From Mycolicibacterium litorale (GTDB lineage Bacteria; Actinomycetota; Actinomycetes; Mycobacteriales; Mycobacteriaceae): a stretch of DNA of 64,000 nucleotides. The notes beneath the pieces are model-generated. The model was given only the letters and a program-made list of their open reading frames with translations. It was not told the origin of the DNA and did no database searches. This document shows positions 1-64,000 of the stretch, in pieces. Position numbers and translations under genes: made by a program. Location: NCBI RefSeq assembly GCF_014218295.1, contig NZ_AP023287.1:4588001-4652000 (forward strand), written 5' to 3'. How positions within the stretch are numbered: the first letter of the stretch is position 1; the number at the start of each line of letters is the position of its first letter.

Positions 1-1
1 C

Positions 2-91
2 GGCTGGTGGCTCTACGACATCTTCTACATCACGCCGTTCCTGGCCATCCCCTACCTGCACTCGGTCAACCGGGAGATCTTCTCCGACTGA
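2..91 (+). CDS. C-terminal end of a multi-pass membrane protein (5' part outside window)
   Basis: Only the last 29 codons are in the window. They encode a hydrophobic helix followed by a polar tail ending NREIFSD. The residues match the C-terminus of the membrane protein at 2863-3597 at 28 of 29 positions (Ser versus Thr). At DNA level I count 7 differences in 91 bases, six of them silent, so this is a recently duplicated paralogue kept under protein-level constraint. It stops 144 bases before the first small gene of the NorD/NorQ-like operon and may be part of the same system. The function is not recognised. Confidence 0.8.
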   Translation, partial: GWWLYDIFYITPFLAIPYLHSVNREIFSD

Positions 92-109
92 GAGGAATGA
101 CTTTACTCA

Positions 110-138
110 TTGACTGCAATCAGTGTAAGGGTTACAAA
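110..138 (+). promoter_or_regulatory. Predicted SigA-type promoter of the NorD/NorQ-like operon
   Basis: A TTGACT box (110-115) and a TACAAA box (133-138) are separated by 17 bases, upstream of the small gene at 236. An imperfect palindrome, TGAnTGCAnTCA (111-122), overlaps the -35 box, and TTAC...GTAA arms (103-106 and 125-128) flank it. This could be an operator for the TetR protein encoded at 4058, but that is inference only. Confidence 0.4.
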
Positions 139-235
139 GAGCGCACCGCCTCACCTCATACCCAACGGTGGGCGCATCCACTGCGCCGGCGGCAGAGACG
201 GAAACGACGTGGACCGACGAACGGGGGGAGCTGAC

Positions 236-343
236 ATGGCGGACTGGATCTGGGAGATTCTGCGTTACGTGGCCGCCTGGGGCGGAACGGGTTTGGTCAT
301 CTGGTTCTGGTACTGGATGTTCTCCAACATCGGCACGTTCTGA
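236..343 (+). CDS. 35-residue single-pass membrane peptide
   Basis: A 35-residue ORF preceded by a strong GGGGGAG ribosome-binding site ending about six bases before the ATG. The product has a short polar N-terminus, then one Trp- and aromatic-rich hydrophobic helix (about residues 9-30). It has no homologue I can name. It is the first gene after the predicted promoter and lies directly upstream of the NorD-like gene, so it may be a small subunit or assembly factor of the membrane complex encoded downstream. The good ribosome-binding site and co-directional position support it as a real gene; coding evidence is otherwise limited by its size. Confidence 0.6.
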   Translation: MADWIWEILRYVAAWGGTGLVIWFWYWMFSNIGTF

Positions 344-386
344 AACCACGTTCTGAAACCACGTTCTGAAACCACGTTCTGAAACC
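335..386 (+). repeat. Four perfect tandem copies of a 13-bp unit
   Basis: The unit ACGTTCTGAAACC is repeated four times without a mismatch, and a partial fifth copy (ACG) touches the ATG at 390. The first copy begins inside the last codons and stop codon of the 35-residue gene, so the repeat arose from the 3' end of that gene. It fills the whole space before the NorD-like gene and contains no Shine-Dalgarno sequence. Confidence 0.95.
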
Positions 387-389
387 ACG

Positions 390-1922
390 ATGTCCGATCT
401 GTCCGATGCCCACGCCATGACGGTAGAGCGACGCTGCGCGCTCATCGCCGTCGCACTGAGCGGACGTCGCCGCGCGGGCGCTCAACTGGTGACCGGACAC
501 CATCGCGGATTCGGCCTCAGCGCCGCACTCGACATGGTCCGTGTCCCCTACCCCGCAATGTGTCGCGACTGGACCCCGCGATCGCTGACGTGCGGTGTGG
601 CGCTGCAATGCTCCCCCACCAAGGACGCTCTCACCGGTTACCGGTTGAACGAGCTGACCACGCGGGAACTCCTCGCGCTGACCCTCGTGGAGGCCGGTGC
701 CGCGGCCCGCTGGGTCGCCTCGAACTGGCCGGGGCTGATCCGCGAGCTGCAACGGTTACTTCCCGATCTCGTCGCCGCGTCGACCGACCTGGACGGCGCG
801 CAGATGCTCGAACATGCGGTCACGCTGGCGCGCACGGGCCGGCCGCTGATCGTCGATCCGCTGCTGGGAAACTTGCCGCGCGCCTACACCGAGCCCCGTG
901 GCGTGGCCGACACCTTACGGCGCACCCTCGGCAGGCTTCCGTGGACGACCACTCAGAAGCGGCTTCCGCGTCCGTATTCCGTTCCGGCGGGCGGGGATGG
1001 CGGTGTGCGCAATACGAATCTGCCACCACCGAGCCGACCGCAGGACAACGATGTCGACATCACCCCGGACCACCGGCCCGGCATCCCGTATCCGGAGTGG
1101 AATGCCTGGACGAGCAGCTTCATACCCGACCACGTCGCGGTGGTGGAACGCAACCACGCCAGTCGGATCCGCCGACCCGCGCCGAGCTCTGCCGAGCTGC
1201 GCATGTGGTTCGAGGAGCACACTCACCGAGCCATGCGCAACCGGTTGGAGGACGGGTCGGATCTCGATGTCGCACAGTACGTCGACCACTTCATCGATGT
1301 GCGGACAGGTGAGGCCGTCGAGCCCCGGGTGTTCCGGGAGTTGCTGCCCAGCAGCCGCGATGTGACCACTGCACTGCTGCTGGACGGCAGCTCGTCGCTG
1401 GGCGTGCACGGCGGCACGATCTTCCGGTTGGAGCTGGCCTGCGCCGACGCGCTGTCGCGGGCGATGACGGCAGCCCGGGAACGCCACGGCATCTTCGTCT
1501 TCACCGGCAACACCCGCCATCGGGTGGAAGTGAGCTGCCTCAAGGACTTCGGGGAACGCCGGTTCGTCCCGCCAGGAAGCCTCGGGCTGACGGCCGGCGG
1601 ATACACCCGCCTCGGAGCGCCGTTGCGGCACCTGACCAGCCGTGTGCTCGCGCAGCCGTCCGAGCGGCGGTTGATCATCGTCATCGGCGACGGCCTGATC
1701 TCCGACGAAGGGTACGAGGGCCGCTACGCCTGGGCCGATGCCGCGCACGCCGTCGACGAAGCGGCCGAAGCCGGAGTGTCCATGTACTACGTCGGTGTCG
1801 GCCCCGCCCGCGTCGACCCGCTGCCGGAGGTGTTCGGCCCGAAGCGATCTCAACGCATTCGGCGCGTCGACGACCTTCCCCGGGTTCTCGCGCATGTCCA
1901 TCGGGAGCTGGTTTCCGCATGA
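390..1922 (+). CDS. NorD-like VWA-domain protein, partner of the adjacent MoxR/NorQ-type ATPase
   Basis: 510 residues. The C-terminal third is a von Willebrand A domain with a complete MIDAS motif D332-G-S-S-S, and it carries the NorD-type signatures YTRLGAPLRH, DGLISDEGYEGRYAW and a final DLPRVL stretch. The N-terminal half is divergent. NorD proteins work with NorQ AAA+ ATPases to activate or insert metal into a target enzyme (non-haem iron in cNOR; the related CbbO/CbbQ pair activates Rubisco). No norB or norC is present here, so the client is probably the membrane protein downstream (inference). The start at 390 lacks a visible ribosome-binding site because the 13-bp repeats occupy that space; Met10 at 417 is an alternative. 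Its 3' end overlaps the ATPase gene by 4 bases. Confidence 0.88.
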   Translation: MSDLSDAHAMTVERRCALIAVALSGRRRAGAQLVTGHHRGFGLSAALDMVRVPYPAMCRDWTPRSLTCGVALQCSPTKDALTGYRLNELTTRELLALTLVEAGAAARWVASNWPGLIRELQRLLPDLVAASTDLDGAQMLEHAVTLARTGRPLIVDPLLGNLPRAYTEPRGVADTLRRTLGRLPWTTTQKRLPRPYSVPAGGDGGVRNTNLPPPSRPQDNDVDITPDHRPGIPYPEWNAWTSSFIPDHVAVVERNHASRIRRPAPSSAELRMWFEEHTHRAMRNRLEDGSDLDVAQYVDHFIDVRTGEAVEPRVFRELLPSSRDVTTALLLDGSSSLGVHGGTIFRLELACADALSRAMTAARERHGIFVFTGNTRHRVEVSCLKDFGERRFVPPGSLGLTAGGYTRLGAPLRHLTSRVLAQPSERRLIIVIGDGLISDEGYEGRYAWADAAHAVDEAAEAGVSMYYVGVGPARVDPLPEVFGPKRSQRIRRVDDLPRVLAHVHRELVSA

Positions 1923-2719
1923 CAGACACCTACTGCGCCAACGGCAACGAGGTCCAGCTCTTCGAGCAGGCGTTCCACCAGCGACTACCTGTCATGCTGA
2001 CCGGCCCGACCGGATGCGGCAAGACGCGGCTCGTCGAGCACATGGGGTCGCTGCTGGGGCGGCCGGTGGTCACCATCAGCTGTCACGACGATCTGACCAG
2101 TTCCGATCTCGTCGGTCGATTCATGATCACCGGCGGCGACGTGGTGTGGACCGACGGCCCACTCACTCGGGCGGTCAAGGCCGGAGCGATCTGCTACCTC
2201 GACGAAGTCGTTGAGGCGCGCCACGATTCGCTGGCCATCCTGCACTCGCTGACCGATCATCGACGGGCTCTGTACCTCGACCGCGCCGGTGAGGTCGTCG
2301 AGGCACCCGAGGCGTTCATGCTCGTGTGTTCGTACAACCCCGCCTACCGCAGCTCGCTCAAGGAGCTCAAACCGTCCTTCCGCCAACGGTTCGTGACCCT
2401 GCCGATGCGGTACCTGCCCCCTGATCGGGAAGCCGCGGTCATCGTCGCCGAGACCGGCATCGACGAGCGGACCGCCCATCGACTGGTGCGGTGCGCCACC
2501 GCGATCCGCACCGCTGACGACGTGTTCCACTTCGAGCCGCCGTCCACCCGGGTGCTCGTCACCGCGGCCGCGCTGATCGCCGCTGGGGCCGCCGCACCGG
2601 AGGCCGCGGAGGCATGCATCCTGGCCCCACTGTCCAGCGACGGCGCCATCACCGAAGGCCTGCGCGAACTGGCGGTGGCCAGCCTCGGCGACACCGACGA
2701 CTCGAACACCGCCCTTTAG
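1919..2719 (+). CDS. MoxR-family AAA+ ATPase, CbbQ/NirQ/NorQ/GvpN type
   Basis: 266 residues with Walker A GPTGCGKT (29-36), Walker B YLDE (93-96) and a following region that handles the client (SYNPAYRSSLKELKPSFRQRF), all typical of the CbbQ/NorQ/GvpN branch. These ATPases form hexameric rings and remodel a dedicated target enzyme with a VWA partner. The ATG overlaps the stop of the NorD-like gene (ATGA), which implies translational coupling and equimolar production. The next gene follows after a strong AGGAAGGAG site. The family assignment is secure; the substrate is unknown. Confidence 0.9.
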   Translation: MTDTYCANGNEVQLFEQAFHQRLPVMLTGPTGCGKTRLVEHMGSLLGRPVVTISCHDDLTSSDLVGRFMITGGDVVWTDGPLTRAVKAGAICYLDEVVEARHDSLAILHSLTDHRRALYLDRAGEVVEAPEAFMLVCSYNPAYRSSLKELKPSFRQRFVTLPMRYLPPDREAAVIVAETGIDERTAHRLVRCATAIRTADDVFHFEPPSTRVLVTAAALIAAGAAAPEAAEACILAPLSSDGAITEGLRELAVASLGDTDDSNTAL

Positions 2720-2734
2720 GAAGGAGCCGCCGCC

Positions 2735-2866
2735 ATGGTGGATCAGAAGGAGAAGAAGCGCAAGAAGGCGCTCATCGTCCTGCAGATCGTCATCTACGGC
2801 TACCTGTTGTCGATGTTCCTCATCCAGCTCTACATGTCGTTCGCCCGCGGTTGGTGGGAATTGTGA
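2735..2866 (+). CDS. 43-residue single-pass membrane peptide
   Basis: A short ORF with an excellent ribosome-binding site (AGGAAGGAG, 2718-2726). The product begins with a very basic stretch (residues 4-11, KEKKRKKA except for Glu6), then one hydrophobic helix (about 12-34) and an aromatic C-terminus. The charged N-terminus predicts a cytoplasmic N-end. It overlaps the next membrane-protein gene by 4 bases (GTGA), which strongly suggests that the two are translated together and may form one complex. It shows no resemblance to the 35-residue peptide at 236 and no recognised family. Confidence 0.7.
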   Translation: MVDQKEKKRKKALIVLQIVIYGYLLSMFLIQLYMSFARGWWEL

Positions 2867-3597
2867 ACTTCCCGACGCCCAAACGCACTTCGGGCCCAAC
2901 CGCCACGGCGACCGGCCCGCCCGGCGGGTCCCCCAGTCTCGAGGAGCATCACGAGGATTCGCGGCTGGCGCAGCGCCGCGCGGACAAGTGGATGATCACC
3001 GGTGCCGCGCTCATGGGCATGTGGGCCCCTGGGGTCATCGGCTTCCCGATCTTCATGCGCGGCGTCTGGCTGCAGCGGCAAGCCCTCCGCGCGGGCTTGT
3101 CGGTGCGGCCGATGATCGTCACGCTGATCGGCTACCTGGTGCTGATCGACGGCATGCTCAACAGCCTCGGCTGGGCGCTCGATCTCGTCGCGAACCACAC
3201 CCTGATCAACCGGGTGCTGATGGTCGGCTGGGGCGCGATGTTCGACGCCGGCTACTTCTGGCACTACAACGAACTGTGGGTCGGCGGCGCCGCCGGGCCC
3301 GGCGAGAAGTCGATGGTGTTCGGCATGATCGTCACCGTTTTCGCGATGCGCTGCGCCGCCGCGATCGGGTTCCTGCAGATGAAGCGCTGGGGCCACCAGT
3401 GGATGATCGTCACCTGCTGGATGGGTGTGCTGATCTGGTGCGTCTACGTGTTCAACATGACCATGTTCGCCGACGTGCGTTTCGCCGGCGTCATCTTCCC
3501 CGTGGTCGGCTGGTGGCTCTACGACATCTTCTACATCACCCCGTTCCTCGCAATCCCCTACCTGCACACCGTGAACCGCGAGATCTTCTCCGACTGA
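2863..3597 (+). CDS. Six-helix membrane protein of unknown family, candidate client of the NorD/NorQ-like pair
   Basis: 244 residues from a GTG that overlaps the preceding stop codon. After a polar, Pro-rich N-terminus of about 40 residues come roughly six hydrophobic helices. Polar and potentially metal-binding residues lie in or beside helices: an Asp in LIDGML and a cluster [11 protein letters not shown] near the middle. It is not similar enough to PmoA/AmoA, PmoC, NorB or AveC-type proteins, as I remember them, for me to assign it. A near-identical C-terminus ends at position 91, so the gene was duplicated. A MoxR/VWA pair encoded directly upstream suggests an enzyme needing cofactor insertion or remodelling, but this is inference. 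Confidence 0.8.
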
Positions 3598-3607
3598 AGG
3601 AGCCGAC

Positions 3608-4012
3608 GTGACAACCACCGAAGAGAAGGCCGACGACCTGGCGCCCGGCACCACGCCCTACTACGCACGGATGCACAAGTGGATCAAACGAGCCGTCCTG
3701 GTGTGCCTGGTGGCATTGGTCATCGAGGGAGCGTTCACGCTGCCGTTCATGGCGGTCTACTACGGGTATCCGACGCTGAGCCTGACCGAGATATGCAGTG
3801 AGCTCTTGAAGGTGCGCTACTCCGACGACGCGCTGGAGTGCCAGGTTCCGTACCCGGCGTTGGGCGCGCCCGAAGGCGCCGAGGGCAAGGACACCGCCCA
3901 GGACGAATGGGGCATCCAACCGGTACCGAAGTACAACCGCATCGGGTTCCGTGAACTGGTGCGGATCCACGAGGAGCGCGAAGCACGTATGGCGGCCTCG
4001 AACCCGGATTGA
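3608..4012 (+). CDS. Membrane-anchored protein, last gene of the NorD/NorQ-like operon
   Basis: 134 residues from a GTG preceded by AAGGAG (3597-3602). One hydrophobic helix (about residues 28-50) follows a short cytoplasmic-type N-terminus with basic residues, and the remaining 85 residues form a polar domain with two cysteines (ICSELL and LECQVP). The orientation suggests an extracytoplasmic C-terminal domain in which the two cysteines could form a disulfide. It lies 10 bases behind the six-helix protein and is best read as a further subunit. No known family is recognised. Confidence 0.75.
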
Positions 4013-4044
4013 TCCGGCCGGCGAACCGCCCGCGGTGTCAGCGA

Positions 4045-4050
4045 TAGAGT
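4045..4050 (+). promoter_or_regulatory. -10 box of a probable leaderless TetR transcript
   Basis: TAGAGT matches TAnnnT and ends 7 bases before the ATG at 4058. No ribosome-binding site is present, so the transcript probably begins at the start codon. No clear -35 box is seen. Confidence 0.45.
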
Positions 4051-4057
4051 CGGGGAC

Positions 4058-4660
4058 ATGGCAGTCGCGAACAGACCGTCGGCTCGTGAGACCAGGCGTC
4101 TGCAGACGCGAGAGCGGCTCTTGGGCGCGGCGATCGCCGAGTTCAAACGGTCGGGGATGGCCGAAGCCGACGTCGCCGCGATCGTGGCTGCGGCCGGAGT
4201 TGCCCACGGCACCTTCTTCTTTCACTTCCCCACCAAAGAGCATGTACTCCTGGAGCTCGAGCGGCGCGAGGAGGAGCGGATCGCCAAACAGCTTGTCCGA
4301 TACGCCGGCTCTAATGGCGACCTGGCCGACATCCTGCGCGAATCGGTTCGTCTGGTTCTCGGGCTCGAGCGCCGGCTCGGCGCTGTGCTGTTCAAAGACT
4401 TTCTTGCACTGCACTTCTCGCAGACGCGACCGCCGGCGGAGGAGAGCATGGAGCATCCGGTGATCATCGCGGTCGCCGAACAGATCAGGTTGGCGCAGGA
4501 CGTGGGCAGCGCCGACGAGGACGTGGATGCCATGAACAGCGCGGTGTTCTTCCTGCTCGGACTCTACGCTTTGCTGACGACCACCCACGGCTGGCCGACC
4601 CAGGCCGCGATGCTCGACGACTACGTCATCAGGACGCTGCGCAGCATCGGCGTCTCGTGA
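4058..4660 (+). CDS. TetR/AcrR-family transcriptional regulator
   Basis: 200 residues. The N-terminal helix-turn-helix is typical (RERLLGAAIAEFKRSG, then an HGTFFFHFPTKEHVL recognition segment, about residues 20-65), followed by an all-helical ligand domain. It is encoded directly after the NorD/NorQ-like operon on the same strand but behind its own -10 box. It is the obvious candidate regulator of that operon. The effector is unknown. Confidence 0.88.
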   Translation: MAVANRPSARETRRLQTRERLLGAAIAEFKRSGMAEADVAAIVAAAGVAHGTFFFHFPTKEHVLLELERREEERIAKQLVRYAGSNGDLADILRESVRLVLGLERRLGAVLFKDFLALHFSQTRPPAEESMEHPVIIAVAEQIRLAQDVGSADEDVDAMNSAVFFLLGLYALLTTTHGWPTQAAMLDDYVIRTLRSIGVS

Positions 4661-4769
4661 GCCCGGCCGTGACCCGTCCGACGTTTCCGCTGCGCCCCGC
4701 GGGGAATGTCGTGAGGCAGGTCGTTCAGGCACAGGCTTCGCGTGTCGGCACAGTTCAGGAGGTCATGGA

Positions 4770-5432
4770 ATGCAGGTCGTCATCGCCGGCGGACACGGCA
4801 AGATCGCACTGCACCTCGAGCGGCTGCTGACGCAGCGCGGGGACACCGCGGTGGGCCTGATCCGCAACCCGGACCACGCCGGCGACCTCGAAGCGATCGG
4901 GGCGCAGCCCGTGGTGCTCGATCTGGAGCACTCGTCGGTGGGCGAGGTGATCGAGGCGGTGCGCGGCGCCGATGCCGTGGTGTTCGCCGCCGGCGCCGGA
5001 CCGGGTAGCGGCGCGGCACGCAAGGAGACCGTCGACCGCGATGCCGCGATCCTGTTGGCCGACGCCGCCCAGGCTGCCGGTGTCGGCCGGTACGTGATGA
5101 TCTCGTCGATGGGTGCGGACGCCGAGGCGCCCGACGACACCGGCGATCCGGTGTTCGTGGCGTATCTGCGGGCGAAGGGCGCCGCCGACGACGCCGTGAG
5201 GTCGCGCCGCGCACTCTCCACGACGATCGTGCGGCCCGGCCGGCTCACCGACGATGCGGGCACCGGTCGCGTGCACATCGCGGACTCCACCGGTTACGGC
5301 GCCATCCCGCGCGAAGACGTCGCCGCCGTGCTGCTCGCGGTGCTCGACACGCCGGCCACCGGTGGGCGGACGGTCGAGCTCGTCGGCGGCGACACCCCGA
5401 TCGACGCGGCCGTCGAGGCGATGGCGGGCTGA
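4770..5432 (+). CDS. NAD(P)-binding SDR-like oxidoreductase
   Basis: 220 residues of the atypical short-chain dehydrogenase family (NAD(P)H-binding, YwnB/SDR_a5-like). The N-terminus MQVVIAGGHGKIA holds the glycine-rich dinucleotide loop, and VVFAAGAG and a central YVMISSMGA strand follow. The usual YxxxK catalytic pair may be represented by YLRAKGAAD. AGGAGG (4757-4762) lies 7 bases before the ATG. It stands alone between the TetR gene and a convergent operon. Possible roles are reduction of a quinone or small carbonyl compound, or a non-catalytic sensor. Confidence 0.82.
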   Translation: MQVVIAGGHGKIALHLERLLTQRGDTAVGLIRNPDHAGDLEAIGAQPVVLDLEHSSVGEVIEAVRGADAVVFAAGAGPGSGAARKETVDRDAAILLADAAQAAGVGRYVMISSMGADAEAPDDTGDPVFVAYLRAKGAADDAVRSRRALSTTIVRPGRLTDDAGTGRVHIADSTGYGAIPREDVAAVLLAVLDTPATGGRTVELVGGDTPIDAAVEAMAG

Positions 5433-5441
5433 GCCTCGGTC

Positions 5442-5504
5442 GCCGAGATCGACGTTTTGGCGGCTTTTACTCGCACTTTCTCGCCCGTTTGTTCGTTTGG
5501 GCGA
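5442..5504. repeat. Interspersed structured intergenic element, copy A
   Basis: It fills the gap between two convergent genes. It starts with GCCGAGATCGACG and ends with a hairpin TCGCCC (5481-5486) / GGGCGA (5499-5504) around a 12-base loop GTTTGTTCGTTT. The same start and the same loop recur at 45220-45284. An alternative longer pairing, GACGTTT (5451-5457) with AAACGTC (5504-5510), is possible here. There is no U-tract, so it is not a classical terminator. Confidence 0.75.
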
Positions 5505-5508
5505 AACG

Positions 5509-5952
5509 TCAGGCGGGGGTGAAGACGGCTTTGAAACGGTCCAGCGATTCGCGGATGTCGCTCTTGAGGGCGCCGGCGACCACCATGCCGATCGGCCCGA
5601 ACAGCGCGGGCCCCCCGAGGTGGATGTCGAACGTGACGGTCGACCCGTCACCGTCGTCGGACGGCTTCACCTTGCCCATCAGCTTGACCTTCACCCCGCC
5701 CTTGCCGTCGCCGTTGAGCGTCATCGACTGCGGCGGCTTGTAGTGCACGATCGTCCAGTTCACGCGCGTCGCCATGCCCATCACCTCGACGATCGAGTCG
5801 ATCCGGGTGCCCTTGTCGAGGGTGTCGGGCAGCGGGGAACGCCACACCCGGTGGATGGACAGCCATTCCTTGTACCGCGACAGGTCAGAGGCGCACTCCC
5901 ACGCCTTCTCCGGCGCGAGGGGGACATCGACGGAGACGGAAAGCTTGGCCAT
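5509..5952 (-). CDS. SRPBCC-fold protein, homologue of the Rv0910 toxin of the Rv0909-Rv0910 pair
   Basis: 147 residues of the START/Bet v 1-like SRPBCC superfamily, alignable by memory to M. tuberculosis Rv0910 over its whole length (KLSxSxDVPL start, WTIVxYKPP centre, LGGPALFGPIGM near the end). Rv0910 has been described as the toxin of a toxin-antitoxin pair with Rv0909, although the fold is more typical of lipid or hydrophobic ligand binding. It is the last gene of the minus-strand operon, only 3 bases behind the antitoxin-like gene. Toxicity in this species is inferred. Confidence 0.85.
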   Translation of the reverse strand: MAKLSVSVDVPLAPEKAWECASDLSRYKEWLSIHRVWRSPLPDTLDKGTRIDSIVEVMGMATRVNWTIVHYKPPQSMTLNGDGKGGVKVKLMGKVKPSDDGDGSTVTFDIHLGGPALFGPIGMVVAGALKSDIRESLDRFKAVFTPA

Positions 5953-5955
5953 GGG

Positions 5956-6183
5956 TCAGGGCTGCCTCGGCGGTTGCGGATCGATCGGCGGCTGCGGCGG
6001 TGGGATCCGATTGCTGGTGTTCTTGTTCACGTAGTCCCTGGCCGCGTTCTGCGCCTTGTCCACGTGCGGCGCGTACTTGCCCCTGGTCTTCCGGTCGAAG
6101 AGGTCACCGGCCTTCTCGATGGCGGTGCCGGCCTTGTCCGGGTTCTTCGACACCCAGTTCTTCACCTTGTCGAGGAATGCCAT
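5956..6183 (-). CDS. Rv0909-like small protein, putative antitoxin
   Basis: 75 residues. The first 50 match the Rv0909 type (FLDKVKNWVSKNPDKAGTAI, then GDLFDRKT and GKYAPHVDKAQ), probably amphipathic helices. The C-terminal 15 residues are a Pro/Gln-rich tail (PPPQPPIDPQPP) that I do not recall in Rv0909. The gene lies 9 bases behind ctpE and 3 bases before the SRPBCC gene, the same order as in M. tuberculosis. Antitoxin function is taken from the family annotation. Confidence 0.8.
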   Translation of the reverse strand: MAFLDKVKNWVSKNPDKAGTAIEKAGDLFDRKTRGKYAPHVDKAQNAARDYVNKNTSNRIPPPQPPIDPQPPRQP

Positions 6184-6192
6184 GCGGCCAGT

Positions 6193-8583
6193 TTAGCGAC
6201 CGCGCCACAACCGGCGACGCTCGCCGAGCACCGCTCCCTGCGCCCACCACAGCGCCTCGATCGCCGCCGCGCCAACCAGGCCGACGCCAAGAGCCATAGA
6301 CGTCGTCCTCAGATTCGACGGGTCGAGGATGAACAACTCCTGAGCCCACGGAATCGAGAAGATCACCACGTACGCCAGCGCGGACACCGCCACCAGCGCC
6401 ACCCGCCACCACTCGTACGGCCGGGCCACCACCGCCAGCACCCAGATCGCCGTCACCAGCAACGTGATCAGCGCCGCCGTCGAGGCCTGCGTCTGCTCGA
6501 CCTCGCTGGCGGCTCGGCCCTGATACGCCAGCAGGTACGACGTGAACGTCGCGGCACCCACCACCAGACCCGACGGCAGCGCCGCGGTCATCACCCGGCG
6601 CACGAACCCGGTGTGCGCCCGCTCGTTGTTGGGCGCCAGCGACAGGATGAAGGCCGGGATGCCGATGGTGAACCAGGCCGCGATCGTCACGTGAATCGGC
6701 TGAAACGGGAACAGCAGCGGATCGGTGTCGAACACCTCGGACGCCAACCCGGCGAATCCGACCAGCACCGCGAGCAGCACCGAGTAGACGGTCTTGGTGA
6801 GGAAAAGGTTCGAGACCCGCTCGATGTTGCCGATCACCCGGCGGCCTTCACCGACCACGTACGGCAGGGTGGCGAACTTGTTGTCCAGCAGCACGATCTG
6901 GGCGACCGCGCGCGTGGCGGGGCTGCCCGAACCCATTGCCACGCCGATGTCGGCGTCCTTGAGCGCCAGGACGTCGTTGACCCCGTCGCCGGTCATCGCC
7001 ACGGTGTGCCCGCGCGACTGCAGCGCATGCACCATCGCCCGTTTCTGGTCGGGGCGGACGCGGCCGAAGGTGGTGTGCGATTCGATGGCCTCGGCGAGGT
7101 CTCCCGTCGCCTCCGGCAGGCGCCTGGCGTCCATGCATTCGCCGCGCAACCCCAGCGAACCCGCGACCGCGCCCACCGACACCGCGTTGTCGCCCGAGAT
7201 GACCTTGACCGAAACATGTTGTGAGGCGAAGTAGTCCAGGGTGTCGCGGGCGTCGGGCCGCACCCGCTGTTCGAGGACGACGAGCGCGACGGGGGTCACG
7301 GTGCCGGGCGCGGCCGGGTCGTCGACCGGCAGGTCCGAGGCCCCCACGAGCAGGACGCGCAGCCCCTGCGCGCCGATCCGCTCGGCCTCTTCGGCGACCG
7401 GTGACCCCGGCTCCAGCAGCACGTCCGGCGCGCCGATCACCCAGTTGCCGTGTCCGTGGTAGGACACCCCGCTCCACTTGGTGGCCGATTTGAACGGCGC
7501 GGTCGCGGTCGCCGTCCAGCCGGGTGAATCCGGGTAGGCCTCCGCGATCGCCTGCATACTCGCGTTCGGCCGAGAGTCGTCGGCGGCCATCGCGGCCAGC
7601 ACGTCGGCGACCTGCGCCTCGGTGAACGTCTCCACGTCGCTGAGCCGCATACCGTTCTCGGTCAGCGTGCCGGTCTTGTCGGCGCACACCACGTCGACGC
7701 GAGCCAGCCCCTCGATCGCGGGCAGCTCGTTGACCAGGCACTGCCGTCGGCCCAACCGCACCACGCCGACGGCGAACGCGATCGACGTCATCAGCACCAG
7801 ACCCTCGGGCACCATCGGCACCAGCGCGCCGACCATGGCCAGCACCGCACGCCGCCATCCGGTGTCGGTGGTGAACAGCTGGGTGTAGATGGTGAGCAGC
7901 CCCGCCGGCACCAGCAGATAGGTGATGAACCGCAGGATCTGGTTGATGCCGCTGCGCAGCTCGGATTTCACCAACGTGAACTTGCTCGCCTCCTCGGCGA
8001 GTTTGGCGGCGTACGCTTCGCGCCCCACCTTCGTGGCCCGATACGCGCCGGAACCGGCCACCACGAAACTGCCCGACATCACCGCATCACCCGCGTCTTT
8101 GGCGATCGGATCGGCTTCACCGGTCAGCAGGGATTCGTCGACCTCCAGGTTGGTCTCCTCGACCACCTCACCGTCGACGACGATCTGGTCGCCGGGGCCC
8201 AGTTCGATGATGTCGTCGAGGACGACCTCGCTCGGCGTCAACGATCGCGTACCGGATCGCCTGCGCACCAACGGTTTGGCCTGGCCGACGATCGCGAGCT
8301 CGTCCAGCGTCCGCTTGGCCCGCAGTTCCTGGATGATGCCGATGGCGCTGTTGGCGATGATCAGCAGGCCGAACGCGCCGTTGATGACCGATCCGGTCGA
8401 CAGCACGATGACCAGCAGCACCCCGAGGATCGCGTTGATGCGCGTAAAGACATTGGCGCGCACGATCTCTGACGTGGTCCGCGCCGCCCGGGTCGGGACG
8501 TCGTTGGTCCTGCCGTCGGCGACGCGCTGGGCGACCTCGTCGTCGGTCAGCCCGGCGGCGGTCAGGACCGGACCGGCCGTCAC
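6193..8583 (-). CDS. ctpE: P-type cation ATPase CtpE
   Basis: 796 residues, the usual CtpE length. It has the phosphorylation motif D302-KTGT, TGEA (154-157) in the actuator domain, PEGL in helix M4 (about 259-262), and TGDGVND (about 531-537) in the hinge; several hydrophobic helices follow in the C-terminal third. Mycobacterial CtpE has been reported as a calcium-uptake ATPase of the plasma membrane that matters for cell-surface integrity. It overlaps the upstream lipoprotein gene by 4 bases and precedes the Rv0909/Rv0910-type pair, a conserved arrangement. Confidence 0.93.
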
Positions 8584-10181
8584 TTGACGAACACTCCGTT
8601 GTGCTCGTCGTCGAAATACTCCAGCGTCAGGCGGTTTCCGTCGAACGTGGCCTTGGACACCGATCCCGGCGGCGAGTTCTCGGAGACGAAGCTGAACGTG
8701 AAGACGTTGCCGTCCCAGTGCTTCAGCGGCCAGACGTCACCGCGCGGACCGAGCTGCAGCCCGAGCGAGTCGCCCGCCTCGGTGACCCGGGCCGGACCCC
8801 AGAAGTCGTTGTTGTACACCCCGGCCAGCGAGGCGGGCGGCGCGGACGGCGCCGGGTTCGCCGGGGCCTGCTCGCCGGCCAGCGACCCGAGCGGTTTCTC
8901 CATCGCCACGAACGCCTGGTTGTAGAGGCCGAACCAGTCCTGCCGCACCTCGCCGAACTGCACCAGGTCGGCGAACTGGGCGGTCAGCGTTTCGGGGACA
9001 CCCGCCGGGGTCGCATTGGTCAGCGCGACGATCGCGACATCCGCGGACGGGAGGAACAGCGCGTTCGACCCGGCGCCGAGCTCGAAGGCACCCGAATGGC
9101 TGAACTCGACGCGCGCCGCGGACGTGGTGCTGACGTTGAAGCCGAATCCGTAGAAACCGGTGCGCATCGCCGGTTCACCGGCCGGACTCGACACGCTCTG
9201 CGGTGTGACCGCCGGGAGCAGCGCATCGGCCGACAGGATCTGCTCACCGCCCGCCTTGCCGTCGGCGAGCACCATGGCCAGCCACTTGGCCAGGTCGTTC
9301 ACCGACGAGCTCACCCCACCCGCCGGGCTCTGCGGATCGGGGTTGCGAACGTAGGTCGGCTCGTAGCGGCCGTCGACGTGGATGTGGCCCACCGCCCGAT
9401 CGGGGCGCTTCTCGAAGTCGGCGAACCGCGAACTGGTCGACGTCATCCCGAGCGGCCGGTACAGCACGTCCTCGCTGAGCGTCTCCCACGGTGTGCCCGC
9501 CGCGGTGGCGACCGCCTCCGCAGCGGCGGTGAGGCCGAAGTTGGTGTAGGCATACGAGTCACGGAACGGCGCCAGCGGCAGTTGCCGCAGCCGCTCCAGG
9601 ATCGCGCGGCGGTCGTACCCCAGTTCCTCGAGGAGGTCACCGGCGTGGTCGGGCAGGCCGGACCGGTGTGCGTACAGATCGCCGACCGTGACCATCTGGG
9701 TGACCGCGGGGTCCGACAGCGCGAACCACGGCAGCTCCGACACCACAGGGGTGTCCCACCCGATCGCGCCCTGGGTGACCTGGTGGGCGACGACGGTCGC
9801 GCCCAGCGGTTTGGACAGCGACGCGAGCTGGAACACCGTGTCCGGGTCCGCCTCGGCGCCGGTGCGCACGTCGGTGACTCCGAAGCCCTTGGCGTACACC
9901 GTCTTTCCGCCGTGGACGACGGCCACCGCCATACCGGGGATCCCCGTCCGGTCCAGCAACTCCCGGGCCATCCCGTCGAGCTTGTCGACGGCTTTGGCGA
10001 CGGCGTCGTCCGGCAGCGCCATCGCGGGCACCAGCGGCGGCGGCACGTCGGACCGCGGATTCGCCGGCGACGGCTGCGCCGACGGCGGCGCCTCGGTCGG
10101 CGCGGAGTCGCACGCCGCGACGAGCGTGAGCACGGCGGCGAGGGCGACGAACGGCAGGAGTCGGCGGTTCACAGCGTGCAC
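8580..10181 (-). CDS. Beta-lactamase/penicillin-binding-protein-like lipoprotein (Rv0907 type)
   Basis: 533 residues. A signal peptide ends in a lipobox LVAAC (Cys24), so the mature protein should be a lipoprotein outside the plasma membrane. The serine-hydrolase motifs are complete: S121-LSK (SxxK), YTN (YxN) and HSG. A second C-terminal domain of about 100 residues follows, as in class C-like esterases/DD-peptidases of the COG1680 group. Likely roles are D-Ala peptidase or esterase activity on the cell wall; true beta-lactamase activity is less likely. It overlaps ctpE by 4 bases. A second GTG at 10172 is an alternative start. Confidence 0.88.
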
Positions 10182-10190
10182 GCTATCGGC

Positions 10191-11309
10191 TCACAGCTGC
10201 CACCACTGCTCTATCGCCGGTGACGCGCCCCGCTCGACACGCTGACCGGGTTTTGGCACCACGACCCGCACACCCGCCGGTTCGGCCGCCGCCAGCAGCC
10301 GCTGCACCGGCTCGGCCCACGGGTGCGGCGCCAGCCGGAAGGTGCCCCAGTGGACGGGCAGCAGCACACCGCCGCCCGCATCGGTCATGTCCTGGTGCGC
10401 GCGGACGGCCTCCTCCGGATTCATGTGGATGTCCGGCCACGCCGGGTGGTAGGCCCCCACCGGCATCAGCGTGAGGTCGAAAGGGCCGTGTTGCGAACCG
10501 ATCTCGGCGAAGCTCGCGGTGTACCCGGTGTCACCGCCGAAGAAGGCGCGGTGGCGGGGTCCGGAGATCACCCACGACGACCACAGCGTGGTGTTGCGGC
10601 TGAACAGCCGGCCCGAGAAGTGCCGGGCGGGGGTGCAGACCAGCGTGAGCTCGCCGATCCGGTGGCTTTCGTTCCAGTCGAGTTCGACGATGCGGGCATC
10701 GGAGATCCCCCACTTGCGCAGGTGCGCGCCCACCCCGAGGGGGACGCAGAACGGCGCGCGCTGCGTGCGCGCCAGGCCCAGGATCGTGTCGATGTCGAGA
10801 TGGTCGTAGTGGTCGTGGCTGATGAGTACGGCGTCCACCGCGGGCAGTTGTTCCAGCGGGACGGGTGGTTCGTGCATACGTTGCGGACCGACCGTGCGCG
10901 ACGGCGAGCAGCGGTCGCTCCAGATCGGATCGGTGAGCACCCGGTAGCCGTCGACCTCGATCAGCGTGGTGGAGTGGCCGTGCCAGTAGGCCGCGAGCCC
11001 GGCCGCGTCCGCGTCCGGCGACCTCGGCGTCACAACGGGGATCGGGGCACCGGGCCTGCCGTCGTCGCGCCCGACGACCAGCTCGCGCAGCAGCATGCGG
11101 CGCGCTTCGGCATCGAGGCTCATGGTCGCGGCGGGTTCGAGGTTGACGAACGACCCGTCGCGGTAGTTCGCGCTGCGTTTGGCGACCGGGTGGATCTCGG
11201 CGGGGGTGGCACCCAGCGAGGCGGGCGTGCCCTGCAGCGCCCGCAGTACCCAGCCGCCGGCCAGGACCGAAGCGGTACCGAACCCGAACCGCAGCGCCAC
11301 ACCCAGCAT
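10191..11309 (-). CDS. Metallo-beta-lactamase-fold hydrolase (Rv0906/RomA type)
   Basis: 372 residues with an N-terminal hydrophobic segment (about residues 3-26) that may anchor or export it. The metal-binding motif is H165-D-H-Y-D-H170 and is preceded by a GHSTTLIEVDG strand; further histidines in ARHFSGR and GAYHPAW and a late PVHWGTF complete the site. This branch includes NAPE-phospholipase D-like and outer-membrane RomA-like enzymes, so a lipid or phosphodiester substrate is plausible. The start follows the echA6 stop by one base, so the two are cotranslated. Confidence 0.88.
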   Translation of the reverse strand: MLGVALRFGFGTASVLAGGWVLRALQGTPASLGATPAEIHPVAKRSANYRDGSFVNLEPAATMSLDAEARRMLLRELVVGRDDGRPGAPIPVVTPRSPDADAAGLAAYWHGHSTTLIEVDGYRVLTDPIWSDRCSPSRTVGPQRMHEPPVPLEQLPAVDAVLISHDHYDHLDIDTILGLARTQRAPFCVPLGVGAHLRKWGISDARIVELDWNESHRIGELTLVCTPARHFSGRLFSRNTTLWSSWVISGPRHRAFFGGDTGYTASFAEIGSQHGPFDLTLMPVGAYHPAWPDIHMNPEEAVRAHQDMTDAGGGVLLPVHWGTFRLAPHPWAEPVQRLLAAAEPAGVRVVVPKPGQRVERGASPAIEQWWQL

Positions 11310-11310
11310 G

Positions 11311-12045
11311 TCAGGCCCCCTGGAACCTCGGCGGTCGCTTCTCGATGCGGGCGACCTGCGCTTCGATGATGTCCTGGCTGGCCCACGCCTTGTCGAACAG
11401 CTCCTGGTGCGCGGGCCAGGGGTCCTCGTAGGCGCCGTCGTCGTTGAGGACCCGCTTGGCGTGCTGCAGCGCCAGCGGTGCGTAGCCGGCGATCTCCTGC
11501 GCCCACGCCTGCGCGTCGGCGAGCGTGCCGACGCGGTTGGCCATGCCGGTCTGCAGCGCCACCTCCGCGGTCAGCCGCTCGGCTGCCAGCAGCATGCCGC
11601 GGGCCCGGCCGGCCCCGACCAGCGACGTCAGCCGGCGGATGCTCCAATTGTCCAGCGCGATACCGTATTTCGCGACAGGGAACTGGAAGTACGCGTCGGG
11701 CGCCACCACCCGCAGATCGCAGATCATCGACAGGATGACGCCCGCGCCGATCGCCGGGCCGTTGATCGCGCCGATCACCGGAACCGGCGCCTTGTCGATC
11801 GCGAAGTTCAGCGCCCTGGCCTTGTCGGGCAGTTCGTCGGCGACACCCTGACCGCCCGAGAGGTCCGCGCCCGAGCTGAACACGTGGCCCTGCCCGGTCA
11901 GCACGATGGCGCGGACATCCTCGGTCGCGGCCTTCTCGATCGCCTCGCGCAGTCCGTCGACCAGTTCGGCGTTGAGCGCGTTGCGGCGCTCGGGCCGCTG
12001 CATCTCCAGGGTCAGCACGTTGCCGTCGCGGGTGACACCGATCAT
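11311..12045 (-). CDS. echA6: EchA6, enoyl-CoA hydratase/isomerase-fold protein
   Basis: 244 residues of the crotonase fold with the oxyanion-hole segments SSGADLSG and NGPAIGAG. It matches M. tuberculosis EchA6 (Rv0905), an essential protein that lacks hydratase activity and is thought to deliver acyl-CoA precursors to FAS-II for mycolic acid synthesis; it is also a known target of THPP compounds. As expected, the usual catalytic Glu positions are not evident. It is the first gene of the operon running to the Rv0910-like gene and has a -10 box right before its ATG. Confidence 0.92.
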
Positions 12046-12051
12046 TCGGCC

Positions 12052-12057
12052 ACTGTA
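12052..12057 (-). promoter_or_regulatory. -10 box of a probable leaderless echA6 operon transcript
   Basis: On the minus strand TACAGT (TAnnnT) ends 6 bases before the echA6 ATG. No ribosome-binding site is visible. It lies in the 30-base gap behind the glycosidase gene, so echA6-ctpE and the genes downstream can be transcribed independently. Confidence 0.45.
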
Positions 12058-12075
12058 TCGACCGTGCGCGACGGG

Positions 12076-14187
12076 TCAGGGCGTGACCACCTGCCAGTGT
12101 TCGCCGAGCCCGTCGACCTTGACCGCCTCACCTTCGGCCCGGATCGAGACCGTCACGTCACCCAGCCGCAGATCGGTCAGGGTGACGTGGCCCCACTCGC
12201 CCGGCAGGAGCGGGCGGACGGTGAGCCTGCGGTGGGGCACGTCCGGCTGCAATCCCAGGAACGCCCGCACCAGCAGCAGCGGGGCGGCACTCGCCCAGGC
12301 CTGCGGCGAGCAGGACGTGGGGTACGGCACCGGCGAGCCGAACTGCGCTCGGGCGAAGCCGCAGTACAGCTCCGGCAACCGGCCGCCGAACGCGGCGGCC
12401 GCATCCAGCAACCCGGTGGCCAACCGCTGCGCGAGTCCGGCCGCGCCGGGGACGTGGGCGTAGCGCAGGAGCCCGGCGATCGCGATCGCCGTGTCGTGCG
12501 GCCACACCGAGCCGTTGTGGTAACTCATCGGGTTGTAGGCGCCCATGCCGGTGGACAGCGTCCGCAGGCCGAAACCGGAATCCATGTCGTCGTTCGCCAG
12601 CCGCTGCACGAGGCGTTCGGCGTGTTCGTCGGTCGCGATACCGGTCCACAGACAGTGCCCCACGTTGCTGGTCAGCGCGTCGACCGGCCGTTTGCGTCCG
12701 TCGAGCGCCACCGCGTACCAGCCCTGCTCCGGAAGCCAGAAGGCGTCGCTGAACCGCTGCCGCAGATCCTGCGCCCTTGCGCGGAGCCGCGCCGCTGCGG
12801 CGGGGTCGTCGAAGGCGTCGGCCAGCTCGGCACGGCCCAGTAGTGCCGCATAGTGGTACGCCTGCACCTCGCACAGCGCGATCGGCGCCTCGGCAACCCG
12901 GCCGGCCGCGTCGTTGATGCCGTCGAAACTGTCCTTCCAGCCCTGGTTGATCAGGCCGCGGTCGGTGGCGCGCCGGTACTCGACGAAGCCGTCCCCGTCC
13001 CGGTCGCCGTAGCGCTCGGCCCACTCCAGCGCGGCGTCGGCCGCGGGCAGCAGGGCCCGCACGGCCGCCTCGTCGGCACCCCAGCGCCACGCCTCGGCCA
13101 GCAGCATCACGAAGAGCAGGGTGGCGTCGACCGAGCCGTAGTACACGTTGCCGCCCAGGGCGTCCGTGCTGGCCGGACCGCGGCGGATCTCGTGCATGAT
13201 GCGGCCCGGTTCTTCCTCGGTGATCGGATCGGATCTGCGGCCCTGCGACTCGGCGAGCTGGTGCAGGGTGCCCAGTGACAGGCCGACGTCGAGCGGCAAC
13301 GCCATCCACGCCGTCAGCAGGCTGTCGCGGCCGAAGAGCGTCATGTACCAGGGCGCACCGGCGGCCACGAACGGTCGGCCGCCGGCGTCGTCGTCGATCA
13401 GCAGCGCACCCAGGTCGCTCTCGGTTCGGGTCAGCGCCTGCATGAGCGTCGGGTGATCGGTTTCGACCGTCGTCGTGGTGTCCCGCCACGCCTCGATCTT
13501 GCGGGCGGGTGCGCTGGCCTCGAGCTCCTCGCCCTGCACGAACCGGCTCGTGACGGCATGGTGCGCCCACGTCGGCTGCGCCACCACCTCGAGTTCCCGC
13601 CGCTGCCGCGGCGGCACCACCACCCGCCAGCTCAACACGCCGGGCGCGACGACGGGGCCGCCCGACGCCGTCACCCGGACGCCGCGCACCATGTCGGTCC
13701 GGTCGTGAAGCACCAGCTCGTCATCGACCACGGACATCTCCGCGCCACCCGTCGCGGCACGACCTTCCTTGACCGAGAACAGGTCGGCGAAGTCCGCGTC
13801 GGCGAGCAGTTCGACGGACACCACGGTCGCCTCGTCGTCGAGATTGTGCAGCGAGATCGTCTCCCGCATCCCGTCGGCGATGAGCCGTTCCCGCACCACC
13901 AGCAGTGTGCTGTCGGCCAGCCCCGGCCGCGGTCCGCGACGCATGACGAACCGCCCGGCGAACGCCTCGGGTGTGTGTACCGCAAGCGGCTCGGGCGCCC
14001 GTCCGTCGACCCGCAACTCCAGGCGGGACAGCACACGGGCGTCCCTGAAGAACAGCCCGTGTGAGCCCCCTTCCCGGATGTCGCCGCGACGGTCCGACAG
14101 ACAGAACGTGCCGCCCTCGACCAACGTGACCGTGTCACCACCGGGGCCGATGCTGGCCGACTCGCCGGTGTTCAGCGCGGTGGTCAT
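12076..14187 (-). CDS. Glycogen-debranching-type glycosidase (N-terminal GDE domain plus six-hairpin domain)
   Basis: 703 residues. Residues about 15-210 form the bacterial glycogen-debranching N-terminal beta domain (GGTFCLSDRRGDI, GLFFRDARVLS). The remainder is an alpha/alpha six-hairpin glycosidase domain like amylo-alpha-1,6-glucosidase/GH63 (WYMTLFGRDSLLTAW, DRGLINQGWKDSFDG, YHNGSVWPHDTAIA), with conserved acids for catalysis. The same two-domain proteins are found in many actinobacteria. It overlaps a GT4 glycosyltransferase gene by 4 bases, so the two probably act on one glycan, perhaps a compatible solute or storage glucan. The substrate is unknown. Confidence 0.85.
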   Translation of the reverse strand: MTTALNTGESASIGPGGDTVTLVEGGTFCLSDRRGDIREGGSHGLFFRDARVLSRLELRVDGRAPEPLAVHTPEAFAGRFVMRRGPRPGLADSTLLVVRERLIADGMRETISLHNLDDEATVVSVELLADADFADLFSVKEGRAATGGAEMSVVDDELVLHDRTDMVRGVRVTASGGPVVAPGVLSWRVVVPPRQRRELEVVAQPTWAHHAVTSRFVQGEELEASAPARKIEAWRDTTTTVETDHPTLMQALTRTESDLGALLIDDDAGGRPFVAAGAPWYMTLFGRDSLLTAWMALPLDVGLSLGTLHQLAESQGRRSDPITEEEPGRIMHEIRRGPASTDALGGNVYYGSVDATLLFVMLLAEAWRWGADEAAVRALLPAADAALEWAERYGDRDGDGFVEYRRATDRGLINQGWKDSFDGINDAAGRVAEAPIALCEVQAYHYAALLGRAELADAFDDPAAAARLRARAQDLRQRFSDAFWLPEQGWYAVALDGRKRPVDALTSNVGHCLWTGIATDEHAERLVQRLANDDMDSGFGLRTLSTGMGAYNPMSYHNGSVWPHDTAIAIAGLLRYAHVPGAAGLAQRLATGLLDAAAAFGGRLPELYCGFARAQFGSPVPYPTSCSPQAWASAAPLLLVRAFLGLQPDVPHRRLTVRPLLPGEWGHVTLTDLRLGDVTVSIRAEGEAVKVDGLGEHWQVVTP

Positions 14188-15365
14188 GCGCTCGCCCGCT
14201 CATCCGAGCGATGCGGGTCCTCGACGATCCGGCGCAACGTGAACCCGCTCTTCGGGGTGGGTCGCCGATCGACCATGCGGCGATAGATCTGCTCGTAACC
14301 GGACCCGAACTGGCTGACACTGAAGTTCGCGGCGACGTGCCGACGGCATGCGGCGGGATCGAGTGAATCCGCGGCGCCGATCGCGTCCGGCAGCTCGGCG
14401 GGGTCGTCGCAGATGATGCCGGTCACCCCGTCCACGACGACTTCGGGCACCGCCCCGCCCCGCAGTGCCACCACCGGGGTGCCGCAGGCCATCGACTCGA
14501 TCATCACCATGCCGAACGGTTCCTCCCACTGCACCGGGAACAGCACACAGCGCGCACCGGCCAGAAGCTCCCGCTTGGCGGCGGCGTCGGCCGGGCCGAA
14601 GACGTGGTCGTCGGCGGTCAGCAGCGGTCGGACACACTCGTCGAAGTACGCCTTCTCGCTCGGTTCGTCGCACTTGCCCGCCAGGACCAGGGGTATCCCG
14701 GCGCGGTGCGCCGCCTCCAGTGCCAGATGCGCACCCTTGTACGGGGCGTACCGCCCCAGGAACAGCGCGTAGTCCGACTTGTCCGCGGCGAACGGCCAGT
14801 CCTCGATACGCAGCGCATTGTGTACGCGCCCAACCCAATTCAGATCGGGTGCGAGTTCACGCTGCCGGTCGCTGATGGCGATGAGCCCGGCATCGTCGCC
14901 GAGCTCGCGGTAGTACGGTTCGAGGTCCGCATCGATCGGCCCGTGCACGGTCACGACGGTCGGCACACCGAGGGCGCGATACGCCTGCGCGTTGAGCGGA
15001 CCGGCGAAGGTGTGGTCGTGCACGATATCGGCGCCGACGCGCTCCACGATGTCGGCGACCGCCCTGCGGACCTTCAGGGTGTGCATCACCTCCGGATAGG
15101 GCTGACCGAGGCGATCCGAAAGCGTTGTGTCCCAGAGCGGTACGAAGTCCGCGGCCGTCCCCGGCGTGCCCGCCCCGAGCAGGGTGACGCGATGACCGCG
15201 GGCGACCAGGGCATCGGCCAGGTCGGCCACTACCGCCTCGGTGCCGCCGTACCCCTTGGGCGGGACGTCGAAGTAGGGCGGTGCGACGAGCACGACACGC
15301 AGGGAACGCGAGACGGTGTCGGACGAGACGGTGTCGGGCTCGGAGACAAAAGCGCTGCTGCTCAC
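14184..15365 (-). CDS. GT4-family glycosyltransferase
   Basis: 393 residues from a GTG preceded by AGAAAGGAAA, chosen over an ATG 27 bases further upstream that lacks a ribosome-binding site. It is a GT-B fold, family 4 enzyme: N-terminal PPKGYGGTEAVVADL nucleotide-sugar loop region, central LGRYAPYKGAHLALEAA, and the donor-binding EPFGMVMIESMACGTPV motif. It probably uses a nucleotide sugar such as UDP- or GDP-hexose in the cytoplasm. The overlap with the debranching-type glycosidase suggests a two-enzyme synthesis/trimming module. Confidence 0.9.
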   Translation of the reverse strand: MSSSAFVSEPDTVSSDTVSRSLRVVLVAPPYFDVPPKGYGGTEAVVADLADALVARGHRVTLLGAGTPGTAADFVPLWDTTLSDRLGQPYPEVMHTLKVRRAVADIVERVGADIVHDHTFAGPLNAQAYRALGVPTVVTVHGPIDADLEPYYRELGDDAGLIAISDRQRELAPDLNWVGRVHNALRIEDWPFAADKSDYALFLGRYAPYKGAHLALEAAHRAGIPLVLAGKCDEPSEKAYFDECVRPLLTADDHVFGPADAAAKRELLAGARCVLFPVQWEEPFGMVMIESMACGTPVVALRGGAVPEVVVDGVTGIICDDPAELPDAIGAADSLDPAACRRHVAANFSVSQFGSGYEQIYRRMVDRRPTPKSGFTLRRIVEDPHRSDERASA

Positions 15366-15473
15366 CGGGTTTCCTTTCTGTCGACATCGCATGAACTAGC
15401 AGTCTCATCTGTCGAGTGCCAATTATGGCGAGCCGGACGGTACTTCGCCACACCGGCAGCACACGACGCCGGA

Positions 15474-15479
15474 TAGCCT
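15474..15479 (+). promoter_or_regulatory. -10 box of a probable leaderless accD3 transcript
   Basis: TAGCCT ends 6 bases before the GTG at 15486, and no Shine-Dalgarno sequence is seen. It lies in the 120-base divergent region shared with the GT4 gene. Confidence 0.4.
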
Positions 15480-15485
15480 TGCGCT

Positions 15486-16958
15486 GTGAGCCGGATCGGT
15501 GCCCTCGAGCTGCGTGATGCCGTCCTCGACGAGGGCTCGTTCCGCAGTTGGGACGACCCCCCGCTGGCGGTGGCCACCACCGACGCCTACCGCGCCGACC
15601 TGGCCGCCGCCTCCGCGGCGACCGGCCTCGACGAGTCGGTGCTGACCGGTGAGGGCCGGGTCTTCGGCCGCCGCGTCGCGGTGGTGGCGTGCGAGTTCGA
15701 CTTCCTGGCCGGGTCCATCGGGGTGGCGGCCGCCGAACGCATCACCGCCGCGGTGCAGCGCGCCACCGCTGAACGGCTGCCGCTGGTGGCCTCGCCGTCG
15801 TCGGGGGGCACCCGCATGCAGGAGGGCACCGTGGCCTTCCTGCAGATGGTCAAGATCGCCGCCGCGGTCGAACTGCACAAACAGGCGCACCTGCCGTACC
15901 TGGTCTACCTGCGCCACCCGACGACCGGAGGTGTGTTCGCGTCGTGGGGGTCGCTCGGCCACGTCACCGCCGCCGAACGCGGGGCGCTGATCGGCTTCCT
16001 CGGCCCCCGCGTCTACGAGCATCTCTACGGTGAACCGTTCCCGGCGGGCATCCAGACCGCGGAGAACCTGCACCGGCACGGCGTCATCGACGGTGTGGTG
16101 CCGCTGTCCATGCTGCGCGCGACGCTGCACCGCGCGCTGACCGTCGTCTCCGACGCTCCCGATCCGCCGCCCGAGGCGCCGCCCGCCGAACCTCCGGTGG
16201 ACGTGCCCGCGTGGACGTCGGTCGAGGCGTCGCGGCGGCCGGACCGGCCCGGGGTGGGGTACCTCCTGCGGCACGGCACGACCGATCGCGTGCTGTTGTC
16301 GGGGACCGGCCGGGGCGAGGCGGCGACGACGCTGCTGGCGCTGGCACGGTTCGGGGGCCAGCCCGCGGTCGTCCTCGGCCAGCAGCGGGTCGTCGGCGGC
16401 ATGGTCGGCCCCGCCGCGCTGCGGGAGGCCCGCCGCGGCATGGCGCTCGCCGCCGGCCTGCAGCTGCCGCTGGTTCTGGTGATCGACACGGCCGGACCCG
16501 CGCTGACGGTCGAGGCCGAGCAGGGTGGGCTCGCCGGGGAGATCGCGCGCTGTCTGGCCGATCTGGTCACGCTGGACACCCCGACGGTGTCGGTGCTGAT
16601 GGGACAGGGGTCCGGCGGACCGGCCCTGGCGATGGTGCCCGCGGACCGGGTGCTGGCCGCACAGCACGGCTGGCTGGCGCCGCTGCCGCCGGAGGGCGCG
16701 AGCGCGATCGTCTACCGCGACCTCGACCACGCGGCCGAACTCGCCGCCGCCCAGGGGGTCCGCTCGGCGGATCTGCTGCGCAACGGCATCGTCGACGCGA
16801 TCGTGGGTGAACACCCCGACGCCGCCGACGAACCGCTCGAGTTCACCCACCGCCTGTCGGCCACGATCGCGGCGGAACTGCACACGCTGCGCGAGGTGCC
16901 CGCCCCGACCCGGCTGCAGCGGCGGCTGGACCGCTACCGCCGCATCGGGCTGCCCTGA
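15486..16958 (+). CDS. accD3: AccD3, acyl-CoA carboxylase carboxyltransferase subunit
   Basis: 490 residues of the carboxyltransferase family, two crotonase-like halves (about 30-240 and 250-485). The N-terminal half holds SSGGTRMQEGTVAF, and the C-terminal half holds GLAGEIARC and MGQGSGGPALAM, which form the acyl-CoA and biotin pockets. The length matches M. tuberculosis AccD3 (495). The physiological acyl-CoA of AccD3 is not established; it should need a biotinylated AccA subunit encoded elsewhere. It is monocistronic here and convergent with two small genes, ending one base before the next stop codon. Confidence 0.9.
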   Translation: MSRIGALELRDAVLDEGSFRSWDDPPLAVATTDAYRADLAAASAATGLDESVLTGEGRVFGRRVAVVACEFDFLAGSIGVAAAERITAAVQRATAERLPLVASPSSGGTRMQEGTVAFLQMVKIAAAVELHKQAHLPYLVYLRHPTTGGVFASWGSLGHVTAAERGALIGFLGPRVYEHLYGEPFPAGIQTAENLHRHGVIDGVVPLSMLRATLHRALTVVSDAPDPPPEAPPAEPPVDVPAWTSVEASRRPDRPGVGYLLRHGTTDRVLLSGTGRGEAATTLLALARFGGQPAVVLGQQRVVGGMVGPAALREARRGMALAAGLQLPLVLVIDTAGPALTVEAEQGGLAGEIARCLADLVTLDTPTVSVLMGQGSGGPALAMVPADRVLAAQHGWLAPLPPEGASAIVYRDLDHAAELAAAQGVRSADLLRNGIVDAIVGEHPDAADEPLEFTHRLSATIAAELHTLREVPAPTRLQRRLDRYRRIGLP

Positions 16959-16959
16959 T

Positions 16960-17208
16960 TCAGCCGCCCAGCTCGTCGACCGCGGTGTTCAGCGCGGCTG
17001 CCTGCTCCTCCAGTGCGCGGTCGTCCAGATCCGTCCCACCCGTGCGTTTGAGCAGCTCGTCGCGGGAGATGATCTCCAGCGCGCCCTGATACTCCGACGA
17101 GCCCGACTGCCCGGCCGTGACCACCTCGGCGCGGCCCTCGATGAGTACCAGCACGGCTTCGCCGTCGGTGGCCAGCAACTGCCGGACGTCGTCTGCGTTG
17201 ATGGTCAT
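16960..17208 (-). CDS. Small conserved hypothetical protein
   Basis: 82 residues, acidic, no membrane segment or signal. It reads as a short beta region (EAVLVLIEGRAEVV) followed by helices ending in a coiled-coil-like DDRALEEQAAALNTAVDEL. It follows the DUF3072-like gene by one base on the same strand, so the two are probably cotranslated. Function unknown. Confidence 0.7.
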   Translation of the reverse strand: MTINADDVRQLLATDGEAVLVLIEGRAEVVTAGQSGSSEYQGALEIISRDELLKRTGGTDLDDRALEEQAAALNTAVDELGG

Positions 17209-17209
17209 C

Positions 17210-17422
17210 TCACTGCCCCCGTCCGGTCTGCTGCTGAAGTCGGTCGATCATCTCCGAGGCCTGCGCCTTGGTCAGGTTGTCGGGGATCTCCTCCCCCGCC
17301 TCCTGCGCGAGGGTGTTCAGATAGCTGCGCTGCGGACCGGTCATCGGTTCGTCACCGGTCACCCAGTCCGACTGGTCTTTCTGCGGGTTCTCCTGCGGCG
17401 CGACGCCTGGGTCTTCACTCAT
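17210..17422 (-). CDS. DUF3072-like small protein
   Basis: 70 residues. After a polar N-terminus, the segment MTGPQRSYLNTLAQEAG followed by LTKAQASEMIDRLQ is the hallmark of the DUF3072 family, a SAP-like helical fold found in many actinobacteria and sometimes suggested to bind nucleic acid. It is upstream of, and one base from, the 82-residue gene. Function unknown. Confidence 0.8.
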   Translation of the reverse strand: MSEDPGVAPQENPQKDQSDWVTGDEPMTGPQRSYLNTLAQEAGEEIPDNLTKAQASEMIDRLQQQTGRGQ

Positions 17423-17472
17423 GAACGGTTCTATGCCCAGTGTCGGCCCGGACTATGCGCGCCATCCGAACA

Positions 17473-17871
17473 TCAGTGCGATCCGGTGATGGCCTCACCG
17501 TGCCGGCGGGTACGGGCGTAGAGCACCAGGGCCGCCACCGCGACCTCCACCAGGGCCAGCAGCGTCGCCGCACCCATCGCGAACGAGGGATCCGACGCCG
17601 GCGACGCACCGTGGTGATGAGTGGGCGCGGGCAGGTGCAGCGCGATCATCGCGATGTTCATCAGCCCGACGATCAGCCAGGCCCGCAGGCTGCCCAGCAG
17701 CCACAGTTCCCGCGCGCACACGACGCACCCGGCGATCATCACCGCCAGCAGCGCACCGGCGACCGGGTTCGCGGCATGCCCGAGCGATGCCAGGTGCAGT
17801 CCCGCGGAGACGACGGCGATCAGCGCGCAGCCGCGCCGTCCGATGACGGCCAACCGGTGCGCGGCGGACAT
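17473..17871 (-). CDS. Four-helix membrane protein of unknown function
   Basis: 132 residues with about four hydrophobic helices (roughly 14-30, 36-58, 62-82 and 98-118). A short histidine run (PTHHHGASP, about residues 84-92) lies in the loop between helices 3 and 4 and might bind metal, perhaps copper or zinc. It sits between the DUF3072-like gene and the acyl-CoA synthetase operon without close coupling to either. Family not recognised. Confidence 0.75.
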   Translation of the reverse strand: MSAAHRLAVIGRRGCALIAVVSAGLHLASLGHAANPVAGALLAVMIAGCVVCARELWLLGSLRAWLIVGLMNIAMIALHLPAPTHHHGASPASDPSFAMGAATLLALVEVAVAALVLYARTRRHGEAITGSH

Positions 17872-17907
17872 CGTCTCATCCTCGCAGCACCCGGCGCCGT
17901 CGGCATC

Positions 17908-19533
17908 TCAGTTCCTGGCATCCAGGCCCAGCAGCCGCACACTCTCGGCGCGCATGTCGACCTTGCGGACCTTACCGGTGACGGTCATCGGGAACTCGTC
18001 GACGATGTGCACGTAGCGCGGGATCTTGAAGTGGGCGAGCTTGTCACGGGCGAAGGTCCGCACCGCGTCGGCGGTCAGCGGCGGGCGGCCCGGTTTCATC
18101 CGGATCCACGCGCAGACCTCCTCGCCGTACTTCTCGTCCGGAACGCCGATCACCTGTGCGTCCTCGATGTCGGGATGGGTGTAGAGGAACTCCTCGACCT
18201 CGCGCGGATAGACGTTTTCGCCGCCGCGGATCACCATGTCCTTGAGCCGGCCCACGACGCTGCAGTAGCCGTCCTCGCGCATCACCGCCAGGTCACCGGT
18301 GTGCATCCAGCCGTCGGCGTCGACCGCCTCGGCCGTCTTGTCGGGGTCGTTCCAGTATCCGAGCATCACCGAGTAACCACGGGTGCAGAACTCACCCGGC
18401 TCACCGCGTTGGAGGGTCTCACCGGAGGCCGGGTCGACGATCTTGACCTCGACGTGCGGGTGGGCGCGCCCGATCGTCGCCGTCCGCCGTTCGAGGTCGT
18501 CGTCGATGAGGGTCTGGCACGACACCGGCGAGGTCTCCGTCATCCCGTAGGCGATGGCCACCTCGGTCATGTGCATCTCGTTGACGCAGCGCTTCATGAC
18601 CTCGACCGGGCAGACCGAACCGGCCATGATCCCCGTCCGCAGCGACGACACGTCGGTGCGGCTGAAATCCGGGTGCGCGAGCATCGCGATGAACATCGTC
18701 GGCACACCGTAGACCGCGGTGCACCTTTCCTTTTCGATGGCCTCCAACGTGAGTCCGGCATCGAATCCGGGCGCCGGGATGACCATGGTGGCGCCGTGGG
18801 TGGTGCAGCCGAGATTGCCCATGACCATGCCGAAGCAGTGGTAGAACGGCACCGGGATGCAGAGCCGGTCGCCGGGGCCGAGGTTGATCAGGTCGGTGAC
18901 GAAGAACCCGTTGTTTCCGATGTTGCGGTGCGACAGCGTGGCACCCTTCGGGAAACCCGTTGTCCCAGAGGTGTACTGGATGTTGACCGGGTCTCCGGCG
19001 TGCAGTTCGGCCAGGCAGTTGCGCAACTGCCTGGCCGTGACGGCGTCCGCCCCGCGCTGCAGGCGCGCCCAGTCGTCGGTGCCGAGGAAGATGACCTCAC
19101 GCAACCGGCCGCACCGGGGCCGCACCTCGTCGACCATCGCGACGTAGTCGGAGGTCTTGAACGCGGTCGCCGCGATCAGGGTGCGCACCCCGGACTGCTC
19201 GAGCACATAGGCCAATTCGTGGGTGCGATAGGCGGGATTGATGTTGACCAGGATCGCGCCGATCTTCGCCGCCGCATACTGCACGATGGTCCACTCCGCG
19301 CAGTTGGGCGCCCAGATCCCGATGCGCTCGCCGCGCTCGACGCCGAGCGCCAGCAGACCCCGTGCGGTGCGGTCGATCTCGTCGTTGAGCTCGGCATAGG
19401 TCCAGCGCCGGCCGGTGCGCACCTCGACCAGGGCTTCGATGTCGGGGTAACGCGCGACGATGCGTTCGAAGTGCGCCCCGATCGTGTCCTCGAGGATCGG
19501 GACATCGGTCGGACCGGCGTCGTAGGCCTTCAT
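17908..19533 (-). CDS. Long/medium-chain acyl-CoA synthetase (FadD35/ACSF2 type)
   Basis: 541 residues, ATG overlapping the stop of the preceding synthetase gene (ATGA). It is an ANL-superfamily enzyme: P-loop [19 protein letters not shown] in the middle, [10 protein letters not shown], and a C-terminal [11 protein letters not shown] containing the catalytic lysine. It should activate a carboxylic acid to its acyl-AMP and CoA ester. Closest by memory to FadD35 and mammalian ACSF2. Coupling with a second synthetase and a divergent GAF-LuxR regulator suggests catabolism of a specific carboxylic acid or hydrophobic substrate. Confidence 0.88.
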
Positions 19534-21224
19534 CCCAGCAGATCCTCGTAGCGGTATTCGGTCGCGATCGCCGTTCCGGCACAGTCTTGTTCGCGACGGC
19601 GCAACTCGACCCGACGAATCTTGCCGGAGATCGTCTTGGGCAGCTCGTAGAACTCGACGCGACGGACCTTGAGGTACGGCGCGAGGTGGTCGCGGGCGTA
19701 CTCCATGATCGCCTTCGCGGTGTCGGCGTCTGGCGGCCATCCCTCGGCCAGTGCGATGTAGGCCTTCGGCACCGTGAGCCGGGTGTCGTCGGGCTGGGGC
19801 ACCACGGCCGCCTCGACCACGGCGGGATGCTCGATCAACACGCTCTCCAGCTCGAACGGCGACACCTTGTAGTCGGACGATTTGAAGACGTCGTCGGTGC
19901 GGCCGATGTAGGTGATGTAGCCGTCGGCGTCGCGCCGCGCGACGTCACCGGTGTGGTAGTACCCGCCCTCGGTCACCGCTTCGTTGCGGGCCGGATCGTC
20001 GAGGTAGCCGGTCATCAGGTTGACCGGCCGCCGGCTCAGATCCAGGCAGATCTCCCCCTCCTCGGCGGGGCGGCCGGTCAGCGGGTCGACCAGCACCACC
20101 GGGACACCGGGCATCGGCCGCCCCATGGAACCGGGTTTGACCGGCTGGCCGGGGGTGTTGCCGATCTGCAGCGTGGTCTCGGTCTGGCCGAAGCCGTCGC
20201 GGATCGTCAGCCCCCACGCCTTCTGCACCTGCGCGATGACATCGGGGTTGAGCGGTTCACCCGCACCCAGGATCTCCCGCAGACCCTCGGGCCTCGCGCC
20301 GAGTTCGGACTGGATCAGCATGCGCCACACGGTCGGCGGCGCACAGAAGGTGTTGACCCGCGCCCGATCCAGCTGCTCGAGCAGGGCGGCGGCGTCGAAG
20401 CGGCGGTAGTTGTAGACGAAGATCGTCGCCTCGGCGATCCACGGCGCGAAAAAACAGCTCCACGCGTGTTTGGCCCAGCCCGGCGAGCTGATGGCCAGGT
20501 GCACGTCACCCGGGCGCACCCCGATCCACGCCATGGTCGACAGGTGCCCGACCGGGTAGCTCACCTGCGAGTGCCCGACGAGCTTGGGCTTGCTCGTGGT
20601 GCCCGAGGTGAAGTAGATGAGCATCGTGTCGTCGACGGCCGTGCGCGCGGTGAACGGACCCGCCGACGCGACGTCGTAGGCGTCGGCGTAGGTTTCCCAG
20701 CCCGCGACCGGCCCGCCCACCGCGATGCGGATGTAGTCGCCCGGCACGTCGGCGAACTTCGGAGTGTCCGCGGCGTTGACGATCACCGCGGTCGCACCGC
20801 CCCGCGTGATGCGGTCGGCGAGATCGGCCGGGCCCAGCGCGCCGGTGGTCGGCATGATCACCGCGCCGAGTTTGGCGACGGCCAGCATCGCCTCCCACAG
20901 CTCCACCTGGTTGCCGAGCATCAGGATCACCCGGTCGCCCCTGCCGACACCGCGGCGCTCCAGCCATGTCGCCACCCGGTCGGAGCGCTCGGCCATCTGG
21001 GCGAACGTGATCTGCTCCTCGCGGCCGTCCTCCTCGACGATCCACAGCGCCAGGCGCTCGGCCGTGACCGGATCGCGGGCGATGACGTCGAACCAGTCGG
21101 TGGCCCAGTTGAACGTGCCCTGCAGCCGGGGCCATTCGAAGGTCTGCAGCGCCTTGTCGTAGTCGCCGATGACCGCGACCAGCTGGTCCCGCGCGCCGCG
21201 GTACAGATCGGTGTTGGTGCTCAT
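19530..21224 (-). CDS. AMP-binding acyl-CoA synthetase (acetyl/medium-chain ACS-like)
   Basis: 564 residues from the ATG at 21224. ANL enzyme with P-loop [30 protein letters not shown] and C-terminal [12 protein letters not shown]. The architecture, with an N-terminal extension before the adenylation core and the [11 protein letters not shown] region, resembles the ACSM/acetoacetyl- or medium-chain branch. It is the first gene of a two-synthetase operon, overlapping the next by 4 bases, and is transcribed divergently from the LuxR-type regulator with only 58 bases between start codons. An upstream in-frame ATG at 21248 would add 8 residues. Confidence 0.87.
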
Positions 21225-21282
21225 GCGGATATGCTCTACGTCACACATGTCGACCCGCTACCCCCGAAAGAGGGTGTTGTCC

Positions 21283-22128
21283 GTGCGCCCGTCGGTCTCG
21301 CCGCTGCTGCGGCCGCGCGACGCCGACGCGCTGCGCGCCGAGCTGCGGCGGATCGCCTCGGCGACGGGCCTTCCGGTGGCGTTCGGCGGTGAGGTGTTCG
21401 ACCGCACGCTGCTGCTGAGCGAGTTCGTCGGCGCCAGGACGAGCGGTTTGCGTGGGCTGGCGGTGCGGCCGCACTCCGGCCTCGGCGGCGCGACGGTGGT
21501 GGCGGGCCGGCCGCGGTCGGTGTCGGACTACCGCCGCGACGTCACGATCACCCACGACTACGACGGTCCCGTGCTCGGTGAGGGCATCCACTCCGTGCTG
21601 GCGGTGCCGGTCGTGGTCGACGGACAGGCCCGGGCGGTGCTGTACGGGGCACAGCGCTCGCCGTCGCCGATCGCCGACCAGACCGCCGACTACATCGTCG
21701 GCGCCGCGCGCCGCCTGAGCACCGAGCTGCGCATCCGCGACGAAGTCGACCGGCGGCTGCGGCTGCGCGAGGCGGCGCTGGCGGCCGCCCCCGGGATGGC
21801 CGGTGCCGAGCAGGTGCGCCAGGTGCACGCCGACCTGCGGCGACTGGCCGCGGACTCCCCCGACGGCGCACAGCTGCGGGATCTGGCCGACCGGCTGGCG
21901 GAGGCGCTCGGCGGCGACGCCCCCGCACCGGACACCCCGTTGACCGCCCGGGAACTCGACGTGCTGAGCCAGGTTGCCATGGGATGCACGAATGCCGAAG
22001 CCGCGCAACGGCTTTCACTCAAAGCGGAAACGGTGAAGAGCTACCTGCGCAGCGCGGCCGCCAAACTGGGCACCCGCACCCGGCACGAATCGGTGTCGCG
22101 CGCCCGGCTGCTGCGGCTCATCCCCTGA
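21283..22128 (+). CDS. GAF-domain LuxR-type transcriptional regulator
   Basis: 281 residues from a GTG with GAAAGAGG 9 bases upstream; ATG 21247 and GTG 21274 are alternatives. Residues about 15-155 look like a GAF sensory domain (VFDRTLLLSEFV, ending in an ADYIVGAARRLS helix). Residues about 215-275 are a LuxR helix-turn-helix (LTARELDVLSQVAMG, then AEAAQRLSLKAETVKSYLRS). Divergence from two acyl-CoA synthetase genes suggests that it controls them in response to a small acyl or aromatic ligand, possibly the CoA-ester or free acid. Confidence 0.85.
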   Translation: MRPSVSPLLRPRDADALRAELRRIASATGLPVAFGGEVFDRTLLLSEFVGARTSGLRGLAVRPHSGLGGATVVAGRPRSVSDYRRDVTITHDYDGPVLGEGIHSVLAVPVVVDGQARAVLYGAQRSPSPIADQTADYIVGAARRLSTELRIRDEVDRRLRLREAALAAAPGMAGAEQVRQVHADLRRLAADSPDGAQLRDLADRLAEALGGDAPAPDTPLTARELDVLSQVAMGCTNAEAAQRLSLKAETVKSYLRSAAAKLGTRTRHESVSRARLLRLIP

Positions 22129-22150
22129 CGCCCGTGCGAAGATCGCGGGT

Positions 22151-23254
22151 GTGTCCGCTGTCACACCTTTTCGCATCGCCGTCCCCGACGCCGTCCTGAC
22201 CGACCTGCAGACCCGGCTGGACAACACCCGCTGGCCGGAGGCCGAATGCGTCGACGACTGGAGCCAGGGCGTTCCGCTGGCCTACACCCGGGAGCTGGCC
22301 GACCACTGGGCTCACGGCTACGACTGGCGGGCCCGCGAAACCGCACTCAACCGCTTCGACCAGTTCACCACCGAGATCGACGGCCTCGACATCCACTTCA
22401 TCCACCAGCTATCGTCGCGGCCCGACGCGTTCCCGCTGATCATCACCCACGGCTGGCCCGGCTCCGTCGTCGAATTCGCCAAGGTGATCGAACCGCTCAC
22501 CGACGCCGGCTTCCACGTCGTCTGCCCGTCTCTTCCGGGGTACGGGTTCTCCGGTAAACCGGCATCCACCGGGTGGGGCATCGAGCGCATCGCGCGGGCG
22601 TGGGACCAGCTGATGACGCGGCTCGGCTACGACCGCTACGGCGCGCAGGGCGGCGACTGGGGTTCGGTGATCACCAGCCAGATCGGCCGCCACGAGCGCG
22701 GCTGCGTCGCCATCCACACCAACATGCCGATGGGCCGGCCGCCGAAGGACCTCGCGAACCCCACCGCCGAGGAGCAGGAGGCGCTGGCGACGATCGCCGA
22801 CCGGCAGAAGTGGGGCGACGGCTACTTCAAACAACAGGCCACCCGGCCGCAGACCCTCGGCTACGGGCTGGTCGACTCCCCGGCCGGGCAGCTCGCGTGG
22901 ATCGTCGAGAAGTTCCGGGAGTGGAGCGACTGCGACGGCCATCCCGAGAACGTGTTCACCAAGGACGAGATGCTCGACAACGTCATGCTGTACTGGGCGA
23001 CCGCGTCCGCGGCGTCGTCGGCCCGGCTGTACTGGGAGAGCGCGACCGGCGGCAGGGGCGCGGGGCCGGTCCGGGTGCCGACCGGGGTGGCGTCCTTCCC
23101 GAAGGAGATCATCCGGATGCCGCGGCACTGGTGTGAGGACAGCTACCACATCACCCACTGGACGACGATGCCCCGCGGCGGCCATTTCGCCGCCTTCGAA
23201 CAGCCCGAACTGTTCGCCGGAGACGTAGCGGCCTTCTTCGACACGGTCCGCTGA
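22151..23254 (+). CDS. Epoxide hydrolase with EHN N-terminal domain
   Basis: 367 residues. The N-terminal epoxide-hydrolase lid segment begins PFRIAVPDAVLTDLQ, followed by an alpha/beta-hydrolase core: HGWPGS oxyanion segment (H100), nucleophile Asp169 in GGDWGS, and terminal His345 in MPRGGHFAAFE. This set is typical of soluble/microsomal-type bacterial epoxide hydrolases, which open epoxides to diols. Its TGA shares one base with the ATG of the flavoprotein gene that follows (TGATG), so the two are coupled. The substrate may come from the lipid or terpenoid oxidation suggested by the neighbours. Confidence 0.9.
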   Translation: MSAVTPFRIAVPDAVLTDLQTRLDNTRWPEAECVDDWSQGVPLAYTRELADHWAHGYDWRARETALNRFDQFTTEIDGLDIHFIHQLSSRPDAFPLIITHGWPGSVVEFAKVIEPLTDAGFHVVCPSLPGYGFSGKPASTGWGIERIARAWDQLMTRLGYDRYGAQGGDWGSVITSQIGRHERGCVAIHTNMPMGRPPKDLANPTAEEQEALATIADRQKWGDGYFKQQATRPQTLGYGLVDSPAGQLAWIVEKFREWSDCDGHPENVFTKDEMLDNVMLYWATASAASSARLYWESATGGRGAGPVRVPTGVASFPKEIIRMPRHWCEDSYHITHWTTMPRGGHFAAFEQPELFAGDVAAFFDTVR

Positions 23255-24627
23255 TGCGGTCGATCGAGGCCGACTACCTCGTCGTCGGCGCCGGGGCGAT
23301 GGGGATGGCGTTCGTCGACACGCTGATCACCGAGTCCGAGGCGACGGTCGTCATCGTCGACCGCAACCACGCCCCCGGCGGGCACTGGACGACGGCGTAT
23401 CCGTTCGTGCGGCTGCACCAGCCCTCGGCGTACTACGGCGTCAACTCCCGGGACCTGGGCAGCGGCGCGATCGACCAGAGCGGACCCAACGCCGGCTTCT
23501 ACGAGCTGGCCGGCGGCGCCGAGGTGTGCGCGTACTACGAGGCGGTGATGCGCCAACAGCTGCTGCCGTCCGGCCGCGTGACGTATCTGCCGATGAGCGA
23601 ACACCTCGGCGGCGGCCGGATCCGCACGCTGGGCGGCGAGGAGATCGAGGTGGCCGCGCGCCGCACAGTGGAAAGCCACCTCGACGTCGTGGTGCCCTCG
23701 ATGCGCCCGCCCGCCTACGACGTCGCCGACGGTGTGACGTGCGTGCCGCCGAACGCGTTGCCGCGCAGCGCGGCTCACGACCGGTACGTGATCGTCGGGG
23801 CGGGCAAGACGGCGATGGACGCCTGCGTGTTCCTGCTGCGCCACGGGGTGGCGCCACAGCGGTTGACGTGGATCAAACCCCGCGAGGCCTGGCTGATGGA
23901 CCGGGCGACCGTGCAGCCCGGCCCCCAGTTCACCAAGCGGGTGCTGGCCGACTTCACCGCACAGCTCACCGCGGTGCGGGATGCGACGTCGTACCAGGAG
24001 TTGTTCGGCCTGCTGGAGGAGAAGGGCTGCCTGCTGCGGATCGACCAGGCGGTCGAGCCGACGATGTACCGCTGCGCGATCGTGTCGCACGGCGAACTGG
24101 AGCTCCTGCGGAGCATCGACGACGTGGTGCGGCTCGGCAAGGTGAGCGCGATCGAACCGGGACGCGTGACGCTCGACGGTGGGACCCTCGATGTCGAGGG
24201 GTCGGTGCTCTACGTCGACTGCACCGCCGACGGGCTCGGCGAGAAGGCGCCCGCGCCGATCTTCGACGGTGACCGCATCACGCTGCAGACGGTCCGCACG
24301 TGCCAGCCGGCGTTCTCCGCGTCGGTGATCGGACACGTCGAGGCGGCCTACGGCGACGACGGCACCCGCAACGCGTTCTGCGGTCCGGTGCCCTACCCGC
24401 ACGTGCCCGCCGACTGGTTGCGAATGATGCTGGCGTTCAACCGCAATCAGCTGCAGTGGTTCACCGATCCGGAGATGATGGCGTGGCTCGACGGCGCCCG
24501 CCTCAACATCCTGCACCACGTCACCGCGGGGGTCAGCGAGCGGGCGCGGGAGAGGATCGTCGGCGTGCTGGGGTCCCAGCTGCACGACATCAACGACAAG
24601 CTCGAGGCGCTACTCGGCGAAGCATGA
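23254..24627 (+). CDS. FAD/NAD(P)-binding oxidoreductase, flavin monooxygenase-like
   Basis: 457 residues. Two dinucleotide-binding motifs are visible: GAGAMG (12-17) near the N-terminus and VGAGKTAMD (about 181-189) in the middle, the layout of flavin-containing monooxygenase-like enzymes. The GGHWTTAYPFVRLHQPS segment follows the first fold. Related mycobacterial proteins are annotated simply as NAD(P)/FAD-dependent. Coupled translation with the epoxide hydrolase suggests one oxidises and the other hydrolyses a common substrate or its epoxide; this is inference. Confidence 0.85.
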   Translation: MRSIEADYLVVGAGAMGMAFVDTLITESEATVVIVDRNHAPGGHWTTAYPFVRLHQPSAYYGVNSRDLGSGAIDQSGPNAGFYELAGGAEVCAYYEAVMRQQLLPSGRVTYLPMSEHLGGGRIRTLGGEEIEVAARRTVESHLDVVVPSMRPPAYDVADGVTCVPPNALPRSAAHDRYVIVGAGKTAMDACVFLLRHGVAPQRLTWIKPREAWLMDRATVQPGPQFTKRVLADFTAQLTAVRDATSYQELFGLLEEKGCLLRIDQAVEPTMYRCAIVSHGELELLRSIDDVVRLGKVSAIEPGRVTLDGGTLDVEGSVLYVDCTADGLGEKAPAPIFDGDRITLQTVRTCQPAFSASVIGHVEAAYGDDGTRNAFCGPVPYPHVPADWLRMMLAFNRNQLQWFTDPEMMAWLDGARLNILHHVTAGVSERARERIVGVLGSQLHDINDKLEALLGEA

Positions 24628-24708
24628 GTGCTGGTGGGGGGCGTTGTACCCTTGACACGTTTGCTGGGGGAAACAACTCGAACCAGCTGCGATCCGGGGG
24701 CGGCGAAG

Positions 24709-25794
24709 ATGGCGGCGGCGTTGTCGAGTAAGCGGTGGTCACAGTCGCGCCACTACGAGTGGATGACCGACTACCTGGCAGCGCGCCGGATGACCGCCGC
24801 GGTGCGCGTCATGATGGGCGGGATCGCCGCGTCGCTGGCCCTGTGTCTGCTCGTGCTGCTGCGGTTCGACGGCCCCATGGGAACCGTGCCCGTCGCCATG
24901 ACGTGGGTGGCGGCCGCCTGCGGTTTCGCCGGCCTGGCGCTGTGGGCGTGGCGCTGGCCGACGCACTCGCAATCGGTGGCCTTCGCCGTGGTGTCGAACA
25001 TCGCGATAGCGCTGTCCTGCCTGGCCTATCCCAACCCGCACGGTGCGCTGCTCGGGTGCATCTCGTTCGCGACCATCGCCGCTTACATCGCGTTCTTCCA
25101 CTCGACGGCGTTGGTGCTCTACAACTTCGCGGTGACCTCGGTCGTCAGCGTCATCGCGGCGGCGCGGATCGCGATGTCCGGGCACACCGCGATGGCGATC
25201 GTCGACCTGTTCATCGTCATGCAGATCAACATCGCGATGCCGGTGGCGATCCACGTACTGGTCCGCGCGCTGGGAGTGGACCTCGCGCGCGCCGACCGGG
25301 ATCCGCTCACCGGGCTGCTCAACCGGCGCGCGTTCTACGCCCAGAGCGCCAAGTTGCTCGCCGCGGAGCCGGCGCACCCGGGCCGTCATCTGGTCATGGT
25401 GGTCGTGGACCTCGACGACTTCAAACGGATCAACGACACGTACGGGCACCAGGCCGGCGACGAGACCCTGAGCGCCGTGGCGCGTGCGCTGCCCCGCGCC
25501 GTGGCCGGTGTTCCCGCGGTGATCGGACGAAGCGGTGGAGAGGAATTCGTAGTGGCCGCGGTGTGGCAGACCGACGATCCCACGCCGCTGGCGGAGCGGA
25601 TCTGCGGCGAGATCGCCGCGCTGCCCGAGCCGGTCACGGCGAGTGTGGGTACGGCGTGTACGGCGATGGGGTCGGCGCGGGTCGGTCGAGAGTCGACGCT
25701 CGAACACTTGCTGCGGGCCGCCGACGCGGCGATGTACGCGGCGAAACGAGCCGGCGGCAACAAGTGCCACCACTACAACGAACCGTACCGCTGA
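24709..25794 (+). CDS. Membrane-bound GGDEF-domain diguanylate cyclase
   Basis: 361 residues from ATG 24709 (GGGGGCGGCG upstream). About six hydrophobic helices occupy residues 25-190, followed by a GGDEF domain starting DPLTGLLNRRAF. The active-site motif is GGEEF (276-280), which is catalytically competent in the family, and the metal-binding VVVDLDDFKRIND is intact. No RxxD inhibitory site is present just before GGEEF, so product inhibition may be absent. It should make cyclic di-GMP from GTP at the membrane in response to an unknown signal. An in-frame GTG at 24628 is a less likely start. Confidence 0.88.
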   Translation: MAAALSSKRWSQSRHYEWMTDYLAARRMTAAVRVMMGGIAASLALCLLVLLRFDGPMGTVPVAMTWVAAACGFAGLALWAWRWPTHSQSVAFAVVSNIAIALSCLAYPNPHGALLGCISFATIAAYIAFFHSTALVLYNFAVTSVVSVIAAARIAMSGHTAMAIVDLFIVMQINIAMPVAIHVLVRALGVDLARADRDPLTGLLNRRAFYAQSAKLLAAEPAHPGRHLVMVVVDLDDFKRINDTYGHQAGDETLSAVARALPRAVAGVPAVIGRSGGEEFVVAAVWQTDDPTPLAERICGEIAALPEPVTASVGTACTAMGSARVGRESTLEHLLRAADAAMYAAKRAGGNKCHHYNEPYR

Positions 25795-25905
25795 GGGTTG
25801 GGTGTCGGGGCGTGCGCCCGCGGCGCGCGACTGACACTGCGCAGCGACAGTGCGAGAGGCGGCCTGCCACTTCAGCTTCGCGGCACAAGACCCGAGCAGC
25901 ACGGC

Positions 25906-27729
25906 TCAGGCCAGCGACTGCTCCCACGCCCGGTGCAGCGCCGCGTAGCGGCCACCGGCGCGTCCGATCAGCTCCTCGGGTGAGCCGTCTTCCACGATGC
26001 GTCCGCCCTCGAGCACCAGCACCCGGTCGGCGATCGCGACCGTCGACAGCCGGTGTGCGATCACCAGCGCGGTGCGATCCGACAGCACGGTCTCCAACGC
26101 CCGCTGCACCATTCGCTCACTCGGGATGTCGAGCGACGACGTCGCCTCGTCGAGGATCAGCACCGCCGGGTCCGCGAGGAACGCCCGCGCGAACGCCACC
26201 AGCTGCCGCTGTCCCGCCGACAGCCGGCCGCCCCGTTTGGCGACGTCGGTGTCGTACCCCTCGGGCAGCGCGGCGATGAACCGGTGCGCGCCGACGGCCT
26301 CCGCCGCCGCCCGCACCTCATCGTCGGTGGCCTCCGGTTTGCCGAACCGGATGTTGTCGGCGATGGTGCCTTCGAACATGAAGTTCTCCTGCGTCACCAT
26401 CACGACATGCCTACGCAGTTCGCTCTGCGACAGCCGGCGCAGATCGGTGCCGTCCAGCTTCACCGAACCCGCCGTCGGGTCGTAGAACCGCGCGATCAAC
26501 TTCGCGATCGTGGTCTTGCCCGCACCGGTGGTGCCGACCAGCGCGACGGTCTGGCCGGCGGGCACGTCCAGCGACAATCCCGGCAGCACCGGCCGGTCCG
26601 GTGAGTAGCCGAACGTCACGTCGTGGAAGGCGATCTCGCCGCGCACCGTGTCCAGGCGCACCGGATCGGCGGGGTCCTCGATCCCCGGCTTCTCGGCGAG
26701 CACCCCGGCCAGCTTCTCCAGCGCCGACGACGCCGACTGGAACGTGTTGAAGAACTGCGAGATCTCCTGCATCGGCTCGAAGAACATCCGCAGGTACAGC
26801 AGGAACGCGGTCAGCGTGCCGATCGTCATCTCCCCGTGCAGTACCCGCGAACCGCCGTAGAGCAGCACCACACCCGTGGTGATGTTGCCGACCAGTTTGA
26901 CCCCCGGCATGAAGATCGCCAGCAGTTTGAAGGTCCGCTCGTTGATCTCTCGGTGCTCGTCGGCGATGTCTTCGAAGATCTCCTGGTTGCGGGGCTCGCG
27001 ACGGTAGGCCTGGACCGCCTTGATGCCCGTCATCGTCTCGACGAACTGCACGATCACCAGCGCGGCGCTCTCCCGCACCTTGCGGTAGGTCTTGGCCGAC
27101 TCGGTGCGGAACCACCACACCAGCGCCACCAGGATCGGGAACGCCGCCAGGCACATCAGGCCCAGCTTCACGTCCAGCGTCACCAGCAGGATCGCGGTGC
27201 CGACCAGCGTGAGCACCGCGGTGATGAGCGAGTCGAAACCGGTCTCCAGCATGTCCTGGATGGCTTCGACGTCGTTGGTCGACCGGCTCACCACCCGCCC
27301 GGAGGTGTAGCGGTCGTGGAACGCGATGTCGAGGCGCTGGAAATGGCGGAACACCCTGCGGCGCAACTCCAGCAGCACCTTCTGCCCGATCCGGCCCGAG
27401 CGGCGCAGGAAGAACATCCGGCCGCTCGCCTGCACGAGCACCACTGCGCACAGCGCGCCCACGATCAGCAGCAGCTCACGCGCCGACCCGCCCTCGAGCA
27501 GCGGGGGGATCCCGTGGTCGATGCCGCGCTGCACGAGGATCGGCACCGACAACCGCGCGGCGTTCTCCACCACCACGACGAGCGCGAGCAGAATCAGCGG
27601 GGCCCGGTACGGCTTGAGCAGGTTGCCCAGCGGAGCCCGCGCCTCGCGGCGACGGGGCAGGCTCTCGTCGATCGGGAGGTCGTCCTCGTTGTTCTCCTTG
27701 ACGCGGCCGCGCCAGTCGGTGACGCTCAT
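25906..27729 (-). CDS. ABC exporter half-transporter with canonical ATPase site
   Basis: 607 residues: an ABC transmembrane type 1 domain with about six helices (roughly 40-330), then a nucleotide-binding domain with Walker A GTTGAGKT, signature LSAGQ, Walker B VLILDE and H-loop AHRLST. Compared with its partner, its Walker B has the catalytic Glu but its signature is LSAGQ instead of LSGGQ. The gene overlaps the upstream half-transporter by 4 bases, so the two should form a heterodimeric exporter of the BmrCD/TM287-288 or Rv1272c-Rv1273c kind, exporting drugs or lipids. Confidence 0.9.
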   Translation of the reverse strand: MSVTDWRGRVKENNEDDLPIDESLPRRREARAPLGNLLKPYRAPLILLALVVVVENAARLSVPILVQRGIDHGIPPLLEGGSARELLLIVGALCAVVLVQASGRMFFLRRSGRIGQKVLLELRRRVFRHFQRLDIAFHDRYTSGRVVSRSTNDVEAIQDMLETGFDSLITAVLTLVGTAILLVTLDVKLGLMCLAAFPILVALVWWFRTESAKTYRKVRESAALVIVQFVETMTGIKAVQAYRREPRNQEIFEDIADEHREINERTFKLLAIFMPGVKLVGNITTGVVLLYGGSRVLHGEMTIGTLTAFLLYLRMFFEPMQEISQFFNTFQSASSALEKLAGVLAEKPGIEDPADPVRLDTVRGEIAFHDVTFGYSPDRPVLPGLSLDVPAGQTVALVGTTGAGKTTIAKLIARFYDPTAGSVKLDGTDLRRLSQSELRRHVVMVTQENFMFEGTIADNIRFGKPEATDDEVRAAAEAVGAHRFIAALPEGYDTDVAKRGGRLSAGQRQLVAFARAFLADPAVLILDEATSSLDIPSERMVQRALETVLSDRTALVIAHRLSTVAIADRVLVLEGGRIVEDGSPEELIGRAGGRYAALHRAWEQSLA

Positions 27730-29651
27730 CGCCGTTCGGCCTCCGAGGTGACGAATCGCGGATCGGCGCAGACCTCGTCGGTCGCCTCCGCTTCGGTGTA
27801 GGCGTGGTCGATCCGCTCACGCGCGGCGTCGTCCTCCCACGCGGCGACGCGTTCGGCGCCGTCGTCGAGTTCGTCGTCGGCGGCCAGCAGGTAGCGGTAC
27901 TGCGGCACGTCGGCGAGCAGCTGCGCGTGGGTGCCGACGTGGGTGACGGTCCCGTTCTCGAGCAGCGCGACCTTGTCGGCGAGCAGCACGGTCGACGCCC
28001 GGTGCGCGACGACGATGCCGGTGACGGCGTGCAGCACCCGGCGCAGCGCCTCTTCGACGACGGCCTCGGTGTGCACGTCGAGCGCCGACAGCGTGTCGTC
28101 GAGGACGAGGATCCGCGGCGCGGCCAGAATGGCGCGGGCCAGCGAAAGCCGTTGCCGCTGGCCGCCGGACAGGCTCATTCCCTGTTCGCCGATGCGGGTG
28201 TCGAGCCCGAACGGCAGGTCGTAGACGAACTGCGCGGCGGCCACCTCGACGGCCTCGGCCAGCTGGGCGTCCGTCGCGTCCGGGCGGCCCAACCGCAGGT
28301 TCTCGGCGACCGACATCGAGAACAGCGTCGGATCCTCGAACGCCGTCGCCACCGCCTGCCGCAGCGCGGGCAGCGACAGCTCCCGGATGTCGACGCCGTC
28401 GATGCGGATCGCACCCTCGGTCACGTCGTAGAGCCGCGACAGCAGCGCGGTCAGCACCGACTTCCCCGATCCGGTCGCGCCGACCAGCGCCAGCGTCTCG
28501 CCCGGTTCGACGGTCACGCTGACGTGCCGAAGGGCCCACTTGTCGGAATCGGGGAACCGGAAGCCGACGTCGTCCAACTCCAGCCGTCCGCCGCGCGGGG
28601 TGTCGTTGCGCGGCCCGTCGGTGATCTCCCGCGGCGCGTCGAAGATCTCGGCGATGCGATTGGCCGCGGTGTAGGACTCCTGCATCATCGACAGCAGGAA
28701 GCCCAGCGAGGCGATCGGCCACACCAGCGACAGCATCATCGTGATGAACGCGACGAGCGTGCCCAGCGTGACGTATCCGTGCCCGGCGGCGTACGCGCCG
28801 AAGCCGAGCACGACGATCAGCGTCAGGTTGGGGATGACCTCCAGCAGCGTCCAGAACTTCGCCGACACCGACACCCGGGAGACCTGCGTGTCGTAGAGGT
28901 CGGTGAGCTGGCGGTCGAACCGGTCGTAGACGTAGTCCTCCCGCCCGAAGGACTTCACCACCCGCAGCCCGAGCGCCGACTCCTCGACATGGGTGGCCAC
29001 GTGTCCGGACTGGTCCTGCGCGAGGCGCGACAACCGGGTGTACTCGCGCTGGAAGTGCAGCACCGTCAGCGTGATGGGCACGATCGACACCAGCACGACC
29101 ACGCCCAGCGGCCAGTACATCGACAGCAGGATCGCGGTGACGACGACGATCTGCAGACCGTTGAGGATCAGGAACACCAACCCGAACGACATGAACCGCC
29201 GGATCGTGGACAGGTCGTTCATCACGCGCGACAGCAGCTGCCCGGACTGCCAGCGGCCGTGGAAACTCATCGGCAGGATCTGCAGCCGGGCGTAGAGGTC
29301 CTTGCGGATGTCGGCCTCGACGCCCATGGTGGCGCGCGAGACCAGCCAGCGGCGGATGAACCACAGCACGGCCTCGGTGATGCCGACGCCCATCGCGGCG
29401 GCACCGAGCACCCACAGCCCCTGCTGGTCCTGGTGGCGCACCGGCCCGTCGATGACGGCCTTGGTCATCAGCGGGATCGAGATCGTCGCGCCCAGGCTCG
29501 CGATCGCGACGACGAGCATCGCGATCCAGCGCACCCGGTAGGGCAGCAGGTAGGGCAGCAGCCGCCACAGGTCTGAGCTGGCCCCCGGCCGCGCCCGCCG
29601 AGCAGCAATCGCGGGCGCCGACATCAAGGCGCGTGAATCGGGAGAGGCCAC
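27726..29651 (-). CDS. ABC exporter half-transporter with degenerate Walker B
   Basis: 641 residues from GTG 29651 (ATG 29624 is an alternative). A six-helix transmembrane domain is followed by an ATPase domain with Walker A GATGSGKS, signature LSGGQRQR and H-loop AHRAST. Walker B ends LDD, with Asp replacing the catalytic Glu, so this subunit contributes the degenerate site of a heterodimer. The C-terminal 50 residues are an acidic extension (DDELDDGAERVAAWEDD and beyond) not seen in the partner. It is the first gene of the pair; 51 bases separate it from the third ABC gene upstream. Confidence 0.9.
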   Translation of the reverse strand: MASPDSRALMSAPAIAARRARPGASSDLWRLLPYLLPYRVRWIAMLVVAIASLGATISIPLMTKAVIDGPVRHQDQQGLWVLGAAAMGVGITEAVLWFIRRWLVSRATMGVEADIRKDLYARLQILPMSFHGRWQSGQLLSRVMNDLSTIRRFMSFGLVFLILNGLQIVVVTAILLSMYWPLGVVVLVSIVPITLTVLHFQREYTRLSRLAQDQSGHVATHVEESALGLRVVKSFGREDYVYDRFDRQLTDLYDTQVSRVSVSAKFWTLLEVIPNLTLIVVLGFGAYAAGHGYVTLGTLVAFITMMLSLVWPIASLGFLLSMMQESYTAANRIAEIFDAPREITDGPRNDTPRGGRLELDDVGFRFPDSDKWALRHVSVTVEPGETLALVGATGSGKSVLTALLSRLYDVTEGAIRIDGVDIRELSLPALRQAVATAFEDPTLFSMSVAENLRLGRPDATDAQLAEAVEVAAAQFVYDLPFGLDTRIGEQGMSLSGGQRQRLSLARAILAAPRILVLDDTLSALDVHTEAVVEEALRRVLHAVTGIVVAHRASTVLLADKVALLENGTVTHVGTHAQLLADVPQYRYLLAADDELDDGAERVAAWEDDAARERIDHAYTEAEATDEVCADPRFVTSEAERR

Positions 29652-29702
29652 TTAGTCAATCTTCCCATCGAGGGCAAGGCAATAACGTCGCCGCGGGAAA
29701 CG

Positions 29703-31619
29703 TCATGCGACCGCGTCCGATTCCGCGAACTGGGTCGCGTACAGCTCGGCGTACCGCCCGCCGCGGGCCAGCAGCTGCCGGTGGGTGCCGCGTTCGACGA
29801 TCCGGCCGTCCTCGACCACCAGGATCATGTCGGCCGCCCGCACCGTCGACAGCCGGTGCGCGATGACCAGCGACGTCCGCCCGGCCAGCGCCTCGCCGAG
29901 GGCCTGCTGCACGGCGGCCTCCGACGCCGAGTCCAGCGCCGCCGTCGCCTCGTCGAGCACCACCACCCGCGACCTCCCCAACAGCAGGCGGGCGATGGTC
30001 AGCCGTTGCCGCTGCCCGCCCGACAGACGGTAGCCACGCTCACCGACAACGGTGTCGAGCCCGTCGGGCATCGCGGCGACGACGTCGGCCAGCCGGGAGC
30101 GGCGCAGCACCTCCCACAGTTCCTCGTCGGTGGCTGACGGTGCGGCCAGCAGCAGGTTGGCGCGGATCGACTCGTGGAACAGATGCCCGTCCTGGGTGAC
30201 CATGCCGACGGTCTCGCGCAGCGAGTCGAACGTCAGCTCGCGCACGTCCACACCGGCCAGCCGCACCGCACCGGAGTCGATGACATCCCCCGAGTCGCTT
30301 CGCTCCTGCCCGCCGACGTCGTACAGCCGGGCCAGCAGCGCGGCGATCGTCGACTTACCCGCCCCGGAGGAGCCGACGAGCGCGACCATCTGCCCCGGCT
30401 CGGCGGTGAAGGAGATGCCGTGCAGCACCTCGCCGTCGTCGCGGTCGTCGAGGACGGCCACCTCCTCCAGGGAGGCCAGCGAGACCTTGTCGGCGGTCGG
30501 ATACGAGAACCGCACGTGGTCGAATTCGACGCGCACCGGTCCGTCGGGCACGGTGACGGCGTCGGGTTCCTCCCGGATCAGCGGCTCCAGATCGAGCACC
30601 TCGAAAACCCGCTCGAACGACACCAGCGCACTGGCGATCTCGACCCGCGCGTTGGCCAGGGCGGTCAGCGGCGCGTAGAGACGGGTCAACAGCAGCGCCA
30701 GCGACACGATCGCCCCGGCCTGCAGGTGCCCGCCCAACGCGATCATCCCGCCCAGCCCGTACACCAGCGCCAGCGCGAGCGCCGACATCAACGTCAGCGA
30801 GTTCATGAACGTCGACTGCAGCATCGCCGAACGCACCCCGATGTCGCGCACCCGCCCGGCCCGCACGGCGAACTCGTGCGATTCCACGGACGGTCGGCCG
30901 AACAGCTTGACCAGGGTGGCGCCCGGCGCGGAGAACCGTTCGGTCATCTGGGTGTTCATCGCCGCGTTGTGGATCGCGCTCTCCCGCGACAGGTGCGCCA
31001 TCTTGGCGCCGATCCGCCGGGCGGGCAGCACGAACACCGGCACCAGCACCAGCGCGACGACGGTGATCTGCCAGGAGATCGCCAGCATCACCGCCAGCGT
31101 GAGGGTGAGCGTGACGAGGTTGGAGACGACACCGGACAGCGTGTCGGAGAACGCCCGCTGCGCGCCCAGCACGTCGTTGCCCAGCCTGCTGACCAGCGCC
31201 CCGGTGCGCGTGCGCATGAAGAACGCCACCGGCATCTTCTGCACATGGTCGAACACGGCGGTCCGCAGATCGAAGATCAGGCCTTCGCCGATGGTCGACG
31301 ACAGCCAGCGGGTCAGTAGCGAGATCGCGGCCTCGGCGACCGCCACGACGGCGATGACCAGGGCCAGACCGACCACCACCGACGGCGCACCGCCGCCCGT
31401 GATCTCGTCGACCACGCGGCCGGCGAGAACGGGAGTGGCCACCGCGAGCGTCGCGCTGACGACGCTGACCGCCACGAAGCCGGCGAGCCTGCGGTGGTGA
31501 CGGGCCGCGAAACGCCAGATCCGGCGGAGCAGCGCACGGTCGGCCAGCGCGTGCAGATCCCCGCCGCGGGCGTGCGCCTGGCGGTAGAGGGTCTGCCGGG
31601 CGACCGTTTCGATGCTCAT
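29703..31619 (-). CDS. ABC multidrug/lipid exporter half-transporter
   Basis: 638 residues from an ATG placed 7 bases after a -10 box (leaderless); a GTG 9 bases upstream is the alternative. Six-helix transmembrane domain followed by an ATPase domain with Walker [17 protein letters not shown], complete Walker B VVVLDE and AHRLST, so it can work as a homodimer. The insertion [16 protein letters not shown] and a [14 protein letters not shown] loop in the ATPase domain are unusual. It lies upstream of the heterodimeric pair but has its own MerR-like promoter. Confidence 0.9.
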
Positions 31620-31626
31620 GGAATTC

Positions 31627-31657
31627 ACGGTAGAACCTCAACAAAAGGTGAGGTCAA
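31627..31657 (-). promoter_or_regulatory. MerR-type promoter with 19-bp spacer and 18-bp inverted repeat
   Basis: On the minus strand the -35 box TTGACC (31657-31652) and the -10 box TACCGT (31632-31627) are 19 bases apart. An inverted repeat with arms CCTCA and TGAGG around 8 bases (31636-31653 on the plus strand) starts inside the -35 box and runs into the spacer. An over-long spacer with a centred palindrome is the hallmark of MerR/SoxR-type activator promoters, and the 18-bp dyad resembles the SoxR box. The ATG follows 7 bases later. No merR gene is in the window. Confidence 0.55.
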
Positions 31658-31724
31658 TTGTTCCCCGGCGCTGCGGCGGGCAGCCTCCCCCAGCCTGACC
31701 ACCCCATCAGGCAAGATTGCTCCC

Positions 31725-32426
31725 ATGGACAGTGGTGTGGGATCGCCCCGGGTGCTGGTGGTGGACGACGACCCCGACGTGCTCGCGTCGCTGGAGCGCG
31801 GGCTGCGGCTGTCCGGATTCGACGTGTCCACCGCGGTCGACGGCGCCGAGGCCCTGCGCAGCGCGACCGAGACCCGCCCCGACGCGATCGTGCTCGACAT
31901 CAACATGCCGGTGCTCGACGGGGTGAGCGTGGTGACCGCGCTTCGGGCCATGGACAACGACGTGCCGGTGTGCGTGCTCTCCGCGCGGTCGTCGGTCGAC
32001 GACCGGGTGGCCGGCCTCGAAGCCGGAGCCGACGACTACCTGGTCAAACCGTTCGTGCTCGCCGAACTGGTCGCGCGGGTCAAGGCGCTGCTGCGGCGGC
32101 GCGGATCGTCGGCGACGTTCTCCTCGGAGACCATCCAGGTCGGCCCGCTCGAGGTCGACATCCCGGGCCGGCGCGCCAGGGTCAACGGCGTCGACGTCGA
32201 CCTGACCAAACGCGAATTCGACCTGCTCGCGGTGCTCGCCGAACACAAGACCGCGGTGCTCTCGCGCGCCCAGCTGCTGGAACTGGTGTGGGGTTACGAC
32301 TTCGCCGCCGACACCAATGTCGTCGACGTGTTCATCGGATACCTGCGCCGCAAGCTCGAGGCCGGCGGCGCTCCCCGTCTGCTGCACACCGTGCGCGGTG
32401 TGGGATTCGTGCTGCGGACGCAATAG
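31725..32426 (+). CDS. prrA: PrrA, OmpR-family response regulator
   Basis: 233 residues, nearly identical by memory to M. tuberculosis PrrA. Receiver domain (1-120) with acid pocket DDD and phosphoacceptor Asp58 in VLDINMP, conserved Lys in LVKPF, then an OmpR/PhoB winged-helix DNA-binding domain (about 140-230) with [24 protein letters not shown]. PrrAB is a conserved mycobacterial two-component system affecting respiration, growth and intracellular adaptation. The kinase gene follows after 2 bases. Confidence 0.95.
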
Positions 32427-32428
32427 CG

Positions 32429-33775
32429 ATGAGCGCGCTGTCGCGGATCTTCCGCCGCACCCCGTCTCTGCGGACCAGGGTGGCGTTCGCGACAGCGATC
32501 GGCGCGGCCATCGTCGTCGTCATCGTCGGGACCGTCGTGTGGGTCGGCATCACCAACGACCGCAAGGAACGCCTCGACCGCCGCCTCGACGAGGCCGCCG
32601 GCTTCGCGATCCCGTTCCTGCCGCGCGGGCTCGACACGATCCCGAAGTCGCCGAACAATCAGGACGTCGTCATCACGGTGCGCCGGCCCAACGGCGAGGT
32701 GACCTCGAATTCGCAGGTGATCCTGCCCGAGGCGCCCGCAGGCTACGCCGACACCTACGTCGACGGTGTGCGCTACCGCGTCCGCACGGTCGAGATCCAG
32801 TTCCCCGAGCCCATGTCGGTGGAGGTCGGCGCCACCTACGACGCCACCGTCGCCGACACCAACAGCCTGCACCGGCGGGTGATCATCATCTGTGCACTCG
32901 CCGTCGGCGCGGCCACGCTGCTGGGATGGCTGCTGGCCGCGTTCGCCGTGCGCCCGCTCAAACGGCTGGCCGAACAGACCCGCCAGATCGACGCCGGTGA
33001 CGAAGCGCCCGACGTCGAAGTGCGCGGCGCGACCGAGGCCGTCGAGATCGCCGAGGCCGTCAAGGGCATGCTCGAACGCATCTGGTCCGAACAGGACCGC
33101 ACCAAGGCCGCGCTGGCGTCGGCCCGCGACTTCGCCTCGGTGTCCGCCCATGAACTGCGCACGCCGTTGACCGCGATGCGCACCAACCTCGAGGTACTGG
33201 CCACCCTCGACCTCGCCGACGAGCAGCGCAAAGAGGTGGTCAACGACGTCATTCGCACCCAGTCGCGGATCGAGGCGACCCTGTCGGCACTGGAGCGACT
33301 CGCCCAGGGCGAGCTGTCCACCGCCGACGACCACGTGCCGGTCGACATCACCGAACTGCTCGACCGCGCCGCCCACGACGCGATGCGCGTGTACCCCGAC
33401 CTCGAGGTCACCCTGGTGCCCGCGCCGACGGTGATCATCGTCGGGCTGCCCGCGGGGTTGCGGTTGGCCGTCGACAACGCGATCGCCAACGCGGTCAAAC
33501 ACGGTGGGGCGAGGCGCGTGCAGCTGTCGGCGGTCAGTTCGCGCGCGGGAGTCGAGATCGCCGTCGACGACGACGGCGTCGGGGTACCCGAGGAGGAACG
33601 CACCCGGGTGTTCGAGCGGTTCTCCCGCGGGTCGACCGCATCGCACTCCGGCTCGGGGCTGGGGTTGGCGCTGGTCGCCCAGCAGGCCGAACTACACGGC
33701 GGCACCGCGACACTGGAGGCCAGCCCGCTGGGCGGGGCCCGGCTGCTGCTGCGCCTGCCCGGCCCGCGGGGCTGA
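32429..33775 (+). CDS. prrB: PrrB, sensor histidine kinase
   Basis: 448 residues. Two transmembrane helices (about 20-42 and 150-172) flank an extracytoplasmic sensor domain, then HAMP, HisKA with phospho-accepting His241 in SAHELRTPL, and an HATPase domain with N-box NAIANAVKHGG and GSGLGLALVAQQ. The length matches PrrB of M. tuberculosis (446). It is 2 bases behind prrA and encodes the cognate kinase; a convergent FKBP gene follows after 11 bases. Confidence 0.95.
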   Translation: MSALSRIFRRTPSLRTRVAFATAIGAAIVVVIVGTVVWVGITNDRKERLDRRLDEAAGFAIPFLPRGLDTIPKSPNNQDVVITVRRPNGEVTSNSQVILPEAPAGYADTYVDGVRYRVRTVEIQFPEPMSVEVGATYDATVADTNSLHRRVIIICALAVGAATLLGWLLAAFAVRPLKRLAEQTRQIDAGDEAPDVEVRGATEAVEIAEAVKGMLERIWSEQDRTKAALASARDFASVSAHELRTPLTAMRTNLEVLATLDLADEQRKEVVNDVIRTQSRIEATLSALERLAQGELSTADDHVPVDITELLDRAAHDAMRVYPDLEVTLVPAPTVIIVGLPAGLRLAVDNAIANAVKHGGARRVQLSAVSSRAGVEIAVDDDGVGVPEEERTRVFERFSRGSTASHSGSGLGLALVAQQAELHGGTATLEASPLGGARLLLRLPGPRG

Positions 33776-33786
33776 TCTCCCCGCGC

Positions 33787-34161
33787 TCAGCGAGTGGCCA
33801 GCAGGTCGATGACGAAGATCAACGTCTTGCCCGACAGCCGGTGCCCACCACCGGCTGGCCCGTAGGCCTGGGCGGGCGGGATCGTCAGCTTGCGACGGCC
33901 GCCGACCCGCATGCCCGGAATCCCGTCCTGCCAGCCCTGGATCAGGCCCTGCAACGGGAACTCGATCGACTGGCCCCGGTTCCACGAGCTGTCGAACTCT
34001 TCGCCGGTGTCGTACTCCACCCCGACGTAGTGCACCTCGACGTTGGCGCCGGGCACGGCTTCGGGTCCCTCGCCGACGACCAGGTCCTCGATGACGAGCT
34101 CGGCCGGAGCCGGACCGTCCGGGAAGTCGATCTCGGGCTTCTGTCCTGGGTTCACAGTCAC
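33787..34161 (-). CDS. FKBP-type peptidyl-prolyl cis-trans isomerase
   Basis: 124 residues, a single FKBP domain covering nearly the whole protein: VHYVGVEYDTGEEFDSSW, IQGWQDGIPGMRVGGRRKL and a terminal LIFVIDLL. No signal peptide, so it is cytoplasmic. The start at 34161 is preferred over GTG 34164 because a TACCGT -10 box (34168-34173) ends 6 bases before it, the leaderless spacing seen elsewhere in the window. It is divergent from the DUF2630 gene by 30 bases. Confidence 0.9.
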   Translation of the reverse strand: MTVNPGQKPEIDFPDGPAPAELVIEDLVVGEGPEAVPGANVEVHYVGVEYDTGEEFDSSWNRGQSIEFPLQGLIQGWQDGIPGMRVGGRRKLTIPPAQAYGPAGGGHRLSGKTLIFVIDLLATR

Positions 34162-34191
34162 CACCTCACGGTAGTCGGGCAGACTGGAGTC

Positions 34192-34440
34192 GTGGCATCA
34201 GATCAAGACATCCTGGCTCAGGTGAACAAGCTCGTCGCCGAGGAGCAGCAACTCCGCGAAGCGGTGCAGCACGGTGAGATCGACGAGAGCGAAGAGCGGC
34301 AGCGGCTGCGGGCGGTGGAGATCCAGCTCGACCAGTGCTGGGATCTGCTGCGCCAACGGCGCGCGCTGCGCGACAGCGGTAAGGATCCGCGGGAGGCGGA
34401 GGTGCGCCCCGCCGACGAGGTGGAGGGCTACCTGAACTGA
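34192..34440 (+). CDS. DUF2630 family protein (Rv0898c type)
   Basis: 82 residues, wholly helical and strongly charged, with a probable coiled coil (VNKLVAEEQQLREAVQ, then EERQRLRAVEIQLDQCWDLL). It matches Rv0898c of M. tuberculosis in size and position next to Rv0897c. It is translated from GTG 34192 with GGAG close upstream. Its stop codon overlaps the next start (CTGA), so the two genes are coupled. Function unknown. Confidence 0.88.
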   Translation: MASDQDILAQVNKLVAEEQQLREAVQHGEIDESEERQRLRAVEIQLDQCWDLLRQRRALRDSGKDPREAEVRPADEVEGYLN

Positions 34441-35993
34441 GCGCGGCCTACGACGCGCTGATCGTCGGCGGAGGGCACAATGGGCTGGTCGCAGCGGCGT
34501 ACCTCGCGCGTGCCGGCCGGCGGGTGCGGCTGCTGGAGCGGCTCGACCACGTCGGCGGGGCCGCGGTGTCGGCGCACGCGTTCGACGGTGTCGACGCCCG
34601 CCTCTCGCGCTACTCGTACCTGGTCAGCCTGCTTCCCCGGCGGATCGTCGACGACCTCGGCGCGAGGATCCGCCTGGTCAAGCGGCGGTACTCGTCCTAC
34701 ACGCCCGACCCAGCCACCGGCGGGCACACCGGCCTGCTCATCGGTGCGTCCAGCACGTTCGACGAGGTCGCGGCCGCCGCCGACGAGCCCCGTTTCACCG
34801 AGTTCTACCGGCGCTGCCGCACCGTCACCGAACGGCTGTGGCCGACGCTGACCGCACCGCTGATGACACGCGAGCAGGCGCGCACACACGTGCTGGCCGG
34901 TGGTGCCGACGGCGCGGTCCAGGCATGGGCGGCGATCACCGGGGCGCCCATCGGGGCGGCGATCACCGCCGCGGTGGACAGCGATCTGGTGCGCGGGGTG
35001 ATGGCCACCGACGCGCTGATCGGCACGTTCGCCCGCACCGACGATCCGTCGCTGGCGCAGAACGTCTGCTTCCTCTACCACCTGCTCGGCGGCGGCACCG
35101 GCGACTGGGATGTGCCGGTCGGCGGCATGGGCGCGGTGAGCGGTGCGCTGGCCGCCGCCGCGGCCGGGTTCGGCGCGGAGATCACCACCGGCGCCGAGGT
35201 CACCGCGATCACGCCGGACGGCGAGGTCACCTACCGCGCCGACGGCCGCGAGCACCGGATCGGCGCGCACCACGTGCTGGCCAACGTCACCCCCGCCGTG
35301 CTGGCCGGCCTCCTGGGCGAGCCCGCGCCGCCGTCCGCCCCCGGGTCGCAGGTGAAGGTGAACCTGATGCTGCGGCGGCTGCCCCGATTGCGTGATACCA
35401 CCGTGACGGCCGAGCAGGCGTTCGGCGGGACGTTCCACATCAACGAGACGCTCAGCCAACTCGACGCCGCACACGACCGCGCGGCGGCCGGCGAGGTCCC
35501 GACTCCGCTGCCGTGTGAGATCTACTGTCACTCGCTGACCGATCCGACGATCCTGTCCGACGGGCTGCGAGCCTCGGGTGCGCAGACGCTGACCGTGTTC
35601 GGGTTGCACACCCCGCATTCGCTGCTGACCCGCGGCGACGACGACAGGATGCGCAACACGCTGACGTCCGCAGTCCTGACATCACTCAATTCCGTTCTCG
35701 CCGAACCGGTTCAGGATGTCGTGATGGAGGATGCCGCGGGCCGGCTGTGCATCGAGACCAAGACCACCGCCGACCTCGAGCGCAGCCTGAACATGACCGC
35801 GGGTCACATCTTCCACGGTGGCCTGCAGTGGCCGTTCGCCGAGGACGGCGATCCACTCGACACCCCGGCACGGCGGTGGGGCGTGGCGACCGATCATCCG
35901 CGAATCCTGCTGTGCGGCTCAGGGTCTCGCCGCGGCGGTGCGGTGTCCGGGATCGGCGGGCACAACGCGGCCATGGCCGTCCTGGACAGCTGA
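34437..35993 (+). CDS. PYROXD2/CrtI-type FAD oxidoreductase (Rv0897c type), apparent CTG start
   Basis: 518 residues. The dinucleotide motif IVGGGHNGLVAAAYLARAG lies right at the N-terminus, and the C-terminus GSGSRRGGAVSGIGGHNAA is typical of phytoene-desaturase/PYROXD2 flavoproteins. The first ATG/GTG in frame is at 34524, which would delete the FAD loop, and the frame is closed upstream by a stop before any ATG, GTG or TTG. The codon that fits is CTG 34437, with GGAGGG 9 bases before it and overlap with the DUF2630 stop. Its reaction is a dehydrogenation of unknown substrate. Confidence 0.85.
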   Translation: MSAAYDALIVGGGHNGLVAAAYLARAGRRVRLLERLDHVGGAAVSAHAFDGVDARLSRYSYLVSLLPRRIVDDLGARIRLVKRRYSSYTPDPATGGHTGLLIGASSTFDEVAAAADEPRFTEFYRRCRTVTERLWPTLTAPLMTREQARTHVLAGGADGAVQAWAAITGAPIGAAITAAVDSDLVRGVMATDALIGTFARTDDPSLAQNVCFLYHLLGGGTGDWDVPVGGMGAVSGALAAAAAGFGAEITTGAEVTAITPDGEVTYRADGREHRIGAHHVLANVTPAVLAGLLGEPAPPSAPGSQVKVNLMLRRLPRLRDTTVTAEQAFGGTFHINETLSQLDAAHDRAAAGEVPTPLPCEIYCHSLTDPTILSDGLRASGAQTLTVFGLHTPHSLLTRGDDDRMRNTLTSAVLTSLNSVLAEPVQDVVMEDAAGRLCIETKTTADLERSLNMTAGHIFHGGLQWPFAEDGDPLDTPARRWGVATDHPRILLCGSGSRRGGAVSGIGGHNAAMAVLDS

Positions 35994-35996
35994 GCG

Positions 35997-36002
35997 TACG
36001 CT
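35997..36002 (+). promoter_or_regulatory. -10 box of a probable leaderless transcript for the secreted protein
   Basis: TACGCT matches TAnnnT and ends 7 bases before the GTG at 36010. There is no ribosome-binding site. It begins 3 bases after the stop of the oxidoreductase gene. Confidence 0.45.
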
Positions 36003-36009
36003 GGCCCGC

Positions 36010-36372
36010 GTGAACGCCACCTGGATGCTGGCCGGGGTCACCGCGGCAGGGCTCGTGCTCGCCGCACCGGCGACCGCGGCGCCGAGTTACGGCAGCAACG
36101 GACTGTTCGGGGTCGACGAGCAGGCCTCGCAGGGTTGGGCCACCTCGTTCATCCCGCCCGGGCGGTACCGCGTCGACCAGGCGCCGAGCATGCCGCCGTA
36201 CCAGAGCGCACCCGGATTCTGGTTGCGCTGCAAGGCCTTTCCGTGCGTGGTTGAGGCCGGCGGCAACATCCTGGCCAGGGGTGACGCGATCCGCGACACC
36301 CCGACGTTCGTCGACATCGCGCCGACCGACGCCGGGGTGCGCCTCTACAACGTCACGCTGACCCGGGTCTGA
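36010..36372 (+). CDS. Small secreted protein of unknown function
   Basis: 120 residues from GTG. A Sec-type signal peptide (hydrophobic 5-20) ends at a likely ATAA/PSYG cleavage site around residue 24. The mature domain has two cysteines (LRCKAFPCVVEAGG) that should form a disulfide outside the cell. No known family. It is convergent with the C69 peptidase, with 3 bases between stop codons. Confidence 0.75.
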   Translation: MNATWMLAGVTAAGLVLAAPATAAPSYGSNGLFGVDEQASQGWATSFIPPGRYRVDQAPSMPPYQSAPGFWLRCKAFPCVVEAGGNILARGDAIRDTPTFVDIAPTDAGVRLYNVTLTRV

Positions 36373-36375
36373 CGC

Positions 36376-37791
36376 TCAGCTCGTCGCGTCGGCCAGTGCC
36401 TCGTGCGCCCAGGCCAGATGTGCCGGGATCGCGCCGCGGTGGGTCGGGGCGCGCAGCGCCTCGATGTCGGCCAGGTAGGTCCCCCGCGGGTCGACGGTCG
36501 CCGGATCGGCCAGCACGTCGCCGAGCTCGGCCACCATCGCACGGCAGTGGGCCACGATCCTCGACCGCCGTTCGAGCGCCTCGGCCGTCACCGCGTCACG
36601 CTCGGCGGTCGACGCCGACGCCCCCAGTGCCCGCACCGCGGCCAGCGTCCGGATGTCGGCCTGGTTGAACAGCGCCTCCGGCGCCGGCCCCAGTGCCGCG
36701 TAGTCACGTTCGACCAGCCGCTGCATGTCCTCGGTGGCCCACCAGGCGTCGTCGGTGCCGGCCGAGTCCGGCTGCTGCCACGGCAGCGTGGTCGAATCGA
36801 ACCAGACCGGCACGAACGACGACAGCCGCGGGGACGCCAGCGACGCCAGGATCAGCGGATCGGCCGACAGCTCGGTGACGATGCTGGCCGCGGTCTCATG
36901 GCCCTTGGTGTCCTCGGCGTGCATGCAGATCACCGACTCCGACTTGATGCCGGGCCGCCAGTCCGCCGCGGTGTCGCCGATGTCGCGCAGCACCGCCCAC
37001 ATGTCCTCGATGGCGACCTTGCCGCGTTCGGCGTTGTCCTGCATCACCCGGCCGGACCGCGCGAGCCGCGCCGTGCACGACGCCAGGAACGGCAGTTCCG
37101 GATCGGCGTAGGCAGCGCCGAAGTCGAACCGGCCGCCGCTGCTGGGATTCCACCAGCCGCGTTCGACGGCGTAGGACTCGGCATCGGCGGAGATCAGGTC
37201 GTAATCCGAGCCGATGGAGTACGCGTTGGAGATGGTGGCCACCGTCGTCACCCGCTTGGCCGCCCAGTGTTTGTTGGCGGTCTCGATCACCCAGGCGGTC
37301 GACGGGTCGGCGATCAGGAAGCCGTTGTGGTAGGTCTGGTCGACCACCAGGTTGGTGGTGCCGGACTGGCCGTGTTCCTCGAGCAGGCCGATCAGCACCT
37401 GCAAGCCCTCGTCGGCGGTCGCGGCACGCTCGAGCACCAGGCGCAGCAGATCCATGCCCAGCAGGCCGGGTTCGGCCGACGCCTCTTCCCGCGACCACAG
37501 CGCCTCGTTGCCGACGCCGACGCCGTGTTCGTTGACGCCGTGTTCGAATCCCCAGATCCACCAGGGCCTCGAGCCGATGACGCCGTGGGTCGACGGCACC
37601 TGCGGGATGCTGATGTAGGTGGCCCGCACCACCGCCCCCGGCTCGTGCGTGGCGGCAGGCGCGCGGTACAGGTACTGCGCCTCGTTGGGGTTGCGGTCGC
37701 TGTTCTTGGCCAGGATCGTGCGGCCGGACGCGGTGGCGTCACCGACGGCGACCATGGTGTCGCAGCTGGCTGCCCGGATGTCTGAATACAT
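36376..37791 (-). CDS. C69-family (Ntn-hydrolase) dipeptidase
   Basis: 471 residues. The first Cys (Cys10 in ASCDTMVAVGDATASG) should become the N-terminal nucleophile after removal of a nine-residue propeptide, as in PepD-type family C69 dipeptidases; AKNSDRNPNEAQ and the following GVNEHGVGVGNEAL are characteristic. The start is taken at ATG 37791 (AAAGAGG upstream), but ATG 37836, which overlaps the permease stop (ATGA), would add 15 residues. It is the last gene of a peptide-transport operon, which makes cleavage of imported di- or oligopeptides its likely job. Confidence 0.87.
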   Translation of the reverse strand: MYSDIRAASCDTMVAVGDATASGRTILAKNSDRNPNEAQYLYRAPAATHEPGAVVRATYISIPQVPSTHGVIGSRPWWIWGFEHGVNEHGVGVGNEALWSREEASAEPGLLGMDLLRLVLERAATADEGLQVLIGLLEEHGQSGTTNLVVDQTYHNGFLIADPSTAWVIETANKHWAAKRVTTVATISNAYSIGSDYDLISADAESYAVERGWWNPSSGGRFDFGAAYADPELPFLASCTARLARSGRVMQDNAERGKVAIEDMWAVLRDIGDTAADWRPGIKSESVICMHAEDTKGHETAASIVTELSADPLILASLASPRLSSFVPVWFDSTTLPWQQPDSAGTDDAWWATEDMQRLVERDYAALGPAPEALFNQADIRTLAAVRALGASASTAERDAVTAEALERRSRIVAHCRAMVAELGDVLADPATVDPRGTYLADIEALRAPTHRGAIPAHLAWAHEALADATS

Positions 37792-37832
37792 GCTGCCTCT
37801 TTCGTTCTCGGACGGGAGGGTTGGGGATGTGG

Positions 37833-38723
37833 TCATGCGACACCTCGGCTCTTGGCCCGGCTCCGCAGCGCGATGCCGACGAGGTTGAGACCCACGGTGG
37901 TGACGATCAGCGCGATACCCGGCACCACGGTGATCCACCAGTAGACGAGGATGTACTGCTTGCCGTCGGCCATGATCGAGCCGAGCGACGGCATGTCCGG
38001 TGGCGCACCGATCCCCAGGAAGCCGAGCGTCGACTCGTAGACGATCACCGCCGCGACGTCGAGGACCGCGAGCACCAGGACGGCCGAGATGTTGGACCGC
38101 AGAAGATATCTGCGGATGATGCGCCCGGGCCGGGCACCCATCGCCACCGAGGCCCGGACGTAGTCGGCCGATTTCTCGAGCTGGGTGGCGCTGCGGACGA
38201 CGCGGGCGTACGTCGGCCACATCGCCAGGGTCAGCACCGCGGTCAGCGACCAGAACGACGGCTCGGAGACCGACAGTACCGCGACGGCCAGCACGATGAA
38301 CGGCAGCGCCATCTGGACGTCGGTGAGCCGCATGAGGACCGTGTCGAGGAACCCGCCGAAATATCCGGAGAGCAGGCCGACGAGGAACCCGACGACGATC
38401 GCGATCGCGATGACGGTGATGGCGATGGTGAACGAGGTGCGCAGACCGAGTGCGATCCGCACCGCCATGTCGCGGCCCACCTGATCGGTGCCGAGCAGGT
38501 GACCGGGTGAGAAGGGCGGCAGGTACGCGCGTTTCGGGTCGACCACGGTGGCCGACGCCGGAGCCAGCAGCGGCAGCAGGATCGCCGTCAGCGTCGCCAC
38601 CGCGACGATCGCCAGCCCGGCGTACATGGTGGTCGTCCGTGGGAACCACGCGAACCGCTGCGTATCCGGTGCGGCCGGGACCGCCACGTCGTCGACGTCG
38701 TGTGCGGAAGGAACCGTCGTCAC
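37833..38723 (-). CDS. Dipeptide/oligopeptide ABC transporter permease (DppC/OppC type)
   Basis: 296 residues from a GTG overlapping the stop of the previous permease (GTGA). Six or so helices; the N-terminal helix is followed by a loop HLLGTDQVGRDMAVRIALG, which is characteristic of DppC/OppC proteins, and the ATPase-coupling EAA-like loop is YVRASVAMGARPGRII. Partner of the DppB-type permease upstream. Confidence 0.92.
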   Translation of the reverse strand: MTTVPSAHDVDDVAVPAAPDTQRFAWFPRTTTMYAGLAIVAVATLTAILLPLLAPASATVVDPKRAYLPPFSPGHLLGTDQVGRDMAVRIALGLRTSFTIAITVIAIAIVVGFLVGLLSGYFGGFLDTVLMRLTDVQMALPFIVLAVAVLSVSEPSFWSLTAVLTLAMWPTYARVVRSATQLEKSADYVRASVAMGARPGRIIRRYLLRSNISAVLVLAVLDVAAVIVYESTLGFLGIGAPPDMPSLGSIMADGKQYILVYWWITVVPGIALIVTTVGLNLVGIALRSRAKSRGVA

Positions 38724-39709
38724 GCCTGCGCCCCCTTCAACCCGAACTTGGGCAGCCACCCGGGCAGTGCGCGCCTGGCACCGGTGCCGGCCCGGTTGTC
38801 GATCGCCATGCGGCGGTCGATGCGGCCGTAGGACAGATCGATGAGCAGGTTGAGCACCAGGAAGATCAGCGCGGTCACCAGCGTGATGACCTGCATGAGC
38901 GGATAGTCGCGGCGCAGCACGGTGTTGAGGGTGAGCAGCCCCATGCCGGGATAGTTGAAGATGTACTCGACGACGACGGCGCCGCCGAGGAGATAGCCGA
39001 ACTGCGCGCCCATCACGGTCAGCAGCGGAACCCCGGTGAGGCGCAGCGCATGTCGCCAGGCGATGCGCGCCGTCGACAGCCCCCGGGCTCGCAGCGCCAC
39101 AGCCATCTCACTGCGCAGCGCGTCCGCCATGTTGGTGCGCACCACGCTGGCGATCACCGCGGTCAGCGGCACCGCCAGCGCGACACTGGGCAACACGACC
39201 GAGATCGGCCCGACGTAGCCGACGGTCGGGAAGATCCCCGATTTCACCGCGACGAACGACCCCAGCATGATCGCCACCCAGAAATTGGGCATCGACTGCA
39301 GCACGATCGTGACGACGTTGACCGTGCGATCCGACCACCGGTCCTCGCGGCGGGCGGCGAACACGCCCAGCGGGATCCCCACCAGCAGGCTGAGCACGAG
39401 CGCCGTCAGCGCCAGCAGCGCAGTGTAGGGCAACGCCTTGACGACCAGATCGAACGCGCCGCCCTGGAAGAAGTAGGACTCGCCGAAGTCGCCGCGGACC
39501 ATCTGCTGCAGGAACCCCCAGTACTGGCTGAGCAGCGGCCGGTCGAGTCCGAGTTCGGCGCGGATCTGCGCCGCGGCGGTCTCGTTGGCCGTCGGGGCGA
39601 TCACCCGGACCGGGTCGCCCGGAATCAGGCGCAGCATGAAGAACACCAGCGTGACCACGCCCACGAGGACGATCAGCGTCTGGACGATCTTGCGCAGCAG
39701 GTAGGTCAT
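38720..39709 (-). CDS. Dipeptide/oligopeptide ABC transporter permease (DppB/OppB type)
   Basis: 329 residues. Begins with the DppB-type MTYLLRKIVQTLIVLVG helix and FFMLRLIPGDPVRV, with six helices and an EAA-like coupling loop (ALRARGLSTARIAWRHAL). The ATG at 39709 is chosen because the in-frame GTG 60 bases upstream lies inside a stem-loop region and is not conserved in type. It is separated from the binding-protein gene by 69 bases holding a strong hairpin. Confidence 0.92.
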   Translation of the reverse strand: MTYLLRKIVQTLIVLVGVVTLVFFMLRLIPGDPVRVIAPTANETAAAQIRAELGLDRPLLSQYWGFLQQMVRGDFGESYFFQGGAFDLVVKALPYTALLALTALVLSLLVGIPLGVFAARREDRWSDRTVNVVTIVLQSMPNFWVAIMLGSFVAVKSGIFPTVGYVGPISVVLPSVALAVPLTAVIASVVRTNMADALRSEMAVALRARGLSTARIAWRHALRLTGVPLLTVMGAQFGYLLGGAVVVEYIFNYPGMGLLTLNTVLRRDYPLMQVITLVTALIFLVLNLLIDLSYGRIDRRMAIDNRAGTGARRALPGWLPKFGLKGAQA

Positions 39710-39738
39710 CGGTCGGCTTTCTGATTCGTGCGGAACCA

Positions 39739-39773
39739 CGGTGTGGGACAGGCGGTCTGCCTGCCCCACACCG
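39739..39773 (-). promoter_or_regulatory. Strong stem-loop between binding-protein and permease genes
   Basis: Arms CGGTGTGGG (39739-39747) and CCCACACCG (39765-39773) pair perfectly, followed by an A/C mismatch and a CAGGC/GCCTG inner stem around the loop GGTCT. No U-tract follows on the minus strand, so it is probably an mRNA stabiliser or partial terminator that raises binding-protein levels over the permease, a common arrangement in importer operons. Confidence 0.6.
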
Positions 39774-39778
39774 CGAGG

Positions 39779-41314
39779 TCACTGCGCGATGGTCACGTCC
39801 TGGATGCGGAAGTACGAGTTCGGCCAGACCTCGAAGTTCTCCAGCTTCGAGCTGTACGCCGTCGCGAGTTCGCTGGCGAACATGGGGAACTCGGGCAGTT
39901 CGGTCTCGATGGTCGGCAGCACCTCGGTGCGGAACACCTCCGCCCGCTGCTGCGGGTTCATGGTGGCGCTCTCCTTCTCGAGGACGGCGGCCACCGCGGG
40001 AATCGGCTTACCCGTCACCAGCGCGTTGCGGAACAGCGAGAGCAGCATCACCTCGGGGTCCTTGGACGCGATGAACCAGCCGTGGTCGTAGAGGTCGCAC
40101 GCCTGCGGATCGAACAGGAGCTGGTTGTAGCGGGCCACCTCGAGGGTCTGCAGCCGCGCGTTGATGCCGACGTCGGCCAGGTTCTGGACGATGAACTCGC
40201 CGTACTCCTTGGTCTTCGGGTAGAAGCCGACCGAGACGCAGTACTCGAGCGGGCGCAGGCCGGCACCGCCGGGGTAACCCGCCTCGGCGAGAAGCTGTTT
40301 GGCCTTGGCGGGGTCGAACTTCGGGAAGGTGGGGCTGTTCTCCGAGAACTCCTGCATGGAGGTCAGGAAGCTGGTGTTGACCTCACCGCTGCCCATCATG
40401 ATGTTCTTGACGATCGTCGGCACGTCGATGGCGTGCGCGATCGCTTGGCGCAGTTTGACGTTGTCCATCGGGGCCTTCTCGATGCGGAAGGCGGTCCACT
40501 TCGACTCGACGGTCGGCGTGCGCTGCACCTTGAGATCGGGCGAGGCCTCGATGACCGGGATCTGGTCGGGCTCGACGCGGTCGATGATCTGCGCCTGTCC
40601 GGACTGCAGCGCGGACAGGCGGGTCTGGCTGTCGCCGACGAAGCGGAAGGTGAAGTCCTTGACCTTCGGCGCGTCGCCCCAGTAGTCGGGGTAGGCGGTG
40701 AGTTTGACGCCGGCCTCTTCACCGTCGTACGAACCCCACATGTAAGGCCCGGTGCCGACCATCTTCTCGTCCAGCTTCCCGGATTCGATCAGGTGGGCCG
40801 GCGCGACGACGGCCGACACCCCGCTCGCCAGCAGCGCCAGGGTGGCGGCGAAGGGTTTACCGGTGTTGATCCGCACGGTGTGGTCGTCGACCACCTCGGC
40901 GGTGAACGGGTTCGGGAACGCGAACGAACCCGTCACCTCCGGGTTGGAGACGTACTCGATGGAGGCCTTGACGTCCTTGGCGGTGAATGGTGTGCCGTCA
41001 TGGAACGTCACGCCCTCGCGGAGCTTGAACTCCCAGATCTCCGGCGACGGATTGGACCACTCGGTGGCCAGCAGCGGCTGGTACTCGAGGTTGTCGTCGA
41101 GTGTCAGCAGGCCCTCGTAGGCCATCTGCTGCAACCGGTCCTGGCTGAGCAGGGTGTGGTCGAACGGATCCCACCGGCCGGCCAGGTTCTCCGCGGACAG
41201 GAACGTGATCGACCCGCCCGACGTGTCGCCGCCGGGCACCGCACTGTTCTCGACCGGACTGCATCCGGTGACCACGAGTGCGGCCGCCAGCACCGCGACA
41301 CCGCCTTTGACCAC
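39779..41314 (-). CDS. Peptide ABC transporter substrate-binding lipoprotein (SBP family 5)
   Basis: 511 residues. Lipobox VVTGC (Cys18) after a short signal peptide, then a family 5 extracellular binding domain (LATEWSNPSPEIWEFKLREG, VGTGPYMWGSY). It should deliver di- or oligopeptides (or a related ligand) to the permeases. The only in-frame start is GTG 41314, which has no ribosome-binding site. A strong AAGGAGG lies about 60 bases upstream, next to out-of-frame ATG and GTG codons, so a frameshift near the start is possible (see findings). Confidence 0.85.
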   Translation of the reverse strand: MVKGGVAVLAAALVVTGCSPVENSAVPGGDTSGGSITFLSAENLAGRWDPFDHTLLSQDRLQQMAYEGLLTLDDNLEYQPLLATEWSNPSPEIWEFKLREGVTFHDGTPFTAKDVKASIEYVSNPEVTGSFAFPNPFTAEVVDDHTVRINTGKPFAATLALLASGVSAVVAPAHLIESGKLDEKMVGTGPYMWGSYDGEEAGVKLTAYPDYWGDAPKVKDFTFRFVGDSQTRLSALQSGQAQIIDRVEPDQIPVIEASPDLKVQRTPTVESKWTAFRIEKAPMDNVKLRQAIAHAIDVPTIVKNIMMGSGEVNTSFLTSMQEFSENSPTFPKFDPAKAKQLLAEAGYPGGAGLRPLEYCVSVGFYPKTKEYGEFIVQNLADVGINARLQTLEVARYNQLLFDPQACDLYDHGWFIASKDPEVMLLSLFRNALVTGKPIPAVAAVLEKESATMNPQQRAEVFRTEVLPTIETELPEFPMFASELATAYSSKLENFEVWPNSYFRIQDVTIAQ

Positions 41315-41419
41315 TGCGACGCGCGGGCGCGAAGCCCACCGCCTGACCGGACTCCCCGAACCTGGGTCACCTGACCTCCTTGTACATAGTGGGCACTTCG
41401 AAACCTGTGGTGCGCGCGG

Positions 41420-43132
41420 TCAGTTCGCCGCGCCGACCAGCCGCTCGGACCTGCGCCGGCGCTGCACGACCGGATCCGGCACCGGAACCGACGCCACGAG
41501 CTGCTGGGTGTAGGAGCTCTGCGGCCGGGTGAGCACGTCGCGGGCGCGACCCGCTTCGGCGACGCTGCCCGACTGGAGCACCACGATGTCGTCGGCCACC
41601 GTGGCGACGACGCCCAGATCATGGGTGATCAGCACGCACCCGAAACCGAGCTCGCCGATCAGCTCCCGGAGCAGTTCGACCACGTGCGCCTGGACGGAGA
41701 CGTCGAGCGCCGAGGTCGGTTCGTCGGCGATCACCAGGGCGGGATCCATGGCGAGCGCCCGTGCGATGGCCACGCGCTGGCGCTGTCCGCCCGAGAGCTC
41801 ATGCGGGAACCGGTCGGCGAACGACGTCGGGAGGTGAACGGCGTCAAGCATTTTCACGACCCGTTCGGCCCGCGACCTGGGTGTGCCGACGCGGTGGATG
41901 TCGAGGGGTTCGCGGATGGCCTCGGCCACCGTCCGCCGCGGGTAGATCGATGCCCGCGGGTCCTGGAACACGACGCCCAGCGATCCGGTCAGTTCGCGGC
42001 GGGCCCGGCCTCTGACGGTCCCGAGGTCCTGGCCGAGAAGCGTGATCCTGCCCGACGTCGGCGTCAACAGTCCGGTGAGGCACTGCGCGATCGTCGACTT
42101 GCCCGAGCCCGATTCACCGACCAGGCCGAGCAGGCGACCCGGGCCCAGCGTGAACGACACACCGTCGACCGCGGTGACGGCGTGGCGGCCCGAGCCGTAG
42201 GTCACGCGCAGGTCCTCGACCGAGAGAACCGGTGCCGCAGTCTGTTCGGGCTCCGGTTCGGCCTGCTCCACCGAAGAGGGCTGCGGGATGGTGGGGACGG
42301 CGGCGATCAGTTCGCGGGTGTACGGCTCGGCCGGGGCGGCGAAGATCTGCTCGGTGGTTCCCTGTTCGACGATCCGTCCGTCGCGCATCACCACGACCCG
42401 GTCGGCGAGATCGGCGACGACACCCATGTTGTGGGTGATCAGGACGATGGTGGACCCGTGCTGGTCCCGGCATTCGCGGAGCAGGTCGAGCACGGCGGCC
42501 TGTACGGTGACGTCGAGGGCGGTGGTCGGTTCGTCGGCGATGATGACCTTCGGGCGCATCGCGAGCGCCATCGCGATGGTGACGCGTTGCTTCTGACCGC
42601 CGCTGAGCTGGTGGGGAAACGACTTGAGCCGCTTCTCGGGGTCGGGCAGACCCACCGACGCCAGCATCTGGACTGCGTAGGAACGGCTTTCGTCGCGGCT
42701 CATGTCCTGATGCAGCCGGAACGTCTCGACCAGCTGCTGACCGATCGAGTACACAGGACTCAGCGCGACCGACGGTTCCTGGAAGATCATCGCGAGGTCC
42801 TTGCCGCGCAGCGCCGAGAACCGCGATTCGTCGAGGCCGACCAGGTCGGTGCCGCCGAACCGGATCTGGCCGCTCACCGCCGCCGACGGTGGCAGCAGGC
42901 CCATGGCGGCGCGCATGGAGACGCTCTTGCCGGATCCCGACTCGCCGACGACCGCGACGATCTCGCCCTCGCGAACGTCGAGATCGAATCCACGGAGCGC
43001 CTGCGCGGTGCCCCGCTCGGTCGTGAAGGTGACCGAGACGTCGGCGAATGACAGCACGGGCTCCGGATCGGTGCTGCGACAGTCACTATCGGGCAATGAA
43101 ATCCTCACTGTGTCAGCGTCTTCCCACCTCAT
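41420..43132 (-). CDS. Fused dual-ATPase subunit of a dipeptide/oligopeptide importer (DppD-DppF fusion)
   Basis: 570 residues with two complete ABC ATPase domains (about 25-280 and 300-555). Each has Walker A GESGSGKS, a signature ([16 protein letters not shown]), Walker B (IIADEP; VIADEP) and H-loop (LITHNMG; LITHDLG). Such fusions replace the separate DppD and DppF proteins. It is the first gene of the operon, followed by the binding protein, both permeases and the dipeptidase. The ATG at 43132 lacks a clear ribosome-binding site; GTG 43108 and an in-frame TTG further in are alternatives. Confidence 0.9.
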
Positions 43133-43257
43133 GGGCGAGCTGGACTGGATCGACGGTGAACGGCCGGCAAACAGCGAGACTACCTGGCGTAAACACCGAT
43201 CACTGGCAGTGAATATTTCCTAGCACGACCAGATACGTCAAATCTTCCGGTCAGACT

Positions 43258-43271
43258 TAACGCATTCGTTA
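43258..43271. promoter_or_regulatory. Candidate operator, 14-bp palindrome
   Basis: TAACGNATNCGTTA is a perfect palindrome apart from the two N positions. It lies in the AT-richer 180-base gap upstream of the peptide importer operon and just past the 3' end of the marR gene. It could bind a TetR- or MarR-like regulator of the importer. A TTGACG box lies between it and the importer gene on the minus strand. Confidence 0.3.
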
Positions 43272-43312
43272 TGTGGCGTTGGATTGACGCCGCTGCTATG
43301 GCCGCGCCCGGC

Positions 43313-43732
43313 TCAGCGGTCGGCGAGCTTGCGCAGGGTCGCCCGCAGCGCCCGCAGTTCGTCGTCACTCAGGGCGGTCAACACGTCGGGCGCGGGGTCG
43401 TCGACCGCCTCGATCGTCGCCAGCACCGCGCGGCCCGCGTCGGTCAGCGACACCGTCTTGCACCGGCGGTTGGCCGGATTCACCTCCCGCACCACCAGTC
43501 CCCGCTGCTCGAGATCGTTGACGGCGACGGTGGCGGCCGGCGCGTCGAGGGTGGCGGCCAGCGCCACCTGCTTGACCGTCATCGGCCGGCGGCCCAGCCG
43601 GCGCAACACCCGGATGCGGCTGAACGGCAGCCCCGACGCCTCGACCACTGCCCGCCGCCAGCTGTCGCGGTGGTCGAACACCAGCGTCGTCAGGGCGGCC
43701 CAGACCTCGTCGGCGAGCGGATTATGCGGCAC
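43313..43732 (-). CDS. MarR-family transcriptional regulator
   Basis: 139 residues with a winged helix-turn-helix (RIRVLRRLGRRPMTVKQVALA, then the wing LVVREVNPANRRCKTVSLT) between helical dimerisation ends. Its start lies 11 bases inside the end of the upstream exporter gene, so the two are translated together. It probably represses the exporter operon, including itself. Confidence 0.87.
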   Translation of the reverse strand: MPHNPLADEVWAALTTLVFDHRDSWRRAVVEASGLPFSRIRVLRRLGRRPMTVKQVALAATLDAPAATVAVNDLEQRGLVVREVNPANRRCKTVSLTDAGRAVLATIEAVDDPAPDVLTALSDDELRALRATLRKLADR

Positions 43733-45176
43733 GGGAGGCCCCCTGTGTGACCGCGTCCCCGGCGATCAGCGGAGCCAACCGGTCCGCGGAGCGCAACGCC
43801 CGGCCCGACGTGGAGTACAGCGCCAGGACCGTGATGACCAGGCCGAGGCCGGAGCACACGAACCACAGCGGACGCGCCGCGGCGGCGAAGTCCGTCGACG
43901 TGCCCGCCAGCGCGCCGCCGGCCACCGAACCGCACAGCGCCACACCGATGCTCACCCCGATCTGCCTGCTGGTCGAGGTCACCGCCGAGGCCGCGCCGGC
44001 CCGCTCCAGCGGCATACCGCTGACCGCGGCGTTGGTGATCGGTGCGTTGACCATCGAGAAGCCGATGCCGAACACCGTGAAGACGACGAGCAGCTCCCAT
44101 ACCGGGGTCGTCGCGCTGAGCAAGCTCAGCATCGCCGACGCCGCCGTGATGAAGACACCGGCGATCAGCAGCGACGGCCGTGCGCCGAACCGGCCCACCA
44201 ACCGGCCCGACAGCGGGGAGAAGAGCAGCGCGCCGATCGCGATGGGCAGGTAGATCAGGCCGGTCTCCATCGCGGAGTAGCCACGTTCACCCTGCAGGTA
44301 CAGCGACATCATGAACAGGAACGCACCCCAGCCGGCGAATGCCGACACCGCGGTCAGCGTCGCCGCGCTGAACGGGATGCTCCGGAAGAAGCGCAGGTCG
44401 ATGAAGGGGTCGTGGCGGCGCGACTCGTAGCGCAGGAACGCCGCGAACGCCGCCACGGCGACCACGGCCGCGACCACGGTGCGCGGATGCGTCCACCCCA
44501 GGGCGGGGCCCTCGATCAGCGCGAACACCACTCCGAACAGGAACAGGACCGCCAACAGCTGGCCGATCGGATCGATGTCGCGCATGACCGTCGACTTGGT
44601 CTCCGGGACGAACACCGCGGTGAGGATGATCGCCGCCGCGCAGATCGGCAGGTTGATCCAGAACACCGCCCGCCAGCTGACGGTCTCGATGAGCAGTCCG
44701 CCGACGATCGGCCCGATCGACATCGCGATGCCGACCACCGAACCCCAGATGCCCAGTGCCCGGGCACGTTCCACCCGGCCGGTGAAGATCTGCGAGACGA
44801 TCGAGAGCGCAACGGGATTCATCATCGAACCGCCGATCGCCTGCAGCAGCCGGGCCACGATCAACGTCTCGATGTTGGGCGCGAGGCTGCACAGCAGCGA
44901 GGCGACGGCGAAGACGGTCAGCCCGATCTGGAACACCCGGCGCCGGCCGAACCGGTCCCCCGAGGCGCCCGCGAGGATCAGCAGCGAGGCGAGGACCAGG
45001 GTGTAGACGTCGACCACCCACTGCAGTTGCGACGGCGAGGCGTGCAGATCGGCCCTTATCGCCGGGATCGCGACGTTGACGATCGTGGCGTCCATCGACA
45101 CGATCAGCAGGCTCAGGCAGCAGGAGATCAGGATGATCGCCTTGCGCCGAGCGCTCAGGCCGACGGTTTCATTCAC
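43722..45176 (-). CDS. DHA2-family (EmrB/QacA) drug exporter
   Basis: 484 residues, 14 predicted helices, MFS transporter of the DHA2 branch. Motif A appears as [13 protein letters not shown] after helix 2, and motif C-like [21 protein letters not shown] in helix 5, both typical of proton-drug antiporters. GTG start at 45176. It is encoded with a MarR repressor, so induction by toxic compounds is likely. Confidence 0.9.
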
Positions 45177-45183
45177 CCAACCA

Positions 45184-45203
45184 TTGTGAAACTACAACTG
45201 TTG
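45184..45203. promoter_or_regulatory. Candidate MarR operator over the exporter promoter
   Basis: On the minus strand a TAGTTT -10-like box lies inside the dyad TTGT-N6-ACAA (45184-45197), which abuts a second palindrome CAAC-T-GTTG (45195-45203). Operators overlapping the promoter are usual for MarR repressors encoded in the same operon. Confidence 0.4.
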
Positions 45204-45219
45204 GCGGGACAAGCCTCGC

Positions 45220-45284
45220 GCCGAGATCGACGCAATGGCAAATCTCACTCGTCTTTTTGCGCCCGTTTGTTCGTTTGGGCGCAA
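45220..45284. repeat. Interspersed structured intergenic element, copy B
   Basis: Same layout as the element at 5442-5504: identical GCCGAGATCGACG start, a variable middle and a hairpin with the same 12-base loop GTTTGTTCGTTT. Here the stem is TTGCGCCC (45257-45264) / GGGCGCAA (45277-45284), 8 perfect pairs. It lies between the gltA2 stop and the exporter promoter and could act as a processing or termination signal for gltA2. Confidence 0.75.
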
Positions 45285-45289
45285 GGCGG

Positions 45290-46594
<1,305 letters not shown>

Positions 46595-46689
46595 GGGAAT
46601 CCCTTCATCGTCGCTCCGCAGGTGCAGACCCTCGTCTACAAAAGGTAGCCCCATCGTGACGGACGTGCTTGCGGGGGGCGGGCAGTTGC

Positions 46690-47337
46690 TCAGACCAGCT
46701 GCTTGACGTCGGCGGTCACGTCGAGGAACTGCGCGTACGCCGCCTCGATCCGGGACACGATTCCGTCGACGGTCATGGTGTCCCAATCCGCGCTGGGCCC
46801 CAGGTCGGCGAGCGCGCACATGACGATCGCACCCCACACCGCGGCCACCAGTTGCAGCCGCCGGTCGTCGGGTGCGGTGCCCATGCGCTCGACGAGGGCG
46901 GAGTTCACCGCGTCGAGCCGGAACCGGGTGGATGCCTGTATCAGCGCCGGCGACGACGCCACGATCCGCGCCGCGGCCAGCAGCCGTTGCTCGGTCAGCC
47001 CGGTCGGCGGCGCCGACTTGGTGGCGTTGAACGCATGCACGTGGCTGAGGAAGATCGCCTCGAGGTGGCTGATGTCGGCGGGTTGACGGCGCAGCTCGGC
47101 GCCGACGATCTCGATCACGTCGTCGATGATCGCCAGCACCACCGCTTCCTTGGTGGCGAAGTAGCGGCTGAACGTGCGCGGTGAGACGTCGGCGACCGCG
47201 GCGATCTGGTCGACGGTGGTGTTCTCGAATCCCTGCCGGTCGCACAGTTCGACCGCGGCGTTGATCAACGTGGTCCTGGTGCGTTGTTTCTTGCGTTCGC
47301 GCAGGCCGAGCACGGGTGCGACGTCGGGATCAGCCAC
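46690..47337 (-). CDS. TetR-family transcriptional regulator
   Basis: 215 residues from GTG. N-terminal helix-turn-helix (RERKKQRTRTTLINAAVELC, then VDQIAAVADVSPRTFSRYFATKE) and a helical ligand-binding part of the usual length. It is upstream of gltA2 but separated by 95 bases. A -10 box sits 7 bases before the start, so the mRNA is probably leaderless. Target unknown; candidates are the MFS gene next door or itself. Confidence 0.87.
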   Translation of the reverse strand: MADPDVAPVLGLRERKKQRTRTTLINAAVELCDRQGFENTTVDQIAAVADVSPRTFSRYFATKEAVVLAIIDDVIEIVGAELRRQPADISHLEAIFLSHVHAFNATKSAPPTGLTEQRLLAAARIVASSPALIQASTRFRLDAVNSALVERMGTAPDDRRLQLVAAVWGAIVMCALADLGPSADWDTMTVDGIVSRIEAAYAQFLDVTADVKQLV

Positions 47338-47344
47338 ATCCGGG

Positions 47345-47350
47345 ATGTTA
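47345..47350 (-). promoter_or_regulatory. -10 box of a probable leaderless TetR transcript
   Basis: On the minus strand TAACAT is followed by 7 bases and the GTG at 47337. No ribosome-binding site. Confidence 0.4.
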
Positions 47351-47406
47351 GCCCCGCCGGGGCCGAAATTCAGTTGATCTTGACATCCGGCGCAAGTTGC
47401 CGGTGT

Positions 47407-48693
47407 TCAGACTTTGTCACTCTCGGACGGAACCGGGACGGTGCGGTAGCGCACGAAGGCCGGCACCACCGCCGCGGCCAGCAGCACACCCACCACGACC
47501 AGCCCACCTCCCCCGGCCGCGGCGATCGTGGTCCCCACGGCCGCCGCGGCGACGCCGTGCAGGACGTCGGCCACCCGCGGCCCGCCGGCCACCACCACGA
47601 TGAACACGCCCTGCAACCGGCCGCGCACGTCGTCCTCGGCCGCCTCCTGCAGGATCGTCGACCGGAACGCCGCCGACACCATGTCGGCCGCACCGCCGAT
47701 TGCCAGGAACGCCAAGGCAATCCACAGCGCCGCACCGGTGTGGCCGCCGGCCAGCCCGCAGGCGACGCCGAATCCGACCATCGCCAACCCCCACACGACG
47801 ATCGCCCCGACCACCGCGAGACCGTGCCTGCGCACCCTCGGCAGCCAGCCGGAGAACACCCCGCCGGCGACCGCGCCGACCGACATCGCGGCGGCCAGCA
47901 GCGCCATCGTCGTGCCGCCCTCGACGGGCCCGCCGAAGCTCTCGTGCGAGATCTGCGGGAACAGCGCCCGCGGCATCCCGAAGATCATCGCGATCAGGTC
48001 GACGACGAACGACATCAGCACCACCCGGTTGCCCGCGAGATACCGGAAGCCGTCGAGCACGGCGGTCAGGCCGTAGCGCGACGCACCGCCGCCGATCGGC
48101 GGGATCGGGGCGAGCCGGAGGGTCGCCACGATCGGGACCAGACAGGTGAGCGCGTCGATCAGGTACAGCGTGGAAAGGTTTACCCAGCGCAACAGCACCC
48201 CGGCGAGCAGCGGGCCGACGATGGCACCGGCCTGGGTGACGGTCATGTTGAGCGAATTCGCCGCCGCGAGCTGATCGGCGGGCACCATCCTCGGGATGGC
48301 GGCCGACCGGGTCGGCGAGTTGACGGCGTAGAACGCCTGCTGGACGGCCAGCAGACACAGCACCGCCCACACGTTGTTCAGCTCGAGCGCCGCCTGCAGC
48401 CACAGCAGCACCGAGGCGGCCGCCAGCCCGCACGAGGCGATGATGAGCAGCACCCGCCGGTCCATCGCATCGGCCAGCGCGCCGCCCCACAGGCCGAAGA
48501 CGATCAGCGGCACCAACGCGAACACCCCGGCCAGCCCGACGTAGGCCGAACTCTGCGTCAGCGCGTACAACTGGACCGGCACCGCGAAGATCGTGAGGTT
48601 CGCGCCGATGACGGTGGGGATGCCGGCCAGCCACAACCGGCGGAAGTCCCGCGTCCGCAGCGGCGTGGTGTCGGCGAAGAGCCGAGGGGCCAT
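47407..48693 (-). CDS. MFS transporter, enterobactin-exporter (EntS)-like branch
   Basis: 428 residues, about 12 helices, with TTPLRTRDFRRLWLAGI at the N-terminus and GGALADAMDRRVLLI as motif A, typical of the MFS_3/EntS-like group. The substrate cannot be told; related proteins export siderophores, macrolides or metabolites. It lies 3 bases downstream of pdxH on the same strand. Confidence 0.87.
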   Translation of the reverse strand: MAPRLFADTTPLRTRDFRRLWLAGIPTVIGANLTIFAVPVQLYALTQSSAYVGLAGVFALVPLIVFGLWGGALADAMDRRVLLIIASCGLAAASVLLWLQAALELNNVWAVLCLLAVQQAFYAVNSPTRSAAIPRMVPADQLAAANSLNMTVTQAGAIVGPLLAGVLLRWVNLSTLYLIDALTCLVPIVATLRLAPIPPIGGGASRYGLTAVLDGFRYLAGNRVVLMSFVVDLIAMIFGMPRALFPQISHESFGGPVEGGTTMALLAAAMSVGAVAGGVFSGWLPRVRRHGLAVVGAIVVWGLAMVGFGVACGLAGGHTGAALWIALAFLAIGGAADMVSAAFRSTILQEAAEDDVRGRLQGVFIVVVAGGPRVADVLHGVAAAAVGTTIAAAGGGGLVVVGVLLAAAVVPAFVRYRTVPVPSESDKV

Positions 48694-48696
48694 ACG

Positions 48697-49359
48697 TCAG
48701 GGCTGCAACCGCTCGACGTGGCCGGTGTGCGCGCGAATCCTGTTGTGCACCCGGTTCTCCCGGCCCTGCCAGAACTCCACGACGTCTGGGGCGATGCGAT
48801 ACCCGCCCCAGTCGGGCGGCACCGGCACGGTGTCGTGGCCGGCGAACCGTTCGGTCACCTCGGCCAGTTGCTCGAGCAGCGCCGCGCGGGACTCGATCGG
48901 CCGCGATTGCTGCGACGCCCACGCGCCGAGTTGCGAACCGCGCGGCCGCTTCGACCAGTAGTCGGCGGTCTCCTCGGCCGACACCTTCGTCACCGGACCG
49001 CGCACGTGGACCTGACGGCCCAGGGCGAACCACGGGAAGGTGGCCGATGCGTACGGGGTGCGGGCCAGGTCCGCACCCTTTGCCGAGCTGTAATTGGTGA
49101 AGAACGTGATGCCCGAGTCGTCGACGCTCTTGCACAGCACCGTGCGGGTCACGGGCCGCCCCGCGGCGTCGACGGTGCCGAGCACGATCGCGTTCGGCTC
49201 CGATATGCCTGCCGCCTCCGCATCGGCTAACCACCTGCGCAACAGCGCAACCCAGCCGTCGGCCAGCCAGTCGACGTCGAGGTCGGGACTGCCGTCCTTC
49301 TCCACCGATCCGTACTCCACCCGCATCCTCGCCAAGCGCTCGTTGTCGGCCCGCGTCAC
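48697..49359 (-). CDS. pdxH: Pyridoxamine 5'-phosphate oxidase
   Basis: 220 residues, the standard PNPOx length. Shows the FMN-binding split-barrel motifs ([15 protein letters not shown] [42 protein letters not shown]) and the terminal [12 protein letters not shown]. It oxidises pyridoxine or pyridoxamine 5'-phosphate to pyridoxal 5'-phosphate with oxygen. The GTG at 49359 is chosen by a TAGCGT -10 box 7 bases upstream; it is divergent from citA by 60 bases and 3 bases ahead of the MFS gene. Confidence 0.92.
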
Positions 49360-49366
49360 CGCGCCA

Positions 49367-49372
49367 ACGCTA
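49367..49372 (-). promoter_or_regulatory. -10 box of a probable leaderless pdxH transcript
   Basis: On the minus strand TAGCGT ends 7 bases before the pdxH GTG. It lies in the 60-base divergent region with citA, whose own GAGAAT box (49408-49413) ends 6 bases before the citA ATG. Confidence 0.45.
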
Positions 49373-49419
49373 CGCCGACCCACAGGCCGCGGGGTTGCCC
49401 CGGGTGCGAGAATCGGCGC

Positions 49420-50562
49420 ATGACTCAGACGTCGCCTTCGGTGCCGGAGCACGCCCCGCAGAACATCGTCGAGGGGCTCGAAGGGGTGGTGGCCTTCACG
49501 ACCGAGATCGCCGAACCGGACAAGGACGGCGGGGCGCTGCGCTACCGCGGCGTGGACATCGAGGATCTGGTGGCCCGGCGGGTGACGTTCGGCGACGTGT
49601 GGGCGTTGCTGGTCGACGGGCGCTTCGGCGACGGTCTGCTGCCGGCCGAACCGTTCCCGCTGCCGATCCACAGCGGCGACGTCCGCGTCGACGTCCAGGC
49701 CGGGCTGGCGATGCTGGCCCCGATCTGGGGTTACCAACCGATTCTCGACATCGACGACGACACCGCCCGCGCACAGCTCGCGCGCGCCTCGGTGATGGCG
49801 CTGTCCTACGTCGCACAGTCCGCGCGCGGGATCCACCAGCCCGCGATCCCGCAGCGGTCGATCGACGAATGCACCACGGTGACAGCACGTTTCATGACTC
49901 GCTGGCAGGGGGAGCCCGATCCGAAGCACGTCGAGGCCATCGACGCCTACTGGGTGACGGCCGCCGAACACGGGATGAACGCCTCGACGTTCACCGCGCG
50001 GGTGATCGCCTCCACCGGCGCCGATGTCGCGGCCGCGCTGTCCGGCGCCGTCGGCGCCATGAGCGGCCCGCTGCACGGCGGCGCCCCGGCGCGGGTGTTG
50101 CCGATGCTCGAGGAGGTCGAACGCAGCGGCGACGCCCGCGCCGTGGTCAAGGGCATCCTCGACCGCAAGGACAAACTGATGGGCTTCGGCCACCGGGTGT
50201 ACCGCGCCGAGGACCCCCGCGCGCGGGTGCTGCGCGCGACCGCCAAGCGGCTGGAGGCGCCGCGCTACGAGGCCGCCGCCGCACTGGAACAGGCGGCGCT
50301 GGCCGAACTGCGCGAGCGCCGCCCCGACCGCGCCATCGAGACCAACGTGGAGTTCTGGGCCGCGGTCATCCTCGACTTCGCCCGGGTGCCCGCGTCGATG
50401 ATGCCCGCGATGTTCACCTGCGGGCGCACCGCCGGGTGGTGCGCCCACATCCTCGAACAGAAACGGCTGGGCAAGCTGGTGCGCCCGTCGGCGATCTATG
50501 TCGGACCCGACCCGCGCAGCCTGGAGTCCGTGGAGGGCTGGGACCGCGTCACCGCCTCGTGA
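49420..50562 (+). CDS. citA: Citrate synthase CitA (second citrate synthase)
   Basis: 380 residues, close to M. tuberculosis CitA (Rv0889c, 373). Active-site His in [15 protein letters not shown], second His in [17 protein letters not shown], and [13 protein letters not shown] for the Asp region. Shorter than GltA2 and from the CitA/methylcitrate-like branch, so activity with propionyl-CoA is also possible. ATG preceded by a GAGAAT box and 6 bases, probably leaderless. It overlaps the next gene by 4 bases. Confidence 0.93.
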
Positions 50563-51164
50563 CCGCTGTATTCGCCTCGGCGGCAAGGAGTTTCGCCGAT
50601 CTGGTGCGCCGGATACCGGACACGGCCTGGAACGGGCCCGGCTTGGGTGAGTGGGATCTGCGGGCGTTGGTCGGCCATACGTCGCGCTCGCTGATCACCG
50701 TCAGCACCTACCTGCAGACGACGGCCGAGCGCCGCGACGTCACCAGCGCCGCCGAGTACTACGTGTTGGTGACGCCCGCCGCGCTGGGCATCGACCCGGC
50801 CGCCGTCGCCGAACGCGGCATCCAGGCCGGGCGCGACCTCGGCGCGGATCCGGTCACGACGATCGAGGGGCTCGTCACCCGGGCGCTGGCCGACGTCGAC
50901 GCCGCGGGCGACCCGCTGATCGAGGTGATCGGCGGGCTCGGCATCCGGCTGCACGACTACCTGCCGACACGCACGTTCGAGATGGCCGTCCACGGACTCG
51001 ACATCGCCCGCGCGGCCGGCATCGACTACACGCCGCCCGCCGACGTGCTGACCGAGGCGATGCGGTTGGCCGCCGACGTCGCCGTCATCTCCGGACACGG
51101 GGAGCAGGTCCTGCTGGCGCTCACGGGCCGGGCGGCGCTGCCGCCGTCGTTCTCGATCGTGTGA
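50559..51164 (+). CDS. Maleylpyruvate isomerase/DinB-like protein of the mycothiol-dependent superfamily
   Basis: 201 residues from a GTG that overlaps the citA stop (GTGA). The N-terminus [23 protein letters not shown] is the signature of the four-helix mycothiol-dependent isomerase/DinB fold, with the His of VGHT as a probable metal ligand; [15 protein letters not shown] supplies another His. Members act on maleylpyruvate or as mycothiol S-transferases; most are uncharacterised. Coupling to citA is notable but unexplained. Confidence 0.82.
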
Positions 51165-51180
51165 AGCGATGAGATTTGTC

Positions 51181-51218
51181 GGTGGGTGGGGTCAGCATGG
51201 TGACTGTCCCCACCTACC
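51181..51218 (+). promoter_or_regulatory. Stem-loop touching the ribosome-binding site of the VOC gene
   Basis: Arms GGTGGGTGGGG (51181-51191) and CCCCACCTACC (51208-51218) pair over 11 positions with one G-U wobble, and an inner TCA/TGA pair shortens the loop. The GAGGAG ribosome-binding site starts at the next base (51219). It may end the upstream citA transcript or tune translation of the VOC gene; no U-tract is present. Confidence 0.5.
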
Positions 51219-51230
51219 GAGGAGATTCTC

Positions 51231-51689
51231 ATGGCTATAGACGTGAAACCGATGGTCGCCCCGCATCTGTGCGTCGACGACGCCGCCGCCGCGATCGACT
51301 TCTACGTCAAGGCTTTCGGCGCCACCGAGTACGGGCGGGTGCCGGGGCCGGAGGGCAAGCTGGTCCACGCCGCCCTCGACATAAACGGGTCGATGGTGAT
51401 GCTCAACGACGACTTCCCCGAGTACAACGACGGCAAGCCGTCCACGCCGACGGCGCTGGGCGGTTCACCGGTCACCATCCACCTGCAGGTCACCGACGTC
51501 GACGAGAAGTTCCAGCGGGCGGTCGACGCCGGCGCGACGGTGGTGATGCCGGTCGAGGAGCAGTTCTGGGGTGATCGCTACGGCGTGCTGCGCGATCCGT
51601 TCGGCCACCTGTGGTCGATGGGCCAGCCAGTGCGGGAGGTCAGCCAGGAGGAACTGCAAGCCGCGATGGGCGCCCAGCAGACGACCTAG
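51231..51689 (+). CDS. VOC-family (glyoxalase/PhnB-like) protein
   Basis: 152 residues with GAGGAG 6 bases before the ATG. Typical VOC/PhnB fold: HLCVDDAAAAIDFYVKAFGATE at the start and DRYGVLRDPFGHLWSMG near the end. The fold often binds a metal and small ligands, or antibiotics. It matches the Rv0887c position in M. tuberculosis. Its stop overlaps that of the convergent DUF2795 gene. Confidence 0.88.
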   Translation: MAIDVKPMVAPHLCVDDAAAAIDFYVKAFGATEYGRVPGPEGKLVHAALDINGSMVMLNDDFPEYNDGKPSTPTALGGSPVTIHLQVTDVDEKFQRAVDAGATVVMPVEEQFWGDRYGVLRDPFGHLWSMGQPVREVSQEELQAAMGAQQTT

Positions 51690-51865
51690 AAGACCGCCTT
51701 CTGCACCTGGTCGGGTCCGCTGATCTCACCGTCGGGCAGCTTCTGCAGACCGTCGAGGATCTCCTGGTCGGCGCCGTTGCTCTTGGCGTGCTCGATCAGA
51801 TCCTCCTTCGACGACGGATAGCTCGCACCGGACAGTGCCTTCTGCACATCGATCGGGTTCGGCAT
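51686..51865 (-). CDS. DUF2795-family small protein
   Basis: 59 residues, begins MPNPIDVQKALSGASYPSSK and continues with a helical ELIEHAK-like part (DLIEHAKSNGADQEILDGL), the DUF2795 pattern. These proteins are common in actinobacteria and without known function. Its TAG and the TAG of the convergent VOC gene share the palindromic CTAG, so the coding regions overlap by 4 bases. A long in-frame extension upstream is a shadow of fprB. Confidence 0.8.
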   Translation of the reverse strand: MPNPIDVQKALSGASYPSSKEDLIEHAKSNGADQEILDGLQKLPDGEISGPDQVQKAVF

Positions 51866-51933
51866 GCTCTCGCTCCGTTCTGTTTTCGCTGACAGGCGCG
51901 AGAGTGACCGCCGGCCGGCGATCGAAACACTAT

Positions 51934-53619
51934 CTACCGCAGGAGCCCGGCGAGCAGGCGCCGCCCGGCACTCGGTGCCGGCGCGGCGGCCGCGGCCTCG
52001 AGCATGTCGGCGACGGCGGTGAACTTCACCCGCGGACGCTCGTCGCGCCCGCGGGCGATCTCCGCCGCGTCGATGGCGCGCCAGCCCTCGGCGTCCAGCA
52101 CCTCGGGGCGGCGCCGCCGCACCAGGCGGTCCAGATCGCCGGAGCCGCCGGACGGGATGGGGAGCGCACCGGCGTTGTAGTCGGCCACCAGGGTGTGCAC
52201 CGTCTGCGCGGCGCACGACTTGTTCGTGCCGATGAATCCGGTGGGCCCCCGTTTGATCCAGCCCGCCACGTAGGTGCCGGTCACCGGACGCCCCGAAGTC
52301 GGGTCGACGACGCGGCCGCCGTCGTTGGGCACGATGCCCGCCGCCTCGTCGAACGGCAGCCCGGCGACGGGCCTGCCGCGGTATCCGATCGACGTCAGCA
52401 CGAGGCCGGCGTCGATGCGGCGGAGCCCATCGGTGCCGGTGACGGTGAACTCGACGCCGTCGGCGCGCACCGCCCCGGTCACGCGTCTCGGCGTCAGCCG
52501 GTAGGCCAGCCGGATCCGGGGCCGGACGATGGGCGCCGAGGCGTCGCCGAGCTTCGACAACACCTCGAGCTTGTTGCGGACGAGCGGGTCGGTGGCCTCG
52601 GCGAGATCGCGCCGCACCAGGTCGTGGTCGGCGGCGTCGAGCACGACGTCGCACGCCGCGGTCAACCCGATCAGCTCGGGCAGCGTGAACGCCGACTGCG
52701 CGGGTCCGCGGCGGGCGGCGATCACGACCTCGTCGATCCGCGAGGCGCGCAGCGCGGTCAGCGCGTGGTCGGCGATGTCGGTGGTCGCGAGGCGGTCCGG
52801 GTCGGTGGTCAGGATGCGGGCGACATCGAGGGCGACGTTGCCGTTGCCGACGATCACCGCGCGGTGGTGGTCCAGGCGCACCGGCAGCGCGGCGTAGTCG
52901 GGGTGGCCGTTGTACCAGGCGACGACCTCGGTGGCCGTCGCGGTGCCGGGCAGGCCCATCCCGTCGATGTCGAGGCGGCGGTCATTGGGCGCACCGACGG
53001 CGTACAACACGGCGTGGTGGTGGTCGAGCAGTTCGTCGTGCGTGACGTGCGTGCCGACCTCGACGTTGAGGTAGAGCCGCAGACCGCGCTGGGCGGTCAC
53101 CCGGTCGAACAGCCGGGTCACCCGCTTGGTGCTCGGGTGGTCCGGGGCCACACCCGCGCGCACCAACCCGTACGGCGTGGGAAGCCGCTCGAACATGGAC
53201 ACGCGGACACCGCGCTGGGTGAGCAGTTCGTCGGCGGCATACATCGCGGCGGGACCGGAACCCACGATGGCGACCCGGAGCGGGCCGCCGGAGCGTGGGT
53301 GGACGACGGGCGCGTCGGGCACCGGCGCCAGCTTCGAGGTCGGCGGCACCTTCTCATCGGGCCGGCGCTGCGGGTAGAACGCCGCGTTGAGCTCGACGAA
53401 CGGCAGCTGGGCGTCGGTCAGCTTGCCCTCCGGCGCGATGGCGCCGACCGGGCAGGCACTGACACACGCCCCGCAGTCGACGCACGCCGCCGGGTCGATG
53501 TAGAGCATCTCGGCGGTCGCGAAGCCGGGCTCGTCGGGCGTGGGGTGGATGCAGTTGACCGGGCACGCGAAGACGCACGACCCGTCGCTGCAGCACGACT
53601 GGGTGATCACATGAGGCAC
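51934..53619 (-). CDS. fprB: FprB, ferredoxin/NADP+ reductase fusion
   Basis: 561 residues from GTG (AGAGGGA upstream). The N-terminal 100 residues are a ferredoxin domain: cysteines 9, 10, 15, 19 and 23 (CVFACPVNCIHP) and a second set CVDCGACVSACP, enough for one or two iron-sulfur clusters. The rest is an adrenodoxin-reductase-type flavoprotein with FAD loop VGSGPAAMYAADELL and NADPH loop VGNGNVALDVARIL. It transfers electrons between NADPH and iron-sulfur or P450 partners. It lies 14 bases behind the AurF-like gene and may feed electrons to it. Confidence 0.93.
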   Translation of the reverse strand: MPHVITQSCCSDGSCVFACPVNCIHPTPDEPGFATAEMLYIDPAACVDCGACVSACPVGAIAPEGKLTDAQLPFVELNAAFYPQRRPDEKVPPTSKLAPVPDAPVVHPRSGGPLRVAIVGSGPAAMYAADELLTQRGVRVSMFERLPTPYGLVRAGVAPDHPSTKRVTRLFDRVTAQRGLRLYLNVEVGTHVTHDELLDHHHAVLYAVGAPNDRRLDIDGMGLPGTATATEVVAWYNGHPDYAALPVRLDHHRAVIVGNGNVALDVARILTTDPDRLATTDIADHALTALRASRIDEVVIAARRGPAQSAFTLPELIGLTAACDVVLDAADHDLVRRDLAEATDPLVRNKLEVLSKLGDASAPIVRPRIRLAYRLTPRRVTGAVRADGVEFTVTGTDGLRRIDAGLVLTSIGYRGRPVAGLPFDEAAGIVPNDGGRVVDPTSGRPVTGTYVAGWIKRGPTGFIGTNKSCAAQTVHTLVADYNAGALPIPSGGSGDLDRLVRRRRPEVLDAEGWRAIDAAEIARGRDERPRVKFTAVADMLEAAAAAPAPSAGRRLLAGLLR

Positions 53620-53633
53620 GGTCGTGCGTCCCT

Positions 53634-54650
53634 CTAGGCGGCCGTGGCGACGTGCTGGCGGTGCGGCTCGCTGCGGTACCGGCTGGGCCGGCCGTCGATC
53701 TTGCAGATCCGCCACATCAGCTTTGCCACCGGGTTCATCAGGCCGGTCTCGTGGCAGAGCATGCGGACGTCGCCGAACATGTCGCGCAGGAACTGCCGCG
53801 ACTCCGGCGAACGGAAGAACAGTTCCTTCTTGACCGACTTCGGGATGTCGAACTCACGCCAGAACGACTTCGGCGGAACGATGATCGCCTGGCACAGCAG
53901 GCGCATCACCAGCGGCACGTACCACGACAGGTGGAACCGCTGCCACCGCGACAACCGCGGTAGCCGCTTGCGCAGGTACTCGTGCGCGAACGAGATGTGG
54001 CGCGCTTCCTCGGCGACGTGGATGGCCATGACCCGCTCCATGATCGGATGCAGGTTCTTGCCTTCGCGCAACACGTTCTTCTGCGTGTGGTCGATGGGTT
54101 CCTCGCCGGCGAGCACCCCGAAGAAGAACGGGATCGGCAGCGGGCCGGCGACCAGCGGGATGAACGGCGACAGCCAGCGCAGCAGCCGCGGCATACCGGG
54201 GACGTCGGCGCCGATGCGGTTCACCATCTCCTGGAACATCATCGTGTGGTTGCACTCTTCGACCGACTCATGCATGCAGTAGCGGTACTCGGGTGAGCCG
54301 TTGGGCACCCAGAACGCATAGTTGGTCAGGCCGCGGATCAGGATGATCTCGAACTGCAGGCCGACCTTCGCCACGTTTGCCTGGCGCCAGCGGCCGATCT
54401 CGATCTGCCGGTCGACCGGCTGCGACTGGTACCACGGGTGTCGGCCGATCGGATCGGTCCCCGGCAGGATCCAGCGCTCGTCGTTGTCGATCACCGCGAA
54501 CTCGGGGCTGTCCCACTCGATGTCGGTGTAGGGGTTGAAATTCCGCCGCACCGACCCCTCCGACAGGGTGGTCAACGTGTCCACGTAAGCCTTGTCGTCG
54601 CTGACGTCCATGTTGCGGCGCCACCGCCGGACCGTGCGTGTGCGAGCCAT
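53634..54650 (-). CDS. AurF-like diiron oxygenase family protein (Rv0885 type)
   Basis: 338 residues of the PF11583 AurF family. The diiron motifs are visible: ESVEECNHTMMFQEM and HVAEEARHISFAHEY, i.e. two E..EE.H-type helices, plus QFEIILIRGLTNYAFW. AurF oxidises arylamines to nitro compounds; the role of the mycobacterial homologues is unknown. Good ribosome-binding site GGGAGG. It is the first gene of an operon with the ferredoxin-reductase fprB 14 bases downstream, which fits an oxygenase needing electrons. A 21-bp dyad lies in its promoter region. Confidence 0.9.
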   Translation of the reverse strand: MARTRTVRRWRRNMDVSDDKAYVDTLTTLSEGSVRRNFNPYTDIEWDSPEFAVIDNDERWILPGTDPIGRHPWYQSQPVDRQIEIGRWRQANVAKVGLQFEIILIRGLTNYAFWVPNGSPEYRYCMHESVEECNHTMMFQEMVNRIGADVPGMPRLLRWLSPFIPLVAGPLPIPFFFGVLAGEEPIDHTQKNVLREGKNLHPIMERVMAIHVAEEARHISFAHEYLRKRLPRLSRWQRFHLSWYVPLVMRLLCQAIIVPPKSFWREFDIPKSVKKELFFRSPESRQFLRDMFGDVRMLCHETGLMNPVAKLMWRICKIDGRPSRYRSEPHRQHVATAA

Positions 54651-54682
54651 GAGAGCCTCCCGAAGGGTTTACATTCACCGGT

Positions 54683-54703
54683 CTGCTGTACACAGTACCG
54701 CAG
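54683..54703. promoter_or_regulatory. Candidate operator, 21-bp inverted repeat
   Basis: Arms CTGCTGTAC (54683-54691) and GTACCGCAG (54695-54703) around ACA match at 8 of 9 positions; the core is GTAC-ACA-GTAC. It lies in the 165-base divergent region 33 bases upstream of the AurF-like gene and is well placed to block or activate its promoter. Confidence 0.45.
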
Positions 54704-54801
54704 GTATCGGGTAAAAGTCCATGGGCACTGTGAGGGTTTGCTGTGGTTTCGGTGTCGTTGGTCGCGCCAGGCGCAACTGGCTACACCCAAATCGCGGGAA
54801 C

Positions 54802-54807
54802 TAGGCT
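54802..54807 (+). promoter_or_regulatory. -10 box of a probable leaderless serC transcript
   Basis: TAGGCT ends 8 bases before the ATG at 54816. No ribosome-binding site is visible. Confidence 0.4.
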
Positions 54808-54812
54808 GGTGA

Positions 54813-55928
<1,116 letters not shown>

Positions 55929-55986
55929 CTCGCGCCGCGTGTCAGCGCGATCACGGACAGGTAACGCAGTAGGCTGACCAGCTAAT

Positions 55987-56018
55987 CGGGCCGGCGCTAC
56001 GCGCCGCTGGCGGGCCCG
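55987..56018 (+). promoter_or_regulatory. GC-rich leader hairpin before sepH
   Basis: A perfect CGGCGC-TAC-GCGCCG hairpin (55992-56006) is nested within CGGGC (55987-55991) / GCCCG (56014-56018), ending where the GGAGGAGG ribosome-binding site begins. A TAGGCT box (55971-55976) just upstream may be the sepH -10, making this the 5' leader. Confidence 0.35.
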
Positions 56019-56030
56019 GAGGAGGTCGTG

Positions 56031-56852
56031 GTGCGGCAACTCAGGGTCGTCGAACTCGACGTCGACGGCAAGACGCTCGTCTGCCAAACCGACTCCGGTG
56101 AGAAGTACACGTTGCGTGTCGACGAACGACTCCGCGCCGCCGCGCGCGGTGACCGGGCCGGGTTCAACCGCGCGGCCGACCAAACGATGATCGATGTCGA
56201 GGTGCACAACGTGCTGCGTCCCAGAGATATCCAGTCCAAGATCCGCGCGGGTGCATCGGTCGAACAGGTCGCCAACGCCTCGGGCATGCCGATCGAACGC
56301 GTCGAGCGGTTCGCCCACCCGGTGCTGCTGGAGCGGTCGAGGGCCGCCGAACTCGCCACCGCCGCGCATCCGGTTCTCTCGGACGGACCCGCGGTGCTCA
56401 CCCTGCTCGAGACCGTCAGCACCGCGCTCGTCGCCCGCGGCCTCGATCCCGACGCGACGACGTGGGACGCCTGGCGCAACGAGGACGGACGCTGGACCGT
56501 CCAGGTGGCGTGGAAGGCGGGCCGCTCCGACAACGTCGCGCATTTCCGGTTCGCCCCCGGTGCCCACGGCGGCACGGTGACCGCGTTCGACGAGGCCGCC
56601 TACCAGCTCATCGACCCGAACTTCGCCCGCCCGCTGCGTCCGGTGGCGCCGTTGGCCCAGCTCGACTTCGACACCCCCTCGCTCTCCCCGGCCGCCGCTC
56701 CCGCCCCCGCGCCGCAGTCCGAACCGGAACCGGCCCCCGAGCCCGAAGCCGAGGCCCCGAAGCCGGCGAAGAGCCGCAAGGCCAAGGCGCGTCCCACCGT
56801 GCCCGGCTGGGAGGACGTGCTGCTCGGCGTCCGCTCCAGCGGGCAACGCTGA
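56031..56852 (+). CDS. sepH: SepH, septation protein (Rv0883c type)
   Basis: 273 residues. N-terminal DUF3071-type region (MRQLRVVELDVDGKTLVCQ, then RAGASVEQVANASGMPIERVERFAHPVLLE with a helix-turn-helix-like part), and a Pro/Glu/Ala-rich disordered C-terminus from about residue 220. SepH promotes FtsZ assembly at the division septum in Streptomyces and mycobacteria. The start at GTG 56031 is preferred to GTG 56028 because it lies 5 rather than 2 bases after GGAGGAGG and gives the usual MR start. Confidence 0.9.
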   Translation: MRQLRVVELDVDGKTLVCQTDSGEKYTLRVDERLRAAARGDRAGFNRAADQTMIDVEVHNVLRPRDIQSKIRAGASVEQVANASGMPIERVERFAHPVLLERSRAAELATAAHPVLSDGPAVLTLLETVSTALVARGLDPDATTWDAWRNEDGRWTVQVAWKAGRSDNVAHFRFAPGAHGGTVTAFDEAAYQLIDPNFARPLRPVAPLAQLDFDTPSLSPAAAPAPAPQSEPEPAPEPEAEAPKPAKSRKAKARPTVPGWEDVLLGVRSSGQR

Positions 56853-56865
56853 GCCGGCACCGACG

Positions 56866-57150
56866 TCAGACCGGCGCCATCCCGCTGAGCGTCAGCGCCA
56901 GTAGCGCCAGCCATCCGCCCGCCACGCCAACCGCGGCACCGAACGCGAACCACCGCCACACCGGCCTGCCGCGCCACCCCCACACGGTCGGCGCCAACCC
57001 GCCGACGGCGACCATGTTCAGGCCGATCGCCAACAGCGGATGCACCCGCATCAACCCGAAGCTCAGCACGATCACGGCCGTCGCGGTGACAGCGGCGACA
57101 CCGGCGGCCACCGTCAAACCCGTTCCCCACGGCGTGGATTCGTCGGTCAC
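56866..57150 (-). CDS. DUF2537 membrane protein (Rv0882 type)
   Basis: 94 residues from GTG. Three hydrophobic helices (about 9-32, 36-56 and 66-90) with a basic WGWRGRPVWRW loop. It matches Rv0882 in size, type and position between sepH and the SpoU methyltransferase. Function unknown. Confidence 0.85.
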   Translation of the reverse strand: MTDESTPWGTGLTVAAGVAAVTATAVIVLSFGLMRVHPLLAIGLNMVAVGGLAPTVWGWRGRPVWRWFAFGAAVGVAGGWLALLALTLSGMAPV

Positions 57151-57194
57151 TCGACCATCACCCCGGTCGCTGCGCTCCTGCCCACCGGGTCAAC

Positions 57195-58007
57195 CTAACC
57201 CGACCGCACACGTTCGTAGAACGCCAGCGCGGCCGCGGTCGCGACGTTGAGCGAGTCGGTGCCGCGCGACATCGGGATGCGCACGCGGCGGTCGCTGGCG
57301 CGCATCGCCCGTTCGGTCAGGCCGGGGCCCTCCGCACCGACGAGCACCGCGACCTTGTCCGCGGCCAGCGCCGCCATGGCATCGGCGAGAGTATCGGCGG
57401 CCGGGTCGGGCGTCATGGCGAGCAATCTGAACCCATTGGCGCGCAACAGGTCCAGCTCCTGAGGCCAGGCGGTGGCACGGGCGAACGGCACCAGCAGCGC
57501 GTGCCCCATCGACACCCGCACCGCCCGGCGGTACAGCGGATCGGCGCAGCCCGCGCCGAAGATCACCGCGTCGACGCCGAGCCCGGCGGCGTTGCGGAAG
57601 ATCGAGCCGAGGTTCTCGTGGTCGTTGACCCCTTCGAGCACCGCGACCGTGCGGGCGCCCTCGAGCACCTCGTCGACGGTGAGTTCGGGTGGGCGCGACG
57701 CCGACGCCAGCACGCCACGGTTGAGGTGGAAGCCGACGACCTCGGCCATCACCTCCGCGCTGGCCCGGTAGAACGGGGCGTCGACGCTGTCGAGGTCACC
57801 GTCGAGTTCGGTCAGCCGGCGGTCGGTGCCGAGCAGTGCGCGCGGGGTGAACCGGGACGCCACCATGCGCTGGACCACCAGCACCCCCTCGGCGATCACC
57901 AGCCCCTTGCCGCTGGGCAGATCGGGTCGGCGGTCGATGCTGTTGAGGTCCCGGAAGTCGTCGAGCCGGGGGTCGGCAGGGTCGTCGACGTCGATGACTG
58001 TGGTCAA
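57195..58007 (-). CDS. SpoU/TrmH-family RNA 2'-O-methyltransferase (Rv0881 type)
   Basis: 270 residues from TTG, the only reasonable start in frame. The SPOUT trefoil-knot motifs are present: NDHENLGSIFRNAAGLG, VLVGAEGPGLTE and IPMSRGTDSLNVATAAAL. The N-terminal 100 residues form a substrate-binding L7Ae-like domain (GLVIAEGVLVVQRM). It should methylate rRNA or tRNA using S-adenosylmethionine. Same position as in M. tuberculosis. It follows the MarR gene on the same strand. Confidence 0.9.
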   Translation of the reverse strand: MTTVIDVDDPADPRLDDFRDLNSIDRRPDLPSGKGLVIAEGVLVVQRMVASRFTPRALLGTDRRLTELDGDLDSVDAPFYRASAEVMAEVVGFHLNRGVLASASRPPELTVDEVLEGARTVAVLEGVNDHENLGSIFRNAAGLGVDAVIFGAGCADPLYRRAVRVSMGHALLVPFARATAWPQELDLLRANGFRLLAMTPDPAADTLADAMAALAADKVAVLVGAEGPGLTERAMRASDRRVRIPMSRGTDSLNVATAAALAFYERVRSG

Positions 58008-58035
58008 CGCTGCGCTCTTCGCACGGCGGCGAAGC

Positions 58036-58464
58036 TTACGCGCTCTCCTCCACCATCGCCGACATCAGGTCCGCCGCCATCAGCAGGGTCTTGCGCTGTT
58101 CGGGGTCGAGCTGGGAAAGCCGGCGCTGCAGCCATTCCTGACTCGCCTTTTTCTCCGCTTCCACGAGTTGGGCCCCCGCGGGCGACACCGAAACCAACAC
58201 CTGGCGGCCGTCGACCGGGTGGGCATTGCGCGCGACGAATCCCATTTCGGCGAGCGAAGCGATTACCCGGGTCATCGACGGCGGACGCACCCGTTCCCGC
58301 ACAGCTAACGCACCAGGAGTCATCGCACCCTCTTTGGCCAGCGTCGACAGCGCTGACAATTGCGACAGCGAAATGGGGGATTCGGCACGCCGGAAGCGTA
58401 ATTGGCGAGCCAGCCGCACCACAGCGAGAGACAAATCGCTGGCCAACCGAGACTCGAGGTCCAT
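58036..58464 (-). CDS. MarR-family regulator (Rv0880 type)
   Basis: 142 residues, matching Rv0880 (143). Winged helix-turn-helix ([23 protein letters not shown], then [31 protein letters not shown]). The ATG at 58464 is preceded by a TAGTAT -10 box (58475-58480) 10 bases away, giving a near-leaderless mRNA. A longer in-frame extension upstream is not supported. Divergent from the DUF2530 gene. Confidence 0.9.
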
Positions 58465-58544
58465 CACAAAGCAAATACTACATAGGGTCGTGAAAGGCGG
58501 CGAGCAAAACCGATAAGCATTGTTACGGCGACTTTCCGATGGAC

Positions 58545-58550
58545 TAGGTT
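58545..58550 (+). promoter_or_regulatory. -10 box of a probable leaderless DUF2530 transcript
   Basis: TAGGTT ends 8 bases before the ATG at 58559, in the 94-base divergent region with the MarR gene. No ribosome-binding site. Confidence 0.4.
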
Positions 58551-58558
58551 GGCCATTG

Positions 58559-58819
58559 ATGGCCGACGAACCCGCTTCCGAAGACCCGCAGCCGCCCGCC
58601 CTGCCTGCCGGCCTGCTGGAGCCGTGGCCCGTCATCCTGGTGATCGCCGCGGCCTGGCTGATCGCCGCGGTGCTCGCCTTCACCGTCTCGGCACTGCACG
58701 AGTGGCGGCCGTACACGATCGCCGGGCTGGGCATCGGCGTGCTTGGCACGTCGATCTTCCTGTGGCAACGTCAGGCCGTGCGCCGCGGCGCCCGTGGTGC
58801 GCAGAGCGGGCTCCGCTGA
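58559..58819 (+). CDS. Small membrane protein, DUF2530-like (Rv0879c type)
   Basis: 86 residues: an acidic and Pro-rich N-terminus, two hydrophobic helices (about 24-46 and 51-69) and a basic C-terminus ([10 protein letters not shown]). It matches Rv0879c (91) in size and place. Followed after 23 bases by the SRPBCC gene, which has its own strong ribosome-binding site. Function unknown. Confidence 0.82.
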
Positions 58820-58842
58820 CCCCGGCAACCCAAGGAGGACGT

Positions 58843-59295
58843 ATGGCCGCACCACTGCTGCACGCAGAGATCGACATCGACGCCCCGGTGGCCAAGGTGT
58901 GGTCGCTGGTCTCGGATCTGAGCCGGATGCCGCAGTGGAGCCCGCAGTGCCGCGTCATGAAACCCCTCGGGCCGCTGCGGCCGGGGACCAGGACGATCAA
59001 CCTCAACCGGCGCAACTTCCTCGTCTGGCCCACCACCTGCACGGTCACCGAGGTCATCCCGGAGAAGAAGGTCGCGTTCCGCGTCAACGCCAACCGCACG
59101 GTGTGGAGCTATGAACTCGAACCCACCGCCACCGGCACCCGGCTGGTCGAGACCCGCAACGCCGAGAACGGTGTCACCGCGGTGTCGAACATGACCGTCA
59201 ACGCCCTGTTCGGCGGGGTGCCCAGCTTCGAGGAGGAGCTCGTCGCCGGGATGAACGAATCGCTGGCCAAGATCAAGGCCGCGGCGGAGCGATAG
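58843..59295 (+). CDS. SRPBCC-family polyketide cyclase/dehydrase-like protein
   Basis: 150 residues with AAGGAGG 4 bases before the ATG. SRPBCC/START fold: IDIDAPVAKVWSLVSDLSRMPQWSPQC at the N-terminus and a long C-terminal helix FEEELVAGMNESLAKIKAA. Such proteins bind hydrophobic ligands and can act as cyclases, carriers or stress proteins. In an operon with the DUF2530-like gene. Distinct in sequence from the Rv0910-type SRPBCC protein at 5509. Confidence 0.87.
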   Translation: MAAPLLHAEIDIDAPVAKVWSLVSDLSRMPQWSPQCRVMKPLGPLRPGTRTINLNRRNFLVWPTTCTVTEVIPEKKVAFRVNANRTVWSYELEPTATGTRLVETRNAENGVTAVSNMTVNALFGGVPSFEEELVAGMNESLAKIKAAAER

Positions 59296-59296
59296 C

Positions 59297-60070
59297 TCAG
59301 TCGTTGTCCGCGAGCTCGACGACCCCGTCGTCGTAGGGGTCGTAGAGCGGCGACCCGGAACCCTGCGGCGCCGGGGTGTCGGAGTGCGCACCGCAGCCGT
59401 ACTCCGAATCGACCACGTGGCCGTCGGCCGACATCTCGTTCGCGCAGACGCCGAACATCACCCCGAGCGAACCCGACAGCGGGAGATAGAAGCCACAGTC
59501 CCGGCACACCCGCTTCGTCGAGCGTGCCATCGCCGAGCCGGGACCGAAGTCGCCGTCGTGCCAGCGTTGCGCCGCGTCGAGGCGGCCCCACTGGCTGAGC
59601 ACCTGCCGCCGCCCGAACCCGACCTCCGCGGCGGTTTCGTCGACCTGCGGGTCACCGCTGGCCAGGTATCCGGGAACGAGCCGGGGGTCCTCGCGCGGCG
59701 GGGCGAGGAGATCACCGGGTCCCAGATCCCCGGGCCGCACCCGGTCCTGCCAGGGCACCCATTTGGGTGCCAGCAGTGCCGTCGGGCCCGGTACCAGCAC
59801 CAATTCGCTGATCGTGGCGTGCTCGGCCCCCGGGTAGGCCGCGACGACGACGGCCCACTGCCAACCCCGGTAGCCGGGCATGTCGGCCAGGAACCGGTGT
59901 GTGGCCGACGTCGGGTCCTCGAACGAGGCGCCGAGGTACTCGCCGATCGTGTCCGGCCCGCTGAACTCGGCGAGCGCGGCGCGTGCCTGGTCCACGGCAC
60001 CCAGCAGCACCGCCTCCAGGTCGGCGGGGCGTTGTGCCACGTCTGCGGGGGTGTCGGTCACGCTGTCCAT
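59297..60070 (-). CDS. DUF3027 protein (Rv0877 type)
   Basis: 257 residues. Matches Rv0877 (262) in size and position. The N-terminal half contains YLGASFEDPTSATHRFLADMPGYRGWQWAVVV; the C-terminal half has four cysteines (CRDCGFYLPLSGSLGVMFGV followed by CANEM, then YGCGAHSD) that look like a zinc-binding site. Function unknown. The stop lies one base from the SRPBCC stop (convergent). Confidence 0.87.
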   Translation of the reverse strand: MDSVTDTPADVAQRPADLEAVLLGAVDQARAALAEFSGPDTIGEYLGASFEDPTSATHRFLADMPGYRGWQWAVVVAAYPGAEHATISELVLVPGPTALLAPKWVPWQDRVRPGDLGPGDLLAPPREDPRLVPGYLASGDPQVDETAAEVGFGRRQVLSQWGRLDAAQRWHDGDFGPGSAMARSTKRVCRDCGFYLPLSGSLGVMFGVCANEMSADGHVVDSEYGCGAHSDTPAPQGSGSPLYDPYDDGVVELADND

Positions 60071-60158
60071 CGCACCCCATAGTGCCGCAGAGCGATACCG
60101 GAAAGCCACACCGGTCGGCTGTCGGCCACCAGTCGGTGCGATGAGGGAGAATCGGAAC

Positions 60159-61841
60159 GTGGCCGGCGGACGTGATGAGGGTGACGGAGATTTCCGGCGC
60201 GACGCTCGTTACTACCCGCCCCGGCCGCCCGCGGGTCACGACCACCCCGGCATGGCGAACTATCCCAGCGACGGCGGCTCCTACCGGCGTGGCCGCAGGC
60301 AGTCCATGCCGAGCGCGAACCGCTGGTTGCCGCCGCTCGACGACCCGCCGCCGTCGGGCCACCACTACGAACCGCCCCCGGGGCACGGCGTCGGAGCCGG
60401 GAAGGTCACCGTCACCCGGGCCGCGGCGCAGCGCAGCCGCGAGATGGGGTCGAGGATGTACGGCCTGGTGCACCGGGCCGCCACCGCCGACGGCGCGGAC
60501 AAGTCGGGTCTGACCGCGCTGACGTGGCCGGTGGTGGCCAACTTCGCCGTCGACGCCGCGATGGCGGTGGCGCTGGCCAACACGTTGTTCTTCGCCGCGG
60601 CCAGCGGGGAGAGCAAGAGCAAGGTCGCGCTGTACCTGTTGATCACGATCGCCCCGTTCGCGGTGATCGCCCCGCTGATCGGCCCGGCCCTCGACCGGCT
60701 CCAGCACGGGCGGCGTGTGGCGCTGGCCGCGTCGTTCCTGGCCCGCACGGCGCTGGCGGTGCTGCTGATCGCGAACTACGACGGTGCCGGCGGCTACGAA
60801 TCCTGGGTGCTCTACCCGTGCGCGCTGGGGATGATGGTGCTGTCGAAATCGTTCTCGGTGCTGCGCAGCGCCGTCACGCCGCGGGTGCTGCCACCGACGA
60901 TCGACCTGGTCCGGGTCAACTCCCGGCTCACGACGTTCGGGCTGCTGGGCGGCACCGTGGTGGGTGGCGGTGTCGCGGCCGGCGCCGAATACCTGCTCAA
61001 CCTCTTCCACCTGCCCGGCGCGCTGTACGTGATCGTCGCGGTGACCGTCGCCGGTGCGGCCCTGTCGATGCGGATCCCCAAGTGGGTGGAGGTCACCGCC
61101 GGTGAGGTGCCCGCGACGCTGAGCTACCACGGCGGCAGCGGTGGTCTGCGTCGCGAACCGCCGCCGGAGCGGTCCGGTAAGGCCCGCCAACCCATGGGCC
61201 GCAACACCATCACCGCGCTGTGGGGCAATTGCACGATCAAGGTGATGGTCGGCTTCCTGTTCCTCTACCCGGCGTTCGTGGCGAAATCGCACGACGCCAC
61301 CGGCTGGGAGCAGCTGCGCATCCTCGGACTCATCGGCGCCGCGGCCGCGATCGGCAACTTCCTCGGCAACATGACCAGCGCCCGCCTGCAACTCGGCCAT
61401 CCCGCGCGGCTGGTGGTGCGCGCCGCCGTCGCGGTGACGGCGGCCTCGCTGCTGACCGCGGTGACCGGGAACCTGCTGGTCGCCGCCGTCGCCACCCTCA
61501 TCACCTCCGGGGCCAGCGCGATCGCCAAGGCATCGCTGGACGCGTCGCTGCAGGACGACCTGCCCGAGGAGTCGCGGGCCTCGGCGTTCGGCCGTTCCGA
61601 ATCGCTGCTGCAGCTGGCGTGGGTGGCCGGCGGGGCGACCGGGGTGCTCATCTACACGGAGCTGTGGATCGGCTTCACTACGATCACGGCCGTGTTGATT
61701 CTCGGTCTGGCGCAGACGGTGGTGAGTTATCGCGGCGAGTCGCTGATACCAGGGTTCGGCGGCAACCGTCCGGTGCTGGCCGAGCAGGAAGGGCGTCACG
61801 AAGGCCGGCGCACCGACACCGCCGGGGTGAGCTTCGAGTGA
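60159..61841 (+). CDS. MFS-like multi-pass membrane protein (Rv0876c type)
   Basis: 560 residues (Rv0876c 548). A long cytoplasmic N-terminus of about 110 residues, Arg- and Pro-rich, then about 12 helices of the major facilitator fold (LTALTWPVVANFAVDAAMAV onwards). GTG start is preceded by GAGAAT and 6 bases, suggesting a leaderless mRNA; an AGGGAGA overlaps the same stretch. The substrate is not known. Its stop overlaps the next start (GTGA). Confidence 0.87.
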   Translation: MAGGRDEGDGDFRRDARYYPPRPPAGHDHPGMANYPSDGGSYRRGRRQSMPSANRWLPPLDDPPPSGHHYEPPPGHGVGAGKVTVTRAAAQRSREMGSRMYGLVHRAATADGADKSGLTALTWPVVANFAVDAAMAVALANTLFFAAASGESKSKVALYLLITIAPFAVIAPLIGPALDRLQHGRRVALAASFLARTALAVLLIANYDGAGGYESWVLYPCALGMMVLSKSFSVLRSAVTPRVLPPTIDLVRVNSRLTTFGLLGGTVVGGGVAAGAEYLLNLFHLPGALYVIVAVTVAGAALSMRIPKWVEVTAGEVPATLSYHGGSGGLRREPPPERSGKARQPMGRNTITALWGNCTIKVMVGFLFLYPAFVAKSHDATGWEQLRILGLIGAAAAIGNFLGNMTSARLQLGHPARLVVRAAVAVTAASLLTAVTGNLLVAAVATLITSGASAIAKASLDASLQDDLPEESRASAFGRSESLLQLAWVAGGATGVLIYTELWIGFTTITAVLILGLAQTVVSYRGESLIPGFGGNRPVLAEQEGRHEGRRTDTAGVSFE

Positions 61842-62338
61842 AGCGCGTGCTGGCGGTCCTCGCGGCCGTCGCGGTGCTGGCCACTGCCGCCACCGCCGTC
61901 CTGGTGTGGCAGCTCACCCGCGACCACGAACCCGCGCTCCCGGAGATCAGCGCCTACTCGCGTGGTGAGCTGACGCGCGTCGGGCCCTACCAGTACTGCA
62001 ACGTCGTCGACCTCAACGACTGCGAGCCCGCGGGCCGGCAGGGCGAACTCCGGGTCAACGACCGCGACCCGGTGCAACTGTCGATCCCGACGGCGATCGC
62101 CGAGGCGCCGTGGCGGCTGCTGCAGGTCTACGAGGACCCGGTCAACACCACCGAATCACTGTTCCGGCCCGACAGCCGGCTGGCGGTCACGATCCCGACC
62201 GTCGATCCGCAGCGCGGGCGGCTCACCGGGATCGCCGTCCAACTGATGACACTGGTGCAGGACGAGACCGGCGAGGTGTTCGAGGTTCCGCACGCGGAGT
62301 GGTCCATCCGCATGGTGTGGGATCAGAACAAGTCCTAG
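61838..62338 (+). CDS. DUF2771 exported protein (Rv0875c type)
   Basis: 166 residues from a GTG overlapping the MFS-like stop. A signal peptide or N-terminal anchor (residues 4-26, LAVLAAVAVLATAATAVLVW) is followed by a polar domain with two cysteines (YQYCNVVDLNDCEP) likely to form a disulfide. It matches Rv0875c and the DUF2771 family. Cotranslation with the MFS-like protein suggests a joint envelope function. The stop shares CTAG with the convergent GST-like gene. Confidence 0.87.
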   Translation: MKRVLAVLAAVAVLATAATAVLVWQLTRDHEPALPEISAYSRGELTRVGPYQYCNVVDLNDCEPAGRQGELRVNDRDPVQLSIPTAIAEAPWRLLQVYEDPVNTTESLFRPDSRLAVTIPTVDPQRGRLTGIAVQLMTLVQDETGEVFEVPHAEWSIRMVWDQNKS

Positions 62339-63339
62339 AGCGGGGTGTGGTCGGCCGGTACCCGCTCCCCCTCGCGGGTCGGGCCCGGCGGGGTGCCGTC
62401 ACCGAAGGGTCTGCCGCCCAGCGCTTCGCGCCCGTGCGGGGTCAGCCAGTTGGCCAGATCGGGTCCCTTGGGCACCACCTTCGTCGGATTGATGTCGGTG
62501 TGCACGATGTAGTAGTGCTGCTTGATCTGTACGAAGTCGGTCGTGTCGCCGAATCCCGGGGTCTGGAACAGGTCACGCGCATAACCCCACAGCGCCGGCA
62601 TCTCCGACAGCTTGGCGCGGTTGCACTTGAAGTGCCCGTGGTAGACGGGGTCGAAGCGGGCGAGCGTCGTGAAGAGCCGGACGTCGGCCTCGGTGATGGT
62701 GTCGCCGACCAGGAAGCGCTGACCGGTGAGCCGCTCCTCGAGCCAGTCCAGCGCCGTGAACAGCCGGTCGTAGGCCTTCTCGTACGCGCGCTGTGAACCG
62801 GCGAAGCCGCAGCGGTAGACGCCGTTGTTGACCTCGGTGTAGATCCGCTGGGCCACCTCGTCGATCTCGTCGCGGTGCTTTTCGGGGTAGAGGTCCGGCG
62901 CACCGTCGCGGTGGTAGGCCGTCCATTCCGTCGAGAAGTCGAGCGTGATCTGCGGGAAGTCGTTCGTGACGACCTGACCCGTCGACACCTCGACGATCGC
63001 GGGCACCGTGATGCCCTTGGGGTAGTCGGGGAACCGCTTGAAGTAGGCGTCCCGCAGGCGCGGGATCTTCAGTACCGGGTCCACGCCGCCGGGGTCGAGG
63101 TCGAACGTCCAGCTGCGCTCGTCGTGGGTGGGCCCGCAGAAGCCGATGGACAGCGCGTCCTCGAGACCGAGCAGCCGCCGCACGATGATCGTGCGGTTCG
63201 CCCAGGGACAGGCACGCGCGACGATCAGCCGGTAGCGGCCCGGTTCCACCGGGTAGCCGTCACGGCCGTCGGCGGTGATCCGATCGGTGATGTAGTCGGT
63301 GTCGCGGTTGAACTCGCCGCCGCTTGCGACATAAGCCAT
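62335..63339 (-). CDS. Xi-class GST-like protein (glutathionyl-hydroquinone reductase/ECM4 family)
   Basis: 334 residues. Thioredoxin-like N-terminal domain with active-site Cys44 in ARACPWANRT, the CPWA signature of the Xi class, and a helical C-terminal domain (NNGVYRCGFAGSQRAYEKAYD, TEADVRLFTTLARFDPVYHGHFKCN). These enzymes reduce glutathionyl-quinones. Mycobacteria make mycothiol rather than glutathione, so the natural thiol partner must differ. It lies downstream of cspB on the same strand. Confidence 0.9.
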   Translation of the reverse strand: MAYVASGGEFNRDTDYITDRITADGRDGYPVEPGRYRLIVARACPWANRTIIVRRLLGLEDALSIGFCGPTHDERSWTFDLDPGGVDPVLKIPRLRDAYFKRFPDYPKGITVPAIVEVSTGQVVTNDFPQITLDFSTEWTAYHRDGAPDLYPEKHRDEIDEVAQRIYTEVNNGVYRCGFAGSQRAYEKAYDRLFTALDWLEERLTGQRFLVGDTITEADVRLFTTLARFDPVYHGHFKCNRAKLSEMPALWGYARDLFQTPGFGDTTDFVQIKQHYYIVHTDINPTKVVPKGPDLANWLTPHGREALGGRPFGDGTPPGPTREGERVPADHTPL

Positions 63340-63360
63340 GTCACGAGCATGCCCGATCTC

Positions 63361-63420
63361 GCCGAGTGTGAAGCCAGTGCGGGGAACCCGCCAGGATTTC
63401 GCAAGGACTTCACATTCGGC
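63361..63420. repeat. Inverted repeat with 13-bp arms between cspB and the GST-like gene
   Basis: GCCGAGTGTGAAG (63361-63373) pairs with CTTCACATTCGGC (63408-63420) over 13 positions with one G-U pair, around 34 bases. It lies 15 bases after the cspB stop on the minus strand and may end that transcript, though no U-tract follows. The GCCGAG arm start is shared with the elements at 5442 and 45220. Confidence 0.5.
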
Positions 63421-63435
63421 GCACAGCCGCAGAAC

Positions 63436-63846
63436 TCAGGCGTCGAGTTCGCGGGCGACGGCCTTGACGACCTCCGACACCCGCCGCGCGACCTTGCGGT
63501 CGGGGTAGCGGCCCTTCTGCAGGTCCGGCTGGATCGTGCTCTCCAGCAGCGTGATCAGGTCACCGATCATGCCGTGAAGCTCGTCGGGGGTGTGCTTGTG
63601 CTCGGGACGCTCGGCCTCGCGCCGGGCCTTACTCAGGCTCGGCGGCGGATCGATGAGCGTGACGCTCAAGGCCTGTGGGCCCCGCCGCCCCGCCGCGACA
63701 CCGAACTCGACGCGCTGGCCCGCCTTGAGACCTTCGACACCCGCGGGCAGCGCCGAGGACCGGACGTAGACGTCCTCGCCGTCCTCCTGGGACAGAAAGC
63801 CGAAGCCCTTGTCGGCGTCGTACCACTTCACCCTGCCGGTCGGCAC
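63436..63846 (-). CDS. cspB: Cold-shock-domain protein CspB with C-terminal extension
   Basis: 136 residues, matching CspB (Rv0871, 135). The first 70 are a cold-shock domain with RNP1 KGFGFL and RNP2 DVYVRSS; the remaining 65 are a mycobacterial helical extension ([39 protein letters not shown]). It should bind single-stranded RNA or DNA. GTG 63846 is chosen because it gives the usual PTGRVKWYD start and has AGGTGA 5 bases upstream; GTG 63855 and ATG 63879 are alternatives. The 5' leader carries a perfect hairpin. Confidence 0.9.
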
Positions 63847-63883
63847 TGTCGTCACCTGCTCGTCGTCTCGCGTCAACATGAGA

Positions 63884-63910
63884 ACGCGTCCCGCTTGCGC
63901 CGGGACGCGT
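63884..63910 (-). promoter_or_regulatory. Perfect stem-loop in the cspB 5' leader
   Basis: ACGCGTCCCG (63884-63893) pairs perfectly with CGGGACGCGT (63901-63910) around a 7-base loop. If transcription starts about 7 bases after the -10 box at 63919-63924, the hairpin is at the very 5' end of the cspB mRNA, where it could stabilise the message or sense temperature. Confidence 0.55.
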
Positions 63911-63918
63911 CGAGGCCG

Positions 63919-63924
63919 ATCCTA
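63919..63924 (-). promoter_or_regulatory. Predicted cspB -10 box
   Basis: On the minus strand TAGGAT matches TAnnnT, about 65-70 bases upstream of the GTG. No convincing -35 box. The 76 bases to the right edge show no further gene; a plus-strand GAAGGAAGAAG near 63980 may be a ribosome-binding site for a gene outside the window. Confidence 0.4.
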
Positions 63925-64000
63925 CTCGGACTCACCCCGCGTCTTCACACCCTTATCGGTAGGCTTTGGGTCACCGCTGAAGGAAGAAGTAGCCCCCGAT

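What the first reader, a model, noticed from the sequence alone, without database searches (positions are those of the whole stretch)
1..4660. MoxR/VWA (NorQ-NorD-like) maturation pair inside an operon of unrecognised membrane proteins
The sequence shows a NorD-like VWA protein (MIDAS D332-G-S-S-S) and a NorQ-type AAA+ ATPase overlapping by 4 bases, flanked by two one-helix peptides, a six-helix membrane protein and a membrane-anchored protein, with a TetR gene behind. In known systems (NorQD, CbbQO, GvpN) such pairs activate one dedicated client, often by metal insertion. No norBC, cbbLS or gvp genes are present. I infer that the six-helix protein, with a polar [11 protein letters not shown] stretch, is a new client, perhaps a membrane metalloenzyme. 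The block sits outside the Rv0871-Rv0910-like synteny, so it is probably accessory.
Basis: partly seen in the sequence, partly recalled or inferred. Interest (0 to 1): 0.82.

Follow-up and report, generated by a model that had tools for sequence, protein, structure and literature searches.

The report
NorQ/NorD paired with sterol-isomerase-fold membrane proteins
Many environmental mycobacteria carry a tightly conserved gene set in which a molecular motor known from nitric-oxide reductase assembly is paired with two membrane proteins that are predicted to fold like an animal sterol-processing enzyme and with three small membrane partners, suggesting an unstudied membrane machine that may handle steroid- or terpene-like molecules.

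Summary
In detail: window 236-4660 encodes a one-helix peptide (pepA), NorD, NorQ, a second peptide (pepB), a six-helix protein (TM6b), an anchored protein (anch) and a TetR. The window cuts off the first gene: a second six-helix protein (TM6a, 75% identical) ends at base 91. The order TM6a-pepA-NorD-NorQ-pepB-TM6b-anch is fixed in 79 of the 80 closest named loci; the other starts at a contig end inside NorD. NorQ and the VWA half of NorD are close to the solved NorQD complex; the first 216 residues of NorD match no solved NorD. The family-wide TM6 model (pLDDT 91) best matches EBP sterol isomerase and sigma-2 receptor (top seven entries), so TM6 is probably a remote EXPERA-fold protein; sequence profiles alone do not show this. 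In distant relatives TM6 stands with NorQD, with a PF00004-type AAA ATPase, or with no such ATPase beside it. P450 genes lie near 66 of 80 loci, an ERG2/sigma-1-like gene near 19. Best reading: a multi-subunit EXPERA-fold membrane enzyme for sterol/terpenoid-like substrates, remodelled by a dedicated NorQD. A metal site is not shown.

The parts
1..91 (+). 3' end of TM6a, first copy of the six-helix EXPERA-fold protein (whole gene L003:15360-16091, just left of the window)
   Evidence: 75% identical to TM6b; the two copies separate on a fully supported branch
98..122 (.). two candidate operator sites TGACTTTACTCA and TGACTGCAATCA before pepA; a perfect palindrome TGACTATAGTCA begins 18 bases before the TM6a start codon (L003:15342)
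   Evidence: 2 matches in 64 kb, 0.10 expected, but 3 of 100 shuffles also reach 2; motif upstream of TM6a in 57 of 79 and of pepA in 25 of 79 loci, of TM6b 0 of 80, of anch 0 of 80 (shuffle means 0.08-0.15); pattern chosen after seeing the window site, loci are related
236..343 (+). pepA, 35-aa one-helix peptide ending GTF
   Evidence: (consensus over 79 loci)
390..1922 (+). NorD-type VWA protein, 510 aa, MIDAS D332/S334/S336/T406/D434; N-terminal part specific to this subfamily
1919..2719 (+). NorQ-type MoxR AAA+ ATPase, 266 aa, Walker B E96
   Evidence: 4.1e-80 to solved NorQ 9qh4
2735..2866 (+). pepB, 43-aa one-helix peptide with Lys/Arg-rich N-terminus
2863..3597 (+). TM6b, second six-helix EXPERA-fold protein; D96, D128, Y131, E148, R206 invariant over 130 relatives
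3608..4012 (+). anch, one-helix anchored protein; joined to a pepA-like helix in some distant loci
4058..4660 (+). TetR-family regulator; in relatives its closest kin lie before TM6a (62 of 79), none within 1.5 kb after anch (0 of 80)

Best explanation
The genes build one membrane complex: TM6a and TM6b (EXPERA fold, the fold of sterol isomerase EBP and of the sterol-binding sigma-2 receptor) with the single-helix subunits pepA, pepB and anch. Conserved acidic and polar residues from the middle of helix 3 to the start of the helix at 146 (D96, N100, D107, H112, D128, Y131, E148) line a pocket for a hydrophobic, sterol- or terpenoid-like molecule and transform it as one step of an oxidative catabolic pathway. 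NorQ (hexameric motor) and NorD (VWA adaptor) dock from the cytoplasm and remodel TM6 to make it active, as NorQD does for nitric-oxide reductase. Shown here: gene set, conservation, co-occurrence, fold match of a predicted model, NorQD identity, pathway-like neighbours. Inferred: physical complex, pocket, substrate class, catalysis, remodelling. Whether remodelling inserts a metal is open.
Confidence: 0.47

Rival explanations
1. TM6 is a membrane metalloenzyme: a carboxylate/histidine site binds iron or another metal that NorQD inserts, as FeB in nitric-oxide reductase.
For: Among solved structures NorQ/NorD are nearest to the FeB-inserting pair (mechanism from PMC13036017, abstract and passages, and PMC9976466, passages). 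D96, D128, E148 invariant, D107 and H112 in 127 and 122 of 130. A Rieske ferredoxin-type gene lies in L117.
Against: EBP and sigma-2 have no catalytic metal (recalled). The same residues persist in the 52 relatives of the type whose read neighbourhoods (L115, L116, L117) lack NorQD. H134 is not conserved. Residue proximity could not be measured.
Confidence: 0.22
2. The complex is a sterol/lipid carrier or receptor (sigma-2/TMEM97-like), not an enzyme, feeding or sensing substrate for neighbouring oxidases.
Against: A near-invariant set of polar residues over distant families and a motor pair are more usual for enzymes (inference).
Confidence: 0.17
3. NorQD acts only as an assembly or quality-control chaperone for the multi-subunit membrane complex, with no effect on the active site.
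For: A PF00004-type AAA ATPase stands in its place in L116/L117, and no NorQD stands beside TM6 in L115, L185 and the third copy in L122.
Against: Subfamily-specific NorD N-terminal part and linkage in 16 of 17 genomes suit a specific client step.
Confidence: 0.3
4. The fold match is a helical-bundle coincidence and TM6 is an unrelated new membrane family.
For: No significant sequence match to EXPERA.
Against: Two separate EXPERA families fill ranks 1-7; UniRef names some relatives EXPERA or emopamil-binding.
Confidence: 0.17

Closest known systems
NorQ/NorD of nitric-oxide reductase (solved entries 9qh4-9qhg)
   Same: MoxR AAA+ with CbbQ_C domain; VWA partner with MIDAS; adjacent genes; membrane client
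   Different: No norCB in the operon; N-terminal part of NorD unlike solved NorD in sequence; linked to an EXPERA-like protein plus three small membrane proteins
EBP, 3-beta-hydroxysteroid delta8-delta7 isomerase (6oht, 8w0r)
   Same: Predicted fold over 165-175 residues
   Different: Extra N-terminal helix, 7-9% identity, probably different catalytic residues, partner subunits and an AAA+ pair
Sigma-2 receptor/TMEM97 (7m93, 7mfi)
   Same: Predicted fold over 148-149 of 159 residues
   Different: Four helices against six; no chaperone and no small subunits known (recalled)
AveC-like spirocyclase with other NorQD pairs in actinobacteria
   Same: Multi-helix membrane protein beside a NorQ/NorD pair; P450, Rieske and EXPERA genes near in the own genome
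   Different: No sequence relation to TM6 found; different NorD subfamily

Membership tests
NorQ (MoxR/CbbQ-NorQ AAA+) | AAA_5 plus CbbQ_C domains, Walker A and B | tested here: met
   Walker B E96 aligns with position 109 of solved NorQ
NorD (VWA partner) | C-terminal VWA with DxSxS-T-D MIDAS | tested here: met
   T406 and D434 align with T534 and D562, whose mutants have 2% and 4% activity (PMC9976466, table passage)
NorD (VWA partner) | N-terminal domain of canonical NorD | tested here: not met
   phmmer match to solved NorD starts at residue 217 or 230; a structural likeness was not tested
Nitric-oxide reductase maturation system | norCB client in the operon | tested here: not met
   not among the ORFs of the operon and its left flank; the two PF00115 genes lie elsewhere
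EXPERA superfamily | EBP/TMEM97 fold | tested here: met
   ranks 1-7, on a predicted model; helical-bundle caveat applies
EXPERA superfamily | Pfam PF05241 curated score | tested here: inconclusive
   best E 0.21 in 1 of 24 members. Mycobacterial A4-type proteins, also under the cut-off, match EBP at 5.1e-9, so the cut-off misses remote members; TM6 against A4: hhalign 0.7%, collinear over 163 columns
EBP sterol isomerase | catalytic His/Glu/Glu set | tested here: inconclusive
   no residue-level structural alignment available; hhalign pairs D128/Y131 with a DxRY motif and residue 152, not E148, with the later Glu
Metalloenzyme | bound metal in the mature protein | not testable with these tools
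   -

The most novel reading that the evidence does not exclude
TM6a/TM6b form the first EXPERA-fold metallo-oxygenase: a carboxylate/histidine site (D96, D107, H112, D128, E148) holds iron loaded by a dedicated NorQD, with pepA, pepB and anch as structural or electron-transfer subunits, attacking sterol- or terpenoid-like substrates.
Probability: 0.15. Interest if true: 0.9.

Novelty: new variant of a known kind. Interest (0 to 1): 0.65.

Why it matters
NorQD-type motors are known for few clients (recalled). A conserved pairing with an EBP/sigma-2-like fold, three uncatalogued small membrane proteins, and replacement or absence of the motor in other lineages gives a natural series in which one can test what a MoxR/VWA pair does to a membrane client. 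The pairing of other NorQD pairs with AveC-type membrane proteins suggests that these motors may serve membrane enzymes of terpenoid- or polyketide-like chemistry more widely. If the substrate is a steroid or terpenoid, it adds an unrecognised step to environmental mycobacterial catabolism.

Tried and rejected
CuMMO/PmoC-like or desaturase-like enzyme: considered from recalled motifs only; neither appears among the 50 rows shown, which is no proof of absence. Rhodopsin-like fold: top of the first, shallow model (pLDDT 68); no rhodopsin among the 50 rows shown for the deeper model. Homology of TM6 with AveC-like proteins, suggested to me by a shared D-x-x-x-N stretch: hhalign found nothing, likewise AveC against bacterial EXPERA. 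Deeper bacterial EXPERA profile: 197 genomes gave 6 with a match, too few. Rfam and tRNA scans of the window: none. EXPERA beside NorQD as a rule: of five same-genus genomes with an A4-type protein, three have NorQD within about 5 kb (L195, L198, L199), two do not (L200, L201).

Literature: no paper joining emopamil/EXPERA proteins with MoxR or NorQ was seen in searches (3 of 3 listed; 0; 1 of 1; 12 of 2,325 listed; 10 of 11; 3 of 3; 8 of 103; 12 of 23); in 127 (7 of 7) the two papers holding both 'avec' and 'moxr' are unrelated by title. Most of these lists were capped and the library is partial. Viral fold library: machine busy, not repeated.

Full report
What is there. The window lies at 4588001-4652000 of a 5.63-Mb single-contig genome. 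The window edge hides one gene: bases 1-91 finish a second six-helix protein, TM6a (L003:15360-16091), 75% identical to TM6b at 2863-3597. Left of it lie two acyl-CoA ligase, SDR and GntR genes (named by eye) and a lactonase/Vgb-type gene, then SDRs, a Rieske oxygenase and a Baeyer-Villiger-type flavoprotein. The Rieske and flavoprotein genes are not regular neighbours: over 100 bits in 0 and 1 of 80 named loci, against 31 and 33 for the two ligases.

Conservation. A genome-collection scan with the TM6 alignment confirmed 339 loci and kept the best 80. In 79 of 80 the order is TM6a-pepA-NorD-NorQ-pepB-TM6b-anch, all on one strand; the other, L061, starts inside NorD at its contig end. These 80 are the closest ones and all but one (Aldersonia, L051) Mycobacteriaceae by title, so they are not independent. 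pepA is 34-35 aa in 51 of 79 and pepB 42-43 aa in 56 of 80 (first-start lengths). Codon changes are 73% (pepA), 55% (pepB) and 72% (anch, 63 ungapped loci) synonymous (no null computed). In a quick tree the TM6b rows are one clade (SH-aLRT 100); the TM6a rows form another (93) that also holds two database proteins, and a fully supported branch parts a from b: one old duplication. Relatives outside (L118-L121, L138) show one TM6 in the stretch read. In the window's genome the 3' halves of the two copies are 53-59 of 60 identical per 60-base block against 28-46 in the 5' half, which looks like gene conversion. TM6a has E152 in 79 of 79, TM6b V152 in 80 of 80, so the copies are probably not interchangeable.

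Occurrence. TM6 is in 18 of 296 sampled class genomes, 12 of 18 listed in the own genus, in 9 of 396 sampled phylum genomes and in 1 of 249, G407 itself, in the class of G407. Full-length relatives of this NorD (E 1e-100 or better) are in 17 of the same 296; 16 have TM6, and in the 17th, G284, the contig ends after NorQ residue 139. TM6 without this NorD: G012 and G069. Other NorD paralogues match only residues about 200-508.

Distant forms. L118 and L138 have TM6, NorD and NorQ with small one-helix ORFs in another order. In L116 and L117 TM6 is followed by an AAA ATPase of PF00004 with AAA_lid_3, and the anch-like protein carries an extra pepA-like helix. L115 and the M. branderi plasmid locus L185 have TM6 and such a two-helix protein, but no NorQ- or PF00004-type ATPase among the genes read (by eye, annotation). 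L122 is a third TM6 in G258 with pepA, pepB and anch and again no NorQD beside it. Profiles of the small proteins against 1733 small ORFs of ten loci: pepA significant in L119-L122, 0.17 in L138, 0.44 in L118; pepB significant in L119-L122 only, where the two longer-ORF hits in L119 and L121 may come from overlong rows in the alignment; anch significant in L119, L121, L122, L116 (3.9e-4) and L117 (2.6e-4), 0.24 in L115. The rest is read by eye from size, helix and place. So TM6 is constant, the small partners are likely constant, and the motor varies.

NorQD. NorQ aligns without gaps over 253 residues to solved NorQ, 4.1e-80. NorD residues 230-509 align to solved NorD, 9.8e-29, including MIDAS T406 and D434. 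In PMC9976466 (passages) mutation of the matching T534 or D562 leaves 2% and 4% activity, and the N-terminal domain is suggested to give client specificity. PMC13036017 (abstract and passages) shows NorQ twisting NorD through a finger in the pore to insert iron into the reductase. Our NorD has no sequence match to the canonical N-terminal domain, in line with another client.

Residues. D96, D128, Y131, E148, R206 and W218 are in 130 of 130; N100, D107 and H112 in 129, 127 and 122 of 130. H134, E137 and C185 are in 49 of 49 of the main group but not conserved elsewhere. The group labels follow the search that brought each protein in, not a reading of each neighbourhood.

Neighbourhood. Within 10 kb, P450s of three clusters occur in 66 of 80 loci and a PF19328-like reductase cluster in 61 (one representative of each cluster scanned). 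An ERG2/sigma-1-like cluster (PF04622, 7.8e-30 for its representative) occurs in 19 of 80; in the class sample PF04622 is in 7 of 296 genomes, 6 of them with TM6, 5 of these within 7 kb of TM6b, and not in the window's own genome. ERG2 and EBP are the fungal and animal enzymes for the same sterol step (recalled). No random-locus control was run.

Second NorQD system. The genome's other NorQ/NorD pair lies behind an AveC-like protein (PF17198, 5.6e-97), with P450-type, A4-type and Rieske genes nearby (the A4-type protein has no Pfam hit itself). An AveC or AveC-like protein stands beside such NorQD pairs in 6 of 6 longer loci (L195, L197, L198, L199, L202, L203); the L197 and L202 proteins are only distant relatives, and L197's has no Pfam hit. 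No sequence relation to TM6 was found.

Regulation. TGACTnnAGTCA-like sites precede TM6a in 57 of 79 and pepA in 25 of 79 loci, and TM6b or anch in 0 of 80 each, against 0.08-0.15 in base shuffles; the pattern was chosen from the window. A TetR operator is the likely reading: a TetR relative lies before TM6a in 62 of 79 loci and a second between TM6a and pepA in 30 of 79.

Judgement. I saw no paper describing the pairing of a NorQD motor with an EXPERA-fold protein and small subunits (searches listed under Tried and rejected). The enzyme function is inferred, the metal idea is open.

Noticed in passing
L195:1857-8286 (own genome, 3771856-3778285): Second NorQ/NorD pair beside an AveC-like spirocyclase (PF17198), with A4-type EXPERA, P450-type and Rieske genes; AveC-type or AveC-like proteins stand beside such NorQD pairs in 6 of 6 loci read.
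   Followed up: partly
L015:13614-14213 and 18 other loci: ERG2/sigma-1-receptor-like gene close to the TM6 operon in 19 of 80 loci.
   Followed up: partly
L003:15360-16091 against window 2863-3597: 3' halves of TM6a and TM6b nearly identical in DNA, suggesting gene conversion.
   Followed up: partly
window 334-389: Perfect 13-base tandem repeat, 4.3 copies, from the end of pepA to the NorD start; two or more exact copies of the unit in 0 of 80 named loci.
   Followed up: partly
L116:4290-5217: COX3 and COX4_pro family genes (NorE/NorF-like kinds) a few kb before the TM6 and AAA genes.
   Followed up: no
L117:8233-8541: Rieske ferredoxin-type gene next to the PF00004 AAA gene that follows TM6.
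   Followed up: no
window 4058-4660: The TetR gene lies behind anch here; no TetR relative lies within 1.5 kb after anch in 80 named loci, while 62 of 79 have one before TM6a, so it seems to have moved.
   Followed up: partly
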